A DNA stretch of 64,000 nucleotides, taken from Solibacillus sp. FSL R7-0668 (GTDB lineage: Bacteria > Bacillota > Bacilli > Bacillales_A > Planococcaceae). Position numbers and translations under genes: made by a program. The stretch covers positions 3,531,001 through 3,595,000 of the forward strand of contig NZ_JBBOUU010000001.1 of the NCBI RefSeq assembly GCF_038006205.1. Direction: 5' to 3'. Below the pieces are notes generated by a model. It worked only from the letters and a program-made list of their open reading frames with translations. It ran no database searches and was not told the DNA's origin. This document shows positions 1 through 64,000 of this stretch, in pieces; position 1 is the stretch's first letter; each line of letters begins with the position of its first letter.

Positions 1-60
1 ATTCTTAGATTAACTAATCATATGATTTATCCAACTAAACAAAATTTCTTTAAAAAATAA

Positions 61-98
61 ATAAAAGCTGCGAAATCGTAATTGATTTCACAGCTTTG
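61..98 (-). terminator. Intrinsic terminator of pbuG
   Basis: Read on the minus strand, AAAGCTG(T)GAAATC pairs with GATTTC(G)CAGCTTT and a T-rich tail follows. It lies just past the stop codon of the purine permease. Confidence 0.8.
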
Positions 99-105
99 TG
101 TTTTC

Positions 106-1407
106 TTATAAGAAGATAAAGTAACCTAAGAAGATTAAGAACATACCGTACATAATTGGATGAATTTCTTTACCACGACCCGCCACTAACATCGTGATTG
201 GATAGAATAAGAAACCAATTGCGATACCTGTTGCAATTGAATAACCAAGTGGCATACATAAAACAACTAAAAATGCCGGAATTGCAATTTCAATCTTATC
301 CCATTCAATTAAACGTAATGAAGAAACCATTAGTGCACCTACGATAATTAATGCTGGTGCAGTTACTGCTGATGTCACTACCGATAATAATGGTGAGATA
401 AATAATGCTAATAAGAATAATATACCTGTTACAACAGAAGCAAAGCCTGTACGTGCGCCTGCTGCTACACCGGCAGTAGACTCTACATAAGAAGTCGTTG
501 TTGATGTACCGAAAATAGCACCTGTTACTGTTGCTAATGAATCGGCTAATAATGCACGACCTGCGCGAGGTAATTTATTATCTTTTACTAAACCTGCTTG
601 CCCTGCTACCGCCATTAATGTACCTGCCGTATCAAAGAAGTCTACGAATAAGAATGTTAGAACTACAATTAAGAAGTCCATATTTAAAATTAAACTTGGA
701 TTGGCAAATGCATCAAATGCTGCACCAAATGTTGGTGAAACATCTGGAATACTTGAGAATACTTTTTCAGGTACTTTTACTAATCCAAAAATCATACCAG
801 CAATTGCTGTAAGAATCATCCCGTAGAAAATACCACCGTTAATCTTTTTAGCCATGAAGATTGCTGTAATGACAACGCCAAACACTGCTAATAATGCATT
901 TCCAGTAGTTACATCACCAAGTTTTACCAATGTAGCCTCATCCGCTACGATAATACCTGATCCTTGAAAACCTACAAATGTAATGAATAAACCAATACCG
1001 GCACCTACTGCATATTTCAATTGAGCTGGAATTGCGTTAATAATAATTTCACGTAAACCTGTTAATGATAGAACAATGAAAATTAATCCTGAGAATAACA
1101 CACCTGTTAATGCTGTTTCCCATGCCATACCCATTCCTAATACTACTGAGAAAGCAAAGAATGCATTCAGTCCCATACCTGGTGCTAGTGCGATTGGGTA
1201 TCTTGCAATAAGCCCCATAAATAAACTACCAACTGCCGCAGCTAGAGCTGTTGCTACGAATACGGCATTGTAATCCATTCCCGCTGCAGATAACATTCCA
1301 GGGTTAACAGCTAAAATATATGCCATTGATAGGAAGGTTGTTATTCCACCGATTGTTTCCTTGCGGTAATTCGTTCCAAGTTTATCAAACTCGAAATACT
1401 TTTTCAT
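106..1407 (-). CDS. pbuG: Guanine/hypoxanthine permease, NCS2 (AzgA-like) family
   Basis: A 433-residue polytopic membrane protein for proton-coupled uptake of guanine or hypoxanthine into the salvage pathway. It starts MKKYFEFDKLGTNYRKE and carries the family signatures GGITTFLSMAYI, ALAPGMGLNAFFAF and FVDFFDTAGTLMAVA, with about 12 hydrophobic segments across the full length. A guanine riboswitch with its own terminator stands directly upstream, so expression should fall when guanine is plentiful; this also favours PbuG over an adenine carrier. In B. subtilis pbuG follows guaA; here about 8.5 kb of other genes lie between the two. Family call firm, exact substrate inferred. Confidence 0.93.
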   Translation of the reverse strand: MKKYFEFDKLGTNYRKETIGGITTFLSMAYILAVNPGMLSAAGMDYNAVFVATALAAAVGSLFMGLIARYPIALAPGMGLNAFFAFSVVLGMGMAWETALTGVLFSGLIFIVLSLTGLREIIINAIPAQLKYAVGAGIGLFITFVGFQGSGIIVADEATLVKLGDVTTGNALLAVFGVVITAIFMAKKINGGIFYGMILTAIAGMIFGLVKVPEKVFSSIPDVSPTFGAAFDAFANPSLILNMDFLIVVLTFLFVDFFDTAGTLMAVAGQAGLVKDNKLPRAGRALLADSLATVTGAIFGTSTTTSYVESTAGVAAGARTGFASVVTGILFLLALFISPLLSVVTSAVTAPALIIVGALMVSSLRLIEWDKIEIAIPAFLVVLCMPLGYSIATGIAIGFLFYPITMLVAGRGKEIHPIMYGMFLIFLGYFIFL

Positions 1408-1470
1408 AATAAAAATTTCCTCCGTATTGTCGTCTTACAATAACTTGAGCTTATCGACCCTTAAATATAC

Positions 1471-1632
1471 AAAAAGACACGCAAAGCTATGAGCTGCATG
1501 TCTACGATTCAAGGAAAATAAGTACTATACCTATATAGAAGTATCGTAACTTATTAATAAATCGTAGTCGAATCATTTACGGTGATTCGGTAGAAACTCA
1601 CGGGCCCTATTCCCGACATTATACGACGACAT
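1471..1632 (-). promoter_or_regulatory. Guanine-sensing purine riboswitch with expression platform (pbuG leader)
   Basis: The aptamer (about 1561-1632, minus strand) shows the purine-riboswitch core: TATAAT, a stem with AATAGGGCCC, the invariant GTTTCTACC, CCGTAAAT and GACTACG. The C in GACTA is the residue that selects guanine; adenine switches have T. A terminator follows (AGACATGCA 1503-1495 with TGCGTGTCT 1483-1475, then T5). The 3' P1 strand CTACGATT (1567-1560) is complementary to AATCGTAG (1509-1502), which runs into the terminator's 5' arm. This gives the expected exclusive choice: ligand keeps P1 closed and the terminator forms; without ligand an antiterminator forms. Confidence 0.92.
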
Positions 1633-1649
1633 ATTTAATTTATGATAGT

Positions 1650-1678
1650 AATATATCATTTCATTTTTTGAATTTCAA
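1650..1678 (-). promoter_or_regulatory. Probable sigma-A promoter of pbuG
   Basis: TTGAAA (1678-1673) and TATATT (1655-1650) are separated by 17 bases and end about 20 bases before the riboswitch aptamer. Position and spacing fit a vegetative promoter. Confidence 0.5.
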
Positions 1679-1893
1679 CCCCATTTCCGAACATTTTTTA
1701 TTATTATCAAATAAAAGTTCGTGAAAATATTTACAGATAACTAATTACCCGCAGTTTTTAGCAGTTTAATGCATTTTATACCTATTTTGCGAAATGTTCT
1801 GTTTTTTCAAATCCCGAACATTCTATGTAAAAATATTGAATTTTTCACGTGAATTCCGAAAATAATCAAAAAGTCTTATGCTTTTTTAACTGC

Positions 1894-1930
1894 CAAAAAA
1901 AGTAGTTGGATTACAATATCCTAACTACTT
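1894..1930 (-). terminator. Intrinsic terminator of the MFS gene
   Basis: AAGTAGTTAGGAT pairs with ATCCAACTACTT on the minus strand, followed by TTTTTT, directly after the stop of the MFS transporter. Confidence 0.8.
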
Positions 1931-1936
1931 CTCTTC

Positions 1937-3154
1937 TTACTCAAATGCGAGTGAATATTTTTTTGATTTTAAATAGAGCATAAAGAAAATGGTTAGCATT
2001 AAACTAAATAACCCAAATGCTAAGCCTGTAATCGGTAGGCCAAACCAATCTAGTAATGCCCCCGTTGACAGTAATACCGCCTGAAACAATGTTTGATCTA
2101 TCATATTTCGGAAGGCAAAAAAGCGCCCGTGATACTCTGCTGGCATTTGCTTTTGAAAGATCGTCATCGTTGTTGGGAAGAAGCACCCCACTGCAAAGCC
2201 AAATACTGCAAAAATGACAATATTCATTATTTCAATTGTTGAAAAGAACAGCAGTGCCTGCATCACACCAATTAATAGGGCTAGGCTAAACATCATCGTC
2301 CCGGTTTTCATACGCACACCTAGATATTTGACTGCAATAGCGCCTAACATAAAGCCGGCACCTTCTACTGTATAGAGCAATCCCGAAATACTTGTTGAAT
2401 CATGCATTTGCGCGATTTTCATAATCATTAAATTGAACGAGCCTAAAAATAGAATGGGCACGACAATTAGCACAAGCGTCACAAGAACGACTGGATACTG
2501 CTTCAGTACGGGTAGTACCTCTTTGAAGCTGCCACTTTCCTTCTTTTTCGCTGTGCTTGGTTCACTTTTTTCATCCTCATCGATATGTAGGAAGAATAAT
2601 GTTGCTAACACCGCTAGATACATGACGAGCGAAACAACATATAGCCAAATTAAATCTACATAAGCAACGAATACGCCTGCTGCTGCCGCCCCTACAATAC
2701 GAGATAGTGTACGTGCATTCATATGCCAGCCATTTAATGAAAGCAAATCCTTTTTATCAACAATTTTCGGGACAATTGACTGAATCGCCGGCATAAAAAA
2801 TGCAGCCGCAATTTGTAAGAATACTAAAAAGACAATCATTAAAAGCACTGAATCGAATGCAATGGCCGCAAACATAATAAACACCGTAATTACACGCGCA
2901 ATCGAGGAGCCAATCAACACCTTCTTCTTACTCGAAGCATCGATAATCCGCCCTGCTAAAGGTGCAACAAGTACACCTGCGAGCATTCCGATGGCTAAAA
3001 TAATCGATTTATGAAAATCTGAAGGAACGAACTCCGTCATAAAAGCCAAATTCCCAATGATTCCAGCCCACAGACCGAGCCCTACTATAAATTCACCAAT
3101 TAACACAATCCATACATTTCGATTCCGCCACATATCCATTCCCCTTACTTCCAA
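1937..3154 (-). CDS. Major facilitator superfamily exporter
   Basis: An inner-membrane MFS transporter with 12 predicted segments, of the drug/siderophore-efflux type (motif GRIIDASSKKKVLIGSSIARV near residue 70, matching the MFS loop 2-3 signature). Substrate unknown. The reading frame opens at 3154, but AAGGGG precedes two in-frame ATGs, and the one at 3133 (MWRNRNVW) has the better 7-base spacing, so the protein is probably 398-405 residues. It has its own terminator and is not clearly linked to the neighbouring metal locus. No cis site recognised. Confidence 0.8.
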   Translation of the reverse strand: MEVRGMDMWRNRNVWIVLIGEFIVGLGLWAGIIGNLAFMTEFVPSDFHKSIILAIGMLAGVLVAPLAGRIIDASSKKKVLIGSSIARVITVFIMFAAIAFDSVLLMIVFLVFLQIAAAFFMPAIQSIVPKIVDKKDLLSLNGWHMNARTLSRIVGAAAAGVFVAYVDLIWLYVVSLVMYLAVLATLFFLHIDEDEKSEPSTAKKKESGSFKEVLPVLKQYPVVLVTLVLIVVPILFLGSFNLMIMKIAQMHDSTSISGLLYTVEGAGFMLGAIAVKYLGVRMKTGTMMFSLALLIGVMQALLFFSTIEIMNIVIFAVFGFAVGCFFPTTMTIFQKQMPAEYHGRFFAFRNMIDQTLFQAVLLSTGALLDWFGLPITGLAFGLFSLMLTIFFMLYLKSKKYSLAFE

Positions 3155-3231
3155 TTCCCACTAATTTTTATTGTATAAAATTTCGGGTAGCTAAACAATA
3201 TGGCCTCATTGTTCATATTTTGAATGGACGC

Positions 3232-3264
3232 AAAAAAAGGACTGAATTTTTAGCAATTCAATCC
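3232..3264 (-). terminator. Intrinsic terminator of the Crp/Fnr gene
   Basis: GGATTGAATT pairs with AATTCAGTCC (minus strand), followed by seven T. It closes the HMA-regulator operon. Confidence 0.82.
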
Positions 3265-3291
3265 AATTTCTCAAAGGTACTCAATTAGTTT

Positions 3292-3963
3292 CTAGACAAG
3301 CAAGAGCTCCTCTAAGTTGAGTATTTCAATTATCTTGTTAGATTTTCTTTTAATTAATCCACGCGTTTCAAGTTGGGTGAGCCTTCTACTAAGCGTTTCA
3401 GGAGTTGTACCTAAATAGGAGGCAAGATCTCTTTTGCTCATCGGTAAGGAAACTTCATTGGAACCATCGTCTAGACATTGTGTCAGAAAAATTGCAATGC
3501 GTGTTTCGATTTTCTCCGTAGCAAATAATGTCGTTTGTTTCTCAGACTCTTCTAAGCGATTAGAAAACGCTTTTAAAATATTCATTGAAATGGACGGATA
3601 CTTTGTAAGAAGTGTTTGCAAATCCGAACGCTTGATCATACAAACACTTGTATCTGAAATCGCTTCTGCATAAGATTCATGAATCGAATCATTAAATAAC
3701 GCATACTCCCCTGTAAAATCACCTGGATTTAAAATACGCACGAGCTGTTCCTTACCTGAATCGGTTAATCGGTAATTTTTCACTTTCCCTTTATTGACGA
3801 TATAAAGGGAGTCTGATTGATCGCCTGCCTGATATAACATCTCCCGCTTTTTAAAAGAAACCGAGTGCGTAATATCAAGAATTTCAGCCATTTGTTGCAC
3901 TTCTAAATGATTGAAAATCGGGACCATCGAAACACAATTTTTATGTGCCTTCATATTATTCAA
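3292..3963 (-). CDS. Crp/Fnr-family (FLP-like) transcriptional regulator
   Basis: 223 residues: a cyclic-nucleotide-binding-like beta-roll (about 15-130), dimerisation helix, and a C-terminal winged helix with SKRDLASYLGTTPETLSRRL (about 173-192). The recognition helix has the E-x-x-S-R spacing that FNR uses to read TTGAT half-sites. It lacks the FNR iron-sulphur cysteine cluster. Cys10 and Cys108 sit where Lactobacillus FLP proteins carry a redox disulphide (family knowledge, from memory), so a thiol/redox or metal signal is plausible. Its start overlaps the HMA gene by 4 bases, so the two are co-transcribed. Two Fnr-type boxes precede this operon and the adjacent ATPase gene, so I infer it controls both and itself. 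Confidence 0.87.
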   Translation of the reverse strand: MNNMKAHKNCVSMVPIFNHLEVQQMAEILDITHSVSFKKREMLYQAGDQSDSLYIVNKGKVKNYRLTDSGKEQLVRILNPGDFTGEYALFNDSIHESYAEAISDTSVCMIKRSDLQTLLTKYPSISMNILKAFSNRLEESEKQTTLFATEKIETRIAIFLTQCLDDGSNEVSLPMSKRDLASYLGTTPETLSRRLTQLETRGLIKRKSNKIIEILNLEELLLV

Positions 3964-4193
3964 ACAGCCTTTACCTTTGTTTCAATAATTGGGTATCCTA
4001 AAGCTTCAATCGCCTTTTCAATTTTTTCAATTGCGACAGCCGCCGAATCAAAGTTCAATTTCACTTTGCTTGCATTGAACAGCACTTTTACGCTTTCTTC
4101 TTCAACACCAGCTACCTTTTTTACAGCACTTTCAATCTTTTGTAAACAGGATGGACAAGATAATGTTTCTAATTGAATGGTTGCTTTTTGCAT
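3960..4193 (-). CDS. Small heavy-metal-associated (HMA) metallochaperone-like protein
   Basis: 77 residues forming one ferredoxin-like HMA domain. The metal site is CPSC (Cys13, Cys16) in LSCPSCLQKIE, a variant of the usual MxCxxC; no Met precedes it. Such proteins carry Cu, Zn or related thiophilic ions to P1B ATPases. The neighbouring ATPase lacks an N-terminal HMA domain, so this free domain probably serves that role. RBS AAAAGGGG lies 7-8 bases before the ATG; the last four bases overlap the regulator start. An Fnr-type promoter lies upstream. The metal cannot be told from sequence. Confidence 0.85.
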   Translation of the reverse strand: MQKATIQLETLSCPSCLQKIESAVKKVAGVEEESVKVLFNASKVKLNFDSAAVAIEKIEKAIEALGYPIIETKVKAV

Positions 4194-4223
4194 AATAAAC
4201 GCCCCTTTTTATATAATAAATTC

Positions 4224-4265
4224 ACTATACCCTAAGTTACTCGTAGAATAATTGACCAAGATCAA
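4224..4265 (-). promoter_or_regulatory. Fnr-type box and promoter of the HMA-regulator operon
   Basis: TTGACCAAGATCAA (4252-4265) is a TTGAY-N4-ATCAA dyad of the FNR/FLP class. A -10 hexamer TATAGT (4229-4224, minus strand) lies so that the dyad centre (4258.5) is 34.5 bases from its proximal end, i.e. at about -41.5 from the expected start: class II activator geometry. The second box before the ATPase gene has exactly the same spacing. Confidence 0.75.
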
Positions 4266-4300
4266 TTTTTATAATAATTCGTTCCTCTCTTGTTACGTTG

Positions 4301-6169
4301 CTATCCCTTCACCTTATATCGAAGCAATCGCATTCCATTAACGATTACGACTAAAATACTCAATTCATGAACAAACATCCCAATCGTCATACTCATCCAG
4401 TTACTAAACAATAATGCGCTTAGTAAAATGAAAACAACACCTACTGCAATGATAATATTTTGTTTCATATTTCTTGAAGTAGCTTTTGTTAAACCGAATG
4501 CATGTGGTAAGCGACTAAAATCAGAGTTCATCAAAACAACATCCGATGTTTCGATTGCCACGTCTGTGCCACTTCCCATAGCAATACCAATATCCGCTAA
4601 GGCAAGGGAAGGGCTATCATTTACCCCATCACCAACAAAGGCAATAATTTGTCCTTGTGCCTGCAATTTTTCGATATAGGCTGCCTTGTTCTCCGGTAGC
4701 ATATGCCCATGTGCTTCAGTTAAACCAAGCTCGCGGGCAACTAAATCAACAGTTCCCTGATTATCCCCAGAAAGGACAACGAGGTTTTGCACCCCAAGCT
4801 TCTTCAACTTTTGCAAGTCCTGCTTCACACCTGGGCGAATTTGATCCCGAATTCCTAGCAAAGCCTTTAGTTTTCCATCCATTGCCGCAATAACAAGGGA
4901 GTTCCCATTTTGCTCGAAGCGTTCAATGTCTTGTCGCGCCTTGTCATTCATTGCTATATTTTCTTGCTCCATTAAGGCAACATTTCCAACGGCAATACGA
5001 TGCCCTGCTACCTTCGCGATAATTCCCCCACCTTTTACTACTACGGTTTCTTCTACAGTCGAAAAATTCACGTCACCAATATCCTTCAAAACGGCCTTTG
5101 CTAATGGATGGTCTGATTCGCGTTCGACACTTGCTAAATAGCCAAGAAAATCCTCTATATTTTCATCATAGTATTCCTTTTCCGCCACTTCCGGATTACC
5201 GATTGTTAATGTGCCTGTTTTATCAAAGATCATCGTATCAATCTTACTGAAGTCATTAATCACCTCACTGCCCTTTAGAAGAATGCCGTGACGCGCACCA
5301 TTTCCAATGCCCGAAACATTCGACACAGGAACACCAATTACTAAGGCACCTGGACAGCCAAGCACAAGAACGGTAATGGCAAGCTCTACATTATTTGTGA
5401 AAAGCCCGACAATCACACCAAGCACGAGAACACCCGGTGTATAGTATTTCGAAAATCGATCTATAAATCGCTCTGCTTCTGATTTAGAATCCTGTGCTTC
5501 TTCCACGAGCTCGATAATACGTCCAAATGTCGTATCCCCACCCACCCGATCTGCCCGAATTTGAATCGTCCCGTTTTCTAAAATGGTGCCAGCAAATACT
5601 TCAGAGCCTTGCTTTTTACGAACTGGCAGCGATTCACCGGTAATACTTGCTTCATTAATATGAGCTTCCCCAACTAACACCGTCCCATCTACCGGTACCT
5701 TTGCGCCGGTTTTCACTAATAATAGATCCCCTTCATCAACATCATCCACATCGATTTCTTCAAAATCTCCGTTCGCCATTTGTTTCAGCGCGCTTTCCGG
5801 TGCTAATTCGGTTAATTCTTTAATGGCCGACCGCGTTTTATTCAAGGTACGCTGCTCTAAATACGAGCCAAATAAAAATAGAAATGTAACAATTGCCGAT
5901 TCTTCATAATTGCGAATGAGCACAGCCCCGATAACAGCAATCGTCACTAATACATCAATACTAACAACCTTTACTTTTAATGCCTGATACGCTTGAATCG
6001 CAATCGGTGCCACCCCAAGAATCGATGCAATGAGGAGTGACCATTCAAACAAAGCAATATTATCTAACGCAAAACGCCCAAAAAATCCAGCAATAATTAA
6101 AATCGCACTTATGACCGTAATGTGTTTTTTCTTCCCCAATATGAATCGCTGCATATCTTTTTCCTCCAT
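4301..6169 (-). CDS. P1B-type heavy-metal ATPase with CPG transport motif
   Basis: 622 residues; pumps a transition-metal ion out across the membrane using ATP. Seen in order: no N-terminal HMA domain, membrane helices, TGES (177-180, actuator), transmembrane CPG (272-274) in LGCPGALVIG, DKTGTLT (Asp316 phosphorylated), SDHP (HP locus), GDGVNDSPSLA hinge, and a last helix with HELSILVVIVNGMRLL. CPG is not the usual CPC/CPH/SPC/TPC, and the His-Glu in the last helix recalls P1B-4 pumps, so Cu(I) specificity should not be assumed; Zn, Co, Fe or other ions are possible. GGAGG 8 bases before the internal ATG at 6154 makes MQRFILG the likelier start. An Fnr-type box lies upstream. Confidence 0.9.
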   Translation of the reverse strand: MEEKDMQRFILGKKKHITVISAILIIAGFFGRFALDNIALFEWSLLIASILGVAPIAIQAYQALKVKVVSIDVLVTIAVIGAVLIRNYEESAIVTFLFLFGSYLEQRTLNKTRSAIKELTELAPESALKQMANGDFEEIDVDDVDEGDLLLVKTGAKVPVDGTVLVGEAHINEASITGESLPVRKKQGSEVFAGTILENGTIQIRADRVGGDTTFGRIIELVEEAQDSKSEAERFIDRFSKYYTPGVLVLGVIVGLFTNNVELAITVLVLGCPGALVIGVPVSNVSGIGNGARHGILLKGSEVINDFSKIDTMIFDKTGTLTIGNPEVAEKEYYDENIEDFLGYLASVERESDHPLAKAVLKDIGDVNFSTVEETVVVKGGGIIAKVAGHRIAVGNVALMEQENIAMNDKARQDIERFEQNGNSLVIAAMDGKLKALLGIRDQIRPGVKQDLQKLKKLGVQNLVVLSGDNQGTVDLVARELGLTEAHGHMLPENKAAYIEKLQAQGQIIAFVGDGVNDSPSLALADIGIAMGSGTDVAIETSDVVLMNSDFSRLPHAFGLTKATSRNMKQNIIIAVGVVFILLSALLFSNWMSMTIGMFVHELSILVVIVNGMRLLRYKVKG

Positions 6170-6185
6170 GTTTGTTATTGTGTTC

Positions 6186-6227
6186 AGTATAGAGGAGTTG
6201 GCATGAAGAATAATTGACCGAAGTCAA
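6186..6227 (-). promoter_or_regulatory. Fnr-type box and promoter of the P-type ATPase
   Basis: TTGACCGAAGTCAA (6214-6227) is a perfect 5-4-5 dyad. TATACT (6191-6186, minus strand) is the -10. Dyad centre (6220.5) to -10 proximal end is 34.5 bases, identical to the other box in this locus. Confidence 0.72.
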
Positions 6228-6565
6228 GGTTTGGGGAGGTTTTATTGATTGTGCAGTAGGTGCGTTAAATTTTAAGAAATAGGAGTAACCACAATTATAG
6301 ATGTGCCTATTTTTTAAAATACAATCATTTTTATCACTACTTAAGTAAATATCAAGACTATTTTATACACGATCGTTTTTGGTAATCGTTAGCGTATAAT
6401 ATCCACGTTTTGTCGACTGGTCCCCTAAAGGTAATACAAAGATATTTCATCGGATGTAATACAGCCTCTTAATGACGAACCTAATTCAGTTAAAAGTGAT
6501 TTAGATGATTTCTAAGAACGTGGCGATAGTTGTGACTCACTGTTATAATCTAAAAAAAGAAACGA
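6228..6565. other. Intergenic, 338 bases, nothing recognised
   Basis: AT-rich stretch between the ATPase promoter and the small membrane gene. I see no convincing gene, hairpin terminator or known RNA. Confidence 0.5.
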
Positions 6566-7032
6566 GTGATATCATTGAAAATACAAGAGAGGGCTATGTT
6601 AAACAAATTTTTGCAACTGATAGTTGTTTCGTTTGTTACTGCAATTATGTATTACTTATTAATTTCGTTTGATGTGAGTGGAAATGAAGCGCCGATTCGA
6701 TTTTCGATGTGGGAAAATTTTATCTTTTTTCCGTTAATATGTGTTGTGATGTTCGTTCCATATGTATTCTTCTATGGTTTGATAACGTTTATTTTGAAAT
6801 TTTCCATTGAAAAAATAGCGGGTTTGAGAAGTGTATTTTTCGATATTGTTTTTTATGTCGGTGTGTCATTCGCTGTTATACCAATGCTCCCTCATATGAT
6901 AAAAGGGACAGCAAATAATACCACTTACCAATTTTTTTAAACCCGTACTATTTAATTCCGTTTGTGGCGAGTATTATTCTTATAATATTCGAAGTCAATA
7001 GTAAAAAAGCTCAGAATAAACCCTTTATATAG
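6566..7032 (+). pseudogene. Small membrane protein gene interrupted by a frameshift in a T-run
   Basis: The frame opens with GTG at 6566 (an ATG at 6596 behind AGAGAGGG is an alternative) and encodes three or four hydrophobic helices, then stops at 6940 right after a run of seven T (6932-6938). Reading on in the next frame across the run gives another clean helix (LNPYYLIPFVASIILIIFEV) ending at a TAG at 7030-7032. One extra T would restore a protein of about 155 residues. So it is a broken gene, a homopolymer sequencing error or a slippage site. No family recognised. Its 3' end runs into the guaA-like direct repeat. Confidence 0.65.
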
Positions 7033-7071
7033 GGTATTCCAAGCTCTTGCTAGTTTTTATTTAATTATTCC
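7003..7071. repeat. Left copy of a guaA-3'-end direct repeat (decayed att-like site)
   Basis: About 69 bases run parallel to 9882-9951, which is the guaA terminator plus the last codons of guaA. Shared in the same order and spacing: AAAAAAGCTCAG, AAACC, AGG, CCAAGCT and TATTTAATNATTCC. The rest has diverged. Together with the integrase tail that starts at its right edge, this looks like one end of an element inserted at the guaA 3' end. Confidence 0.55.
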
Positions 7072-7250
7072 ATCGTCTTGGTTATGAGGATATTAAAACT
7101 ACCCTTAGTACTTACCTACAGTTATATCCAAATGTGAATTTTGAAATTGCAAATAGTTTGAGTGGAACAATAAAATTTGATAAATCTACAAAGAAGAAAA
7201 CACAATTTAATGGCAACCATTACACTCAGTTCAATACTAACAAAAATTAA
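7065..7250 (+). pseudogene. C-terminal remnant of a tyrosine recombinase (integrase)
   Basis: A stop-bounded frame of 61 codons with no start codon near its beginning. It reads FHRLGYEDIKTTLSTYLQLYPN and then a Lys-rich tail. This matches the last part of phage/ICE tyrosine integrases: the LGH/LGY box, DIKTTL, and the nucleophilic Tyr in STY. Everything upstream (core Arg-His-Arg region) is missing, so it cannot be active. It abuts the guaA-like repeat, where an integrase is expected in an integrated element. Confidence 0.65.
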
Positions 7251-7257
7251 GTAGACA

Positions 7258-7294
7258 AAATATGCCAAAATAGAATAGTCTGTTTTGGCATATT
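7258..7294. terminator. Bidirectional hairpin between integrase remnant and retron RT
   Basis: AATATGCCAAAA pairs with TTTTGGCATATT (12 bp) around an 11-12 base loop. On the minus strand TTTTG follows, so it can end the retron operon; it overlaps the RT stop region by two bases. Confidence 0.65.
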
Positions 7295-8327
7295 AACTAC
7301 TACTATTTAATAACTCTTTAAGAAAATCATAGCTTTCTCTTACTTCACTGTCTTGGGGATTAATATTTAAAATAAAATTAGCCATCCCCAATAAATGATA
7401 TAAATATCTTTCTTGATTTTCACTTTCAATTTTTTGAAGATGCGATTCAAGCCCAAACTTTTTTATATAATAAACCTCTTGTCTGAACTTTCTTCTATAA
7501 TTTTTTGAAGCTTGCATTTTTTCATTTACAACTATACCTGTAACTTCTTGTCTTTGATGCTGCTTTCTCACTCTAGTTTTTGATTGATTAATCCGGAATC
7601 CCTCAGACTCAAGAACATTTTTGACAAATGTAATTAATTCGCCTTCATTAAAATCCCCTGAAAAAGTTAAATCATCTGCATATCTTGTATATCTGATTTT
7701 ATTTTTACTAGCAAATGCAGCGATTCTTTTATCAATATTTATTGTAATTAAATTTGATAACATTGGACTTGTAGGCGCCCCTTGAGGTAATCCATTATTT
7801 AGTGTACAAAGATTAGCTAACATTACAGAGACCTGTTTACTGTAGCCTTGTCCTCTAAAGAAAGCAAAAACTCTTTTTTGACTAATTGATCCAAAATAAT
7901 TTTCTATATCTAAGGTTAATACCTTTTTTTGTTTCCTATGAAACTTTGCATTATCTTTTATAGAATGTCCTACCTTATAAGCTTTAGAATAGTCACTGGG
8001 TTTTAATTTAGATAGAATCTCATCCAAAATCCATCTTTGAATATATTTTAGGTTTGGTAATGGTTCTGAAATCATTCGAAAATCTACTTTATTTTTCTTT
8101 GCAATTTTAAATTCTCTATAAAAAAAACTTTGTGAATTTGACACTTTTAATAAATATATATCTTGATACCCAACCAATAAAGATAAATGCTTCTGATCAT
8201 AAATTATAGGCAAATTTTTACTAAATAAATTTTCAGCATATTCCAAGCAATTTTCGATATATTCCGAATCCTTATTATTGAAATTCGCAAAATGATAAAA
8301 TTTTAATTTATATTCTATCCATTCCAT
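7293..8327 (-). CDS. Retron reverse transcriptase
   Basis: 344 residues with the RT palm/finger order and the retron hallmarks: NAKFH (126-130; retron X motif NAxxH), LDIENYFGSI (Asp140, first catalytic Asp), QGAPTSP (182-188), YADD (216-219, catalytic Asps) and VTG (262-264; retron Y motif) followed by a basic thumb. It should copy part of the msr-msd RNA encoded just upstream into msDNA, starting from a 2'-OH of an internal G. The RBS GGTGAT lies about 20 bases past the a2 repeat, so RNA and RT share a transcript. All catalytic residues are intact. Very AT-rich, unlike guaA beside it. Last gene of the tripartite operon. Confidence 0.95.
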   Translation of the reverse strand: MEWIEYKLKFYHFANFNNKDSEYIENCLEYAENLFSKNLPIIYDQKHLSLLVGYQDIYLLKVSNSQSFFYREFKIAKKNKVDFRMISEPLPNLKYIQRWILDEILSKLKPSDYSKAYKVGHSIKDNAKFHRKQKKVLTLDIENYFGSISQKRVFAFFRGQGYSKQVSVMLANLCTLNNGLPQGAPTSPMLSNLITINIDKRIAAFASKNKIRYTRYADDLTFSGDFNEGELITFVKNVLESEGFRINQSKTRVRKQHQRQEVTGIVVNEKMQASKNYRRKFRQEVYYIKKFGLESHLQKIESENQERYLYHLLGMANFILNINPQDSEVRESYDFLKELLNSSS

Positions 8328-8347
8328 TTTTATATCACCACATATCT

Positions 8348-8580
8348 GTCCAATTACAACAACATTCTTTTTATCTTCCCATACTTCAAATTAAAGATGC
8401 CTTTCCTTTAATTTGAAGTATGCCCACGAAGGCAAAGCCTGAAGTGTTGTTAAGCTTTTAGGAGTTTTCCCTCCTGGGTAAACGGAGAAAAGCTTAACAA
8501 AAGGCTTGAAAATTCGGTTCTTATTCGCATGGCGACTCGCCAAACGTGTGATACATAATATCACCAAAATCTAATTGGAC
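8348..8580 (-). ncRNA. Retron msr-msd RNA with a1/a2 repeats
   Basis: On the minus strand the segment begins with a1 GTCCAATTA (8580-8572) and ends with its exact complement a2 TAATTGGAC (8356-8348). Between them lie: a GTGATA/TATCAC hairpin and a TGGCG/CGCCA hairpin (msr-like, about 8564-8525), a long hairpin AAGCCT..TGTTAAGCTTTT / AAAAGCTTAACA..AGGCTT (about 8505-8430), and a 17-bp perfect hairpin CATACTTCAAATTAAAG / its complement (about 8422-8381). The last one, or both long hairpins, should be the msd template. The first base of a1 is also the last base of the winged-helix gene's stop codon. Boundaries of the reverse-transcribed part are inferred. Confidence 0.88.
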
Positions 8581-8897
8581 TATTTTAAATCAAAATAATT
8601 ATCAGGTAAATAAACATCATAAACATTTAATTTACTTTCTAAAATGTATTCTTTTTGAGGGCTAATAAATAATTCTGCGTTTTTTCTTTTATGTTTTTTA
8701 TTATAATTCATTAATGCTTCATGTCCATTTTTCGTTAGTAATACATCATCTGAAATAAATTCAACATAACCCATCTCAATTATTTTCACCATCATCATAG
8801 CAACATCTGAATATTCATAACCTTGATTAACCAAATTATCAATATTCCCATTTTTCTTAATTAGTTGCATTAATAATATTATTTCATCATTTAACAT
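8580..8897 (-). CDS. Retron-associated winged-helix protein
   Basis: 105 residues. Residues about 1-65 read as a winged helix: EIILLMQLIKKNG, a recognition-like helix around SDVAMMMVKIIEMGYV, a wing with DDVLLTKNGHEAL, then a basic linker and a tail with no known domain. It sits 3 bases after the PRTase gene; its RBS AAGGTGAAAT contains that gene's stop. Its own stop overlaps the a1 repeat of the retron RNA. A small DNA-binding partner beside a PRTase is what I recall of type III retrons; it may tether or inhibit the effector through msDNA. Role inferred from context only. Confidence 0.75.
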   Translation of the reverse strand: MLNDEIILLMQLIKKNGNIDNLVNQGYEYSDVAMMMVKIIEMGYVEFISDDVLLTKNGHEALMNYNKKHKRKNAELFISPQKEYILESKLNVYDVYLPDNYFDLK

Positions 8898-8900
8898 ATT

Positions 8901-9761
8901 TCACCTTGGAAACGGAGCTTTCCTTCCTTTTCTTTCCTTCCAAAAGACAGGAAATGTGTTATTTGGTGTTCTAATTAAAGATATCAAAGCTTCAGAACCT
9001 TTAAAACCTAACTTTTCATTTTTATGTACTTTTATTTTACTTTCTATAGTGTTCATTAGCATTAATTTTTCTGAAAGTTCTTCTTCAGTATAATTATCAG
9101 TTATTCCTTTATTGAAAGTTAAATGAGTGTACAATAAAATATTTGATTCCCTTAGAAAATCTTCCCCTATTTGCAATGCAGCTATTGTAAGTATTACTAT
9201 CTTCTCTTTTCTTATTCCTTTGTCTATTAAAAATTTCACAGCACTTTCCGCTGTCTCACCTGTACCTATAAAATCATCCACTAGAATCAATAAACTATCT
9301 TCATCATTAATCTGATCGGATTCTATTTGTAATCCATCAACATAGATACTTTTTTTCTCTGCAAGTATTGGTGTATTACAAATAATGTTTCTGAGTAAAT
9401 ATTGTACAGTTGTAGAACTTTTACTCTTCCCAATATCTTCTGGTGCAATTAATGGTGCTATATAAATCTTATTTATTCCAATTAAATTTGTTGCATTTTC
9501 ATTTGCAAATTTACGCAATAAATTTTTTAAATACAGTATATAGTCATTCACTTCAATTCTTGTATATCTCTTAGTTAGCTCCAATACCAGTTCTTGCTGT
9601 TCTTCATTCAATTCTGCTATCATGGTACAAAATCTATTAAATGCGCTAAATTCATTTCCTCCATGCTCAATTTCCCACGAATTATTATTAAAGATTCTAA
9701 CTATTCTAGCGAAAACATGAGAAGGGATTTCATCATTTTTTTTTTGCAACATTACTTTCAC
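8901..9761 (-). CDS. Retron-associated phosphoribosyltransferase-fold protein (putative effector)
   Basis: 286 residues. The key motif is SLLILVDDFIGTGETAESAV (about 156-175): a hydrophobic strand, two acidic residues and a GTGET loop, the PRPP-binding signature of type I phosphoribosyltransferases, followed by a second strand (KIVILTIAAL). The N-terminal 100 residues are helical and match no housekeeping PRTase I know. First gene of the retron operon, so the likely toxic or nucleotide-modifying effector. GTG at 9761 or ATG at 9752 (better spacing to GAGTG) may be the start. Substrate unknown. Confidence 0.8.
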   Translation of the reverse strand: MKVMLQKKNDEIPSHVFARIVRIFNNNSWEIEHGGNEFSAFNRFCTMIAELNEEQQELVLELTKRYTRIEVNDYILYLKNLLRKFANENATNLIGINKIYIAPLIAPEDIGKSKSSTTVQYLLRNIICNTPILAEKKSIYVDGLQIESDQINDEDSLLILVDDFIGTGETAESAVKFLIDKGIRKEKIVILTIAALQIGEDFLRESNILLYTHLTFNKGITDNYTEEELSEKLMLMNTIESKIKVHKNEKLGFKGSEALISLIRTPNNTFPVFWKERKGRKAPFPR

Positions 9762-9881
9762 TCTTTATAATTTATTTATAAAAAATACATTTATCTCTTA
9801 TTATTGTAAAATAAAACAGAAATATAGTCATTAACTTTTTTATACAACTAAGAGTTGGTATCAAAATCGGTATCACCAAAC

Positions 9882-9951
9882 AAAAAAGCTCAGCAGAAAC
9901 CTTATCAAATAAGGCTCTACCAAGCTTTTTAGGGTGCTATTTAATCATTCC
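9882..9951 (-). terminator. guaA terminator and right copy of the direct repeat
   Basis: Past the guaA stop, AAAGCTTGG..CCTTAT..ATAAGG..AGCTTTTTTG folds into a two-part hairpin with a T-run, the guaA terminator. The same 70 bases, including the final guaA codons, are mirrored in diverged form at 7003-7071, which brackets the retron island. Confidence 0.7.
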
Positions 9952-11495
9952 CACTCGATCGTAGCAGGCGGTTTACTCGTAATATCATACAGCACGCGGT
10001 TCACGCCTTGTACTTCGTTAACTAAACGCACCGAGATTTTCTCAAGAACATCGTAAGGAATACGTGCCCAGTCGGATGTCATGCCGTCGATTGATGTGAC
10101 GCCGCGAATACCGATTGCATAGTCGTATGTGCGGCCATCGCCCATTACGCCTACTGAACGGATGTCTGGTAGTACACAGAAGTATTGCCAAATGTCGCGT
10201 TCAAGTCCTGCTAATTTGATTTCTTCACGTAGGATGAAGTCAGCTTCGCGCACGATTTCTAACTTTTCTTCTGTTACTTCGCCAAGTACGCGGATACCTA
10301 AGCCCGGTCCTGGGAATGGTTGACGCCATACTACCGCTTCTGGAAGACCTAATTCTAAACCTAAAGCACGCACTTCGTCTTTGAATAATGTATTTAATGG
10401 CTCGATTAACTCAAACTTCATGTCCTCCGGTAATCCGCCTACATTATGGTGAGATTTGATTGTTTGCGCAGTTGCTGTACCTGACTCGATAATGTCCGTG
10501 TAAAGCGTGCCTTGCGCTAAGAAGTCCATGTTTTCAAGCTTTGCTGATTCTTCATCAAATACGTAAATGAATTCGTTACCGATGATTTTACGTTTTTGCT
10601 CTGGATCCGAAACACCTTTTAACTTGTTCATGAAACGTTCACGGGCATCAATTTTGATTACTTTCATATCGAAATCTTCCGTGAATGTTTTCATTACTTG
10701 CTCTACTTCGCCTTTACGGTTTAAGTTATGATCCACAAACATACATGTTAATTGGTCACCGATTGCTTTATGAATTAAGACCGCAACGACTGAGGAGTCA
10801 ACTCCGCCTGATAATGCACAAAGAACTTGCTTGTCGCCTACTTGCTCGCGGATTTTTGCGATTTCGATGTCGATGAAGTTCGCCATTGACCAGTCGCCTT
10901 TAGCATTACAAACATTGAATACAAAGTTTTTCAACAAGTCATTGCCGTAGACAGAGTGACGTACTTCTGGGTGGAATTGTACAGCATACAGTTTACGCTC
11001 AACATTTGCCATTGCAGCGATTGGGCAGGCTGGACTCGTTGCGATGACTTCAAAGCCTTGTGGAACAGCTGTTACATGATCACCATGGCTCATCCAAACA
11101 ACTTGGTTTTTCGGTAAATCGCCGAATAATAGGTTTTCCGTCGTTACATCAATTTCCGCTTTACCATATTCACGCGTTTCCGCACCTTCTACTTTACCAC
11201 CTTGTGTATGCGCCATTAGCTGCATACCATAGCAAATGCCTAGAATCGGTAAACCTAATTCAAAAATCGCCGGATCTACCTTGAATGCAGATTCATCATA
11301 AACAGAGTTTGGACCACCTGAAAATACGATCCCTACAGCGTTCATACCTTTAATGTCCTCAGCCGTAATTGTATGCGGGTGTAATTCAGAGAACACACCA
11401 AATTCACGGATACGACGCGTAATTAATTGGTTGAACTGACTTCCGAAGTCAAGAACGACAATCTTTTCTTGCTCTTTTAATAAAGGAGTTGACAC
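9945..11495 (-). CDS. guaA: GMP synthase (glutamine-hydrolysing)
   Basis: 516 residues; converts XMP to GMP with ATP and glutamine, last step of guanine nucleotide synthesis, in the cytosol. N-terminal class I glutaminase with the full triad (Cys88 in GICYGM, His175 and Glu177 in FHPEV), then the PP-loop ATPase SGGVDSS (229-235) and the C-terminal dimerisation domain with [12 protein letters not shown] and the KPPATIEWE end. Start is GTG at 11495, with AGAGGTG 8 bases upstream. A purine riboswitch and terminator lie in the leader. A glutaminase-deficient paralogue is the next gene upstream. The 3' end appears to have served as an insertion site. Confidence 0.98.
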
Positions 11496-11537
11496 AATTT
11501 TTCACCTCTTCAAAATGTATTGCGGCCTATAATCAAG

Positions 11538-11699
11538 AAAAACGCGTAAGAAACGAAATTTCTACGCGTTCATATTTCAGCTCTTCTGCCGATAGATACA
11601 GCTATCCCGTCAAAGAAATAGTGCAACTACCGTCATAGATAAGTTATTTAAGGTAACTTAGTAGAAACATCTGGACCTTATCTCCAGACTTATATGAAG
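11538..11699 (-). promoter_or_regulatory. Purine riboswitch with terminator (guaA leader)
   Basis: Aptamer about 11632-11699, minus strand: CATATAAG, TCTGG-AGATAAGGT-CCAGA, GTTTCTAC, CCTTAAAT and a closing CTATGA. The specificity base in the CTATG element is C, pointing to guanine. Loop L2 reads GATAAGG where GATATGG is common, and L3 reads CCTTAAA. The terminator is AACGCGTA-GAAA paired with TTTC-TTACGCGTT (11570-11541) plus T5, ending shortly before the guaA RBS. High guanine should stop guaA transcription. Confidence 0.85.
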
Positions 11700-11719
11700 G
11701 CACACTTTTTATTTTTTAA

Positions 11720-11748
11720 ATTTTACTCTTTACAAAAAGCAAAATCAA
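11720..11748 (-). promoter_or_regulatory. Probable sigma-A promoter of guaA
   Basis: TTGATT (11748-11743) and TAAAAT (11725-11720) with 17 bases between, about 20 bases before the aptamer. It lets guaA be expressed apart from the operon upstream. Confidence 0.55.
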
Positions 11749-11802
11749 CAGCTAGCATAATTGATTTAATATTCTTTTTTTTAAGCGAAAATATACAACG
11801 AT

Positions 11803-11843
11803 TAAAAAACGTGTCCGAAAATTTTTTTCGAGACACGTTTTTT
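11803..11843. terminator. Bidirectional intrinsic terminator
   Basis: AAAAAACGTGTC..GAAAA pairs with TTTTC..GACACGTTTTTT, with A- and T-runs on either side. It isolates guaA from the operon upstream. Confidence 0.8.
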
Positions 11844-11869
11844 ATAAAAGCTTCCTTACATGGTGATGT

Positions 11870-12046
11870 GATTTTTTAATTTAGCCTCTGCCGCTAAATT
11901 AAGAGATGTGGCTTTCGCCGCAAACATCAACTTCGCTGTCGCGAAAAATTTCTCCGGTGCAGTCGCTCCTCGAAATTTGGCGAGCTTGCACCTTTCACTT
12001 CGTTTTCGGCGCTAAAAGATGTGCGGCTGTCGCTTTGCTTTCGCCG
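11870..12046. other. Hairpin-rich intergenic segment
   Basis: A series of small inverted repeats: TAATTTAGC/GCTAAATTA, GATGT/ACATC enclosing a GGC..GCC stem, GTGCA/TGCAC, and TGCGG/CCGCA. Two units share GATGTG...GCTTTCGCCGCAAA. Richer in G+C than its surroundings. No known RNA family recognised and no reading frame of note. Confidence 0.4.
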
Positions 12047-12084
12047 CAAAATAATTTCGCTCCTTAACGGAGAGCGAAATTATT
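12047..12084 (-). terminator. Hairpin after the guaA paralogue
   Basis: AATAATTTCGCTC pairs with GAGCGAAATTATT, starting at the stop codon of the paralogue; the T-run after it is short (TTTTG). Confidence 0.6.
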
Positions 12085-13389
12085 TCACTCCCACTCAATC
12101 GTCCCGCCTGGTTTTGGTGATAAATCGTAGCACACGCGGTTGACGTGTTTGACTTCATTAATAATACGGTCTGTAATTTTTAATAAAATCGGCCATTCAA
12201 TTTGTTCGATTGTTGCCGTCATTGCGTCAATTGTATTGACCGCGCGAATGATTACTGGGTACTCATACGTACGCTCGTTGTTGCGCACACCTACTGATTT
12301 GAAGTTTGGTACAACTGTGAAGTACTGCCATACCTTTTGATCTAAGCCTGCAAGTGCAAATTCTTCACGTAAAATCGCATCGGATTCACGAACTGCTTCT
12401 AGACGGTCTGGCTCGATTTCGCCTAACACACGTACCCCTAAGCCTGGGCCTGGGAATGGTTGGCGGTACACCATATCATGAGGTAATCCTAGCTCAACAC
12501 CACATGCACGTACTTCATCTTTGAATAATTGGAATAATGGTTCTACTAATTCAAATTGTAAGTCCTCTGGTAAGCCACCTACATTGTGATGTGACTTTAC
12601 CACTTTATGTGTTTTCGTACCGGATTCCACGATATCCGGATAAATTGTTCCTTGTGCTAAGAAATCAATGCCCTCTAACTTACGCGCTTCTTCTTCAAAG
12701 ACACGGATAAATTCATTCCCGATAATTTTACGCTTTTCTTCTGGCTCGCCTACACCTTTTAGCTTACCTAAGAAGCGCTCACTTGCATCTACGTAAATAA
12801 GATTTTCTTCAAGGTCTTTTTCGAACATTTCGATTACACCTTCAGATTCATTTTTACGCATTAAGCCGTGATTCACGTGTACGCACACTAATTGTTTGCC
12901 GATTGCTTTAATTAATAATGCCGCTACAACTGAAGAATCGACACCGCCTGAAAGCGCTAAAAGCACCTTTTTATCCCCAACTTGTTGGCGAACTAAGGCA
13001 ACTTGATCTTCAATGAAGTTTTTCATATTCCAGTTTGCTTCTGCCTTACATGTATTGAAAACAAAGTCCTTTAAAAAGGCTTTCGTTTCTTCTTCGTTTG
13101 GCCATTTATCTAATGTTTGAGATGCTTGAGTAGATGGGTGCTCTACGCTAATAACAGGAATGTTTAACTTATAAATTTCATCTAATACGTCGATTGCTTC
13201 ACCATCAACGATATTATTGACACCGCCATTTAAAATAATCCCTTTTACCGTTTTTAAATCTTGGATATTTTGTGCGGTAATATCATGTGGATGAATCTCA
13301 CTATATACACCTAATTCACGTATCCAACGAGCTATCGTTGTATTTTCACTGCTACCTAAATCTAATACTAAAATATTATCCTGTTTCAA
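12085..13389 (-). CDS. GMP synthase paralogue without a functional glutaminase domain
   Basis: 434 residues. The ATPase part is intact (SGGVDSS 147-153, [25 protein letters not shown]-terminal GGTIEWE) and closely follows GuaA. The N-terminal glutaminase is cut: about 80 residues are gone between GuaA positions 92 and 178, the catalytic Cys is replaced (PVISVEHPS where GuaA has PILGICYGM), and the His-Glu pair is deleted. It could only use free ammonia, or a partner's glutaminase, or do another job. TTG start with AGGAGG about 10 bases before. It follows the transglutaminase gene and precedes guaA. A well-kept frame argues against a dead copy. Confidence 0.85.
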   Translation of the reverse strand: MKQDNILVLDLGSSENTTIARWIRELGVYSEIHPHDITAQNIQDLKTVKGIILNGGVNNIVDGEAIDVLDEIYKLNIPVISVEHPSTQASQTLDKWPNEEETKAFLKDFVFNTCKAEANWNMKNFIEDQVALVRQQVGDKKVLLALSGGVDSSVVAALLIKAIGKQLVCVHVNHGLMRKNESEGVIEMFEKDLEENLIYVDASERFLGKLKGVGEPEEKRKIIGNEFIRVFEEEARKLEGIDFLAQGTIYPDIVESGTKTHKVVKSHHNVGGLPEDLQFELVEPLFQLFKDEVRACGVELGLPHDMVYRQPFPGPGLGVRVLGEIEPDRLEAVRESDAILREEFALAGLDQKVWQYFTVVPNFKSVGVRNNERTYEYPVIIRAVNTIDAMTATIEQIEWPILLKITDRIINEVKHVNRVCYDLSPKPGGTIEWE

Positions 13390-13513
13390 CCTGATACAAC
13401 CTCCTCTTAATGCTATTCATTCTACCCTGTTTCTTTTATTTTACCAAATGTTTTTTACACTTTGTCTTTTAACAATGAGCCGATTGCGCCTGTTACATCC
13501 TATATAATTCCAA

Positions 13514-15658
13514 TCAATTACTCGTACGATGGATTAAATATTCCCAGCTTTCTTTCACTTCTGCGGTATGAAGATTATCGGTATTGCCTGCATAAATATA
13601 TTGCTCATAGACTGACGTTAGCTCACTCATCTTTGTCGTTTCAAGGGCACGGTCTACACGAATGGCGAAGTTTTGCAGTGTCTCATGCGTCCCCCGTTTC
13701 AAGTAGATGCGTTCAAGCTGCTTTAATAAAACAAAGTACGCATCCTCAAATTGATCCGGATGATCTAACTTCGAACGGTTCATTTTCACCGCCAGTTTTG
13801 GCTGCCATTTTCCGCGCTTCCGCCATACAATCACCGCGCCAATAAGTAGCACTGCTGCGACTACATAGAGTACCCATTTATATTTTGCAAAATCAATCGC
13901 TAATTTTTTGCTTCCTCCAGCCGTTGCTTCTTGTTTTTCTGGCTGAGGACGCTCAACTTCTGGTGTTTCTGGTTCTGGTAATTGCTCTTCGCCCGGTGCC
14001 ATTTCGACATCATAGTCAATGTTCATCGGATTACTAAAGCCAATTGTCGGCTCAAATGGCATCCAACCAATGCCATCAATATAAGCCTCTACCCATGAGT
14101 GGGCATCATTATTTGTCACGCTGTATGTCGTCATGCCATCACTTGACGCTACTCGTTCACCACTTGCAAAGCCTTTTACCCATCGTGCTTGAATGCCCAC
14201 TGAACGTAGCATTACAACCATCGATGTCGAGAAGTTATCACAGTAGCCTAGCTTCGTTTCGAATAAAAATTGATCGACATAATCCTCATCCTCTGCTGGC
14301 TGTGCTACATTCCTTGTCTCATATTGGAAACCGTTTCGAGCAAAATAATTTTCAATCGCGCGCGCCTTATCATACACGCTTTCATAGCCATCTGTTATTT
14401 CATGCGCCAAATCACTGACACGCTGCGGTAGCTGTTCAGGCAGTTGCAAATAACGCGGATCCGATTCAGTCGAGGTTACCGTTTCCTTCAATTCCGTATA
14501 GCTATATTCAGGCTGTTGGAACGTAATTTCATAATTCGTTGGCTTTACAATTTCATCATCTAACGTAAGATGCATTTTTTCGTTTGCATAATTAAATGAA
14601 AAATAGTCTGCCACCTCATCTGTTTGATACGTTGTAGTTCCATATGCTTGTAGCAAAAAATTATAATCCCCAACTGTATTTACTTGCACAAGCTGTGGCT
14701 CTACATTTCCTGGCGTAATCGAAAAGTTGATGGGCTCTGAAAACCTTACGTACTCAGTAAAATTTTGCTCACTCGTATGAAGCCAGCCCTTTGACGTATA
14801 ATAATCCTTTGTTTCTACACGCCAATATTGACGAATCGGTGTTTCAATTTCATAGACAACCGTATCATCACCGACAAATGGACCACCTAAACTTTCATCA
14901 TTATCCCCATAGCCCACTGTTGCGACTGAACCACTAGAGGATGAATCCCCTAACCCAACCATCCCCTTCATATAAGGAACCGGATCTGGCCATTGCGGCT
15001 CGGCTTTCGGGATAACCGCTGCCACCACCCCTGCAATTGTGACAAATAAAATAATCGGTGTCGCAAATAATAGATAGCTCGTCCAATCCTTTTGCATATT
15101 GGCCGATTGCATTAACCGTTTGATAAATAGAAGGGATGTTAGCACAAGCCCCAAAAGCATGACTTTAATAATTGCCATGGTGCCATCATATTCCGTAAAT
15201 GTATCCAACGTCCCTATGAAGAACACCGTCAGCACAAGGAAATAGTAAACGGTATGGCGCACGCTCACCCAATGCTGAATTAAATAAATGAGCATCCAAA
15301 TTAAAATGAAGAACAGGCTCGTTCGAAATGGGTCACTCACTAATACCCATTCCCCTTTTAGCAAAACATCGACATTATAGCGCAACTCATTTGATAAAAA
15401 CTGCATGCCCGTCCATTCACCTTTGTTATAAACACTTACAATGAACCATGAAATATAAAGTATTTTCAATGGCCATGAAAGGAGTATCGGTAAACTAAAG
15501 ACACCAATCGTTAAGCAAAGTGCCATAAACAATAGAAATTGCATGAAATAGCCTGTATTTGTAAGTTGCATAATTGGCACGAGCCATTCACGCAAAATTA
15601 GAAAAATAATCAGGTAGAAAACAGCTAGTTCTATTTTTTCGGATGCGCTTCGTTTCAT
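13514..15658 (-). CDS. Membrane transglutaminase-like protein (TgpA/YebA family)
   Basis: 714 residues: five or six N-terminal membrane helices (1-210), a large outside part with the transglutaminase-like core (LGYCDNFSTSMVVMLRSVGIQARWVKGF, Cys; NDAHSWVEAYIDGIGWMPFEPT, His and Asp region), a Pro/Glu-rich linker, one more helix near 590 and a cytosolic C-terminal DUF4129-like segment. Corresponds to B. subtilis YebA. Its start overlaps the DUF58 gene by 4 bases. Such proteins are found with MoxR and DUF58 partners; the substrate is not known. Confidence 0.88.
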   Translation of the reverse strand: MKRSASEKIELAVFYLIIFLILREWLVPIMQLTNTGYFMQFLLFMALCLTIGVFSLPILLSWPLKILYISWFIVSVYNKGEWTGMQFLSNELRYNVDVLLKGEWVLVSDPFRTSLFFILIWMLIYLIQHWVSVRHTVYYFLVLTVFFIGTLDTFTEYDGTMAIIKVMLLGLVLTSLLFIKRLMQSANMQKDWTSYLLFATPIILFVTIAGVVAAVIPKAEPQWPDPVPYMKGMVGLGDSSSSGSVATVGYGDNDESLGGPFVGDDTVVYEIETPIRQYWRVETKDYYTSKGWLHTSEQNFTEYVRFSEPINFSITPGNVEPQLVQVNTVGDYNFLLQAYGTTTYQTDEVADYFSFNYANEKMHLTLDDEIVKPTNYEITFQQPEYSYTELKETVTSTESDPRYLQLPEQLPQRVSDLAHEITDGYESVYDKARAIENYFARNGFQYETRNVAQPAEDEDYVDQFLFETKLGYCDNFSTSMVVMLRSVGIQARWVKGFASGERVASSDGMTTYSVTNNDAHSWVEAYIDGIGWMPFEPTIGFSNPMNIDYDVEMAPGEEQLPEPETPEVERPQPEKQEATAGGSKKLAIDFAKYKWVLYVVAAVLLIGAVIVWRKRGKWQPKLAVKMNRSKLDHPDQFEDAYFVLLKQLERIYLKRGTHETLQNFAIRVDRALETTKMSELTSVYEQYIYAGNTDNLHTAEVKESWEYLIHRTSN

Positions 15659-16833
15659 AGCGATTCCACCTCCGATTGCAGCTGTGCTGGCTCTTTAATA
15701 ATATGCACTTCATTTTGATTTTTTAAATGCACAGGCTCTGCTTCATTATTGACAACAAAGCACACAATTTTACCCATGCTTTTCGTGCTCGCATTGAGTG
15801 CTTCTTGTAGCTCTGGTAGCCATTCCCCTGTAATGATGATAACAACCGAGCGACTCATTACTTTTTGCTCTTCAAATAATAAACGCTCTACACCAAACTC
15901 CGCATCTGCCTGCACGGTCACAAAATGCTGCATAATCTTTTTGAATTGACTATCCGTTTTAATAACTGGCGCAAAATAACGATCTGTCCCCACACTCAAA
16001 AACGAGACATCTCCACGCGCCTTCATCGTTTTCTGAATATAAGATGCGGCAAATTCCACCACTTGCTCAAAGTTCTTTTGGACAGCGCGGTCTATTAACA
16101 CAAAGGTATTTTGCGCATTGCGATCCTCGAATTCCTTTGTTCGCAGCTCTCCATTTTTAGCAAATGATTTCCAATGAATCCACGAAAAGCGATCGCCCGG
16201 CACGTACTCACGCACACCGGTTGCCATTGTCGTATCTTTAATAAGCGAAAAGCGGGTTTGGCTCGCCCCTTGGTCATACTGCATCGTAATTTGTTCGGTT
16301 TTGACATCATAAATTTTCGGATACACTAAAAAAAGCTGCGGATGCTCGATAACGACTTGGCGAACCGTCCAGCCGAAAAAGTCGGTACACATCACTTCAA
16401 TACCTTTGAAATGATGCTCTCCACGCCTTAAATCGCGCAATTCATAGGTCCATTCGAACTCCTTTTTCCAACCAACTAAAAACAGCTTCGTCGCATTGCC
16501 ATTTAACTCCTCATAAAAGTCGGCATCCATCGCGGTTTCTCGTGCTGTCATAAAGACAAGCGGAAACCAGCTTTTGTTGTGAAAACGTACAGTTACTTCT
16601 ATTGTATCGCCACGTTCTACCGCTTCTTTCGATAATGTTCGCGACACTTGCTGTATGCGAATCGGTACAATTGCTAGCAAAATCGAGTAAATGGAAAATG
16701 GCAATATTGTAAAAAATACAAACCAACTCACAAACCCACCTTGGAACATTGCGTAACAATATGTAATGATTAAAAGCGCAATTACGGTTAACAGCCTACC
16801 TCCGTGCTGAAAGAAGTATCGGATTTTTTTCAT
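15655..16833 (-). CDS. DUF58 protein (YeaD family)
   Basis: 392 residues with two N-terminal membrane helices and a VWA-like DUF58 domain. The conserved DUF58 stretch is seen at GVREYVPGDRFSWIHWKSFAKNGELRTKEFE. Middle gene of a three-gene operon with 4-base overlaps on both sides (MoxR before, transglutaminase after), the usual arrangement of this system. Likely couples the MoxR ATPase to a membrane or envelope client; precise function not known. Confidence 0.88.
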   Translation of the reverse strand: MKKIRYFFQHGGRLLTVIALLIITYCYAMFQGGFVSWFVFFTILPFSIYSILLAIVPIRIQQVSRTLSKEAVERGDTIEVTVRFHNKSWFPLVFMTARETAMDADFYEELNGNATKLFLVGWKKEFEWTYELRDLRRGEHHFKGIEVMCTDFFGWTVRQVVIEHPQLFLVYPKIYDVKTEQITMQYDQGASQTRFSLIKDTTMATGVREYVPGDRFSWIHWKSFAKNGELRTKEFEDRNAQNTFVLIDRAVQKNFEQVVEFAASYIQKTMKARGDVSFLSVGTDRYFAPVIKTDSQFKKIMQHFVTVQADAEFGVERLLFEEQKVMSRSVVIIITGEWLPELQEALNASTKSMGKIVCFVVNNEAEPVHLKNQNEVHIIKEPAQLQSEVESL

Positions 16834-17774
16834 TCGACAACATACCTTTTCACAGGCACATTCACAAATCGCAGCACACGGTCAATCACCTGTTCCTCTG
16901 TCACACCTTCATAGCGCGCCTCTGGTTTTAAAATTAAACGGTGACCAAAAACAAACTTCGCTAAATACTGCACATCATCCGGAACGACATAATCGCGCCC
17001 CTTCATAAAGGCATAGCTCTGAGACGCACGCATTAATGCAATCGAAGCACGTGGACTCACACCTAAATACACATTTTCATGAAAGCGTGTATGTTGTGCT
17101 AGCGATACAATATATTCTTTAATATTGTCCCCTACATGCACCTGCTTCACTTGTTTTTTCAAATCAATTAATTGTTCAATCGATAGCACAGCCGTAATTT
17201 CTTCAATAGGCACTGAATTTTCTGCACGGCGTAACACTTCAATTTCTTCATCCTTTGTTGGATAACCCATTTTAATTTTAAGTAAAAAACGGTCTAACTG
17301 CGCTTCTGGTAAAGGGTATGTCCCCTCGTATTCAATCGGGTTTTGCGTAGCCATGACAAAGAACGGCTTTGGCAATGAAAGCGTCTCACCATCCACTGTA
17401 ACGGATGATTCCTCCATACTTTCTAATAGGGCTGCTTGCGTTTTTGGTGATGTACGGTTAATTTCATCCGCTAATACGATGTTGCCGACAATCGGACCCG
17501 GGCGAAATTCAAATTGTAATGTTTTTGGATTGTAAACCGAGACGCCAATAACATCGGAAGGCAGTAAGTCTGGCGTAAATTGAATACGCTTAAAGCTAGC
17601 ACCTAGAGACTTGGAAAGCGCACGCACCATCATCGTTTTCCCTACGCCCGGCACATCCTCTAATAATACATGCCCTCCCGCAAGTAAAGACACGATACTT
17701 AACTCCGCAATCTCACGTTTCCCTATCATTACTTTTTCGATATTTCTGATAATTTTTTCGATTTGTTCATTCAT
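16830..17774 (-). CDS. MoxR-family AAA+ ATPase (YeaC-like)
   Basis: 314 residues; Walker A GVGKTMMVRAL near 41, Walker B VLADEINRTSPKTQAALLESMEE, sensor 1 FVMATQNPIEYEGTYPLPEAQLDRF, and a C-terminal lid domain with SPRASIALMRASQ. A chaperone-like ATPase, thought to remodel or insert metal/cofactor in VWA-domain partners. GGGGGGC precedes the ATG. First gene of the operon that continues through DUF58, the transglutaminase and the GMP synthase paralogue. Confidence 0.92.
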   Translation of the reverse strand: MNEQIEKIIRNIEKVMIGKREIAELSIVSLLAGGHVLLEDVPGVGKTMMVRALSKSLGASFKRIQFTPDLLPSDVIGVSVYNPKTLQFEFRPGPIVGNIVLADEINRTSPKTQAALLESMEESSVTVDGETLSLPKPFFVMATQNPIEYEGTYPLPEAQLDRFLLKIKMGYPTKDEEIEVLRRAENSVPIEEITAVLSIEQLIDLKKQVKQVHVGDNIKEYIVSLAQHTRFHENVYLGVSPRASIALMRASQSYAFMKGRDYVVPDDVQYLAKFVFGHRLILKPEARYEGVTEEQVIDRVLRFVNVPVKRYVVE

Positions 17775-17903
17775 CTAGTAGCCCCCCTGAATAGAAATTC
17801 CATTATTCAACACATCTAGTTCAAGCATAACGAAAACAAAATGCGAGTACAAGAATAAAGATAGCTATATTTGGTAATTCGAAATAATCAAAAAGCAAAA
17901 TAA

Positions 17904-17939
17904 AATCACCCAACTAAATTATCAATTAGTTGAGTGATT
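17904..17939 (-). terminator. Intrinsic terminator
   Basis: AATCACTCAACTAATT pairs with AATTTAGTTGGGTGATT, then TTTATTTT on the minus strand, right at the stop of the small basic protein. Confidence 0.8.
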
Positions 17940-18277
17940 CAAATAGAAGTTTTATAGGTCATAATGCGACGGTTCTGTTTGTTGATTATATTGGCACGCG
18001 ATGTAAATTGGAACAGTTGATTTAAGGTCACAGCCGATTCAGCATTAAATTGCATCCCCTTTACAATCAAGCGGGCTTTGTTTGGTACGAGCTTTTTGGC
18101 GCGCGGTTGTGGTTTTTTCTGTTTGTTCTTTTGTTGCTGTAATTGCTCGCGTGGATCACGGTATTGGTCGTGCATGCCGCTATTTATCGCATCTGCAAAA
18201 TGCGTATCCGACAAAATCGTTCGTGTTGAATTACGATAAATCGAACTTGTCGTTTGTCCCACTCGAGATGTTCTCAC
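17939..18277 (-). CDS. Small basic protein of unknown function
   Basis: 112 residues, rich in Arg, Lys and Gln with a low-complexity centre (EQLQQQKNKQKKPQPRAKK). No domain recognised and no signal peptide or membrane helix. I accept it as a gene because a GTG start has AGGGGG at 8 bases and a strong terminator sits at the stop. The tail (KARLIVKGMQFNAESAVTL) has a regular hydrophobic pattern. Confidence 0.55.
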   Translation of the reverse strand: MRTSRVGQTTSSIYRNSTRTILSDTHFADAINSGMHDQYRDPREQLQQQKNKQKKPQPRAKKLVPNKARLIVKGMQFNAESAVTLNQLFQFTSRANIINKQNRRIMTYKTSI

Positions 18278-18654
18278 ATCAATTCCCCCTCACAGCCTTG
18301 TTAGGTATTTATATCGACAAGTTCACAGGAATGTTAAATATAATTAAGCAATGTGTCGCTATACATCGAAATAATACTAAGGTACGGGGAATTAATATAG
18401 GGATTGGTACCTATATTTGGAGATTTCACTTGAACAATAACAAAATCGAAACGAAAGATGCTTCAATATTTCCTTTTAGGGTTAATAGTTTATATGAGGT
18501 CCCCTCTATTTTTAGCTATATCACTCTAAAAATAGCATTATCTATAGTATAATTAGCTTTTAGATATCGAAACCTATCACGCAAGTTTGATTACTTAAAA
18601 TAATCATAGCAATCACTTCTTGAAATTAAGAAAGGAAAGAGTGGTGGTCATACC
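18278..18654. other. Intergenic, 377 bases, divergent promoter region
   Basis: Separates the divergently transcribed basic protein and DUF4230 genes. I see a partial palindrome around TTGGTACC but no known RNA or gene. AAAGGAAAGAGTGG before 18655 holds the next gene's RBS. Confidence 0.45.
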
Positions 18655-19398
18655 ATGAGTAAAAAAGAAAAAGCATTAACACAATTTGAGGATGCACTAA
18701 AAGAGCTTAAAAAAGGCGAAGAAGAAAGTGCTGCTACTAGTGTCGTAGGACCAAGTAGAGGCAACATCAATATTTCAGGCACACTATTTAAGCTAGTTTT
18801 TAAATATTGGGGCGTAAAGATTCTCATGATTCTATTGATCCTCATAGTCATTGCCTTTGGAATCATTTGGTCATTCTCCGGGAGTACATATAAAAAGGAA
18901 AGCACAACTTTTGTAGAGCAAATTCACGAATTAGCTACGTTAGCAACTGCAGAGGCACATGTAAAGGTCGTCATTGAGGAAGAGGATAATAAGGTGTTCG
19001 GTAAAGATATTCCGGTCAATTTCCCAGGCACAAAGAGAGAGCTCTTATTAATCGTTCCAGCCACAGTTACAGCAGGTATTGATATGAAGGAAATCACTTC
19101 CAATGATATACAGGTTGACGAGAAGGAAAAGCTATTAGAAATCAATGTACCACGGGCAACGCTTCTACAAGAGCCTGCCATTCAGATGGATCGCGTCCAA
19201 ACCTTCTCAGACGAGGGGCTATTCCGTGGAGAAATGAAATGGGATGAAGGTTTTAACCTAGCAGCAGAAGCACAGCAAAAAATTAAAGATGAAGCGATTG
19301 AAATGGGTTTACTCACATCTGCCGAAAAAAATGCAGAGAAAGCCCTTAAAAGTTTCTTTAGCAATCTTGGCTATACTGTGGAGCTTACATTTAAATAA
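18655..19398 (+). CDS. DUF4230 membrane-anchored protein
   Basis: 247 residues: a charged cytosolic N-terminus (1-50), one membrane helix (about 60-82) and an outside domain of the DUF4230 type with the pattern LATLATAEAHVKVVIEEED..VPATVTAGIDMKEIT..INVPRATLL. Function of the family is unknown. ATG at 18655 follows AAAGGAAAGAGTGG. Transcribed alone; the terminator after it is shared with nadE. Confidence 0.75.
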   Translation: MSKKEKALTQFEDALKELKKGEEESAATSVVGPSRGNINISGTLFKLVFKYWGVKILMILLILIVIAFGIIWSFSGSTYKKESTTFVEQIHELATLATAEAHVKVVIEEEDNKVFGKDIPVNFPGTKRELLLIVPATVTAGIDMKEITSNDIQVDEKEKLLEINVPRATLLQEPAIQMDRVQTFSDEGLFRGEMKWDEGFNLAAEAQQKIKDEAIEMGLLTSAEKNAEKALKSFFSNLGYTVELTFK

Positions 19399-19435
19399 TC
19401 CCTGTGAGCATTCTAGATAACTTCAGACATACCAA

Positions 19436-19466
19436 GAAAACCCGCCAACAAAACGGCGGGTTTTTG
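19436..19466. terminator. Bidirectional terminator between DUF4230 and nadE
   Basis: AAACCCGCC pairs with GGCGGGTTT around ACAAAAC, with A-run on one side and T-run on the other. Confidence 0.9.
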
Positions 19467-19474
19467 CTTATCTT

Positions 19475-20299
19475 TTACTTCCAAAAATCATCAAACACTG
19501 TAATCGGTAAATGACGCTTGTGCATCGAGCGTTTATAGTGACCTTCTAATGTTTCGCGTGCTTGTTCGGGAATTTCTTTACCCTCTAAGTAATCATCAAT
19601 TTGCTCATACGTTACACCTAAAGCTACCTCATCCGGTAAAGACGGGCGATTTTCTTCTAAATCGGCCGTTGGTACTTTATCGTATAAATGAACTGGGCAA
19701 TCCAGATGCTTTAAAATTTGGCGACCTTGGCGTTTATTCAGACGGAAAATCGGCATTAAATCCGCGCCCCCATCGCCAAACTTCGTGTAGAATCCTGTAA
19801 TTGCTTCCGCAGCATGATCGGTTCCCAAAACAACCGCACCATTCATCGCAGCAATCGAAAACTGCACCTTCATGCGTTCACGAGCTTTTTCATTACCCTT
19901 TGCAAAATCACTCAATTCGATACCCGCATCCGCTAATGCGCGAACACTCGCATCCACCGCTTCTTTAATATTCACTGTATAAATTTTTGTCGGCTGAATA
20001 TAATCAAGCGCGTCCTGACAATCTCGCTCATCGGCTTGTACACCATAAGGCAAACGCACCGCCCAAAAGGAGTACTTTGCTTCAGCAGCTTCGGCGTTTA
20101 ATTCATCCACCGCTAGCTGCGTTAGTTTCCCTGTTAGCGTTGAGTCCTGTCCACCGCTAATCCCTAAAACAAAACCTTTAACAAAGGTATGCTTTTTCGC
20201 ATAATCCTTTAAAAAATCAATCGAACGGCGAATTTCTTGCTCGACATCAATTTGTGGTAATACCTTTAATTCTTCGATAATTTGTTGTTGTAACGACAC
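19475..20299 (-). CDS. nadE: NH3-dependent NAD+ synthetase
   Basis: 274 residues; amidates nicotinic acid adenine dinucleotide to NAD+ with ATP and ammonia. PP-loop [10 protein letters not shown] (about 46), the deamido-NAD site around [12 protein letters not shown] and [18 protein letters not shown] (P2-type motif) are all present; no glutaminase domain, so the short bacterial form. It follows pncB by 13 bases, so the two form a salvage operon from nicotinate to NAD. Confidence 0.96.
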
Positions 20300-20312
20300 A
20301 GTTCAACACTCC

Positions 20313-21782
20313 TTAATTTTGTTCGAGTTCTGCTACCATATCGCGTACTTCCCTAATATTACGCATTTTGTTATCCCAGCATTTTTGGCTTAAGTCTACC
20401 GGGTATTCTTCCGGATTTAATGAACGCTTGTATTCATCCCATAAGAGCTCTAAATTATCTTTTGCATACTGACGAATGTCCATTAATGCTGGATTTTCGT
20501 AAACCACTTTCCCTTGATCAATCGCTAACTGATGCAGCTCTTTTGCTTCAAAGTTCGTCACAAATTTCGATACGAATGTATGCACCGGGTGGAACATTTT
20601 AATTCGACTTTCATTCTGTGGATTTTCATCCGCCATCGTAATATAATCCCCTTCAGATTTACCGTTTTTCTTATTAATAATACGGTACACCTTCTTCAAT
20701 CCTGGCGTTGTTACTTTTTCGGCATTGGCTGAAATTTTGATTGTATCTTCCATTTCACCGTTTGCATTTTCAATTGATACCATTTTATAAACTGCACCTA
20801 AAGCAGGTTGATCATAAGCGGTAATCAGTTTTGTGCCAATCCCCCAAGAATCCACACGTGCGCCCTGTGATTTTAAATTCAATATCGTATATTCATCTAA
20901 ATCATTTGAAACGACCACTTTGGCATTCGGGAATCCCGCTTCATCTAGCATACGACGCGCCTCTTTTGATAGGAAGGCTATGTCCCCACTGTCTAAACGA
21001 ATTCCGATGAAGTTAATTTTATCCCCTAACTCTTTTGCTACTTTAATCGCTGTTGGTACACCCGATTTGAGCGTATTGTACGTATCCACTAAAAACACAC
21101 AATCTTTATGACGTTTTGCATAGGAGTGAAAAGCATCATAATCATTTTTGTATGCCTGTACTAATGCATGTGCATGCGTTCCCGCAACCGGAATATTAAA
21201 TAGCTTACCGGCACGGACATTCGAAGTGGATTCAAAGCCACCAATGATCGATGCGCGCGCTCCCCAAATCGCTGCATCCATCTCCTGCGCACGACGCGTA
21301 CCGAATTCCATCGCCACCTCATCATGTACAACCTGCTTGATACGACTCGCTTTTGTCGCAATCAACGTTTGATAGTTCACGATATTAAGCAGTGCCGTTT
21401 CGATAAGTTGCGCTTCTACAAGCGGTGCTTCAATACGTACAATTGGCTCGTTTGCAAAAACAAGCTCCCCTTCTACCATTGAATACATCGAACCTGTAAA
21501 ACGAATGGTTTTTAAGTACTCAATAAAGTCCGCTTCATAATGCAGCTCATCACGTAAATACGCAATATCCGTTTCGCTCAATTTAAAGTTCTTCAAATAA
21601 TCTAGCATACGTTCTAATCCTGCGAATACCGCATAGCCATTGCCGAATGGTAACTTCCTAAAATACAGTTCGAATACAGCTTTACGATTATGAATACCAT
21701 CTGCCCAATAACTTTCTGCCATATTGATTTGATATAAGTCTGTATGCAAAGCTAAGCTATCGTCTACATACTTTTCTGCCAT
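20313..21782 (-). CDS. pncB: Nicotinate phosphoribosyltransferase
   Basis: Converts nicotinate and PRPP to nicotinate mononucleotide, entry of the Preiss-Handler route. About 489 residues from the chosen start. Seen: N-terminal LHTDLYQINMAESYW, EFGTRRAQEMDAAIWGARASIIGGFESTSNV, GTHAHALVQAY, and the phosphoribosyl loop region FIGIRLDSGDIAFLSKEAR. The frame extends to ATG 21830, but AAGGGA 8 bases before the ATG at 21782 (MAEKYVDDSLALHTD) makes this start likelier; the longer N-terminus contains a TATACT that may be a -10. Upstream of nadE in the same operon. Confidence 0.94.
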   Translation of the reverse strand: MAEKYVDDSLALHTDLYQINMAESYWADGIHNRKAVFELYFRKLPFGNGYAVFAGLERMLDYLKNFKLSETDIAYLRDELHYEADFIEYLKTIRFTGSMYSMVEGELVFANEPIVRIEAPLVEAQLIETALLNIVNYQTLIATKASRIKQVVHDEVAMEFGTRRAQEMDAAIWGARASIIGGFESTSNVRAGKLFNIPVAGTHAHALVQAYKNDYDAFHSYAKRHKDCVFLVDTYNTLKSGVPTAIKVAKELGDKINFIGIRLDSGDIAFLSKEARRMLDEAGFPNAKVVVSNDLDEYTILNLKSQGARVDSWGIGTKLITAYDQPALGAVYKMVSIENANGEMEDTIKISANAEKVTTPGLKKVYRIINKKNGKSEGDYITMADENPQNESRIKMFHPVHTFVSKFVTNFEAKELHQLAIDQGKVVYENPALMDIRQYAKDNLELLWDEYKRSLNPEEYPVDLSQKCWDNKMRNIREVRDMVAELEQN

Positions 21783-22101
21783 GATGAGTTCCCTTCTTCC
21801 AAAAACATAATTAGTCATAGTATACACCATCTCCTAATTTTTCGACCGCTCAACAACTTATGAAAAATACATTTCGTATCAAATCGGTCAAAACGGTCTG
21901 GATTTCCCCCAAAAAATCAGATTTCCTTATCCACGTCATTCAAATGTAATTTTTCTTCACAAGATGACAATCCCCCATTGCATACGTTACAAATTTGTTC
22001 ATTTCTCCCAATTGACAACCATCCCATTTCCTTTTGGTAGCGCTTTAACGTCAAACATACCAACTATATCTCGTAATTCGATGAAACCAATCGAAAATAC
22101 A

Positions 22102-22171
22102 TGTTAGTTTTTATTACATCAAAGTATTGATTTACTTAAAAATCCACTTTATTATGTTAGATAACATAACA
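22102..22171 (+). promoter_or_regulatory. TnrA-type nitrogen-regulated promoter of glnK-amtB with two boxes
   Basis: Box 1 TGTTAGTTTTTATTACA (22102-22118) matches TGTNANAWWWTNTNACA except at position 7. A promoter follows: TTGATT (22127-22132), 17 bases, TATTAT (22150-22155). Box centre is about -52 from the expected start, where TnrA activates nrgAB in B. subtilis. Box 2 TGTTAGATAACATAACA (22155-22171) matches except at position 11 and covers the start point, so it could repress. Confidence 0.65.
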
Positions 22172-22187
22172 TAAGGAGTTGTTGAGG

Positions 22188-22529
22188 TTGAAAAAAATCG
22201 AAGCAATCATTCGTCCTGAAGTGTTCGCAAAAGTTCGTGAAGGGTTGGCTCTTGAAGGTATCGATGGTTTGAGCATTTCTGAAATTGCAGGTGCAGGTCG
22301 TCAAGAGGGGCGCATCGGATTATTCCGTGGAAATTCGTATTCTATGGAGTTCTCACAAAAATTAAAGCTTGAGATGATTGTTGACAACGCGAAGGTGCAA
22401 GCAATCATCGATGTATTATTACGCGAAGCCTCAACAGGTGAAGTAGGAGATGGTAAAATTTTCATCTACCCTGTAGAACAGGCTATTCGTATTCGCACAA
22501 AAGAACTTGGCTCAATCGCCATCGACTAA
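22188..22529 (+). CDS. glnK: PII nitrogen regulatory protein
   Basis: A trimeric sensor of 2-oxoglutarate/ATP/ADP that plugs AmtB and can bind nitrogen regulators. About 113 residues from a TTG start (AGGAG nine bases before; yields MKKIEAIIRPE, the usual PII beginning). The T-loop shows QEGRIGLFRGNSYSMEF with the conserved Tyr; the B-loop is seen at REASTGEVGDGKIFIYPV and the C-terminus has the IRIRTKE strand. Gene order is glnK-amtB, reversed from B. subtilis nrgAB. Confidence 0.95.
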   Translation: MKKIEAIIRPEVFAKVREGLALEGIDGLSISEIAGAGRQEGRIGLFRGNSYSMEFSQKLKLEMIVDNAKVQAIIDVLLREASTGEVGDGKIFIYPVEQAIRIRTKELGSIAID

Positions 22530-22559
22530 TAATGATTTTCTAAAGAGGAGGAATGTTTT

Positions 22560-23867
22560 ATGACAAACGAAGCGTTAGAACTGTCAATTAATTTAGTTTG
22601 GGTGATGCTCGGTGCATTTTTTGTATTCTTCATGCACGCAGGTTTTGCCATGGTAGAGGCTGGATTTACCCGCTCTAAAAATGCTGTAAATATTTTAATG
22701 AAAAACGTGTTAACGATTTCAATTGGCGGTATCGTTTATTTTGCAGTAGGTTTCGCTATTATGTTCGGTGATAGCGCTGGTGGATTTATCGGAACGACTG
22801 GTTTTGCCCTGAGTGGTGTAGAGGATGTCGCATTCTTTGTATTCCAAGCTATGTTTGCAGCAACTTGCGCCACAATTATCTCGGGCGCGGTTGCAGAGCG
22901 TACAAACATCGTCTTTTATATGGCTTTAGTCGTTGTCATGACTGCCATTGTCTATCCGATCGTCGGTCACTGGGTATGGCAAGGGAACGGCTGGCTAACC
23001 GCTTTAGGTTTTGTGGATTTTGCAGGCTCTACTGTCGTGCACTTAACGGGTGCAGTTGGTGCATTAGTAGTCGCTGCAATGGTCGGTCCGCGTATCGGTA
23101 AGTACGCAAAAGGTGTGGTGAACGTTATTCCTGGTCACTCGATTCCACTTGGTGCGTTAGGTGTATTTATCCTATGGCTAGGTTGGTATGGATTTAACGG
23201 GGCATCTACATTAGCTGCTGATCCCTCTTCTGTTCCTGGTGTTATTGCCAATACATTTTTATCCGCTTCAGCTGGTGTTATCGCAACAGCCATCTATACA
23301 CGCTTCCGTTACGGCTACATCGACGGTTCTTTAACATTAAACGGTGCATTAGCTGGTTTAGTTAGTATTACAGCGGGTGCTGCGAACTTAAGTATCCTTG
23401 GCGCAATTTCTGCAGGCTTTATTGGCGGCATCATCTTAGTAGAAGCTGTTCGTTTTGTTGAGCATAAATTACGCGTTGATGACCCAGTAGGTGCGGTAGC
23501 TGTACACGGCGTCGCAGGTATTTGGGGTACATTAGCAGTTGGTCTATTCGATGTTACCGGCGGTGGGTTATTCTATGGCGGCGGTGCGACATTATTAGGC
23601 GTTCAAGCACTTGGTGTTGCAGCAGTTATCACTTGGACTGCGAGTACAGTAGCAATTGCCACATTGGTTATTAAAGCCTTCATTCCATTACGTGTAACGA
23701 GCGAGGAAGAAATCGAAGGCTTAGATATCGCAGAACACGGGGCATACGCATATGAAATGCAGGATATGTTTACAGGTGTCACAAAATCCAATGATAGCTT
23801 CGCGCAGCGCTTAACAAACTTAGGCAAAACGCCAAGTAATACACAGGTGCAAGAAAAGCGTGTTTAA
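22560..23867 (+). CDS. amtB: Ammonium transporter
   Basis: 435 residues, 11 membrane helices; a trimeric ammonium channel. Family motifs: FFMHAGFAMVEAGFTRSKNAVNI, FQAMFAATCATIISGAVAERT, DFAGSTVVHLTGAVGAL (pore His), GWYGFNGAS and DPVGAVAVHGVAGIWGTLAVGLF (second pore His). A cytosolic tail of about 45 residues follows. 30 bases after glnK, with AGAGGAGG as RBS, so co-transcribed under the TnrA-like promoter. Confidence 0.97.
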   Translation: MTNEALELSINLVWVMLGAFFVFFMHAGFAMVEAGFTRSKNAVNILMKNVLTISIGGIVYFAVGFAIMFGDSAGGFIGTTGFALSGVEDVAFFVFQAMFAATCATIISGAVAERTNIVFYMALVVVMTAIVYPIVGHWVWQGNGWLTALGFVDFAGSTVVHLTGAVGALVVAAMVGPRIGKYAKGVVNVIPGHSIPLGALGVFILWLGWYGFNGASTLAADPSSVPGVIANTFLSASAGVIATAIYTRFRYGYIDGSLTLNGALAGLVSITAGAANLSILGAISAGFIGGIILVEAVRFVEHKLRVDDPVGAVAVHGVAGIWGTLAVGLFDVTGGGLFYGGGATLLGVQALGVAAVITWTASTVAIATLVIKAFIPLRVTSEEEIEGLDIAEHGAYAYEMQDMFTGVTKSNDSFAQRLTNLGKTPSNTQVQEKRV

Positions 23868-23891
23868 TAACTTCCTTTAGGTTCCCGAATT

Positions 23892-24014
23892 CCCTTTTGC
23901 TCTCCCTAAAGCAAAAGGGCGCGGAGTGTGCTCCCTTACACACTCTCGAATCATTCTTTCAAAATATATAAGCAAGTAAAGCATGTTCAAACCCCCAATT
24001 TGAGCATGCTTTTC
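23892..24014 (+). terminator. Tandem hairpins after amtB
   Basis: CCCTTTTGC/GCAAAAGGG (23892-23919) and GAGTGTG/CACACTC (23924-23945) are followed by AGCATGTTCAAA/TTTGAGCATGCT and TTTTCTTATTTT (23979-24014). The last is a good terminator; the first two may assist or protect mRNA ends. Confidence 0.7.
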
Positions 24015-24084
24015 TTATTTTGCAATTGTCCTGCCAAACGCGTATCCTAAACTATAGAAAAACACAGCAAAGGAGGCCACTATC

Positions 24085-24807
24085 ATCGAAAGCGCCATTC
24101 AATTTCAACATGTCTATTTCAATATAAACGATACGAACATTATTGCTAATTTAACGGCCTCAATTTATAAGGGGAAGATCACGACGTTAATCGGTCCTTC
24201 AGGTGCAGGAAAAACAACCTTACTAAAACTTTGCAATGGATTAGTTTCTCCAACTACTGGCGAAATTACAATTAACGGCGATAGCATCAAAACCCTCGAG
24301 CCCACTCTATTACGACGCCGCGTCGGGATTGCATTACAATCTGCACCTATTTTAAAGGCATCCGTTTACGAAAACCTAGCACTCCCACGAAGATTACAAC
24401 AAAAAGACCTCCCAAAAGAAGAGGCCGAGCAATTTTTAATAGCTGTTGGACTAGCGGAAGCGTTTTTGACAAAAGACGCAACGGCATTATCCGGTGGTCA
24501 AAAACAAAGGCTTTCAATCGCACGCACACTTGTCAATCAGTCTGAAATTTTACTACTCGATGAAATTACATCTTCCCTTGACCCGAAATCGGTGCGTGAA
24601 ATCGAAGAATTAATCGTTCAAATAAATGAACAGTTTGACGTAACCATTATTTGGATTACGCATAATATCGAGCAAGCACAAAGACTCGGGCATTATACAT
24701 GGCTATTAAAAAACGGAGAACTCATTGAAGCAAGTGAAACAGAGGCACTTTTCCAATCACCAAATGCAGTCGTGCAACAATTCCTAACTCGGGGTGATGA
24801 ATCATGA
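24085..24807 (+). CDS. FetA/YbbL-like ABC transporter ATPase, apparent ATC start codon
   Basis: 240 residues, complete ABC ATPase: Walker A GPSGAGKTT (about 33-41), Q-loop ALQSAP, signature LSGGQKQR, Walker B ILLLDEITSSLD, H-loop WITHN. It pairs with the FetB-like permease that overlaps its end by 4 bases; FetAB exports iron in E. coli. The frame has no ATG, GTG or TTG before 24466, which would remove Walker A. A stop lies at 24053-24055, and AAAGGAGG ends 8 bases before ATC at 24085 (ATC-GAA-AGC), so translation most likely starts at this rare codon, or an ATG was lost by mutation or misread. Confidence 0.85.
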   Translation: MESAIQFQHVYFNINDTNIIANLTASIYKGKITTLIGPSGAGKTTLLKLCNGLVSPTTGEITINGDSIKTLEPTLLRRRVGIALQSAPILKASVYENLALPRRLQQKDLPKEEAEQFLIAVGLAEAFLTKDATALSGGQKQRLSIARTLVNQSEILLLDEITSSLDPKSVREIEELIVQINEQFDVTIIWITHNIEQAQRLGHYTWLLKNGELIEASETEALFQSPNAVVQQFLTRGDES

Positions 24808-25550
24808 CGTACAGCTCTTTATCGTTAACCTTACTATTCGTGTTCATTCCGCTCATCTTATCGAAGACTCTAAAGCTCGGTTTAGAGCGCGATACCATTA
24901 TCGCCACGATTCGTTCAGTCATTCAGCTACTCGCAGTGGGCTATTTACTTAACTTTATCTTCAATTCTGAGAGCACCCTTTATATGTTGTTAATGATTAC
25001 ATTAATGATTTTCGCAGCTACGATGAATGCGCGGAAAAAGGGGGAAAATATTCCGGGCATTACTTGGAAAATTGCCCTTACACTGCTTTCAGTAGAAATC
25101 GTTATTATGAGTGTGTTACTCGGTTTACAAATTATGCCCGCAACGCCGAATTTTATTATTCCCATTAGCGGCATGATGATCGGCAATTCCATGGTACTTT
25201 CCATACTCTTCTTAAATCGCTTCAAAGCTGAAATCGAGGCAAATGAAGAAATGATTGAGCTGATTTTATCGCTCGGTGGTACACCAAAACAAGCTGTACA
25301 TAAGCAACTGATGGACGCCATAAAAGCGAGCATGATTCCAACGATTGAATCGCAGAAAACAATCGGTCTCGTCCAATTACCAGGCATTATGAGCGGTCAA
25401 ATTATCGGCGGCGCAAACCCCATTGAAGCCGTTCAATTTCAAATATTAATCATTTTTGCCTTATTAACTTGTGCGACACTTTCCTCAATCATTTTAGGTT
25501 TTTTAATATACCCAACTCTATTCAACGAGCGCATGCAAAAGGTTATTTAA
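24804..25550 (+). CDS. FetB/YbbM-like ABC permease (UPF0014, putative iron export)
   Basis: 248 residues with about 7 membrane helices. Conserved UPF0014 stretches: LRSVIQLLAVGY-like RSVIQLLAVGYLL, PISGMMIGNSMV and PTIESQKTIGLVQLPGIMSGQIIGGANPIEAV. ATG overlaps the ATPase stop (ATGA-type coupling). With the ATPase it forms a half-type exporter, in E. coli linked to iron and peroxide resistance. Substrate here inferred from family. Confidence 0.85.
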   Translation: MTYSSLSLTLLFVFIPLILSKTLKLGLERDTIIATIRSVIQLLAVGYLLNFIFNSESTLYMLLMITLMIFAATMNARKKGENIPGITWKIALTLLSVEIVIMSVLLGLQIMPATPNFIIPISGMMIGNSMVLSILFLNRFKAEIEANEEMIELILSLGGTPKQAVHKQLMDAIKASMIPTIESQKTIGLVQLPGIMSGQIIGGANPIEAVQFQILIIFALLTCATLSSIILGFLIYPTLFNERMQKVI

Positions 25551-25631
25551 GTGGGGTGTTGGCCATTCTCATAAAAAAGACTATGGTATAATTTTCTTAT
25601 TCAGCCGAAAAATTTTAAGGAGTGAATTTCC

Positions 25632-26603
25632 ATGGCATTACGCGATATTTTTATTTCATTATCTGAAAACGAAGCACTCAGCACCGCCGCGCAAAATTAC
25701 GGCTTCAAGCTAGGTGCGAAAAACATTGTAGCAGGTACAAACTTACAAGAGGTCCTTGAAAGCGTACGCAAACTAAACGAGCAAGGCATGTCCTGCACAA
25801 TCAACCATTTAGGTAAGTTTGTGACCGATGAAGCGACTGCTACACAGGCAAAGGAAGAAATTTTAGCTTTAATTGAAGCGATTCATAGTGAAAATTTAAA
25901 TGCCCATATTTCATTAAAACCATCTCAATTAGGCTTATCAATCGATATTGATTTTTGCTATGACAACCTACGTGAAATCGTAGAATATGCAAATGAATAT
26001 GATATTTTTATTAGCTTCGATATGGAGGATAGCTCACATTTACAGCTGACATTTGAGTTCGTAGAAGAGCTTCAAAAATCGTTTTCAAATATTGGTACGG
26101 TCATTCAAGCATATTTACATCGTGCACAGGAGGATATCGAAAGTTTCAAGGATAGCCGCCTTCGCATTGTAAAAGGTGCTTACAAAGAGCCTGAAGAAAT
26201 TGCTTATCAGGATAAATTAGAGATTGATATTAACTTTATCGAATTAATCGAATATCATTTAGCACACGGACATTTCACATCCATTGCGACGCATGATCAT
26301 AACATCATCAATCACGTGAAATATTTCGTAGAGGAATACAATATTCCAAAGGATACATTTGAATTCCAAATGCTTTATGGCTATCGCAAAGATTTACAGC
26401 AAGCACTTGTAAAAGAAGGCTATCCATTATGTGTGTATGTCCCTTATGGTGAGGATTGGTACAGTGACTTTATGCGCGGATTGGCTGAACGCCCACAAAA
26501 CTTAAACATACTGACAAAGCAAGTGTTCAATAAAAAGACCAATACGGTATTAGCTGTTGCCGCTGGTGCGTTCGTACTCGGACGATTAACGAAACGAAAA
26601 TAA
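25632..26603 (+). CDS. Proline dehydrogenase (PutB/FadM type)
   Basis: 323 residues; FAD-dependent oxidation of proline to pyrroline-5-carboxylate, first step of proline use. TIM-barrel signatures are present: LKPSQLG, FDMEDSSH, IQAYLHRAQEDI, RIVKGAYKEP, IATHDHNII, EFQMLYGYR and YVPYGEDWY-DFMRGLAERPQN. Membrane-associating hydrophobic tail (VLAVAAGAFVLGRL). RBS TAAGGAG 8 bases before the ATG. Single gene with its own terminator; no P5C dehydrogenase gene beside it. Confidence 0.93.
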   Translation: MALRDIFISLSENEALSTAAQNYGFKLGAKNIVAGTNLQEVLESVRKLNEQGMSCTINHLGKFVTDEATATQAKEEILALIEAIHSENLNAHISLKPSQLGLSIDIDFCYDNLREIVEYANEYDIFISFDMEDSSHLQLTFEFVEELQKSFSNIGTVIQAYLHRAQEDIESFKDSRLRIVKGAYKEPEEIAYQDKLEIDINFIELIEYHLAHGHFTSIATHDHNIINHVKYFVEEYNIPKDTFEFQMLYGYRKDLQQALVKEGYPLCVYVPYGEDWYSDFMRGLAERPQNLNILTKQVFNKKTNTVLAVAAGAFVLGRLTKRK

Positions 26604-26635
26604 AAAGAAGACGTCCAGTTCTTAGGCAGGGCACT

Positions 26636-26682
26636 GAAAAAGTCGATTCACGCTAAAACTTTTAGTATGAATCGACTTTTTA
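26636..26682 (+). terminator. Intrinsic terminator of proline dehydrogenase gene
   Basis: AAAAAGTCGATTCA pairs with TGAATCGACTTTTT, then ATTTG. Confidence 0.85.
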
Positions 26683-26712
26683 TTTGTCATAAATGAATAT
26701 AATCAAAATTTA

Positions 26713-26787
26713 TTACAATGAATTTTCAAGTTTTCTTAGTTCTTCAGCAGCCTCGTTCTTAGGGGCTGTGTACTTATTAATAACTTA
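26713..26787 (-). pseudogene. Possible transposase C-terminal remnant (IS256-like)
   Basis: A stop-bounded minus-strand fragment reads VINKYTAPKNEAAEELRKLENSL and stops. YTAP-N/T-E-A-A followed by an acidic helix resembles the end of mutator/IS256 transposases. Only about 23 codons remain, so the call is weak. Confidence 0.3.
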
Positions 26788-27321
26788 CGATTTTTTATAG
26801 AGAACGTTACCAAAGAGCTTTTTGGTAAACAAAATCAACTAAGACACCGAATTGCCCCTAGTTGCTCTTAGAAGGCTCCAAAATGCAACGTGAATTAGGA
26901 GCTTTTTGAAATTCATTTAGGGTGAAAGTTCTTACGTTTAGGACCGAAAATAATACGTTCAGGAAACCGAGATATATTTTGCTAACACAATTATATTTTA
27001 ATGAACATGACTAGTAATTCCCCCTATGATTATAGTTGTCATTGACATCATCAACTTTATTATAGATGTTATTTTTAAAAGATCGCTTTTATTTCTTGTA
27101 CGTACTCTATTAAATCATAAACGTTCTATAATTGTATTCGCATCGGTTACGGAAGCTGCTTTTTTACTGGGTTATTTTAAAAGTCTTATTCTAGATAACC
27201 TTTTGCTATTAGAGTTATCTTCTAGAATATCCTTATTAATTTAGCTAAAAAGTAGAATATGTCGTTTTCAAATCGTCGTTAGGTGCGCTTACTAAGTTTA
27301 TTTTGCATACTCTATAAACTT
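26788..27321. other. Intergenic, about 530 bases, no gene supported
   Basis: AT-rich. A few short inverted repeats (AGAGCTTTTTGG/CCAAAAAGCTC-like) and a 72-codon open frame at 27026 with no RBS and low-complexity hydrophobic content that I do not accept. May hold decayed mobile-element sequence. Confidence 0.4.
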
Positions 27322-27627
27322 TTATTCCTTTTTGCTATAAATTTCATAAACAAAGTATCCAAATAAGAAACCAATTCCAGCTCCTAAAGTAATTGCATTA
27401 AGTAAAGAGATTGGGGAAAACAGGCTAAGGAGTATACCAACAACACTACCACTCAACATTCCTAATGGTATGAAACTACCTAATAAGTTTTGAGCACCTT
27501 TTGATTCTTTCTTACCCAAGGAGCCTTTCTTATATTTGCGTTCCATTGTTTTCACTACGAATACCGCAATTCCACCTACGATTACAAGAGGTAATAAAGT
27601 GCGAACAATTTCCAAAGCTAAAGTCAT
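27322..27627 (-). CDS. Small membrane protein of unknown function
   Basis: 101 residues from the ATG at 27627 (GGGAG 8 bases before); the frame extends to 27660. Three hydrophobic segments: LLPLVIVGGIAVFVV, LLGSFIPLGMLSGSVVGILLSL and ITLGAGIGFLFGYFVYEIY, with a Lys-rich stretch after the first (ERKYKKGSLGKKESKG). Family not recognised. Single gene. Confidence 0.6.
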   Translation of the reverse strand: MTLALEIVRTLLPLVIVGGIAVFVVKTMERKYKKGSLGKKESKGAQNLLGSFIPLGMLSGSVVGILLSLFSPISLLNAITLGAGIGFLFGYFVYEIYSKKE

Positions 27628-27740
27628 ATTAGAATCTCCCTTCTTTTCACTTCCGATCATTTCAAATTTAGCATAATTTATTCAAAAAAGGGTGTAGTTG
27701 TTAAGTTTTATACAAATTTACCATATGCATCAACCGCACC

Positions 27741-27785
27741 AAAAAAGAGCGTGTTGGAATAACTTTCCACTCCAACACGCTCTAA
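27741..27785 (-). terminator. Intrinsic terminator of desKR
   Basis: AGAGCGTGTTGGA pairs with TCCAACACGCTCT, followed by TTTTTT on the minus strand. Confidence 0.9.
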
Positions 27786-27808
27786 CAATTAAGTAAACAA
27801 CTGTTTCA

Positions 27809-28414
27809 CTATTTATTCCAGCCCTTTTCTTTAAAGCGGGCAATGGCTTCGATACGGTTGCCGACACCTAATTTATCTAAAATCGTTGAAATATAATTCC
27901 GCACCGTACCTGCAGATAAAAACAGCTCAGCCGCAATTTCCTTCGTCGTTTTCCCTTCTGCTACTAGCTCTAGCACTTGACTTTCTCGCTCTGTTAATGG
28001 ATTCTCACTATCATCCTCATACACAAAGTCCACAAGCTCAGGGGCATAGATGCGTCGACCGTCCATAATAATACGAATCGAATTAACAAGCTCCTCAATC
28101 GGGCTATCCTTCAATAAATAGCCGCGTACCCCCGCTTTTCGAGCACGTTCAAAATAACCAGGGCGTGCGAATGTCGTTAAAATAATGATTTTGCAATCAC
28201 CACCACGTAGCGCCTCGGCAGCATCTAGCCCCGTTTTCACAGGCATCTCAATATCCATAATACAAATGTCCGGTTGCAGTTCATTTACCAGTTCAATGGC
28301 CTCTTCCCCATTTTTCGCAAGCCCTACAACTTCCATATCATCTTCCATGCTTAACAATGATTTCATTGCACCAAGGAGCATCCCTTGATCTTCCGCTATC
28401 ACAATTCGAATCAC
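27809..28414 (-). CDS. desR: Response regulator of membrane fluidity, DesR-like
   Basis: 201 residues: receiver domain with Asp54 as phosphoacceptor (CIMDIEMP), Thr/Lys switch residues (LTTFA, LLKDS) and a C-terminal LuxR-type HTH (ENPLTERESQVLELVAEGKTTKEIAAELFLSAGTVRNYIS). With the DesK-like kinase just upstream and the desaturase beyond, this is the cold/membrane-order switch that turns on des in B. subtilis. Starts one base after the kinase gene. Confidence 0.93.
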   Translation of the reverse strand: MIRIVIAEDQGMLLGAMKSLLSMEDDMEVVGLAKNGEEAIELVNELQPDICIMDIEMPVKTGLDAAEALRGGDCKIIILTTFARPGYFERARKAGVRGYLLKDSPIEELVNSIRIIMDGRRIYAPELVDFVYEDDSENPLTERESQVLELVAEGKTTKEIAAELFLSAGTVRNYISTILDKLGVGNRIEAIARFKEKGWNK

Positions 28415-28415
28415 G

Positions 28416-29546
28416 TCAATTCCTCCCTTTTTGATGCGTAATGGCTAACGGTACTTTTAATGTCACGGTCGTCCCATCACTACTATCGATTTCTAAAGAG
28501 CCATTTAAAAATTCTATTCGTTCATGCATACCCTTTAAGCCATTGCCACCTTCAATTTCATGCGAGCGTTCAAAGCCCGTTCCATTATCTTGAATTGTCA
28601 TTTGAAATTCATCATCACTTTGATAAAAGTTAATGCGGCAAATGGTTGCTTCGCTATGCTTCACGATATTCGTTACCGCTTCCTTTAAGCACATACTAAT
28701 GACATTTTCCGCTAAGGTCGGCATTTTGATTTCGGATAAATCCCCATTTAAACGCAATTTAATTTGCGCTGCCTTCAGAATTTGCTCTACGCGGTAAAGC
28801 TCCTCTTCAATCCGCACCGCACGCATATCCGCAACCAGCTCACGCACTTCCTTTAGTGCAACACTGGCCGTTTGACGAATATCTTTAATTTCCAAAATCG
28901 CTTGTTCCGGATTTTTTTCAACTAATCGTGCAGCTAAATCACTTTTTAACCCAATCATCGATAGCTTTTGACCAAGTGTATCATGTAAATCGCGTGCAAT
29001 ACGTTGACGCTCTTCAAAAACCGTCAATTCCGAAATACGTTCTCTTGCAGTTTCCAATTCACCCTCTAAGTTTTCACGCTTTGTTTTCGAGTACAGCGTA
29101 AACGGTAGCAAGACCACACCCAATACATTAATAATAATAAACGGTGTTTGCGCAATGAATAAATCGAGGTAAATAAAGTAGCCTCCAACAATTGACAGCA
29201 CAGTAAAGCCAATATGTAAGCCGTACATAATATAAAACCCAACAGCCTGCTTAATATTTCCGATAAAAAACGCCGTAAAGAGCGATAAATACACATAGCC
29301 AAATATGAGTGTCATCGCAATATTCAGCACCATTTGAAAGCTAATCCACATATATTTCAAGCCCGGCTTTGCGCGGAATGAAAAATAGTGGCATAAGAAA
29401 TAACAAAAAATAATGACAACCCCAACTATGATTTGCCACAATGTAAAGGATTGGATAATAAAGAAAAATGGCATAATGCAAAAAATTATCCATATATAAA
29501 TACTCAACATCGGACTTTTCGGGATGATACTATACCAAGTTTGCAT
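28416..29546 (-). CDS. desK: Membrane thermosensor histidine kinase, DesK-like
   Basis: 376 residues: four or five N-terminal membrane helices (1-150), coiled linker (154-180), phosphoacceptor His188 in ERQRIARDLHDTLGQ, the same number as in B. subtilis DesK, and a HATPase domain (ENVISMCLKEAVTNIVKHS, DNGTGF, GNGLKGMHERI). It senses bilayer order and controls DesR phosphorylation. A hairpin terminator lies between des and this gene, so the kinase may be expressed less than the desaturase. Confidence 0.94.
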   Translation of the reverse strand: MQTWYSIIPKSPMLSIYIWIIFCIMPFFFIIQSFTLWQIIVGVVIIFCYFLCHYFSFRAKPGLKYMWISFQMVLNIAMTLIFGYVYLSLFTAFFIGNIKQAVGFYIMYGLHIGFTVLSIVGGYFIYLDLFIAQTPFIIINVLGVVLLPFTLYSKTKRENLEGELETARERISELTVFEERQRIARDLHDTLGQKLSMIGLKSDLAARLVEKNPEQAILEIKDIRQTASVALKEVRELVADMRAVRIEEELYRVEQILKAAQIKLRLNGDLSEIKMPTLAENVISMCLKEAVTNIVKHSEATICRINFYQSDDEFQMTIQDNGTGFERSHEIEGGNGLKGMHERIEFLNGSLEIDSSDGTTVTLKVPLAITHQKGRN

Positions 29547-29582
29547 AACAGCCTCGATTCTTTTTTATTGCTATTATATCAA

Positions 29583-29617
29583 AAGAAGCACCTCAAGCAT
29601 GATTTGAGGTGCCTTTC
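29583..29617 (-). terminator. Hairpin between des and desK
   Basis: AAGGCACCTCAA pairs with TTGAGGTGCTT and TTTTG follows on the minus strand; partial read-through would feed desKR. Confidence 0.75.
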
Positions 29618-29627
29618 ATTTCGAAAA

Positions 29628-30662
29628 CTATTTTACAGCGAACTGTTTGCCGCGCATTGTTTCACGCTTTGCTGCTTCTTTAAATGAAACGAAGCGATAA
29701 TTTTCTGGATCGTATAATTTATAACGTAGTGACTCTAAGCTTGTCTTTATTGTAATCGTCGTCGCTTGTTGTAGTGGTTTTACCGATTCATGTGCGTCTT
29801 CTAATTTGTAGTTAGGAATACGCGGTGATAAGTGATGCACATGGTGGAAGCCAATGTTTCCTGTTACCCATTGTAACACTTTCGGTAATTTGTAATACGA
29901 ACTACCCTCTACAGCAGCCTTTACATAATCCCAATCTGAATCTACCTCGAAATACGAATCTTCATAAGTATGTTGAATATAGAATAACCAGATGCCTAAA
30001 GCACCTGCAATGAATAATGTTAAGCCATGCACTAATAAAAACGTTGCCCAGCCATTTACAAAAATTAATACCGCACAAATCGCTAGTAATACAATGTTTG
30101 TGAAATACGTATTTAAACGCTCTTTACGCTTTGCATCTTTACGATTAAAACGATTTAAAACAAGTACCATAAACAATGGTCCTAAGCCAAACATCACAAG
30201 TGGATTACGATATAAACGGTAGCCTAAGCGACCCATTTTTGATTTTTCAAGGTATTCATCCACCGTTAACATATCAATATCACCAATGCCACGCTTGTCT
30301 AAGTTCGAGCTTGTTGCATGGTGAATCGTATGCTCACGTTTCCATTTCTCGTATGGGAAAGACGTAAAAATCCCTGTAATATTCCCAATAATATCATTTG
30401 CCTTTTTGCTTTTGAAAAACGAACCATGTGTACAGTCATGGAAAATAATAAATGTACGTACAACAAAGCCCGAAGCAATGACGCTACAAAGTGCCGTATA
30501 CCAAGGTGAATATTGTAATAAAAAATATCCTGCACCCCAAATAAGTAATAATGGGACAAGTGTATTTAATAATTGTTGAATGCTAAGGCGTGTTTCTGAT
30601 TTCGCAAACGGCGCTACATCTTTTCGTAGCTGCTTCGTTTTTTCTGCATCTGTTTTAGCCAT
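29628..30662 (-). CDS. des: Membrane acyl-lipid desaturase
   Basis: 344 residues, four main membrane helices and the three His boxes of fatty acid desaturases: HDCTH (about 80), HTIHH (about 117) and HHVHH (about 283). Introduces a double bond into membrane lipid acyl chains on cooling. First gene of des-desK-desR. A perfect TATGACA-N2-TGTCATA dyad upstream is a candidate DesR site. Confidence 0.94.
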   Translation of the reverse strand: MAKTDAEKTKQLRKDVAPFAKSETRLSIQQLLNTLVPLLLIWGAGYFLLQYSPWYTALCSVIASGFVVRTFIIFHDCTHGSFFKSKKANDIIGNITGIFTSFPYEKWKREHTIHHATSSNLDKRGIGDIDMLTVDEYLEKSKMGRLGYRLYRNPLVMFGLGPLFMVLVLNRFNRKDAKRKERLNTYFTNIVLLAICAVLIFVNGWATFLLVHGLTLFIAGALGIWLFYIQHTYEDSYFEVDSDWDYVKAAVEGSSYYKLPKVLQWVTGNIGFHHVHHLSPRIPNYKLEDAHESVKPLQQATTITIKTSLESLRYKLYDPENYRFVSFKEAAKRETMRGKQFAVK

Positions 30663-30749
30663 CGTGTAATCCCTCTTCCCTCAAATTTGCTTAACAACAT
30701 CTTATAAAAATGCGGGACATGACAACACGCGCAAACATCACAACTTTTT

Positions 30750-30765
30750 TATGACATCTGTCATA
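30750..30765 (-). promoter_or_regulatory. Candidate DesR operator upstream of des
   Basis: TATGACATCTGTCATA is a perfect 7-2-7 palindrome about 88 bases before the des start codon. Partial TGACA/TGTCA half-sites recur at 30717-30725 and 30764-30769. Placement fits an upstream activator site; the match to the known DesR motif is from memory. Confidence 0.5.
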
Positions 30766-30848
30766 TGACCAGGTAATAATTCATTTCATTAACGATGAGT
30801 GGCACTTTTACTTAAGTTTATAGACTTTCTTCAAAAAGAAATTACTAT

Positions 30849-31997
30849 TTATGATGTTGATTTTTCTTTTTTCAAATGCGTTTTTCGTATGGCATTTACG
30901 ATGAGCAATAAGAGCGGTAATAATAACCCAATGGAATAAGAATAATATATACCGATTGTTGCGTTCCAATGTTCTTGATACACGACACTCGGATACATTA
31001 CGACAGAAAGGACTACAACAATTACTCCTAATGGGATTGTTAAGGGCTTATAATCTTTCCTATTAAAAATTTGTGCCAGCCCTAATACGGAAACATAAAA
31101 ATATAGCGTTGCCTTAATATAAAGGGCGATAATCCATAATCCTGCCATCGAAGCCTCGATGCGCTGTATAAAATTACCTATATTTATTCTTTTAGCCAAT
31201 TCATAGCTCGGATGATATTCAGCCGCTGTACTATAAAAACCTAAAACCGCAATGCATAAAAATGTTAGGATTATGATGACAAGTCCACCGATTAAGTAGC
31301 CAATATAAAAGGATTTTTTCGCTTGTTTCAAATTGTTAATACAGGCGGGAAAAATCATTAACAAAACTACCGCATTAACCGAAGTAACTTCAATTACAGA
31401 TTTAGTTGATTGAATGATTGGTATTGGTCCCGCTTCAAAAATAGGTTGTATGTTTTCCAGCTTCATTTCAGGTAAAATAAAAAGCACTAACAGGAGAAAA
31501 AATATAAAGAAAAAAAAGATCAATATTTCCGCAGAACGAGCAATTGTCTCGATGCCAAGACGGACACCCATTACGATTGCTAGAGCGAGAAGAAGGTTAA
31601 GTGCAATCATTGGGGTATTGGGCATCAAATGTATATTTAGGAATGTCCCTGAATAATACAGAAGACTTGCAGCATAAATAAAAGCCATCGATACAAACAA
31701 AAGGGAAACCGCTTTTCCTATCCATTTTCCTAAAATTTTTTCGCATATTTCAACAAAAGTAAGATTGGGGAACCATTGTATGATTAAGCAAAATAACCAT
31801 ATTACGATTACTCCGATTATAATACCTAAAATCGCAGCAATCCAAGCGTCTTGTTTCACTCCCTCCGCTAATACTGATGGGACAATTAAAATACTCGTTC
31901 CCATAGAAAAAAACATTACTAAAACTAGAAATTGATACGAGTTTATTTTTACATTTTGCAGCATTTCATATCTAGGCATCCCTTCCTTAAAGTTCAC
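30849..31997 (-). CDS. Spore germination permease, GerAB family
   Basis: 382 residues with 10 membrane helices of the APC superfamily; the B subunit of a nutrient-germinant receptor in the spore inner membrane. Typical stretches: QFLVLVMFFSMGTSILIVPSVLA, NLTFVEICEKILGKWIGK and ASMAGLWIIALYIKATLYFY. GTG at 31997 starts 3 bases after the GerAC gene. Third gene of gerAA-gerAC-gerAB. The A subunit is interrupted, so the receptor may be non-functional. Confidence 0.92.
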   Translation of the reverse strand: MNFKEGMPRYEMLQNVKINSYQFLVLVMFFSMGTSILIVPSVLAEGVKQDAWIAAILGIIIGVIVIWLFCLIIQWFPNLTFVEICEKILGKWIGKAVSLLFVSMAFIYAASLLYYSGTFLNIHLMPNTPMIALNLLLALAIVMGVRLGIETIARSAEILIFFFFIFFLLLVLFILPEMKLENIQPIFEAGPIPIIQSTKSVIEVTSVNAVVLLMIFPACINNLKQAKKSFYIGYLIGGLVIIILTFLCIAVLGFYSTAAEYHPSYELAKRINIGNFIQRIEASMAGLWIIALYIKATLYFYVSVLGLAQIFNRKDYKPLTIPLGVIVVVLSVVMYPSVVYQEHWNATIGIYYSYSIGLLLPLLLLIVNAIRKTHLKKEKSTS

Positions 31998-31999
31998 CT

Positions 32000-33193
32000 T
32001 TATTCTTTCACCTTTTCTAAGAAAGTATTATTGATTGTACCTGTCCGATGAATTTCCAAGTCTACTTTCAGATTCACCGTTAAGTTAGAAAATTCCTCAT
32101 CCCAATTTTCTTTCAACTGTTTCCATGCTTTCGGGTTTGATCGGTGGATGACTTCACCAAATCCAAAGATGTCAGCTTGATATTGTTTTTGAATCGATTC
32201 TATTGCCTCTTCCCCTATTTTTTCTCCTTGTTCTTCAAAACTTTTTTCAAGCTCAGCAATTGTTTTCAAATCTTTTAGCTGGATTTTGCATGATACCGAC
32301 CCTACATTGCCATCCAATTTAACATGGATATCAATTTTAGGTTTTCCGTTGCTTACATTCCCTTTAATCTTAGCTTTGGACTTCATTATTTCTATTGTCA
32401 CTTTTCCATCATCAGCTGCAGGGCAAGGTACCGTTCTTACCGTTGTTTTTACGGTATTTGAAATGTAATTATACGTAACCGCTTCTCCTTCATTTAGCCA
32501 ACCTATCAATTTATCCCCTTTAAACACGGCCAAATTATCATAGCGTAATATTGCAGCAGGTTTAATCGTTTCTACATTTTGCTTACTTGCTCCTATGTTA
32601 GGTTCACCTATCAATTCAATCCCCGTAATTGCAGCTTCCTTCCCATCGCTTATAAAATCTGCTATAACCTCATCTAAATTAATACTCTTTGTACCTGCCC
32701 AAGCTTGCTCTGACACACTCAGACTTTTAAACATATCATTAGCTGGAATACTTTCGACTGTTGTTGTTATATTTAGTATTTCAGCTGCGGAAGTTTCTTT
32801 CGCAATGGCGACATAGAAATCTGGTCGAATTTCATAATCCCTAGAAAATACGTCCAAAGCTTCACTTATTCCCTCTTGTGCAATTTCTTCACCAAATATA
32901 AGCATTCGTAAATGACTAGGGTAAATTTTTCTTGGCGATTCCTTAGTCATTTTTCGAAATGCTTCATAAACCGTTTCACCTTTCACAGTATAAAGGGTCA
33001 CTTGCGAACCTCCTGTGCCTCCCTTTACCGACATTTCTGAAGGTACGACTACTTGAGCAGATACTTGGTATTCATCATCTGCTTTATCGATACCCACTGC
33101 AACTGCTATGGCGAGTTGATCTAATTCTCGCCGATCCCAACACCCCGAAAGAAATAAGCTGAAAAACAGGAGACCAAACACATACCTTTTCAT
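32000..33193 (-). CDS. Spore germination lipoprotein, GerAC family
   Basis: 397 residues; signal peptide with lipobox LSGC (Cys18) followed by WDRRELDQLAIAVAVGIDK, diagnostic of Ger(x)C proteins. Anchored on the outer face of the spore inner membrane as the C subunit of the receptor. ATG overlaps the end of the gerAA pseudogene by 4 bases. Confidence 0.95.
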   Translation of the reverse strand: MKRYVFGLLFFSLFLSGCWDRRELDQLAIAVAVGIDKADDEYQVSAQVVVPSEMSVKGGTGGSQVTLYTVKGETVYEAFRKMTKESPRKIYPSHLRMLIFGEEIAQEGISEALDVFSRDYEIRPDFYVAIAKETSAAEILNITTTVESIPANDMFKSLSVSEQAWAGTKSINLDEVIADFISDGKEAAITGIELIGEPNIGASKQNVETIKPAAILRYDNLAVFKGDKLIGWLNEGEAVTYNYISNTVKTTVRTVPCPAADDGKVTIEIMKSKAKIKGNVSNGKPKIDIHVKLDGNVGSVSCKIQLKDLKTIAELEKSFEEQGEKIGEEAIESIQKQYQADIFGFGEVIHRSNPKAWKQLKENWDEEFSNLTVNLKVDLEIHRTGTINNTFLEKVKE

Positions 33194-34821
33194 TTCATAT
33201 TCCCCTCATCCTTTTCATTTTCTGGTGGTGCTGGTTTAACTAAAGCTTCCTCCTGTTGCTTCACTGGATTTTTTTGCCCAATTAGACGAGGTCGATTCGT
33301 CATTTTCCATATAGGTGAAACAATAAGCGTATCCTTTTGGCTAGTGACATTGAATGGAGCGATTGGAGCCATATAAGGAATACCAAAAGAACGTAAACTA
33401 CATAAGTGCAAAATAAAGACAATTAAACCTACTACAATTCCAAACATCCCAAATACAGCGGCTAAAGCCATGAATACAAAGCGTATCATCCTCACTGAAA
33501 TCGCCATCTCATAAGAAGGTGGAACAAAACTCGTTATGGCTGTTATCGATACAACAATAACCATCATAGCTGAGATTAATCCTGCCTCCACTGCTGCTGT
33601 ACCTATAACAAACGCCCCAACAATTGACATCGCTGAACCTATAGAACGTGGCATGCGGATACCGGCTTCCCGCAAAATTTCAAAGGTGATTTCCATGATA
33701 AGCGCTTCAACAAATGCAGGAAATGGAACACCCTCCCTCTGTGCCGCTAGACTCATGAGAAGCGAGGGCGGCAGCATGGATTGATGAAAGGTTGTAATTG
33801 CAATAAATACTGCTGGTGCAAGCAAAGAAATGCTAAACGCCACAAAGCGAAGGGAACGAATAAGACTTCCAATAATTGAACGTTGATTGTAATCCTCAGG
33901 CGATTGGAAAAACTGAATAAATAAAGCTGGTACGAGTAACACAAAAGGAGTCCCATCTACGACAATCGCTATGCGTCCTTCTAGTAATGCAGCCGCTACT
34001 ACATCTGGACGCTCTGTATTAAAAACGGTTGGAAACGGAGAATACGCAGATTCTTGAATAAATTCCTCAATATTTCCACTATCAAGAATCCCATCAATGT
34101 TTATTCGATCTAAACGCAAATGAACTTCTTCTACGATTTTGTCATTGGCAATGTCCTAAATATAAACAATGGCAACATTCGTTTTCGTACGCACTCCAAT
34201 TTCCTTAGACTCTATCCTAAGATTCGAATCCTTAATTCTTCTACGAATGAGGGCTGTATTCACACGCACATTTTCGTTAAACCCTTCTTGCGGTCCTCTT
34301 ACTACTGTTTGGGCCGTCGGTTCACTTACCCCACGCTCGACCCAATGTCTATTCGAAATCACTAATACTTGAGCATATCCGTCAATCAAAAAAATGGTAT
34401 CTCCTGATAATAGGCTTGTTAAAATAATCTCAAGATTTGTGATTTCTTTTATTTCTCCTACTGTCATCGCAACATCTTTTAATATGCTAACAAGACTTTG
34501 CCCAGGAGATGCTTTTTCCTGTAAATCTATTTCGTTCAGGTCTATCATAAGCGTTTCTAAAATAAATTTTTGTAAGGAAGCAGTATCAGTTAAGCCATCT
34601 GTATATAAAATAGCTACTTTGATATTTCCTTGCTTTCCAATTCGAATTTCACGAGTAATAATATCAGAGCTATTTCCAAGGGCATTTTTAATTGTTTCTA
34701 TATTTTGCTGAAGAGACGCTTTTAATTTTATGATTGCTTTTTGATTAGGCTCCTCTTTAGGACTCGTTTTAGGAGGTTGAGGATTTGCTGTTTTTTTATT
34801 TTTACTTTAAAAAAACCACAT
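33190..34821 (-). pseudogene. Spore germination receptor A subunit, GerAA family, two in-frame stops
   Basis: One continuous frame of 543 codons from ATG 34821 (GTGAGGAA before it) matches GerAA: soluble N-terminal part (SDIITREIRIGKQGNIKVAILYTDG.., VRGPQEGFNENVRVNTALIRRRI) and the membrane half (PFPTVFNTERPDVVAAALLEGRIAIVVDGTPF.., PPSLLMSLAAQREGVPFPA). It is broken by TAA at codon 5 (34807-34809) and TAG at 34156-34158 (after NVAIVYI); no frameshift. The C-terminal 309 residues could restart at TTG 34119. Either the receptor is dead or the stops are read errors or recent changes, since the rest is well kept. Confidence 0.85.
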
Positions 34822-34986
34822 ATTTCCTCACTTTCTTTCTCACTATATTTTTCGATTAACCGTATCTGTAATTAATCGTTCATCACGAAATTCTATTATT
34901 TAGTGTTACTTACTTTTTCTTGTTTATACTTTGATTTTTCGTAATTTAACATTGAAAATATGGGCGTATTTTTCCATTGGCAACAC

Positions 34987-35031
34987 AAATAGCCATCGCC
35001 CCATAGAATCTTATGGGTGATGGCTATTTAG
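34987..35031. terminator. Bidirectional terminator
   Basis: AAATAGCCATC..CCCATA pairs with TATGGG..GATGGCTATTT; it follows the acetyltransferase gene on the minus strand. Confidence 0.8.
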
Positions 35032-35080
35032 GTAATATTGTTAATCATTTGCGCCCCTGTAAGAGCTTACAGTAAGTATA

Positions 35081-35593
35081 TTAATTTTCTCGTGGATTTT
35101 CCGGACCTTGTAAATCCAGCTGATAAAACACTAAATCTAGCCAGCGATTAAATTTATAGCCGGCATTTCGGATTGTACCACTATACGTAAAGCCTAGTTT
35201 TTCGTGAATAACAATGCTTGCTTCATTTTCTTTATCAATCCCGGCAACCATCGTTTTCACTTCATGCACCGTTGCATGATTAATTAGTACATGCATTAAT
35301 TTTGTCGCAATGCCCTTTTTGTAATGATTTTTGTGTACATAGACAGAATGCTCCACTGTATATTGATACGCAGGATAAGCGCGGAAGCTACCATATGTTG
35401 CATAGCCTGCTACTTCACCATCCACCTCAAATACAAATAATGGCTCACCTTTCGCTTGCTTTTGCTCAAACCACTCGAGGCGTTGTTCGAATGTCTGCTC
35501 CTTATACATATAAATGGCTGTTGAATGTAAAATATTATCGTTAAAAATCTCTAAAATTGTCGGTACATCTTCTTTGGTTGCGCTTCGAATCAT
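35081..35593 (-). CDS. GNAT-family N-acetyltransferase, phosphinothricin acetyltransferase-like
   Basis: 170 residues; full GNAT fold. Motifs: MIRSATKEDVPTILEIFND at the start, VAGYATYGSFR, EHSVYVHKNHYKKGIATKLMHVLI (acetyl-CoA loop) and GIDKENEASIVIHEKLGFTYSGTIRNAGYKF. This pattern is that of the Pat/YncA group that acetylates amino-acid analogues such as phosphinothricin or methionine sulfoximine. Single gene; actual substrate unknown. Confidence 0.85.
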   Translation of the reverse strand: MIRSATKEDVPTILEIFNDNILHSTAIYMYKEQTFEQRLEWFEQKQAKGEPLFVFEVDGEVAGYATYGSFRAYPAYQYTVEHSVYVHKNHYKKGIATKLMHVLINHATVHEVKTMVAGIDKENEASIVIHEKLGFTYSGTIRNAGYKFNRWLDLVFYQLDLQGPENPREN

Positions 35594-35617
35594 TGGTAAA
35601 CCCTCCCCTTGAATTTA

Positions 35618-35651
35618 GAAAACCGCCCTATTTGAAAATAGGACGGCTCAT
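35618..35651 (-). terminator. Intrinsic terminator of metH
   Basis: AGCCGTCCTATTT pairs with AAATAGGGCGGTT, then TTTTC, about 70 bases after the metH stop. Confidence 0.75.
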
Positions 35652-35723
35652 TACTCACCTGCACCCTGCGTCATTGCATCGGGCTTAATTTACAGTAGTG
35701 TTTGAACACTTACGTAAAAGTAG

Positions 35724-38700
35724 TTATACATTAAAGTATCGTGCATCTGGATGGGCAAACACAATTGCCGACACACTTGCTTCTGGTTCCATCATAAAGC
35801 CTTCAGTTAATTGTACACCTATTTGCTCTGGCTTTAATACAGCAAATAATTTTTCTTGGTCTTCTAAATTCGGACATGCAGGATAGCCGAAGCTGAAGCG
35901 CTGCCCTTGATACTTCGCTGCAAAACGGTCGCGCATCGTGAAGTCCGTTGCATCTGGGAAGCCCCACTGATCGCGGATTTCTTGGTGAATACGTTCCGCA
36001 AAGCCTTCTGCAAGTTCCAGTGCCGTTGCTTGTAGAGCATGGCTTTCTAAAAACTTACCCGCTTTTTTTAATTCATTCGCTTTTTTACTTACACCTTTAC
36101 CCGCTGTCACAACCATGAGTGCGATATAATCCATTTCTCCGCTTGCAACCGGCTTTAAATAATCGGCTAAGCATAGGAATGGTGCCGTTTGCTGACGCGG
36201 GAATGTGAAGCGCTGAATTTCTGTCTTCGCATCTTCCGGGCTGTATACAACAACATCATCACCATCTGATTGCGCTGGGTAAAATTGATACATACCTGAA
36301 GCACTTAATTCCCCACTATTTAAATAACCATTTACTAAGTCATTTAACAAAATCGCGCGTTCGTCTTGATCAGCCAATAACTGCTCTAAATTCCCTTTTA
36401 GACCTAAGTGATGACCGATCAATGTACGCAAATTCACATAGGGCTGTAAGTGTGCAACGGAATAATCACGTTTAATATGTGGTACTAAATCTTTTGGTAC
36501 AAATACATTCGCATCACCAACTGTACGCACAGGCTTTTCCGCAACCACTACTGCGGGACGTGCCGCGCGTTTTGCATCCGCTTCTAATCGTTGTTCACGC
36601 GATGCACTTAATTCCGCTATTAAACTTTCTCGCTCGTCTTCGTTCATTAAACGATTGGCCTGCTCTAAGCCTTGCATCGCATCTTTCGAATAAATAACCG
36701 GTCCATCATATTGCTCGGCAATTTTTGTTTCTGTAAAGCGACGTGATAATGCAGCGCCACCCACTAAAATCGGCACATCAATACCCGCTTCCTTAAAGTC
36801 TTGCGCGGTAATGACCATTTGCTGAGCTGATTTTACAAGTAAACCAGATAACCCAACAAAGTCCGGTTTTTCTTTGCGGATAGCTTCAATTAGCTGTGCT
36901 GGTGTTACTTTAATTCCCAAATCCACAACACGGTAGCCGTTATTACTTAAAATAATATCGACTAAGTTTTTACCGATGTCATGTACATCCCCCTTAACGG
37001 TTGCAAGCACCATCGTTCCTTTACTTGCAGATGTATCGCCTTTTTCCATGAACTGCTCTAAATGCGCAACAGCCGCTTTCATGACACCCGCACTTTGAAG
37101 TACTTCGGCTACAATTAATTGATTGGCGTTAAATAAACGACCAACTTCCGCCATCCCCTCCATTAAAGGTCCATTAATAATATCTAAAGGCGTATCAAAA
37201 ATTTGACGCGCCGCATCTAAATCTTCAATTAGCCCTTCTTTTGTACCTTCTAAAATATAGTACGCAAGTCGTTCCTCTACTGTTGCTGGTAATTCCTTCA
37301 CAACCGCATCTTTCTTTTTATCACGATAAAAGTCGGTAAATACGGCAAGTGTTTCATCATTCGTATTGAAAATTAAATCATTTGCTAATTTAATTTCCTC
37401 CTCTGGAATCGATGCATAACGCTCTAATTTTTCCGTATTGACAATCGCATAATCTAAGCCCGCTTGTGTACAGTGATATAAATACACCGCATTTAACACT
37501 TCACGCCCAACTGGTGGTAAGCCGAATGATACATTACTTACACCAAGCACCGTTAAGCAGCCTGGTAAGTTTTCTTTAATTAAGCGAATGCCCTCAATTG
37601 TTTCTTCCGCCGCTCCAATATATTGTTCATCCCCTGTACCAACTGGGAACATTAATGGGTCGAAAATAATATCCTCTGGTGACATGCCCCATTTTTCCGT
37701 TAATAGTTTAAATGAACGCTGTGCCACTTCCAATTTTTTCTCGCGTGTTACAGCCATCCCAACTTCATCGATTGTTCCCACAACAAGCGCTGCACCATAT
37801 TTTTTGACAAGTGGCATCACTGCATCAAAGCGTTCTTCGCCATCTTCTAGGTTGATTGAGTTAATGATGGCCTTCCCTTGTGAAAACTTCAATGCCTCTT
37901 CCATTACCTTCTCGTCCGTTGAGTCAATGACAAGTGGCACTTTGACCTTCTTCACTACTTCCTGCATGAAGTTTTTCATATCCTCAACTTCATCGCGGTC
38001 AGGATTAGCTAAGCAAATATCAATAACATGTGCACCGTTTTTCACTTGCGCACGGGCAATTTCGGCTGCTTCCTCAAATTTTCCATCAATAATCAAGTTT
38101 TTAAATTTACGTGAACCAATTACGTTTGTACGCTCTCCAATAAACAATGGACGCATCGATTCATCGTATTGCAATGGCTCAATTCCTGAAACGACATGAC
38201 CATGTGTTGTTTCTTTTGGCTTGCGCGGTGCATAACTTGCTACAGCCTCTCGAATGGCAGCAATATGCGCTGGTGTTGTCCCACAGCAGCCCCCTACAAT
38301 ATTTAACCAGCCTTTTTCAGCAAAACCTTGTAGCTTTTTCGATAATGAATCCGGCGTTTCATGATAGCAGCCTTCTTCATCAGGAAGCCCCGCATTCGGA
38401 TAACAACTAATATAGCCATTTGAAAGCTCTGCTAATGAACGAATATGATCCGTCATAAATTCTGGGCCTGTCGCACAGTTTAATCCAACCGATAATGGCT
38501 TAATATGCTCGATTGAAATGTAAAATGCTTCAATGGATTGACCAGCTAATGTTGTTCCCATCGGCTCAATTGTTCCGGAAATCATCACGGGAAGCTCTTT
38601 CCCTAATTCAGTAAATGCACGATGAATGGCAATTGTACCAGCCTTTACATTTAGCATATCTTGTGATGTTTCAAGTAGTAATAAATCCGAGCCGGCCTCA

Positions 38701-39155
38701 ATTAATGTTTTGGCCTGTATATAAAAGTTTTCTTCTAATTCTTCAAATGTAATACCACCTGTTACGGATAAGGTTTTTGTTGTTGGGCCAATCGCACCTG
38801 CAACAAAACGAGGCCATTCTGGTGTTGAATACTCACGTGCTGCCTCTACTGCTAGTTCTACAGCTCGTGTATTAATTTCAACAGCCTTATGCCCTAAGTC
38901 ATATTCATTCAATACAAGCGGTGTCGCACCAAATGTATTCGTACAAATAATATCTGCACCAGCTTCTAAATACGCACGATGAATTTTCCCTAACACATCA
39001 GGACGTGTGATGACTAGGTTTTCGTTACAGCCATCTAAATCCTCGCCACCGAAATCTTCGTATGTTAAATTTTCAGCCTGTAGCATCGTCCCCATGGCAC
39101 CATCGATGATTAATATTCTTTTTTGTAATTGCTCATGAATTGGATGTTTCGACAT
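35724..39155 (-). CDS. metH: Cobalamin-dependent methionine synthase
   Basis: 1143 residues. Four modules in order: homocysteine-binding with zinc Cys in VGGCCGTTPAH (about 288), methyltetrahydrofolate/pterin-binding (FIGERTNVIGSRKFKNLI.., NDVSFGLP-like SNVSFGLPP), cobalamin-binding with DVHDIGKNLV (His ligand, about 740), and the C-terminal SAM-reactivation domain. Transfers methyl from methyl-THF to homocysteine. Overlaps the end of the upstream bifunctional MTHFR gene by 23 bases, so translation is probably coupled. The SAM riboswitch upstream of that gene covers both. Confidence 0.97.
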   Translation of the reverse strand: MSKHPIHEQLQKRILIIDGAMGTMLQAENLTYEDFGGEDLDGCNENLVITRPDVLGKIHRAYLEAGADIICTNTFGATPLVLNEYDLGHKAVEINTRAVELAVEAAREYSTPEWPRFVAGAIGPTTKTLSVTGGITFEELEENFYIQAKTLIEAGSDLLLLETSQDMLNVKAGTIAIHRAFTELGKELPVMISGTIEPMGTTLAGQSIEAFYISIEHIKPLSVGLNCATGPEFMTDHIRSLAELSNGYISCYPNAGLPDEEGCYHETPDSLSKKLQGFAEKGWLNIVGGCCGTTPAHIAAIREAVASYAPRKPKETTHGHVVSGIEPLQYDESMRPLFIGERTNVIGSRKFKNLIIDGKFEEAAEIARAQVKNGAHVIDICLANPDRDEVEDMKNFMQEVVKKVKVPLVIDSTDEKVMEEALKFSQGKAIINSINLEDGEERFDAVMPLVKKYGAALVVGTIDEVGMAVTREKKLEVAQRSFKLLTEKWGMSPEDIIFDPLMFPVGTGDEQYIGAAEETIEGIRLIKENLPGCLTVLGVSNVSFGLPPVGREVLNAVYLYHCTQAGLDYAIVNTEKLERYASIPEEEIKLANDLIFNTNDETLAVFTDFYRDKKKDAVVKELPATVEERLAYYILEGTKEGLIEDLDAARQIFDTPLDIINGPLMEGMAEVGRLFNANQLIVAEVLQSAGVMKAAVAHLEQFMEKGDTSASKGTMVLATVKGDVHDIGKNLVDIILSNNGYRVVDLGIKVTPAQLIEAIRKEKPDFVGLSGLLVKSAQQMVITAQDFKEAGIDVPILVGGAALSRRFTETKIAEQYDGPVIYSKDAMQGLEQANRLMNEDERESLIAELSASREQRLEADAKRAARPAVVVAEKPVRTVGDANVFVPKDLVPHIKRDYSVAHLQPYVNLRTLIGHHLGLKGNLEQLLADQDERAILLNDLVNGYLNSGELSASGMYQFYPAQSDGDDVVVYSPEDAKTEIQRFTFPRQQTAPFLCLADYLKPVASGEMDYIALMVVTAGKGVSKKANELKKAGKFLESHALQATALELAEGFAERIHQEIRDQWGFPDATDFTMRDRFAAKYQGQRFSFGYPACPNLEDQEKLFAVLKPEQIGVQLTEGFMMEPEASVSAIVFAHPDARYFNV

Positions 39156-41013
39156 TTGTTTTTTCTCCTTTGCGTTTCGCGTCGTACTGTTTGACGTAAT
39201 CCATTAAATGCAGCGTCATATCGTAGCGTAAAAACGGTGTAATTAAATAAATTCCATTGAAATACTGACAGGCTGTATCAAGTAGCTCTTCTGCGATTGC
39301 TAAGCCCTCTTTCGTTGCAGCTTCTTTATCATCGCCACATGCTGCCATACGTGCGAGTACATCGTCTGATAGTTTAATTCCTGGCACCTCATGATGTAAA
39401 AACTCGGCACTACGAGACGAGGTAAGTGGCATAATCCCAATATAAATCGGTGTTTCTAAATGCTTTGTTGCCTCGTAGATTTCGATGATTTTTTCTTTTG
39501 TGTAAACCGGCTGTGAGATGAAATAATCCGCACCGTGCTCAATTTTCTTCTCTAAGCGCTGTACCGCTCGATCTAATACACGGACATTGGGGTTAAATGC
39601 TGCCGCTACAGAGAAGTTCGACTGTTTACGTAAAGTTTTCCCGGTAAATGACATCCCTTTATTTAATTGTTTAATAAGTGAAATTAGCTCCATTGATGAC
39701 ACATCATACACGCTTGTTGCTCCTGGGAAATCGCCTACCTTTGTCGGGTCACCTGTTACAACGAGAATATCGTGCAGTTCAAGTGCGTCCAGCCCCATTA
39801 AGTGCGACTGTAGACCAATTAAATTACGGTCACGACAAGTTAAATGCGGTAATGAACGAATGCCCTGTTCCTTTAAGATAGCCGCCATTGCAATATTACT
39901 AATGCGTGGAGAAGCCAAGGAATTATCAGCCATCATGACAACATCTGCACCCGCATCTGCTAATTGTTTTGCGCCTTCGACAAAGCCATCAATTTCTAAA
40001 TGACGTGGTGTGTCTAGCTCCACAATTACGGAACGCTCACGCTTTACTTTTTCGTGCAGCGGCTCGAATTTTCGCGGTTCTGCAACACGTACAAATTCTG
40101 TCCATCCTGGCATTTTCTTCTTTTCCTCTAATGGCGCCAGCTGTGCTAAGCGCTTTTTAGCAGCCGCAATATGCTTTGGTGTTGTCCCACAGCAGCCTCC
40201 GATTAAACGTACCCCTTGATTGACTAACTCTACTGCGGCACGCGCAAAATAATCGGTTTCGGATTCATAGACAATGCGCCCGTCCTCCACATCTAATAGT
40301 GAGGCATTGGGATAAGCCGAAAGATAAGCCTTTTCCGGTAAATTTACACGTTCAAATGCTTGAATCGTATGGAAAGGGCCAAGGCGACAGTTACTACCAA
40401 CGATGTCTGCACCCAATCTTTCAAGGTCATGCAATGCTTCATTTAACGACATACCATTTTTCAAGATCCCCGCCTCTTGCATCGTTACCTGGGCAATAAT
40501 CGGTAAATCCGTTAAAGAACGTAGCAAATGAACACTATGTGATAACTCTTCAAAATCATAGTAGGTTTCTAATAAAAAGCCGTCTGGTTCACCCGCTAAT
40601 AACACTTCAACCTGTTCTTGAAAAGCGGCTAAAATTTCTTCTAATGTTGCGTCGCTTTTGCGAATGCCACGAATCCCGCCAATTGTCGCAAGCACATATT
40701 GTCCACCTGGTGCTGCCGCGCGCTTGGCAATCGCTAATGCCGCTTCGTTAAATTCCTGCACACGTCCCTCATAGCCATAGCGAGCTAGTTTAATGGCATT
40801 GGCACCATATGTATTCGTCTGAATAATGTCTGCACCAGCGGCAATGTATTCCCCATGAATTTTTTCAATAATTTCAGGACGGGCAATATTCATTTCCTCA
40901 TGACAATAATCCAGTCCATATGAATATAATAATGTCCCAATTGCCCCATCCGCCGTTAATACCTTCGTCTTTAAATCTTGTAATAAACCCATCGCCATCA
41001 CTCCATCATTCAC
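39133..41013 (-). CDS. Bifunctional homocysteine S-methyltransferase / methylenetetrahydrofolate reductase (YitJ-like)
   Basis: About 620 residues. N-terminal half is a homocysteine methyltransferase barrel (GAIGTLLYSYG, GSNCRLGP, zinc Cys in IGGCCGTTPKH near 278); C-terminal half is a 5,10-methylene-THF reductase (EHGADYFISQPVYTKEKI, PIYIGIMPLTS). It makes methyl-THF for MetH. The frame opens at 41013, but GGAG 8 bases before the ATG at 40992 (MGLLQDLKTK) marks the likelier start. An S-box leader controls it. Confidence 0.93.
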   Translation of the reverse strand: MNDGVMAMGLLQDLKTKVLTADGAIGTLLYSYGLDYCHEEMNIARPEIIEKIHGEYIAAGADIIQTNTYGANAIKLARYGYEGRVQEFNEAALAIAKRAAAPGGQYVLATIGGIRGIRKSDATLEEILAAFQEQVEVLLAGEPDGFLLETYYDFEELSHSVHLLRSLTDLPIIAQVTMQEAGILKNGMSLNEALHDLERLGADIVGSNCRLGPFHTIQAFERVNLPEKAYLSAYPNASLLDVEDGRIVYESETDYFARAAVELVNQGVRLIGGCCGTTPKHIAAAKKRLAQLAPLEEKKKMPGWTEFVRVAEPRKFEPLHEKVKRERSVIVELDTPRHLEIDGFVEGAKQLADAGADVVMMADNSLASPRISNIAMAAILKEQGIRSLPHLTCRDRNLIGLQSHLMGLDALELHDILVVTGDPTKVGDFPGATSVYDVSSMELISLIKQLNKGMSFTGKTLRKQSNFSVAAAFNPNVRVLDRAVQRLEKKIEHGADYFISQPVYTKEKIIEIYEATKHLETPIYIGIMPLTSSRSAEFLHHEVPGIKLSDDVLARMAACGDDKEAATKEGLAIAEELLDTACQYFNGIYLITPFLRYDMTLHLMDYVKQYDAKRKGEKTNVETSNS

Positions 41014-41036
41014 AGTATTTTCAGTTTATTAGCTAT

Positions 41037-41197
41037 ACGAAAAAGCCTTCTTTTCATATAAAAAGAAGGCTTCTATCTTAAAGAATTTAGTTTCCTTCTC
41101 ATCTTCTGGCATGCGCCAACTGGATTTAGCACCTGACATATTGTTGGTTGCTGAAGCTTCATCGGGCCAGTTCCCTCTACTTCTCTTGATAAGAAAT
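41037..41197 (-). promoter_or_regulatory. SAM-I (S-box) riboswitch with terminator
   Basis: Minus strand: CTTATCAAGAGAAGTAGAGG, GAACTGGCCCGATGAAGCTT, CAGCAACC and the closing GATGAGAAGG are the S-box core (about 41089-41197). The terminator AAGCCTTCTTTT / AAAAGAAGGCTT plus T5 lies at 41037-41073. AGAAGG at the 3' P1 side can pair with CCTTCT of the terminator, giving the antiterminator. SAM excess stops transcription of the methionine genes. Confidence 0.95.
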
Positions 41198-41329
41198 TTT
41201 ATGAATTTTTCAAATAATTAAGTGAATCATACCGTTATCGCACACGCTCGTCAACCCTTTATGCAAATAAAGTGAAACTTCAAACATTGGAAGCGCTTCA
41301 TCTTGACGAATTGGCTGTTGTTCTAATTA

Positions 41330-42718
41330 TTAGATGATTTTCGATAAGATTTGATCGGCTGTTTTTTTACCATTTTGGATACATGCCCCAATACCTACAC
41401 CAAAATATGAACAGCCAGCTAGTAACACATTCGGATAGCGCTGTGCTAACTCCCTTACAACAACACCTAATGCTTCATTATGTGCCAAATCATAGCGTGG
41501 CATTTTGTCGATCCATTTAGTCACCTTCACAACTGTCGGCTCTGCTTCAATCCCAAGACTTAACTTGATGTCTTCCAGTGCCACTTGTGTCAGCTCTTCA
41601 TCCGTCATCGCCGCTAATTGCTCGTAGCGTGGGTTAATGTTCTTATAGAAAAGACGGACAAGTAAATTGCCTTCTGCAGATGTATGCTTCCATTTACGGC
41701 TTGTCCATGTAGAAGCATTGCACACTAAATCGGAATGGTGTGAGACGATAAAGCCGGTACCATCTGCTGGCAGGACGCTATCTGCCACATCAAAGCCCAC
41801 ATACATCGTTAATGCAGAAGCATTGGTGAATTTTTCAAGTTGCTCATCGATGACCGGATCTTGTAAAACCGCTCGAACTGTTTGGTTAGGTGTTGCAAGA
41901 ACAACAACATCCGCTGCAATTGTTTCATGATCCAGCACGACATCATATTTTTCACCGCGCTTATGAACGGCTTGTATTGCTGTATTCTTCTTGAACTCTA
42001 CGGTTGTCAGCGTTTGCTCTAAGCGATCAATCAACGCAGATAAACCGGTTTTAAAGGAAATAAATTTTTTATTGGCCGCTTTATCAAATTGCTCCCGATT
42101 TGCTTCAAAGCCTTTTATAATCGAACCATACTCATTTTTATAATCGACTAAATACGGCAATGTTGAATTCAAGCTAAGCTGATATAAATCGCCCGAATAG
42201 ACACCTGCTAATACTGGGGCAATTTGCTTGCGTACAATTTCTTCTCCTAAAAAGTACTCTAAAAATTGGCCAATGGAGCTTTCTTTTGTGAAATTTTTAT
42301 TCGGAAGCTGCAAATCTTCTAGCGCTCTTTGCTTGCCCTCTTCTGAAATTAACGTACTTGCCATTAAAGACTCCACACTCATCGGAATGCCAAATGTCGA
42401 GCCCGCTGGAATCGCATGCAGCTCGTTATTCGTATGAATGTATGAAATACCCGTCTCGTTGTACACAAGCTCTTGTTCAAATTCTAATTCCTTTACGAGC
42501 TCTAGCACTCCCGGATGACGCGCCACGATGGAATCCGCACCCGTTTCCATAATGAAGCCACCTTCATGTTCTGAATGAATTTTTCCTCCTAAATAGTTAT
42601 TTCTTTCAACTACTACTAATCGTGCTTCAACATTTTGTTCGACCATTAGTTTACTCAAATAATGCATCGTTGTTAAGCCTGTAATTCCGCCGCCTACCAC
42701 TACTATTGTTTTCATCAT
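41330..42718 (-). CDS. hemY: Coproporphyrinogen III oxidase / protoporphyrinogen oxidase (HemY/CgoX)
   Basis: 462 residues; FAD enzyme of heme synthesis, in Gram-positives mostly acting on coproporphyrinogen III. N-terminal dinucleotide fold VVGGGITGLTTMHYL, then NNYLGGKIHSEHEGGFIMETGADSIVA, and C-terminal FAD contact LLAGCSYFGVGIGACIQNG. Not linked here with hemE/hemH. Full length. Confidence 0.94.
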   Translation of the reverse strand: MMKTIVVVGGGITGLTTMHYLSKLMVEQNVEARLVVVERNNYLGGKIHSEHEGGFIMETGADSIVARHPGVLELVKELEFEQELVYNETGISYIHTNNELHAIPAGSTFGIPMSVESLMASTLISEEGKQRALEDLQLPNKNFTKESSIGQFLEYFLGEEIVRKQIAPVLAGVYSGDLYQLSLNSTLPYLVDYKNEYGSIIKGFEANREQFDKAANKKFISFKTGLSALIDRLEQTLTTVEFKKNTAIQAVHKRGEKYDVVLDHETIAADVVVLATPNQTVRAVLQDPVIDEQLEKFTNASALTMYVGFDVADSVLPADGTGFIVSHHSDLVCNASTWTSRKWKHTSAEGNLLVRLFYKNINPRYEQLAAMTDEELTQVALEDIKLSLGIEAEPTVVKVTKWIDKMPRYDLAHNEALGVVVRELAQRYPNVLLAGCSYFGVGIGACIQNGKKTADQILSKII

Positions 42719-42826
42719 TTAATCGCTCCTATACATTCGCACTCTTCCTCTTGTGTTAAGTATAAGCTTTTCCAACGAAAAATTGGACTGACGGATATTA
42801 CAAATTTGTATATAAAGAACAAAAGT

Positions 42827-42994
42827 GCTAAAGCGCCCTTCCAACTCCGAGTGAGCAAAACGCCAAGTCCATGTGGCATGCTCCCAATGACTCACATCGT
42901 GTGAACCTCAGGCATTGTAGGGCCCGACGCAAAAGTAAACGCTCCACCACTTTTGCAGGAGGGTTCGAAATGACCGAGGAGTTGGCGCTTTAGC
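42827..42994. repeat. 168-base structured element of unknown family
   Basis: Ends are long inverted arms: GCTAAAGCGCC(CTT)CCAACTCC and GGAGTTGGCGCTTTAGC. Inside are GCAAAAGT/ACTTTTGC (around 42929-42956), CACATCGTGTG, ATGTG/CACAT and CAATG/CATTG pairings. The segment is clearly richer in G+C than the DNA around it and carries no reading frame. It could be a dispersed palindromic repeat (MITE-like) or a structured RNA; I do not recognise the family. Confidence 0.6.
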
Positions 42995-43063
42995 CTAGAC
43001 GTAAAGTAAATCCTTACGAAAATGTTATACACAATGCGAATATCTATATTTTCCTTAACAAAA

Positions 43064-43102
43064 GCAAAAGCGCATGCTAAATGATTCCTTTAACATGCGC
43101 TA
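43064..43102 (-). terminator. Intrinsic terminator of hemAT
   Basis: AGCGCATG pairs with CATGCGCT around a 17-base loop, followed by TTTGCTTTTG on the minus strand. Confidence 0.75.
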
Positions 43103-43106
43103 ATGA

Positions 43107-44402
43107 TTAATCTTTTAAGGACTGCGAAACATTGGCTAATGCATCGGCTGCGTAAGTTACTTCATCAAACGCACTGCCTAGTTCTAAAATAACCTCGCCA
43201 ATTTGCTCCGATTCTTGTTCTACTAAATGGTTTTGCGCCTTTGCTGCCTGCACAGATTCTACAATGGCATTAAACTGTATTTCTGTATCATGCATACTTT
43301 CTTCGCCATTACTGACCGCTGCTTTAATTTCTTTTAGTGATTCTTGAAGCTTGGTTGTGCGAATATGTGTATTACGCAGTAACGCTGCCACATTCGTTGC
43401 AGATTCCTTCGTTTGCTCTGAAAGCTTGCGTACCTCTCCTGATACTACTGCAAAGCCTTTCCCAGCTTCTCCAGCACGTGCCGCTTCAATCGCCGCATTT
43501 AATGCTAATAAATTCGTTTGGTTGGCAACATCTGATACGATGCTCATGGTAGATTCCATTTCTTTTGAGATTTCTGCCATCTTGTCCATTTCCTCGGAAA
43601 TGATTTCCACTGAATGTTGAATTGCCTTCATACTAACGGCTTGCTGCTGAATTTGAGTCTTTCCTTGATGCGCCTGCTCAGTTGTCATTTCAGAATAGTT
43701 TATCGCTTTTTTTACATATGCAACCATCACTTCTGATTGGCTAGTCAATTGATGGAAGGACGCATTTGTTTGCTCTGAAATTGCGGCTAAGTTCGCTGAG
43801 GATCCGATAATCGCATTGCTCACTTCCCGCTTTTCTTGCCCTAATTTCTCCTTCAAAACATCAATCACAAGCTCATATTCCTCAAGAACAACCTGTTGCT
43901 CAAAATTTAGTATTTTTGACATCGCTGCGATCGTATGGTAGCGCTGGCTATCCTGTTTAATATGCCGTTGTACAAGGCTTATAAAATCTGTGAGTATACT
44001 TTGAAACGCACCGATATACCATTTCGTTTTCAGCCCGATATGAACATGCACACGAGCAATTTTTTTCCGTTTTTCGAAATATTCCGAGTCGATGACACCA
44101 TCAAACATTTCACTAATATGACGCTTTAATGTTACTTTCAAGCGTTCCACTGAGCTATGATCATTAATAATTGTCACTAAGCTCTGTTCCATACCTAAAT
44201 TTTTGTAAAATGTATCGACAATCGAGTCGATATTTTCATCTACATGCGGTTTAAAAATCTTTAAGTATTTTAAATCTTCTACTGTTAAATTTAACATTTG
44301 CAGTTGCTTTTTTATTTCTGAATTTTCTTCAACCTCTAACTTCACTTGTACTTGTCCCAAATCTACTGCTTGTGCTTCGTATTTTTCCCTCTTAAAAAAC
44401 AT
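43107..44402 (-). CDS. hemAT: Globin-coupled heme aerotaxis transducer HemAT
   Basis: 431 residues, soluble. Residues about 30-185 form a sensor globin (proximal His in the [19 protein letters not shown] helix, F-helix), and 190-431 the methyl-accepting signalling domain with the invariant hairpin [42 protein letters not shown]. Binds O2 and signals to CheA. No membrane helix. The leader contains a long inverted repeat with a G7 loop. No chemotaxis genes nearby. Confidence 0.93.
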
Positions 44403-44430
44403 CCGCGACCTCGCCTTTTCCTTTTATAAC

Positions 44431-44489
44431 AAAGAGTTAGCTATCGTTTTGATGATTTCTCCCCCCCAAAACAATAGCTAACCTCTTTG
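44431..44489 (-). other. Long inverted repeat in the hemAT leader
   Basis: CAAAGAG-TTAGCTATCGTTTTG and CAAAACAATAGCTAACCTCTTTG pair over about 20 bp with one mismatch and one bulge. On the minus strand the loop holds seven G followed by AGAAATCATC. It ends about 30 bases before the hemAT start. No T-run follows, so not a plain terminator. The rest of 44490-44799 shows nothing else of note apart from the terminator at its end. Confidence 0.5.
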
Positions 44490-44753
44490 CTCTTACATCT
44501 ATAATTCATCTCTATCATTCACTGAATGCTATAAAATTTTCTCCATTTAATCATTACATTATAATGAAACCGTTAATTTTTTGAAATACTATCTTATCAT
44601 TTCCTTAATATTTTATGCTTTCGCACTAGATAATGAACAAAAACATAGTTATTTCTAAGTATTATGAACAAAGAATCGCACTAAGTTGTTAAAGCAATCT
44701 GTAACTAAAGAGCCAGAATGACGGGTGGAAAAATACGGAATATGTATTCGTAT

Positions 44754-44789
44754 CAAAAAAAGCCTGTCACACTCTTTGGCGACAAGCTT
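44754..44789 (-). terminator. Intrinsic terminator
   Basis: AAGCTTGTC pairs with GACAGGCTT, then TTTTTT, downstream of the 44800-45285 gene. Confidence 0.75.
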
Positions 44790-44799
44790 CTCCTATGAA

Positions 44800-45285
44800 C
44801 TATTGGATTCGTTTTGATAAAGCATTCATTTCCGCCTCAATAGCAGCTGAACGCTTTTCGAAATAGCGAATACGTTCCTCACTCCGATTCTCTAAATGTT
44901 GCTGAGGATCTAGCATATTGATCGCATCATTTACGAACAATTTTAACGTACGGATGCCCGATTCAATCTTTCGGACCTCTTTTCCATAAACAAGTGCGGT
45001 ATTATCTGTCGTTTTGCCCTTTTTCATTTGAAAAATATTTGTATTAATTAGTTGATCAATCGTATAATAACGTTTCGTTTGTTTCTCACTCATAATTTGA
45101 ATTTTTTGATTGTATTTAATGACATCGTTACTATCTAGTCCCGTCTGACTAAAGCCCTTTAAGTATTCCACAATCGTACATAATGTTGTTAAATTTTCTC
45201 GTTGCTCTGCCAACACTTGGTGTAAACTGCGAATTGTGCTCTCATCCTGATGAGAAGAGAATTGCGGAATTGTAGTCATAAACAT
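44800..45285 (-). CDS. Hypothetical helical protein
   Basis: 161 residues from the ATG at 45285 (AGGGAGGG 8 bases before; frame opens at 45306). Mostly long helices with heptad-like spacing (VLAEQRENLTTLCTIVEYL, EERIRYFEKRSAAIEAEMNAL), no Cys-rich, membrane or signal segments. No family recognised. Own terminator. Confidence 0.6.
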   Translation of the reverse strand: MFMTTIPQFSSHQDESTIRSLHQVLAEQRENLTTLCTIVEYLKGFSQTGLDSNDVIKYNQKIQIMSEKQTKRYYTIDQLINTNIFQMKKGKTTDNTALVYGKEVRKIESGIRTLKLFVNDAINMLDPQQHLENRSEERIRYFEKRSAAIEAEMNALSKRIQ

Positions 45286-45408
45286 GAAAATTTCCCTCCC
45301 TAACAAAGTCTTTATACTACTATAGTTCCTAAATTTTTACGAAATGAAACCTAAAATCTGCTCACTCTTACATCGTCTAGCAAAGGCCGTAACATTATAG
45401 CCATAATG

Positions 45409-46227
45409 TCATTCCTCTGCCTGTTGGAGAAGCATTAATCTTTGCTGCCATGTAGAAAGTTGTTCGTCGTTTGTACGCTCGTAAACATCGATCAATTTCT
45501 TTGTTGCCTCGATATCTCCAGCAAGACTGGCTTGTTTGTAATAATGAATTGCTTTTGCTATCATCCCAAATTCGTGCTCATAGAGATAGCCTAGATTGAA
45601 CAACGCATCCATATGAAATTGCTCCGCTGCTTGTTCAAAAAATGAAATCGCACGCGCTACGTTTGGTTGCTGCCCAAGCTCCCCTTCAAGATACACCATT
45701 CCCATCCGATACAAGCCCTCTACATCACCACCATTTGCAGATTGCTCGTAATAATGGTATGCCTGTTGCTCATCTACCACGACACCTAAGCCTTGCTCAT
45801 ACATCATCCCCAGCGTAAACATTGCTTCGACAACATCCTGTTCAGCCGCCTTGACAAACCACTGTAAAGCTAGTGGTTCATTTAGCACCGTTCCCTCACC
45901 GTTCAAATACATATCTGCTAAATTATTCATTGCATCTGGATGTCCTAGCTGTGCGGCCTGTTCATACAATCTATATGCATGCGTTTCATCTTCTATTTCA
46001 AAATAGATATTACCAAGCTCATACATCGCCTCCACATCCTCCAATGCGACAGCCTTTTGTAACCATAAGCTCGCCTCTTCAAAATGCTGATGTGCTTTAT
46101 ATAATAATGCAATCGCCAGTATAGATTGCACATTACCTTTTTCAGATAATGCATAATGCTCCAGCCATTGCACCTTATCTATATTATATTTGCTGAGCCA
46201 AGCATTAAATTGTTGCTTTGTTTGCAC
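45409..46227 (-). CDS. SEL1/TPR-repeat protein
   Basis: 272 residues built from about five 36-residue SEL1-like repeats, e.g. AMYELGNIYFEIEDETHAYRLYEQAAQLGH, AMNNLADMYLNGEGTVLNEPLALQWFVKAAEQ, AMFTLGMMYEQGLGVVVDEQQAYHYYEQSANGG. A protein-interaction scaffold without a catalytic domain. Begins 4 bases after the LysR gene, so the two are co-transcribed. Function unknown. Confidence 0.85.
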   Translation of the reverse strand: MQTKQQFNAWLSKYNIDKVQWLEHYALSEKGNVQSILAIALLYKAHQHFEEASLWLQKAVALEDVEAMYELGNIYFEIEDETHAYRLYEQAAQLGHPDAMNNLADMYLNGEGTVLNEPLALQWFVKAAEQDVVEAMFTLGMMYEQGLGVVVDEQQAYHYYEQSANGGDVEGLYRMGMVYLEGELGQQPNVARAISFFEQAAEQFHMDALFNLGYLYEHEFGMIAKAIHYYKQASLAGDIEATKKLIDVYERTNDEQLSTWQQRLMLLQQAEE

Positions 46228-46231
46228 GCTA

Positions 46232-47119
46232 TCACTCTTCTCTTTGCTTAAAATAATCGACTAAATATTGCTTGAATTCTGCAGCAGCTGGTGGCAAATA
46301 CCGATTTTTTGCCCATGAAACGCCTACCGAACGATAACAAGGCGGATCTACCTTTAGCCGCTTCACTTTGTAATGATCCAGCCCTTTAATATTCGGAATC
46401 AGTGAAATACCCATACCCGCGCCAACAAAACCCGCCACCGTATGCATTTCTTCTGCTGCAAAAGCAGTTTTCAGTTCGATTCCTGCATCTAAAAATAATT
46501 CATCAACTAATTGTCGCAACGAATTTCCCTTTTTAATGGCGATGAATGTTTCATTTTGTACATCCTCTAGCTTCACTTCCGTTTGTTTGGTTAACGGATG
46601 CGTCGTTGGAACAATTACAAATAATTCTTCCATAAATAGTTCCTCGGTTTCAATATCAATTACTTTTGATTCAATCTTTTGTGAAAGACATAAATCGATG
46701 GCCCCTTCCTCTAGCCGTTTCATCAAATTAAGTGAGGTCGCCTGTGTTAAAGAAAATTGCATGTTTGGAAATTGCTTTGTCGTTGCCGCAATAAGCTCTG
46801 GCACTACTTCCATACCTAATGTATGAATAAAGCCAAATGATACTTCCCCTGAACCAGGCTTAATAATATCTTCAAATTCCTCTCGAATGCGCTCGTATTC
46901 CTCTAAAATAATTTCCACACTTTTTAAAAATAGCTCGCCAAAACGATTTAAATAAATAGAGCGCCCTTCACGATTAAATAGTGGCACACCTAACTGTTGC
47001 TCGATACTAGCAATTGACTTACTTAACGCCGGTTGGGAAATTGCTAAAACCTCTGCAGCCCGCGTCATATGTTGCATTGTAGCAACGGTTCTGAAATATT
47101 GAAGCTGTTCAATCTCCAT
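46232..47119 (-). CDS. LysR-family transcriptional regulator
   Basis: 295 residues: N-terminal winged HTH (MEIEQLQYFRTVATMQHMTRAAEVLAISQPALSKSIASIEQQLGVPLFNREGRSIYLN) and a periplasmic-binding-like effector domain. Closest in feel to the YybE/CynR group. It is transcribed away from the esterase gene at 47314, and the 194 bases between contain CTTAT-N17-ATAAG, so it may control that gene, as divergent LysR regulators often do. Ligand unknown. Confidence 0.87.
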   Translation of the reverse strand: MEIEQLQYFRTVATMQHMTRAAEVLAISQPALSKSIASIEQQLGVPLFNREGRSIYLNRFGELFLKSVEIILEEYERIREEFEDIIKPGSGEVSFGFIHTLGMEVVPELIAATTKQFPNMQFSLTQATSLNLMKRLEEGAIDLCLSQKIESKVIDIETEELFMEELFVIVPTTHPLTKQTEVKLEDVQNETFIAIKKGNSLRQLVDELFLDAGIELKTAFAAEEMHTVAGFVGAGMGISLIPNIKGLDHYKVKRLKVDPPCYRSVGVSWAKNRYLPPAAAEFKQYLVDYFKQREE

Positions 47120-47313
47120 TTTTTATACCTCACATCATTCATAACTTTTTCGAATCAATATAATAAGAATAATAAATTGTACTTATGGTTTATTAGCTTT
47201 ATAATAAGCGTTAGCAAACGGAATTCATATCAAAAAAGTTTTTATTTATCAATAGTTTTTTTCAAAATCTACAAAATTGACATATTTCACTACACAAAGG
47301 AGCCGAGAAGACA

Positions 47314-48060
47314 ATGAAACTCATCGCGCCCAAACCTTTTACAATCGAATCAGGAAAACGGGCTGTTCTTTTATTACACGGTTTTACTGGAAACACAAAT
47401 GATGTAAAACGTTTAGGAAAATATTTAGCTGATCGTAACTACACGGTGCATGCGCCTTTATATAAAGGTCATGGCGCTGGTCCAGATTTATTAATTCAAT
47501 CCAACCCCACTGAATGGTGGAATAGTGTTATTGAAGGCTACGATGACTTAAAAAATCGTGGCTATGATGAAATTGCTGTAGCCGGAGTTTCCCTTGGCGG
47601 TATTTTCTCACTAAAGCTTGGTGAAGAACGCCCAACAAAAGCGATTGTTACAATGTCTGCTCCTGCCATGTCAAAATCAACAGATAGCTTACAAAATCGT
47701 ATCGTCGATTATGCCATTAACTATAAAAAATTATCTGGTACATACGACGAAGCGATTGATAGCCGTACCAAAATTGCGGAGCTTATGAAAATGCCTTCGT
47801 TAAATTATTTGCAAAATATGATTAACGAAACGAGCGAAAAACTAAATGTCATTCAAACACCGGTTCACATTTTACGTGGACTTGAGGATGATGAATATTA
47901 CTGCGAAAGTGCTGACTTAATATACAGTTCTGTTAACTCTCGCATCAAGTCTGTCAAAACGTTCATTAACTCTGGTCATATTTTAACATTAGGTAAAGAG
48001 CGTGAGTTAGTTTTTGAAGAAATTTATCGTTTCTTTGAAGGATTAAAGTGGCAAAATTGA
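47314..48060 (+). CDS. Alpha/beta-hydrolase carboxylesterase (Est30-like)
   Basis: 248 residues; oxyanion motif LLLHGFTGNT, nucleophile Ser in GVSLGG (about 94), Asp in ILRGLEDDEYY and catalytic His in INSGHILT. Matches the small monofunctional carboxylesterases of Geobacillus/Bacillus, which act on short acyl esters. RBS AAAGGAG before the ATG. Two hairpins end transcription after it. Confidence 0.88.
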   Translation: MKLIAPKPFTIESGKRAVLLLHGFTGNTNDVKRLGKYLADRNYTVHAPLYKGHGAGPDLLIQSNPTEWWNSVIEGYDDLKNRGYDEIAVAGVSLGGIFSLKLGEERPTKAIVTMSAPAMSKSTDSLQNRIVDYAINYKKLSGTYDEAIDSRTKIAELMKMPSLNYLQNMINETSEKLNVIQTPVHILRGLEDDEYYCESADLIYSSVNSRIKSVKTFINSGHILTLGKERELVFEEIYRFFEGLKWQN

Positions 48061-48083
48061 GGTAATACTAACATTGTGTCCCC

Positions 48084-48160
48084 TTGCAAAAATCCCCGTT
48101 TTTGCAATGATATAAAACGAGCGGTAAATGGATCCCCGTCCACTTACCGCTCATTTTTTT
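48084..48160. terminator. Terminator hairpins between esterase and GDSL genes
   Basis: TTGCAAAAA/TTTTTGCAA (48084-48107) and GAGCGGTAAATGGA/TCCACTTACCGCTC plus T7 (48119-48160). The second is a strong terminator for the plus-strand esterase gene. Confidence 0.8.
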
Positions 48161-49532
48161 ATTGCTCTGACATTGCTAATACTAGAATTTTTGCTAATTG
48201 AGCTCGTGTTAAGTTGTCCTTTGGTGAGAACGTTGTTGCACTTGTCCCATCTACTACACCAATATCATATAAAAATGTAATCGCTACTTGCGTTTCACGA
48301 TCAAAATTGGCAATATCCTTAAATGGTGCAATTGTTTCTGGAACGTACTCTTCCCCGACAAAACCATTTGATAAGCGCAGTAAAATTAACGCTAGTTGCG
48401 CACGTGTAATTTGCCCTTTCGGGTTAAAGATACCGCCATTTTCTAGAATTAACCCAGCCTCATAAGCTGCGGCGATTTCATTTTGTGTATCTTGTGGATA
48501 CTGGCTAATATCTTTGAATGGCGCCGCCTTCGTAGCCTCTAATTCAAATGCTCTCACAATGACTGATATCGCTTGCGCACGTGTCACCTTCACATCAGGC
48601 TTAAATGTACCATCTTCATTGCCCTTCATCATACCATAATAGTAGGCTACATCAATATATTCCTTAGCCCAATGGTTTTGAATGTCCGTAAATGGTGCCT
48701 CGTCAATTACGATATCCGTAAACTCGTTCTCTAAATCAGCTAAAATCGCTGCGAAATAGTCCTCCATCATGATCATTCCGACTGCATCATAGCCCGCTTC
48801 GGTTAAATGGATATTGTTCGGATTCGTTAAAAATGTTTGTGTATTTTCCGCAATTAATGCGGATACATCTGAAAAAATACCTTCGTTTGCTTCTACTACC
48901 GTTTTCATCGAATTATTGATTGTTGTAACAAGCGCTTTTAATTGCTCTTGCATTGTTGCATCTTGTAAGTATGGATATGGATTGTATAAGCCCATCACAA
49001 CAATATCTACATCTGGATTCAATGCGTAAATGCTATCAAATATTTTCTTATAGTTTGCTGAAACTTGTTGGATCGCTTGGAGCACACCCGCAGCATCATA
49101 TGAAAAGTCGCCTGCTTCCGTACGCTTCACATTTTTTAATATATCATTAGCTCCTACACTTAATGTGATTAAATCTGCTTCTTTGATTGCCTCATGAATC
49201 GTTACTGTTTGTTGTGATTGACCATCTAAATTAAAAATAGGCTTTGATACATTGTTTTCAATATCATTTAATACATTGACCGTTGTATAGCCTGGATAAG
49301 CAAAACCTTTATTATATTGGATTGGCTCTTCTTGAATACCGAAATATTGTGCGATAAAATCAGCATAACCAAGACCCATTTCACCTTTTTCATTCATTCC
49401 AGCTGCAAGAGAATCCCCCAAAGCTAAATAATTGAATGCCTCGCTTGATTGTTCAGCAGATGCTGATAAAGATACAGGTAATACAAGTTGTAATACTAAA
49501 ATAAATGCTGCCAATATGCTAAACTTCTTCAT
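48159..49532 (-). CDS. Secreted GDSL/SGNH lipase-esterase with three SLH domains
   Basis: 457 residues: signal peptide (1-27, cleavage near ASA), SGNH hydrolase (block I ALGDSLAAG with the Ser, block III SVGANDI, block V NIHLTEAGYDAVG, residues about 35-265), then three S-layer homology repeats (FTDIQNHWAKEYIDVAYYYGMMKGNEDGTFKPDVKVTRAQ..; and two more to the end). The SLH repeats bind pyruvylated wall polymer, so the enzyme sits on the cell surface. Single gene. Confidence 0.93.
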   Translation of the reverse strand: MKKFSILAAFILVLQLVLPVSLSASAEQSSEAFNYLALGDSLAAGMNEKGEMGLGYADFIAQYFGIQEEPIQYNKGFAYPGYTTVNVLNDIENNVSKPIFNLDGQSQQTVTIHEAIKEADLITLSVGANDILKNVKRTEAGDFSYDAAGVLQAIQQVSANYKKIFDSIYALNPDVDIVVMGLYNPYPYLQDATMQEQLKALVTTINNSMKTVVEANEGIFSDVSALIAENTQTFLTNPNNIHLTEAGYDAVGMIMMEDYFAAILADLENEFTDIVIDEAPFTDIQNHWAKEYIDVAYYYGMMKGNEDGTFKPDVKVTRAQAISVIVRAFELEATKAAPFKDISQYPQDTQNEIAAAYEAGLILENGGIFNPKGQITRAQLALILLRLSNGFVGEEYVPETIAPFKDIANFDRETQVAITFLYDIGVVDGTSATTFSPKDNLTRAQLAKILVLAMSEQ

Positions 49533-49845
49533 CCATAACCCCCATATAAAAATGACTTGTTCATATTATAAAGTAAGCAACAATAAAAAATCAAAATAAT
49601 ATTAATTTTGGTTATTATTGGTTTAATACTTTTTTATTTATAAATGATAATATTCAAATCATTCTCTACAAATCACTGCCCTATAATAACGCTAATAAGT
49701 AGGATAGTCATACCGATTCTTTTAATAAATAAGCCTTACTATTTAAATTAGATATCTGTAGTGATTGGGAGGTTGATGGTACGAATTTTAAATCAATGAA
49801 TGCAAAAATTTGGTTTGGCCTAAAAAATTCATCCACTAAACTCTA
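49533..49845. other. Intergenic, 313 bases, nothing recognised
   Basis: Very AT-rich (runs such as ATTTTGGTTATTATTGG). No gene, clear hairpin or known RNA seen. Confidence 0.5.
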
Positions 49846-50283
49846 CTAGCTGTTTCTAAATTTCGGTAAAATATAATAAATAACAAAGCTCATAATGGCA
49901 ATCATAATTGCAATGAATGCTATTTTCGCTATATTCAATACACTACCTCGATATTCATAGGGTGATTCATAAACAGCCTTTATATAGGATCCTTTTTCAT
50001 GCTCAACCGCAATGGCCTCGGTTACCACTATTCCCTCAATCGCGTAATAAGCTGTTCCTTTTGGATACATATTCGAGAAATTCCCTCCGAATTGCTCCAT
50101 ATCTGAATAGCTTGTTACGTTCCCAATTTTCTTTTCTACATTCGTCACGACCTCATCTGTAACGACATAAATTGAATCACTCCACACAACAAAAGGAAAT
50201 GCCCATGTCGTAGCATACGCCAACTGTGCCATGAGAAAAAGCCAGCAACATACAATTCCACTTAACAGTATCCCTTTTTTCAT
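49846..50283 (-). CDS. Membrane-anchored exported protein of unknown function
   Basis: 145 residues: signal peptide (MKKGILLSGIVCCWLFLMAQLAYA), an outside domain of about 85 residues (WAFPFVVWSDSIYVVTDE..) and a C-terminal membrane helix (IAFIAIMIAIMSFVIYYILP) with a short basic end. No family recognised. RBS GGAGG upstream. Single gene. Confidence 0.65.
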   Translation of the reverse strand: MKKGILLSGIVCCWLFLMAQLAYATTWAFPFVVWSDSIYVVTDEVVTNVEKKIGNVTSYSDMEQFGGNFSNMYPKGTAYYAIEGIVVTEAIAVEHEKGSYIKAVYESPYEYRGSVLNIAKIAFIAIMIAIMSFVIYYILPKFRNS

Positions 50284-50340
50284 GTAAATCCCTCCAACAC
50301 CTCTTTATTCATTAGACTAAATAGTTTGGAAAAGGTTACA

Positions 50341-50378
50341 AAAACACCTCGAAACCAAAAATGATTCGAGGTGTTTCA
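50341..50378 (-). terminator. Intrinsic terminator of groESL
   Basis: GAAACACCTCGAA pairs with TTCGAGGTGTTTT, then TTGT. Confidence 0.85.
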
Positions 50379-50409
50379 AAGTATCTTATATTTTAAAAGT
50401 TAAGAAGGA

Positions 50410-52065
<1,656 letters not shown>

Positions 52066-52158
52066 TCAATCTATTTTTTACAATGTATTTTTAAGTTCAT
52101 GTGCAGCTAGTAGAAACCTATGTATAAAAACTAGCTGCAAGTTTAAAAGTTTTTTTAA

Positions 52159-52443
52159 TTAACCAACGATAGCTAGTACATCACTCTCGCGTAAAATTAA
52201 ATATTCTACGCCGTCATACTTCACTTCGGTACCTGAGAATTTTGAGAAGATAATTTCGTCGCCAACTTTTACGTCAAGCTCTAGACGAGTGCCGTTGTCA
52301 AGAACACGACCTGTACCGATAGCAACAACTTTGCCAGTTTGCGGCTTTTCTTTTGCAGAGTCAGGTAATACGATACCAAACGCGGTTTTTTCTTCTACTT
52401 CTACAAGTTCGATAATAATGCGATCTCCTAATGGTCTTAACAA
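52159..52443 (-). CDS. groS: Co-chaperonin GroES
   Basis: 94 residues from TTG at 52443 ([20 protein letters not shown]); the frame opens 9 bases earlier but that would put the start inside the AGGAGG RBS, which is 9 bases before the chosen TTG. Mobile loop [19 protein letters not shown] and roof loop are present. First gene of groESL. Confidence 0.97.
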
Positions 52444-52473
52444 TTGAAACAACCTCCTAAATATTTGTTCTTG

Positions 52474-52539
52474 TTAGCACTCTTAACCTTAGAGTGCTAA
52501 CGTAGTTCTTAGTTTAATAAATTCACTATTTTTTTGCAA
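52474..52539 (-). promoter_or_regulatory. groESL promoter and CIRCE operator
   Basis: TTAGCACTC-N9-GAGTGCTAA at 52474-52500 is a perfect CIRCE element, the HrcA repressor site. The sigma-A promoter is TTGCAA (52539-52534), 17 bases, TAAACT (52516-52511), placing CIRCE just after the start point. Heat should relieve HrcA repression. Confidence 0.97.
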
Positions 52540-52624
52540 GTATGTACGCTAAAAAATTTTGTTTTATTCTGAAATTCCTCTACAATGTATTAGAACTGTA
52601 CTCTATAGAAAGAAGGTTGAAGCT

Positions 52625-53350
52625 GTGACCAATGTTTCCTCACCTAAGTTTAAAACACAAAAAACTGCATTTTATGTGTTGTTAACTTATATCATTTGTC
52701 AATTATCTGTATTTTTACTTATATTCATCCCTGGATTAAAAGATTCCTTACTCGCACTATTTACGGGTACACCAGATGAACAATTAATCAAGCTTTCTGG
52801 CTGGTGGAGCACGATATCCTTTGCGATTGCCTTTATCGTTTCCTTCCTACTCATTTCACGCAATAATAACTTTTGGAATGTGTTCAGTGGGGAGAAAATG
52901 CCCCTAGGAAAAGCCATTGGTTGGGGCGTTATCGGATTCTTCCTCGTATTTTTAGGGCAAACGATTGGCGCCTACATCGAGCTTGCATTAGGTATTGATA
53001 TGGGCTCGGAAAATACCGAAGCCATTATGGATGTCACTAAGGTAGCCCCGGTCATGATCATTGCTACTGTATTTTTAGGTCCTGTCTTAGAGGAGCTCGT
53101 TTTCCGTCGTGTCATTTTTGGGTCAATCATTCAACACTATAATTTCTGGATTGCCGGTATTATTAGTGCCATTGTTTTCGCTGCTATTCATATGGACTTT
53201 ACGCATATTATCTTATATACAATTTGCGGTTTAATTTTTGCCTTTTTATATCACAAAACAAAGCGCCTCATTACACCAATTATCGCGCATATTTTACTAA
53301 ATGGTTTCGTGACATTTGTACAAATGAATGCCGATAAATTTCAGGTATAG
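52625..53350 (+). CDS. CPBP-family intramembrane metalloprotease (YdiL-like)
   Basis: 241 residues from GTG at 52625 (AAGG 8 bases before; the open frame goes back to 52559 without an RBS). Six to eight membrane helices; the protease motifs are EELVFRR (Glu-Glu-x-x-x-Arg), a second FAAIHMDFTH with His, and the final HILLNG. Divergent from groES as in B. subtilis ydiL. Substrate unknown. Confidence 0.9.
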   Translation: MTNVSSPKFKTQKTAFYVLLTYIICQLSVFLLIFIPGLKDSLLALFTGTPDEQLIKLSGWWSTISFAIAFIVSFLLISRNNNFWNVFSGEKMPLGKAIGWGVIGFFLVFLGQTIGAYIELALGIDMGSENTEAIMDVTKVAPVMIIATVFLGPVLEELVFRRVIFGSIIQHYNFWIAGIISAIVFAAIHMDFTHIILYTICGLIFAFLYHKTKRLITPIIAHILLNGFVTFVQMNADKFQV

Positions 53351-53362
53351 CAATTGCCATAT

Positions 53363-53442
53363 GAAAAGCCCTAGGAATTATATATATTTCTAGGGCTTTA
53401 TTTTATACAACAAAAAAACGCTACCAACTGACGATAGCGTTG
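53363..53442. terminator. Convergent terminators
   Basis: AAAAGCCCTAGGAA/TTTCTAGGGCTTT plus TTTT (53363-53404) ends the protease gene; AACGCTATCG/..TAGCGTT with T7 (53442-53412, minus strand) ends tatC. Confidence 0.85.
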
Positions 53443-53446
53443 AAAA

Positions 53447-54268
53447 CTACTGATTCATTTGTTCGATTTGTTTACGCTGTTGCTCTAGCAATTCTTCTAC
53501 TTGCAACTCTCGTTCACGCTCTTCCTCCTGCAAAACACGCGCTGCTTCAGCCTTCTCATATTTTCGATAGCCTATACGAGATATGACAATACTTACCTCA
53601 TATAAAATAAAAAGCGGAATGGCTATAATAATATTCGACACCAAATCAGGCGGTGCTAGTAAGACCGAAATAACAATTAATACAAAATAGGCATATTTGC
53701 GGAATTTAACCATTAATTTTGGATTAATGATTCCTAATCGCGCCACAAATAGTGTAACAACAGGCAACTGAAATAGAATGCCAAATGGGACGACTAGCTT
53801 TAGTAAAAATGAAAAGAATGCATTAATGCCAATAGTTTGCTGAATATTCAAATCATTGGATAAGTCATTCATAAAACGTATAACAAACGGGAATAAAACA
53901 AAATAGGCAAAGGCCATACCACCAATTCCAAGAATAAAGGCATATGGTATGTACTTTAATGTTGCTTTACGCTCTGTATCATGTAGCCCTGGAGTAATAA
54001 ACGCCCAAAGCTGATAAAGCAGAATCGGCGAGACAATAACAGCCGCAATTATAAACGTCATTTGTAAATAGACCGTTAGCGGATCGACTGGACTAAATGC
54101 GTTCATTGTAAAACTTTCAGCTAAATCGCTTCGTTGAATATATCGAATAATTGGTTTTGCTGTATAAAAGCCTACGAATAGAGCCGCAACAAAGAAAATC
54201 GCCACAAAAAATAGGCGTTTTCTTAGCTCCTCCATATGCTCAACAACAGTAAATTCTTGTGGATTCAT
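53447..54268 (-). CDS. tatC: Twin-arginine translocase subunit TatC
   Basis: 273 residues, six membrane helices; receptor for twin-arginine signal peptides. TatC signatures: VEHMEELRKRLFF near the start, SPVDPLTVYLQM, YQLWAFITPGLHDTERK and FGILFQLPVV. A charged C-terminal extension (about 245-273, EEERERELQVEELLEQQRKQIEQ) is longer than usual. 18 bases after tatA. Confidence 0.97.
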   Translation of the reverse strand: MNPQEFTVVEHMEELRKRLFFVAIFFVAALFVGFYTAKPIIRYIQRSDLAESFTMNAFSPVDPLTVYLQMTFIIAAVIVSPILLYQLWAFITPGLHDTERKATLKYIPYAFILGIGGMAFAYFVLFPFVIRFMNDLSNDLNIQQTIGINAFFSFLLKLVVPFGILFQLPVVTLFVARLGIINPKLMVKFRKYAYFVLIVISVLLAPPDLVSNIIIAIPLFILYEVSIVISRIGYRKYEKAEAARVLQEEERERELQVEELLEQQRKQIEQMNQ

Positions 54269-54285
54269 AGCAAGACATCCTTAGT

Positions 54286-54522
54286 TTACTTTACATCTGT
54301 TTTTTCGTTATCTTTATGTTCGATGACTGTTTTTTTTGCTTTATAATCATCATCGTCATCATCTGTTAACCCTTTTGTTGCACTGCGAAACTCACGTAAA
54401 GTTGTTCCCATGGCGCGACCTAAAGATGGTAATTTTTTTGGACCAAAAATTAATAAGGCAATAAGACCAATGATAATTAGGCTTACAGGTGTAATCGCAT
54501 TTAAATGTATAACGACTTCCAC
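54286..54522 (-). CDS. tatA: Twin-arginine translocase subunit TatA
   Basis: 78 residues from GTG at 54522 (GAGGAGG 8 bases before; the frame opens at 54552). One membrane helix (TPVSLIIIGLIALLIFGPKKLP, with the FGPKKLP hinge), an amphipathic helix (LGRAMGTTLREF) and an acidic tail (DDDDDYK). Forms the Tat channel with TatC. Follows rex. Confidence 0.95.
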   Translation of the reverse strand: MEVVIHLNAITPVSLIIIGLIALLIFGPKKLPSLGRAMGTTLREFRSATKGLTDDDDDDYKAKKTVIEHKDNEKTDVK

Positions 54523-54605
54523 TTTAGCCACCTCCTCTATTATTATGTACATTTTACAGTACTTAATGACATTTGGCTATTTATAGTAATGTGAACAATT
54601 TGTTA

Positions 54606-55238
54606 CTAATCGGCATTTCTTACTAAATAGATTAATGCCTGCAACTCCACTGATAAGTCAATGTTCATTACCTTTAACGTCTCGGGTACAGAAAGTCGGA
54701 CAGGCGTGAAATTTAATATCCCCTTTGCATTCATGCGTACTAAACGGTCCGTCATCATTTGCGCTGAGCGTGATGGCACTGTTAAAATAGCTAGCTCTGC
54801 CCCAAACTCCTCGTACATTTCCTCTAAACGGTCCGGATGGAATACCGGAATGTCACTTATCGTCGTCCCTTCGTATGGTGCTTTGGAGTCAAAGGCCACC
54901 ACAATACGAGTATTATGATTTTTTTGGAAATTGTATTTTAATAAACCATTCCCTAAGTTTCCGACCCCGATTAAAGCAACATTCATCGCTTCATCCTGAT
55001 CTAAGGTTTGGCGGAAAAATTCAAGTAAATAGTTGACATCATAGCCATAGCCCTTCTTACCGAGTGCCCCAAAATAAGAAAAGTCACGACGAATTGTGGC
55101 CGAATCTATTTTCATTGCATCACTTAATTCCTGTGAGGAAATACGCTTTTTACCTTCATTTGCGAAGTTTTTTAAAAATCGATAATACAGAGGAAGTCTT
55201 TTCGTTGTTGCTTGTGGAATTTTTGTTTCTGGTTTCAC
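54606..55238 (-). CDS. rex: Redox-sensing transcriptional repressor Rex
   Basis: 210 residues: N-terminal winged helix ([48 protein letters not shown]) and a Rossmann domain with [10 protein letters not shown] (NADH site) and [18 protein letters not shown]. Represses fermentative and respiratory genes until NADH/NAD+ rises. Same order rex-tatA-tatC as B. subtilis ydiH-ydiI-ydiJ. No clear Rex box seen in this window. Confidence 0.97.
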
Positions 55239-55367
55239 ACGTTCTCCTCCTACTTGCTATTAGAAATTGTTTTAATCTTACTAAACAACTAGCTTCAAGT
55301 AAAGTATCCATCGTTGCGTGTAATGTGTCCATCCATTAAACTAAATAGAAGAAACTGAGGTGTAAAC

Positions 55368-57308
55368 ATGATTGTCTTACAAGTAAATCAACTATATAAA
55401 TCCTTCATTACCGATGAAATTTTAAGTGGTGTCAAACTTGAGGTGCAACATCGTGACCGCGTGGCATTAGTGGGTCGCAACGGTGCTGGTAAGTCGACGC
55501 TTCTAAAAATTATTGCCGGTCAAATGAGCTATGACTCTGGTGAAATTATTATTCCAAAAGGGATTCGTGTTGGCTATTTAGAACAGCATGCAGGCATCGA
55601 TTCAGCCCTATCTATTTGGGACGAAATGATGACAATTTTTGATACGCTACGCATTCAAGAGCAAAAGCTCCGTCAACTCGAACAACAAATGGCCGATCCA
55701 GCCGTTTATGAAAATAGCGAAAGTTACGGACGTATTATGGCCGAATACGATCAATTGCAGCATGATTTTAAAGATGCGGGTGGCTATCAATACGAGGCCG
55801 ATACGCGCTCTGTCTTACACGGCATGCAGTTTTTCCCAGCCGACTATGACAAATCAATTCAATCACTGTCAGGTGGTCAGCGTACACGTCTGGCACTTGC
55901 CAAGCTATTACTGTCAAAGCCGGACTTATTGATCCTAGACGAGCCGACAAACCATTTAGACATCGATACACTTTCTTGGTTAGAAGGCTATTTAAAAGGC
56001 TATGACGGCGCAATTTTAATCGTTTCCCATGACCGTTACTTCCTCGATCAAGTTGTCTCGACGGTTTACGAAGTTTCACGCACAAAAGTAACAAAGTATG
56101 CCGGTAATTACAGCGCCTATTTAGACGAAAAGGCAAAAAATTATGAGCGTGACCTAAAAATGTACGAGCGCCAAATGGATGAAAAGGCTAAGCTCGAAAC
56201 ATTTATTCAAAAGAACTTAGCCCGCGCCTCAACAACTAAAATGGCGCAATCACGTCGCAAAGTATTAGAAAAAACAAACTGGATGGATTCTCCCGATGGC
56301 GATGAAAAAAGTGCTAGCTTTGGCTTCACGATCGATCGCCAAAGCGGAAATGACGTGTTATCAATTGATGATTTAACAATTGGCTACCCCGACAAAGAAA
56401 TCTCATCTAATATCAATATGCGTGTATTCCGCGAAGATCGCATTGCATTAGTCGGCCCAAACGGTGTTGGTAAATCAACATTACTAAAAACCTTGGTCAA
56501 AGATTTAGCCGCATATACAGGTGAGATTCGTTACGGAACCAATGTACAAATTGGCTACTATGATCAGGAACAGGCAAAACTCCATTCAAACAAAGCCGTC
56601 TTAAACGAGCTATGGGATGAATGGCCTCTCATGAACGAAAAGGACATTCGCAGTGTGTTAGGAAACTTCCTCTTCAGTGGAGATGACGTTTCAAAAACCG
56701 TCAATTCTTTATCTGGTGGCGAAAAAGCGCGCCTAGCCTTAGCAAAATTGATGATGCAAAAATCCAATTTCCTCGTGCTCGATGAACCGACAAACCATCT
56801 AGACTTAGACAGCAAGGAAATATTAGAAAATGCTTTAATTGATTACCCAGGGACGTTATTATTCGTGTCGCATGACCGTTATTTCATTAACCGCATCGCG
56901 ACAAAGGTTGTGGAGTTATCTGGGACAGGCTCATTTGAGTATTTAGGGGATTACGATTATTATCTTGAGAAAAAACAGGAGCTTGAAGAATTGGCCGCGA
57001 TGAAAGCCGCCGCCACTGAGGCAAAATCACAAGAAACAATAACACAAGCCAAGTCGACCTCTATGATTGACAAGGATGCTAAAAAACGAGAACGCCAAAT
57101 TCGACGTACCATTGAAGATATCGAAAAAAACATGGCCACTCTTGATGAAAAAATCGCCCATTTTGAAGAACAGCTATGTGATCCAGCCGTTTTCTCTGAC
57201 CATGAAAAAACATTAGCTATTCAAACAGAGCTGTCCGAAACAAAAGAGCAGCACGAAACATTTGAAATGGAATGGCTTGAACTAAATGAAGAGCTAGAAC
57301 AGCTATAA
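55368..57308 (+). CDS. ABC-F family ATPase (YdiF-like)
   Basis: 646 residues with two ABC domains in one chain and no membrane part: Walker A GRNGAGKST (about 36) and GPNGVGKST (about 365), signatures LSGGQRTRL and LSGGEKARL, Walker B LLILDEPTNHLD and FLVLDEPTNHLD, the interdomain linker rich in charged helices (about 245-305) and a coiled-coil C-terminus (about 570-646). ABC-F proteins act on the ribosome. Likely translation factor rather than transporter; no sign of an antibiotic-resistance subtype. Confidence 0.93.
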   Translation: MIVLQVNQLYKSFITDEILSGVKLEVQHRDRVALVGRNGAGKSTLLKIIAGQMSYDSGEIIIPKGIRVGYLEQHAGIDSALSIWDEMMTIFDTLRIQEQKLRQLEQQMADPAVYENSESYGRIMAEYDQLQHDFKDAGGYQYEADTRSVLHGMQFFPADYDKSIQSLSGGQRTRLALAKLLLSKPDLLILDEPTNHLDIDTLSWLEGYLKGYDGAILIVSHDRYFLDQVVSTVYEVSRTKVTKYAGNYSAYLDEKAKNYERDLKMYERQMDEKAKLETFIQKNLARASTTKMAQSRRKVLEKTNWMDSPDGDEKSASFGFTIDRQSGNDVLSIDDLTIGYPDKEISSNINMRVFREDRIALVGPNGVGKSTLLKTLVKDLAAYTGEIRYGTNVQIGYYDQEQAKLHSNKAVLNELWDEWPLMNEKDIRSVLGNFLFSGDDVSKTVNSLSGGEKARLALAKLMMQKSNFLVLDEPTNHLDLDSKEILENALIDYPGTLLFVSHDRYFINRIATKVVELSGTGSFEYLGDYDYYLEKKQELEELAAMKAAATEAKSQETITQAKSTSMIDKDAKKRERQIRRTIEDIEKNMATLDEKIAHFEEQLCDPAVFSDHEKTLAIQTELSETKEQHETFEMEWLELNEELEQL

Positions 57309-57380
57309 AGTGAAGCTTTGCTAGGTGGGTTACCATTTGAAATAGGCATCTTACTTCCCTTACTTCGGGGATAAAATAAG

Positions 57381-57421
57381 GAGAACGCATGTATGGTTGA
57401 AGCCTACCGCGTTCTCTTTTT
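57381..57421 (+). terminator. Intrinsic terminator of the ABC-F gene
   Basis: GAGAACGC pairs with GCGTTCTC, followed by T5. Confidence 0.8.
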
Positions 57422-57422
57422 A

Positions 57423-57809
57423 CTATTTCACATAATAGCTTTTTAGCATTTGAAGCTTTTGATACGCTGTATAGGCCCCGTATATCCAACCAAAGAACAC
57501 GACCGTCAACAACGCAATGACCGTATTAATTACCGTAAAAAATAGCCTCCACGGCGAATCAATCTTTTTCGTTAAAAACGGACGTCTTGCCCCAATACGA
57601 ATACTTTGAAAAATATCGACTATCTGACTTCGCCCATAAACAAGTGCTAACGGATATAAAACCAATGCCAAAATAATAAAGATGCCACTAAACGAAGCTA
57701 AAAACAACCCATTCCCAGACCTAGCTAATACATAAAACACACCGATTAAAAACAACACCCCTACTACAAGCAATCCAATCATTTTATTGCGCTCTTTTAG
57801 ATAATTCAT
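57423..57809 (-). CDS. Small membrane protein of unknown function
   Basis: 128 residues with three hydrophobic segments (MIGLLVVGVLFLIGVFYVL; LASFSGIFIILALVLYPLALVYG; WRLFFTVINTVIALLTVVFFGWIYGAY) and a basic centre (RIGARRPFLTKK). Family not recognised. Convergent with the ABC-F gene; it has GAGGTG before the ATG. Confidence 0.65.
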   Translation of the reverse strand: MNYLKERNKMIGLLVVGVLFLIGVFYVLARSGNGLFLASFSGIFIILALVLYPLALVYGRSQIVDIFQSIRIGARRPFLTKKIDSPWRLFFTVINTVIALLTVVFFGWIYGAYTAYQKLQMLKSYYVK

Positions 57810-57962
57810 GAAAGCACCTCGCGTTCAGTCGTTTTTTTCACTATACCCATTTTTAAGAAATTCTTTACTGATTCATCATTATTGTATAATATCAACGCCT
57901 CTTTTTACTTCCATTTGGCGATTCGACATATATATAGGTCAATACGCTGAATTTCGACAAAA

Positions 57963-58186
57963 TAACCCACAATTTTATTCACAAATTGAATTCAGTCATA
58001 TCAACATATCAACAGTGTTTTCCACATTATCCACAATTAAAACTAATTTTATTCAAATAAACTTGTGAAAAAGCAGCTACTATATATAGATAAAGCACAA
58101 GTTTTCCACAAGTTATTCACAGTTTGTGCATAAGTACGCATGTTCGCAAAGTTTTACTAGATTCCACTCTATTTTTTTGTGGATAA
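57963..58186. promoter_or_regulatory. DnaA-box cluster
   Basis: Two perfect DnaA boxes, TTATCCACA (58027-58035) and its complement TGTGGATAA (58178-58186), plus one-mismatch boxes at 57975-57983 (TTATTCACA), 58018-58026 and 58102-58110 (TTTTCCACA), 58113-58121 (TTATTCACA) and 58125-58133 (TGTGCATAA), with weaker ones at 57963 and 58064. It lies between tsaD (gcp) and the ydiF-like gene. I recall this interval as one of the DnaA-binding regions of B. subtilis. No replication gene is nearby, so likely a DnaA-titrating or regulatory site. The rest of 57810-58372 holds nothing else I recognise but the tsaD terminator. Confidence 0.75.
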
Positions 58187-58315
58187 TTTTTCAGAAAAGT
58201 TGTACATTAAATAAAAAGTTGTTATAAACAACATTATTTCATCATAAAATACAAGTTACGACTAGTTTAAACTATTCTAAAAAATCTTTATCGCTTCATC
58301 ACTTCAAACTGTATA

Positions 58316-58362
58316 CAAAAAAGCACGATGAACTGGGATTTTAATTTCCATTTCATCATGCT
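58316..58362 (-). terminator. Intrinsic terminator of the tsa operon
   Basis: AAGCATGATGAA pairs with TTCATCGTGCTT, then TTTTTG on the minus strand. Confidence 0.75.
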
Positions 58363-58372
58363 TACTATATGT

Positions 58373-59386
58373 TTACTTCCAACTATTTAGTTCCATGCCG
58401 GGACGTCCATTCATAGTTAAATTTCCACGGACACCTGCTTCATACATTTGATAGGCTGCTGCACCAATCATTGCAGCGTTATCTGTACATAATTTTAATG
58501 GTGGGACGTAAAATGGGATTCCTTCTTGTTCAAATGCTGTTTCTAGCGCGCTACGTAGCCCCTTATTCGCCGATACTCCACCTGCTGCAATCACTTGCTT
58601 CACACCAAATTCACGTGCCGCACGTACAGTTTTTGCCGTTAATACTTCTACAACACTATCCTGGAAACCTTTTGCGACCTGCTCTGGAATGATTTCTTCA
58701 CCACGCTGATCCATATTATGCTTGTAATTAATAACTGCTGATTTTAAGCCACTAAAGCTAAAATCATACGAGCCTTCTTCTAACCAAACTCTTGGGAACT
58801 TCACCGCTTCTGTTGCCTCATGCGCTAAACGGTCAATATGAGGCCCTCCTGGATACGGCATATTTAATACACGTGCTACTTTGTCATATGCCTCACCTGC
58901 TGCATCGTCACGCGTTTCACCGATGACTTCAAATGATCCGTGCTCACGCATGAAGACCAGCTCTGTATGCCCCCCAGATACAACTAATGCGAGCAATGGA
59001 AATGCCATTGGTTGTACTAAATTATTCGCATAAATATGCCCTGCAATATGATGCGTGCCGATTAACGGTAATCCATTCACAAAGGCAAATGCTTTTGCGG
59101 CATTGATCCCGATTAACAAAGCCCCAACTAGCCCAGGTCCTTCTGTCACTGCTACTGCTGTCAATTCCTTAGGCGTCATTTCAGCTTGCTTCAACGCTTC
59201 TTCTAACACAATCGTTATTTGCTCCACATGATGGCGTGATGCAATTTCTGGTACAACCCCACCAAAGCGCTTATGACTTTCAATTTGAGAGGATACAACA
59301 TTTGAAATAATTTCCGTGCCATTTTTAATAACTGCCGCTGCTGTTTCATCACAGCTTGTTTCAATTGCTAATATATAGTTATCCAT
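58373..59386 (-). CDS. tsaD: tRNA N6-threonylcarbamoyladenosine transferase TsaD
   Basis: 337 residues from ATG 59386, which overlaps the rimI stop as TAATG. ASKHA fold with metal-binding [10 protein letters not shown] (HxxxH), [20 protein letters not shown] and [12 protein letters not shown]. Transfers threonylcarbamoyl to A37 of ANN-decoding tRNAs with TsaB and TsaE, both encoded upstream. Last gene of tsaE-tsaB-rimI-tsaD. Confidence 0.97.
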
Positions 59387-59829
59387 TATAAATTCACCCA
59401 CATAACTAACGCATCTTCTTGATTGTCCACATAGTAGCCTTTACGAATGCCACCATCTTGGAAGCCAAGCTTGCGATATAAATTTTGCGCAACGGTGTTT
59501 GTTACGCGAACTTCTAAACTCATGACGTCCATATTTGCTTCTTTGGCTACACGCATGGCTTCACGCATCAACGCTTCACCAATACCTTGTCCACGAACGG
59601 ATTCGATAACCGCTACATTCGTGATTTGTGCCGCATCAATGACAAGCCATATACCACAAAATCCAACAAGTTCACCAACATCATTTTCCGCTACTAAATA
59701 ATGCGAAAACTGATTTTCATTTAGTTCATAGTAAAATGAATCTAATGTCCACGGTGTAGGAAATGTCGCCAGCTCAATCGCATGTACTTTTGGAACATCC
59801 TCAAGCACCATTTTCCGATACTGTACCAT
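59386..59829 (-). CDS. rimI: Ribosomal protein S18 alanine N-acetyltransferase-like RimI
   Basis: 147 residues, GNAT fold: ERQ-like [24 protein letters not shown] (acetyl-CoA loop) and [29 protein letters not shown], the RimI pattern. Lies between tsaB and tsaD with one-base overlaps, as in most Bacilli. Protein N-terminal acetylation; true targets uncertain. Confidence 0.93.
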
Positions 59830-60533
59830 TAGGGTTGCTCCTTCTTATGTTCCTTAATCCAGTTCGCTTCAGCCTCAGCAATACGGCGATACTGTGGTAC
59901 AAACGCATGCACTGCCTCTACTGAAGGTAACTCTTGCTTCTCTGCGATCGCAATTAGCTCTGACGCACGTGGTAAATCTAGTGTAAACGGAGCACGTATA
60001 GCACGCTCACCTAATACTTCTTGAATTTTTTCAAAGTAAAGATCTACATCTGCACCTACAAATAATACCGGACGCTTTAACGCATCTAGGTTTGTTAAAA
60101 GCCCATCAATATGATCATGATGGTCCTCAATAATCGGTACTTGCGTTAATCCTTCATAAACACCAGCATAGATATTTTGACGGCGTGCATCAAACAGCGC
60201 ACATACTACATCGTTAGACACACGTGCATTCGCTGCTAATGCTTTTAAACTCGATACACCGACTAAAGGCTTTTGCAACGACCATGCTAAGGTTTTCGCT
60301 AATGTCACACCAATGCGCACACCCGTATAAGAACCCGGACCTTCTGATACCGCAATTGCATCGATTTCTACCGCTGTTACCCCTGCTCTCATCATCACCT
60401 CTTCAATAGCCGGCATCGCACCTACTGAATGCGTTAATTTAATATGTTGTACCACTTCCGCCACCACTTTACCTTCTTTAACAACTGCGATAGAAAGTGG
60501 ACCATTTGCTGTTTCAATCCCTAACCAAATCAT
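59829..60533 (-). CDS. tsaB: tRNA threonylcarbamoyladenosine biosynthesis protein TsaB
   Basis: 234 residues; ASKHA-fold paralogue of TsaD without the metal HxxxH. LGIETANGPLSIAVVKEGKV, AVSEGPGSYTGVRIGVTLAKTLAW and FDARRQNIYAGVY are diagnostic. Scaffold for TsaD in t6A synthesis. Overlaps tsaE by 4 bases. Confidence 0.96.
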   Translation of the reverse strand: MIWLGIETANGPLSIAVVKEGKVVAEVVQHIKLTHSVGAMPAIEEVMMRAGVTAVEIDAIAVSEGPGSYTGVRIGVTLAKTLAWSLQKPLVGVSSLKALAANARVSNDVVCALFDARRQNIYAGVYEGLTQVPIIEDHHDHIDGLLTNLDALKRPVLFVGADVDLYFEKIQEVLGERAIRAPFTLDLPRASELIAIAEKQELPSVEAVHAFVPQYRRIAEAEANWIKEHKKEQP

Positions 60534-60982
60534 TTTAATAACTCCTCACAAAGACGAATATATTTCTCGCCCATTGGTTTTAACAAAAATTTTCGACTTG
60601 TCTCACCAATACGTGTAATTTCAATTGCTAAACGTTCTTTTGGCAACTCATCTTCAATTAAGTGTGCCCATTCAACAATTGTTACCGCATCGCCATAAAA
60701 AATTTCATCCCACCCTAAATCCTCATCACTATTTTCTAAGCGATAAACATCTAAATGGTTTAAAGCAATTCGTCCCTCATACTGCTTCATAATCGTAAAT
60801 GTTGGGCTATTTACTGTTCGCTTAATACCTAAGCCCTTTGCAAAACTTTGTGTAAATGTCGTCTTACCAGCCCCTAAATCTCCTTCTAACGTAATCGTAT
60901 ATTGCGGCTCAACGAATGTAGCCAACTTTAAAGCAAGTGCTTGTGTTTCTTCCAATGTATCTACTTGTTTTTCAAATATCAT
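60530..60982 (-). CDS. tsaE: tRNA threonylcarbamoyladenosine biosynthesis ATPase TsaE
   Basis: 150 residues; P-loop EGDLGAGKTTFTQSFAKGLG, then VNSPTFTIMKQYEG and HLDVYRLENSDEDLGWDEIFYGDAVTIVEWA. Regulates/recycles TsaBD. First gene of the operon. Confidence 0.97.
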   Translation of the reverse strand: MIFEKQVDTLEETQALALKLATFVEPQYTITLEGDLGAGKTTFTQSFAKGLGIKRTVNSPTFTIMKQYEGRIALNHLDVYRLENSDEDLGWDEIFYGDAVTIVEWAHLIEDELPKERLAIEITRIGETSRKFLLKPMGEKYIRLCEELLK

Positions 60983-61074
60983 ATTGTGCTTCCTTCCACA
61001 AAAAAATCCATTACTTCTAGTTTACTTGAAGTAGCGCAATTGTTCAAAATGTATCACTTATTTTACACATAAGA

Positions 61075-61108
61075 AAAAGCCTTACACGCAACTTGCCTAT
61101 AAGACTTC
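61075..61108 (-). terminator. Intrinsic terminator of the lipoprotein gene
   Basis: AAGTCTTA pairs with TAAGGCTT, followed by TTTTCTT on the minus strand. Confidence 0.65.
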
Positions 61109-61111
61109 CCT

Positions 61112-61450
61112 TTATCGTGTAGAGTGCCCTCGACGCTCAATGATTTCTTTTGTAGTTAATGCATCCTCTTTGAATGTTAAACGATAGCCCTTCGTTAAAA
61201 GTAATTCATCGTTCCATTCATAAATATTTGATTCCGCTTCTTTTCCTGCTCCACCTGCAATACGTACCACTTCCAGATAGGACATCCCCTTCTTAATTTC
61301 TCCATATTCCCGTTCATTCATATACTTTTGCCAGCTATACGCATTTTCTTCTTCAATTTCTAAGATTTCATCCTTACAAGCTGTCACACTTAAAATTAGC
61401 AAGAAGATAAGACAAATAGCCAGGCACCCCATTAAACCTTTTTTATTCAT
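61112..61450 (-). CDS. Small lipoprotein with SmpA/BamE-like fold
   Basis: 112 residues from ATG 61450 (GGAGG 7 bases before; frame opens at 61456 with GTG). Lipobox LSVTAC. The mature part has YGEIKKGMSYLEVVRIAGGAGKEAESNIYEWND, the short helix-helix-strand pattern of DUF3862/SmpA-OmlA-like lipoproteins. Attached to the outer face of the membrane; function unknown. Confidence 0.72.
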   Translation of the reverse strand: MNKKGLMGCLAICLIFLLILSVTACKDEILEIEEENAYSWQKYMNEREYGEIKKGMSYLEVVRIAGGAGKEAESNIYEWNDELLLTKGYRLTFKEDALTTKEIIERRGHSTR

Positions 61451-61770
61451 CAGCACTCCTCCTCAATAACATAGGAAACTTTTCCCTCAAGGGGGATATA
61501 CAAAACGTATGCTTAATAAGTTTAAAAGGTGATTTGTTTATCGATTAATTATAAATAGCTTATATTTTTCTCCTTTCCAGTAAAAAGCTCTATCAAGTAT
61601 GGAAACTGCTATTTGAAAAATATATTGCATGCCTAATAACACGAGATGCTATCATTCTTATTCGTTTTATCTTGCAATAAAGAAACTTTTCTATTTGTTA
61701 ACGTAATTCATTTAAACATTCTATAAACTAATTCAATTCCCAAAAATGTTAAATTTTCTTCAAAAACCAC
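61451..61770. other. Intergenic before the rRNA operon end, nothing recognised
   Basis: About 320 AT-rich bases. No tRNA gene or reading frame seen. Confidence 0.5.
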
Positions 61771-61800
61771 AAAAAAACCACTGAATATTCAGTGGTTTTA
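61771..61800 (-). terminator. rRNA operon terminator
   Basis: AAAACCACTGAATATTCAGTGGTTTT is one short perfect palindrome split at its centre; seven T follow on the minus strand, just after 5S. Confidence 0.88.
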
Positions 61801-61806
61801 CGATTA

Positions 61807-61921
<115 letters not shown>

Positions 61922-61982
61922 TTAAGTTGAAAGAATCATTCTTTCAAAACTGGATAAACGTTTCATTGATGTTCGTAAACAT

Positions 61983-64000
<2,018 letters not shown>

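Follow-up and report, generated by a model that had tools for sequence, protein, structure and literature searches.

The window, the whole 64,000-nucleotide stretch of Solibacillus sp. FSL R7-0668 DNA analysed here, contains a putative metal-export locus with the following features:

3292..3963, minus strand: FLP-type Crp/Fnr regulator gene, overlapping the stop codon of the HMA gene; Cys10, Cys108 and ETLSR at residues 189-193
3960..4193, minus strand: gene for an HMA-domain metal carrier of 77 aa with a CPSC motif (PF00403, 1.6e-12)
4224..4229, minus strand: -10 hexamer TATAGT of the HMA-flp promoter; 22-bp spacing conserved
4252..4265, minus strand: box 1, a predicted FLP/Fnr site; dyad centre 4258.5, at -41.5 of the HMA-flp promoter; present before the HMA genes of relatives
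4301..6154, minus strand: P1B-type metal ATPase gene (ORF opens at 6169), with CPG in TM4, HELS in TM6 and no N-terminal HMA domain
6186..6191, minus strand: -10 hexamer TATACT of the ATPase promoter; identical in most relatives
6214..6227, minus strand: box 2, a predicted FLP/Fnr site; dyad centre 6220.5, at -41.5 of the ATPase promoter; conserved in relatives

The two FLP/Fnr boxes, TTGACCAAGATCAA (box 1, 4252-4265) and TTGACCGAAGTCAA (box 2, 6214-6227), have a 13-base flank, AGAATAATTGACC, in common. On the minus strand, box 1 is followed by TATAGT (4229-4224) and box 2 by TATACT (6191-6186), in both promoters at a distance of 22 bp. With +1 set seven bases past the -10 hexamer, this spacing to a good -10 places both dyads at -41.5. 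The coordinates and geometry agree with the original prediction, as does the location of the boxes ahead of the HMA-regulator operon and the ATPase gene, an arrangement that is also kept in relatives. The number of exact boxes in the window (two, versus 0.58 expected) is by itself weak evidence, since at least two were also obtained in 8 of 100 shuffles.

A scan of relatives of the ATPase covered 28 loci from Bacilli, Clostridia/Tissierellia and one Spirochaetota bin. These loci hold 49 exact boxes, situated upstream of the ATPase gene and the HMA gene, and a TA...T hexamer is found at exactly 22 bp from 46 of them; at control spacings of 17 and 27 bp, the same boxes yield 5 and 18 such hexamers, respectively. 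The conservation in relatives on which the original prediction had been staked is therefore observed. Second, tandem copies of the HMA gene in relatives have no box. The box count in the window, being only mildly over expectation, would suit two chance palindromes, but we consider the probability of this explanation to be negligible and rejected it on the conservation in relatives: both the spacing and the target genes are conserved across Bacillota and on plasmids.

Within the window's own family (Planococcaceae), a second clade of the ATPase, 46-48 per cent identical, is present in 19 of the 151 genomes searched. Boxes were found in all 14 second-clade loci that were fetched, with a 22-bp spacer in most, and they mostly precede the HMA gene within an HMA-ATPase(-FLP) operon. 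Boxes at the locus are present in every one of the 21 assessable genomes that have an FLP match at E<=1e-30, versus one of the five genomes without such a match, the exception being a bin that may be incomplete (Fisher P-value of ~0.0003 by hand arithmetic, which overstates independence because the loci are related). These data bear on whether the boxes are instead the targets of a different host Crp/Fnr protein, such as an anaerobic Fnr, with the linked FLP having other targets. The genome does encode three further Crp-type HTH proteins that score above the family cut-off, but the closest of the remaining homologues (236 aa, 29 per cent) has REMINR rather than ExxSR as its recognition helix, the boxes track FLP presence across genomes, and FLP genes on Lactobacillales plasmids bear boxes of their own. 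We consider service by another host protein highly improbable, and favour the linked FLP as the protein that recognizes the boxes.

Boxes also occur with several other genes at related loci. A protein of ~100 aa, without a convincing Pfam match, is encoded directly upstream of the ATPase gene and has its own FLP box (L011:1794-2096, L028:3680-3980). In one related genus, a flavodoxin gene and a gene for a CopD-like membrane protein are preceded by FLP-type boxes with good -10s (L136:2262-2744, L137:1945-2439). In another locus, a broken ATPase remnant of 112 aa (L138:4097-3600, minus strand) still keeps its box and -10.

Across the host genome, TTGAY-N4-RTCAA has 44 exact matches, compared to 11 for a reversed control pattern. 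A TA...T hexamer is located 21-23 bp from 8 of the 44 boxes, and the six of these that lie outside the window are mostly in coding sequence or without a suitable gene. The genome-wide scan for boxes at -41.5, a check suggested with the original prediction, thus leaves the two window sites as the only ones at which this geometry occurs together with a good -10 and a downstream gene. One intergenic box with 21-bp spacing (L032) is a possible, weak additional candidate site; apart from it, the scan led us to reject a wider chromosomal regulon in this host. The predicted regulon is local, and consists of the HMA carrier, FLP and the ATPase, with the addition of dps in plasmid versions.

In a set of 122 distinct box-promoters from the fetched DNA, in which the box and the TA...T columns are fixed by construction because the set was selected for both, the -10 is strong (usually TATACT) and matches to the -35 consensus mostly number two to three of six, no better than in shuffled spacers. 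A poor -35 element together with a site at -41.5 is the class II activator promoter design known from FNR and CRP, and a -35 that is no better than shuffles is expected of activator-dependent promoters. The -41.5 position implies activation, short of proof. The autoregulatory layout proposed earlier is found in the sequence and is conserved in relatives, with box 1 heading the HMA-flp operon; since flp belongs to this operon, the circuit activates itself provided that FLP is an activator. The opposite sign, in which FLP is a repressor that is removed by metal or oxidation, has precedents, as derepression controls many metal-export genes and Crp/Fnr proteins can repress. Nevertheless, we regard such a negative circuit as very unlikely, given that the -41.5 position is fixed in nearly all promoters and the -35 is no better than shuffles, both of which fit activation. 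Class II self-activation, as judged from sequence, appears well supported.

The regulator has a cNMP-binding-type domain (PF00027, 1.9e-23) and a Crp HTH domain (PF13545, 3.8e-18). The claim that its E-x-x-S-R helix suits TTGAY half-sites is borne out by an alignment of 46 FLP sequences, in which E189 and R193 are kept in all and Ser192 in 45, with E-T-x-S-R in 45 of the 46. Cys10, which is N-terminal, and Cys108, in the sensor domain, are invariant in the same alignment (46/46). The only other cysteine of the regulator, Cys163, is not conserved, and the four-cysteine [4Fe-4S] motif is absent. The two invariant cysteines and the absence of the FeS cluster motif rule out a Bacillus-type Fnr identity, and the regulator is best assigned, by these sequence features, to the FLP branch of Crp/Fnr. 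FLP proteins have been known since the 1990s, and those of L. casei and L. lactis have two cysteines ~98 residues apart. By analogy with L. casei FLP (works cited within PMC5039431), the signal most likely lies in the state of Cys10 and Cys108 as a pair. The HMA protein is CopZ-like, yet its profile score is under the CopZ cut-off.

The ATPase matches TIGR01525 (2.7e-164; 548 bits against a cut-off of 346) and contains DKTGT. Translation probably begins with the ATG at 6154, which follows GGAGG (6167-6163), rather than at 6169, since relatives begin there with MQRY/F.... The TM4 motif is CPG in the window ATPase, in all 28 relatives, in the second clade and in the plasmid copies, and also in an ATPase that is encoded on a Microbacterium plasmid in linkage with a Crp/Fnr gene. 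Neither the window ATPase nor any FLP-linked copy tested has the SPC of P1B-4 pumps in TM4. The CPC of P1B-1 and P1B-2 pumps is likewise absent from TM4 of the window ATPase, and CPC paralogues are encoded separately in the same genome, where the TM4 motifs of the other P1B pumps are CPC, SPC or CPH. In TM6, HE[LAGV]S retains the HE and S of the P1B-4 motifs HEGGT and HEGST (the latter being that of sCoaT in the alignment), and the rest differs. On a phylogenetic tree, the long branches of the outgroups prevent a firm placement of the CPG group with respect to P1B-2 and P1B-4. We found no description of the CPG motif in the open-access literature. This membrane site falls into none of the P1B motif classes that we checked and may have a metal preference of its own. 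The separate HMA protein, with its CPSC motif, probably supplies the N-terminal domain that the ATPase lacks.

The HMA-ATPase-FLP unit with boxes is also found on plasmids of Enterococcus, Listeria, Ligilactobacillus, Lactococcus, Leuconostoc and Staphylococcus, where dps and flp can each have a box of their own with unchanged spacing. Genes for the iron exporter FetAB or for VIT1/CCC1 are located near two of the plasmid copies, and no exact box precedes the FetAB or VIT genes in those two plasmids. The neighbours of other copies include cadmium resistance genes (CadD) and, beside one copy, a multicopper oxidase. A plasmid cluster of Dps, FetAB and Fnr returned no match in the open-access literature.

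The ATPase is absent from 15 of 15 congeners. None of them has the interval 3203-9880, both of its flanks are conserved, and the distance from flank to flank in the congeners ranges from ~2 to 10 kb. The nearest ATPase, 86 per cent identical, is from Cerasibacillus. Because the module is absent in congeners between conserved flanks and its nearest ATPase is in Cerasibacillus, we interpret it as acquired by transfer, at what the genome comparison marks as a variable cargo site. A matching switch, spacing and gene set recur on plasmids and in dozens of bacteria, which indicates that the module is mobile and probably redox-controlled.

The same cargo site, which extends over 3203-9880 between an MFS gene and guaA and is absent or replaced in the 15 congeners, also contains a complete type III-A retron (7293-9761, minus strand) composed of a reverse transcriptase (PADLOC RT_III-A, 4.7e-151), a winged-helix protein and a PRTase effector; inverted repeats around 8380-8501 resemble the ncRNA of the retron. 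Beside guaA (9945-11495) is a second guaA-like gene (12085-13389, minus strand) with a shortened glutamine-amidotransferase domain, and some congeners have a similar pair.

The boxes, their geometry, the gene set, the type of regulator and the transfer are supported by these comparisons, and we consider it quite probable that the locus is a mobile module for metal export that has a local FLP class II switch of its own, two promoters and an HMA-fed CPG pump. In the mechanism that we propose, FLP would bind TTGAY-N4-RTCAA sites whose centre is at -41.5 and would act as a class II activator of two promoters that have no -35 element. The first would drive the HMA carrier and flp, creating positive feedback, and the second the P1B ATPase with CPG in its membrane metal site. 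The HMA protein, in place of the absent N-terminal metal-binding domain, would pass metal to the pump, and the ATPase would export the metal so received. Sensing would most likely occur through a dithiol/disulphide switch of Cys10 and Cys108, or through metal bound by that pair. Activation, the sensing step and the cargo are what we infer for the module. In outline, this agrees with the earlier interpretation.

As the cargo, iron is slightly favoured, if tentatively and at less than even odds, over zinc/cadmium or copper. The lean toward iron is circumstantial and is due to the presence of Dps in the plasmid regulon, to the FetAB or VIT1/CCC1 genes nearby on two plasmids, and to the resemblance of the TM6 HExS to P1B-4 pumps, a group that includes exporters of Fe(II). 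The window's own module is without dps. More doubtful is a broader version, in which the CPG/HExS ATPase would be a separate P1B subtype that exports iron with the HMA carrier, under a thiol-redox FLP instead of Fur/PerR, with interphylum spread on plasmids and islands and a plasmid form coupled to Dps. Alternatively, an unchanged circuit would serve to export zinc/cadmium or copper instead of iron, and dps would be only a general oxidative-stress partner; this reading, which rivals the cargo part only, we hold to be slightly more probable than not. It agrees with CopZ as the closest score of the HMA protein, with a CopD-like gene that has a box in one relative (a weak Pfam match, 0.0047), with the CadD or multicopper oxidase genes that adjoin some copies, and with zinc as the subject of the L. 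lactis flp work, as cited in PMC6196286. On the other hand, CPG in TM4 is unlike the CPC of Zn/Cu pumps (and also unlike the SPC of P1B-4), and the neighbouring metal genes have no box.

The module shares features with four kinds of known systems. L. lactis FlpA/FlpB and L. casei FLP likewise have the Crp/Fnr fold, the ExxSR helix, two cysteines and a link to metal and oxidative stress, whereas the system described here is on a Bacillales chromosome, with a co-operonic HMA gene and a paired CPG-type ATPase. In L. lactis, one study found the proposed FlpA motif to be missing upstream of flpB (PMC3547956). We set aside work on Lactococcus llmg_0524-0526, as it concerns other zinc proteins. With the Fe(II)-exporting P1B-4 ATPases (PfeT, FrvA, PmtA, CtpD and Nia), the module shares a P1B pump that has no N-terminal HMA domain and an HE motif in TM6, but their TM4 motif is SPC rather than CPG, and their known regulators are Fur and/or PerR (PMC7762939) instead of a Crp/Fnr protein. 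CopZ-CopA and other pairs of an HMA carrier and a P1B pump similarly encode a small HMA carrier beside the pump; here, however, the motif is CPG and not CPC, the pump has no HMA domain fused to it, and FLP is the switch in place of CsoR, CopY or CueR. Finally, class II promoters of E. coli FNR also have TTGAT-N4-ATCAA at -41.5, an ExxSR helix in the regulator and no good -35, but the regulator described here is without the FeS cysteine cluster and its regulon is the metal module alone.

The unit of HMA carrier, CPG ATPase and FLP, often with dps, is conserved with one rigid promoter design and in this respect amounts to a concrete candidate regulon. Its occurrence on plasmids of Enterococcus, Listeria, Ligilactobacillus, Leuconostoc and Staphylococcus makes it probable that the unit contributes to the tolerance of metals and peroxide in food and in hosts. 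Since an FlpA metal-homeostasis regulon has been predicted for Lactobacillales (PMC3616900), this kind of system is already known; what is new is the pump with CPG, the occurrence in Bacillales and the fixed unit of four genes.
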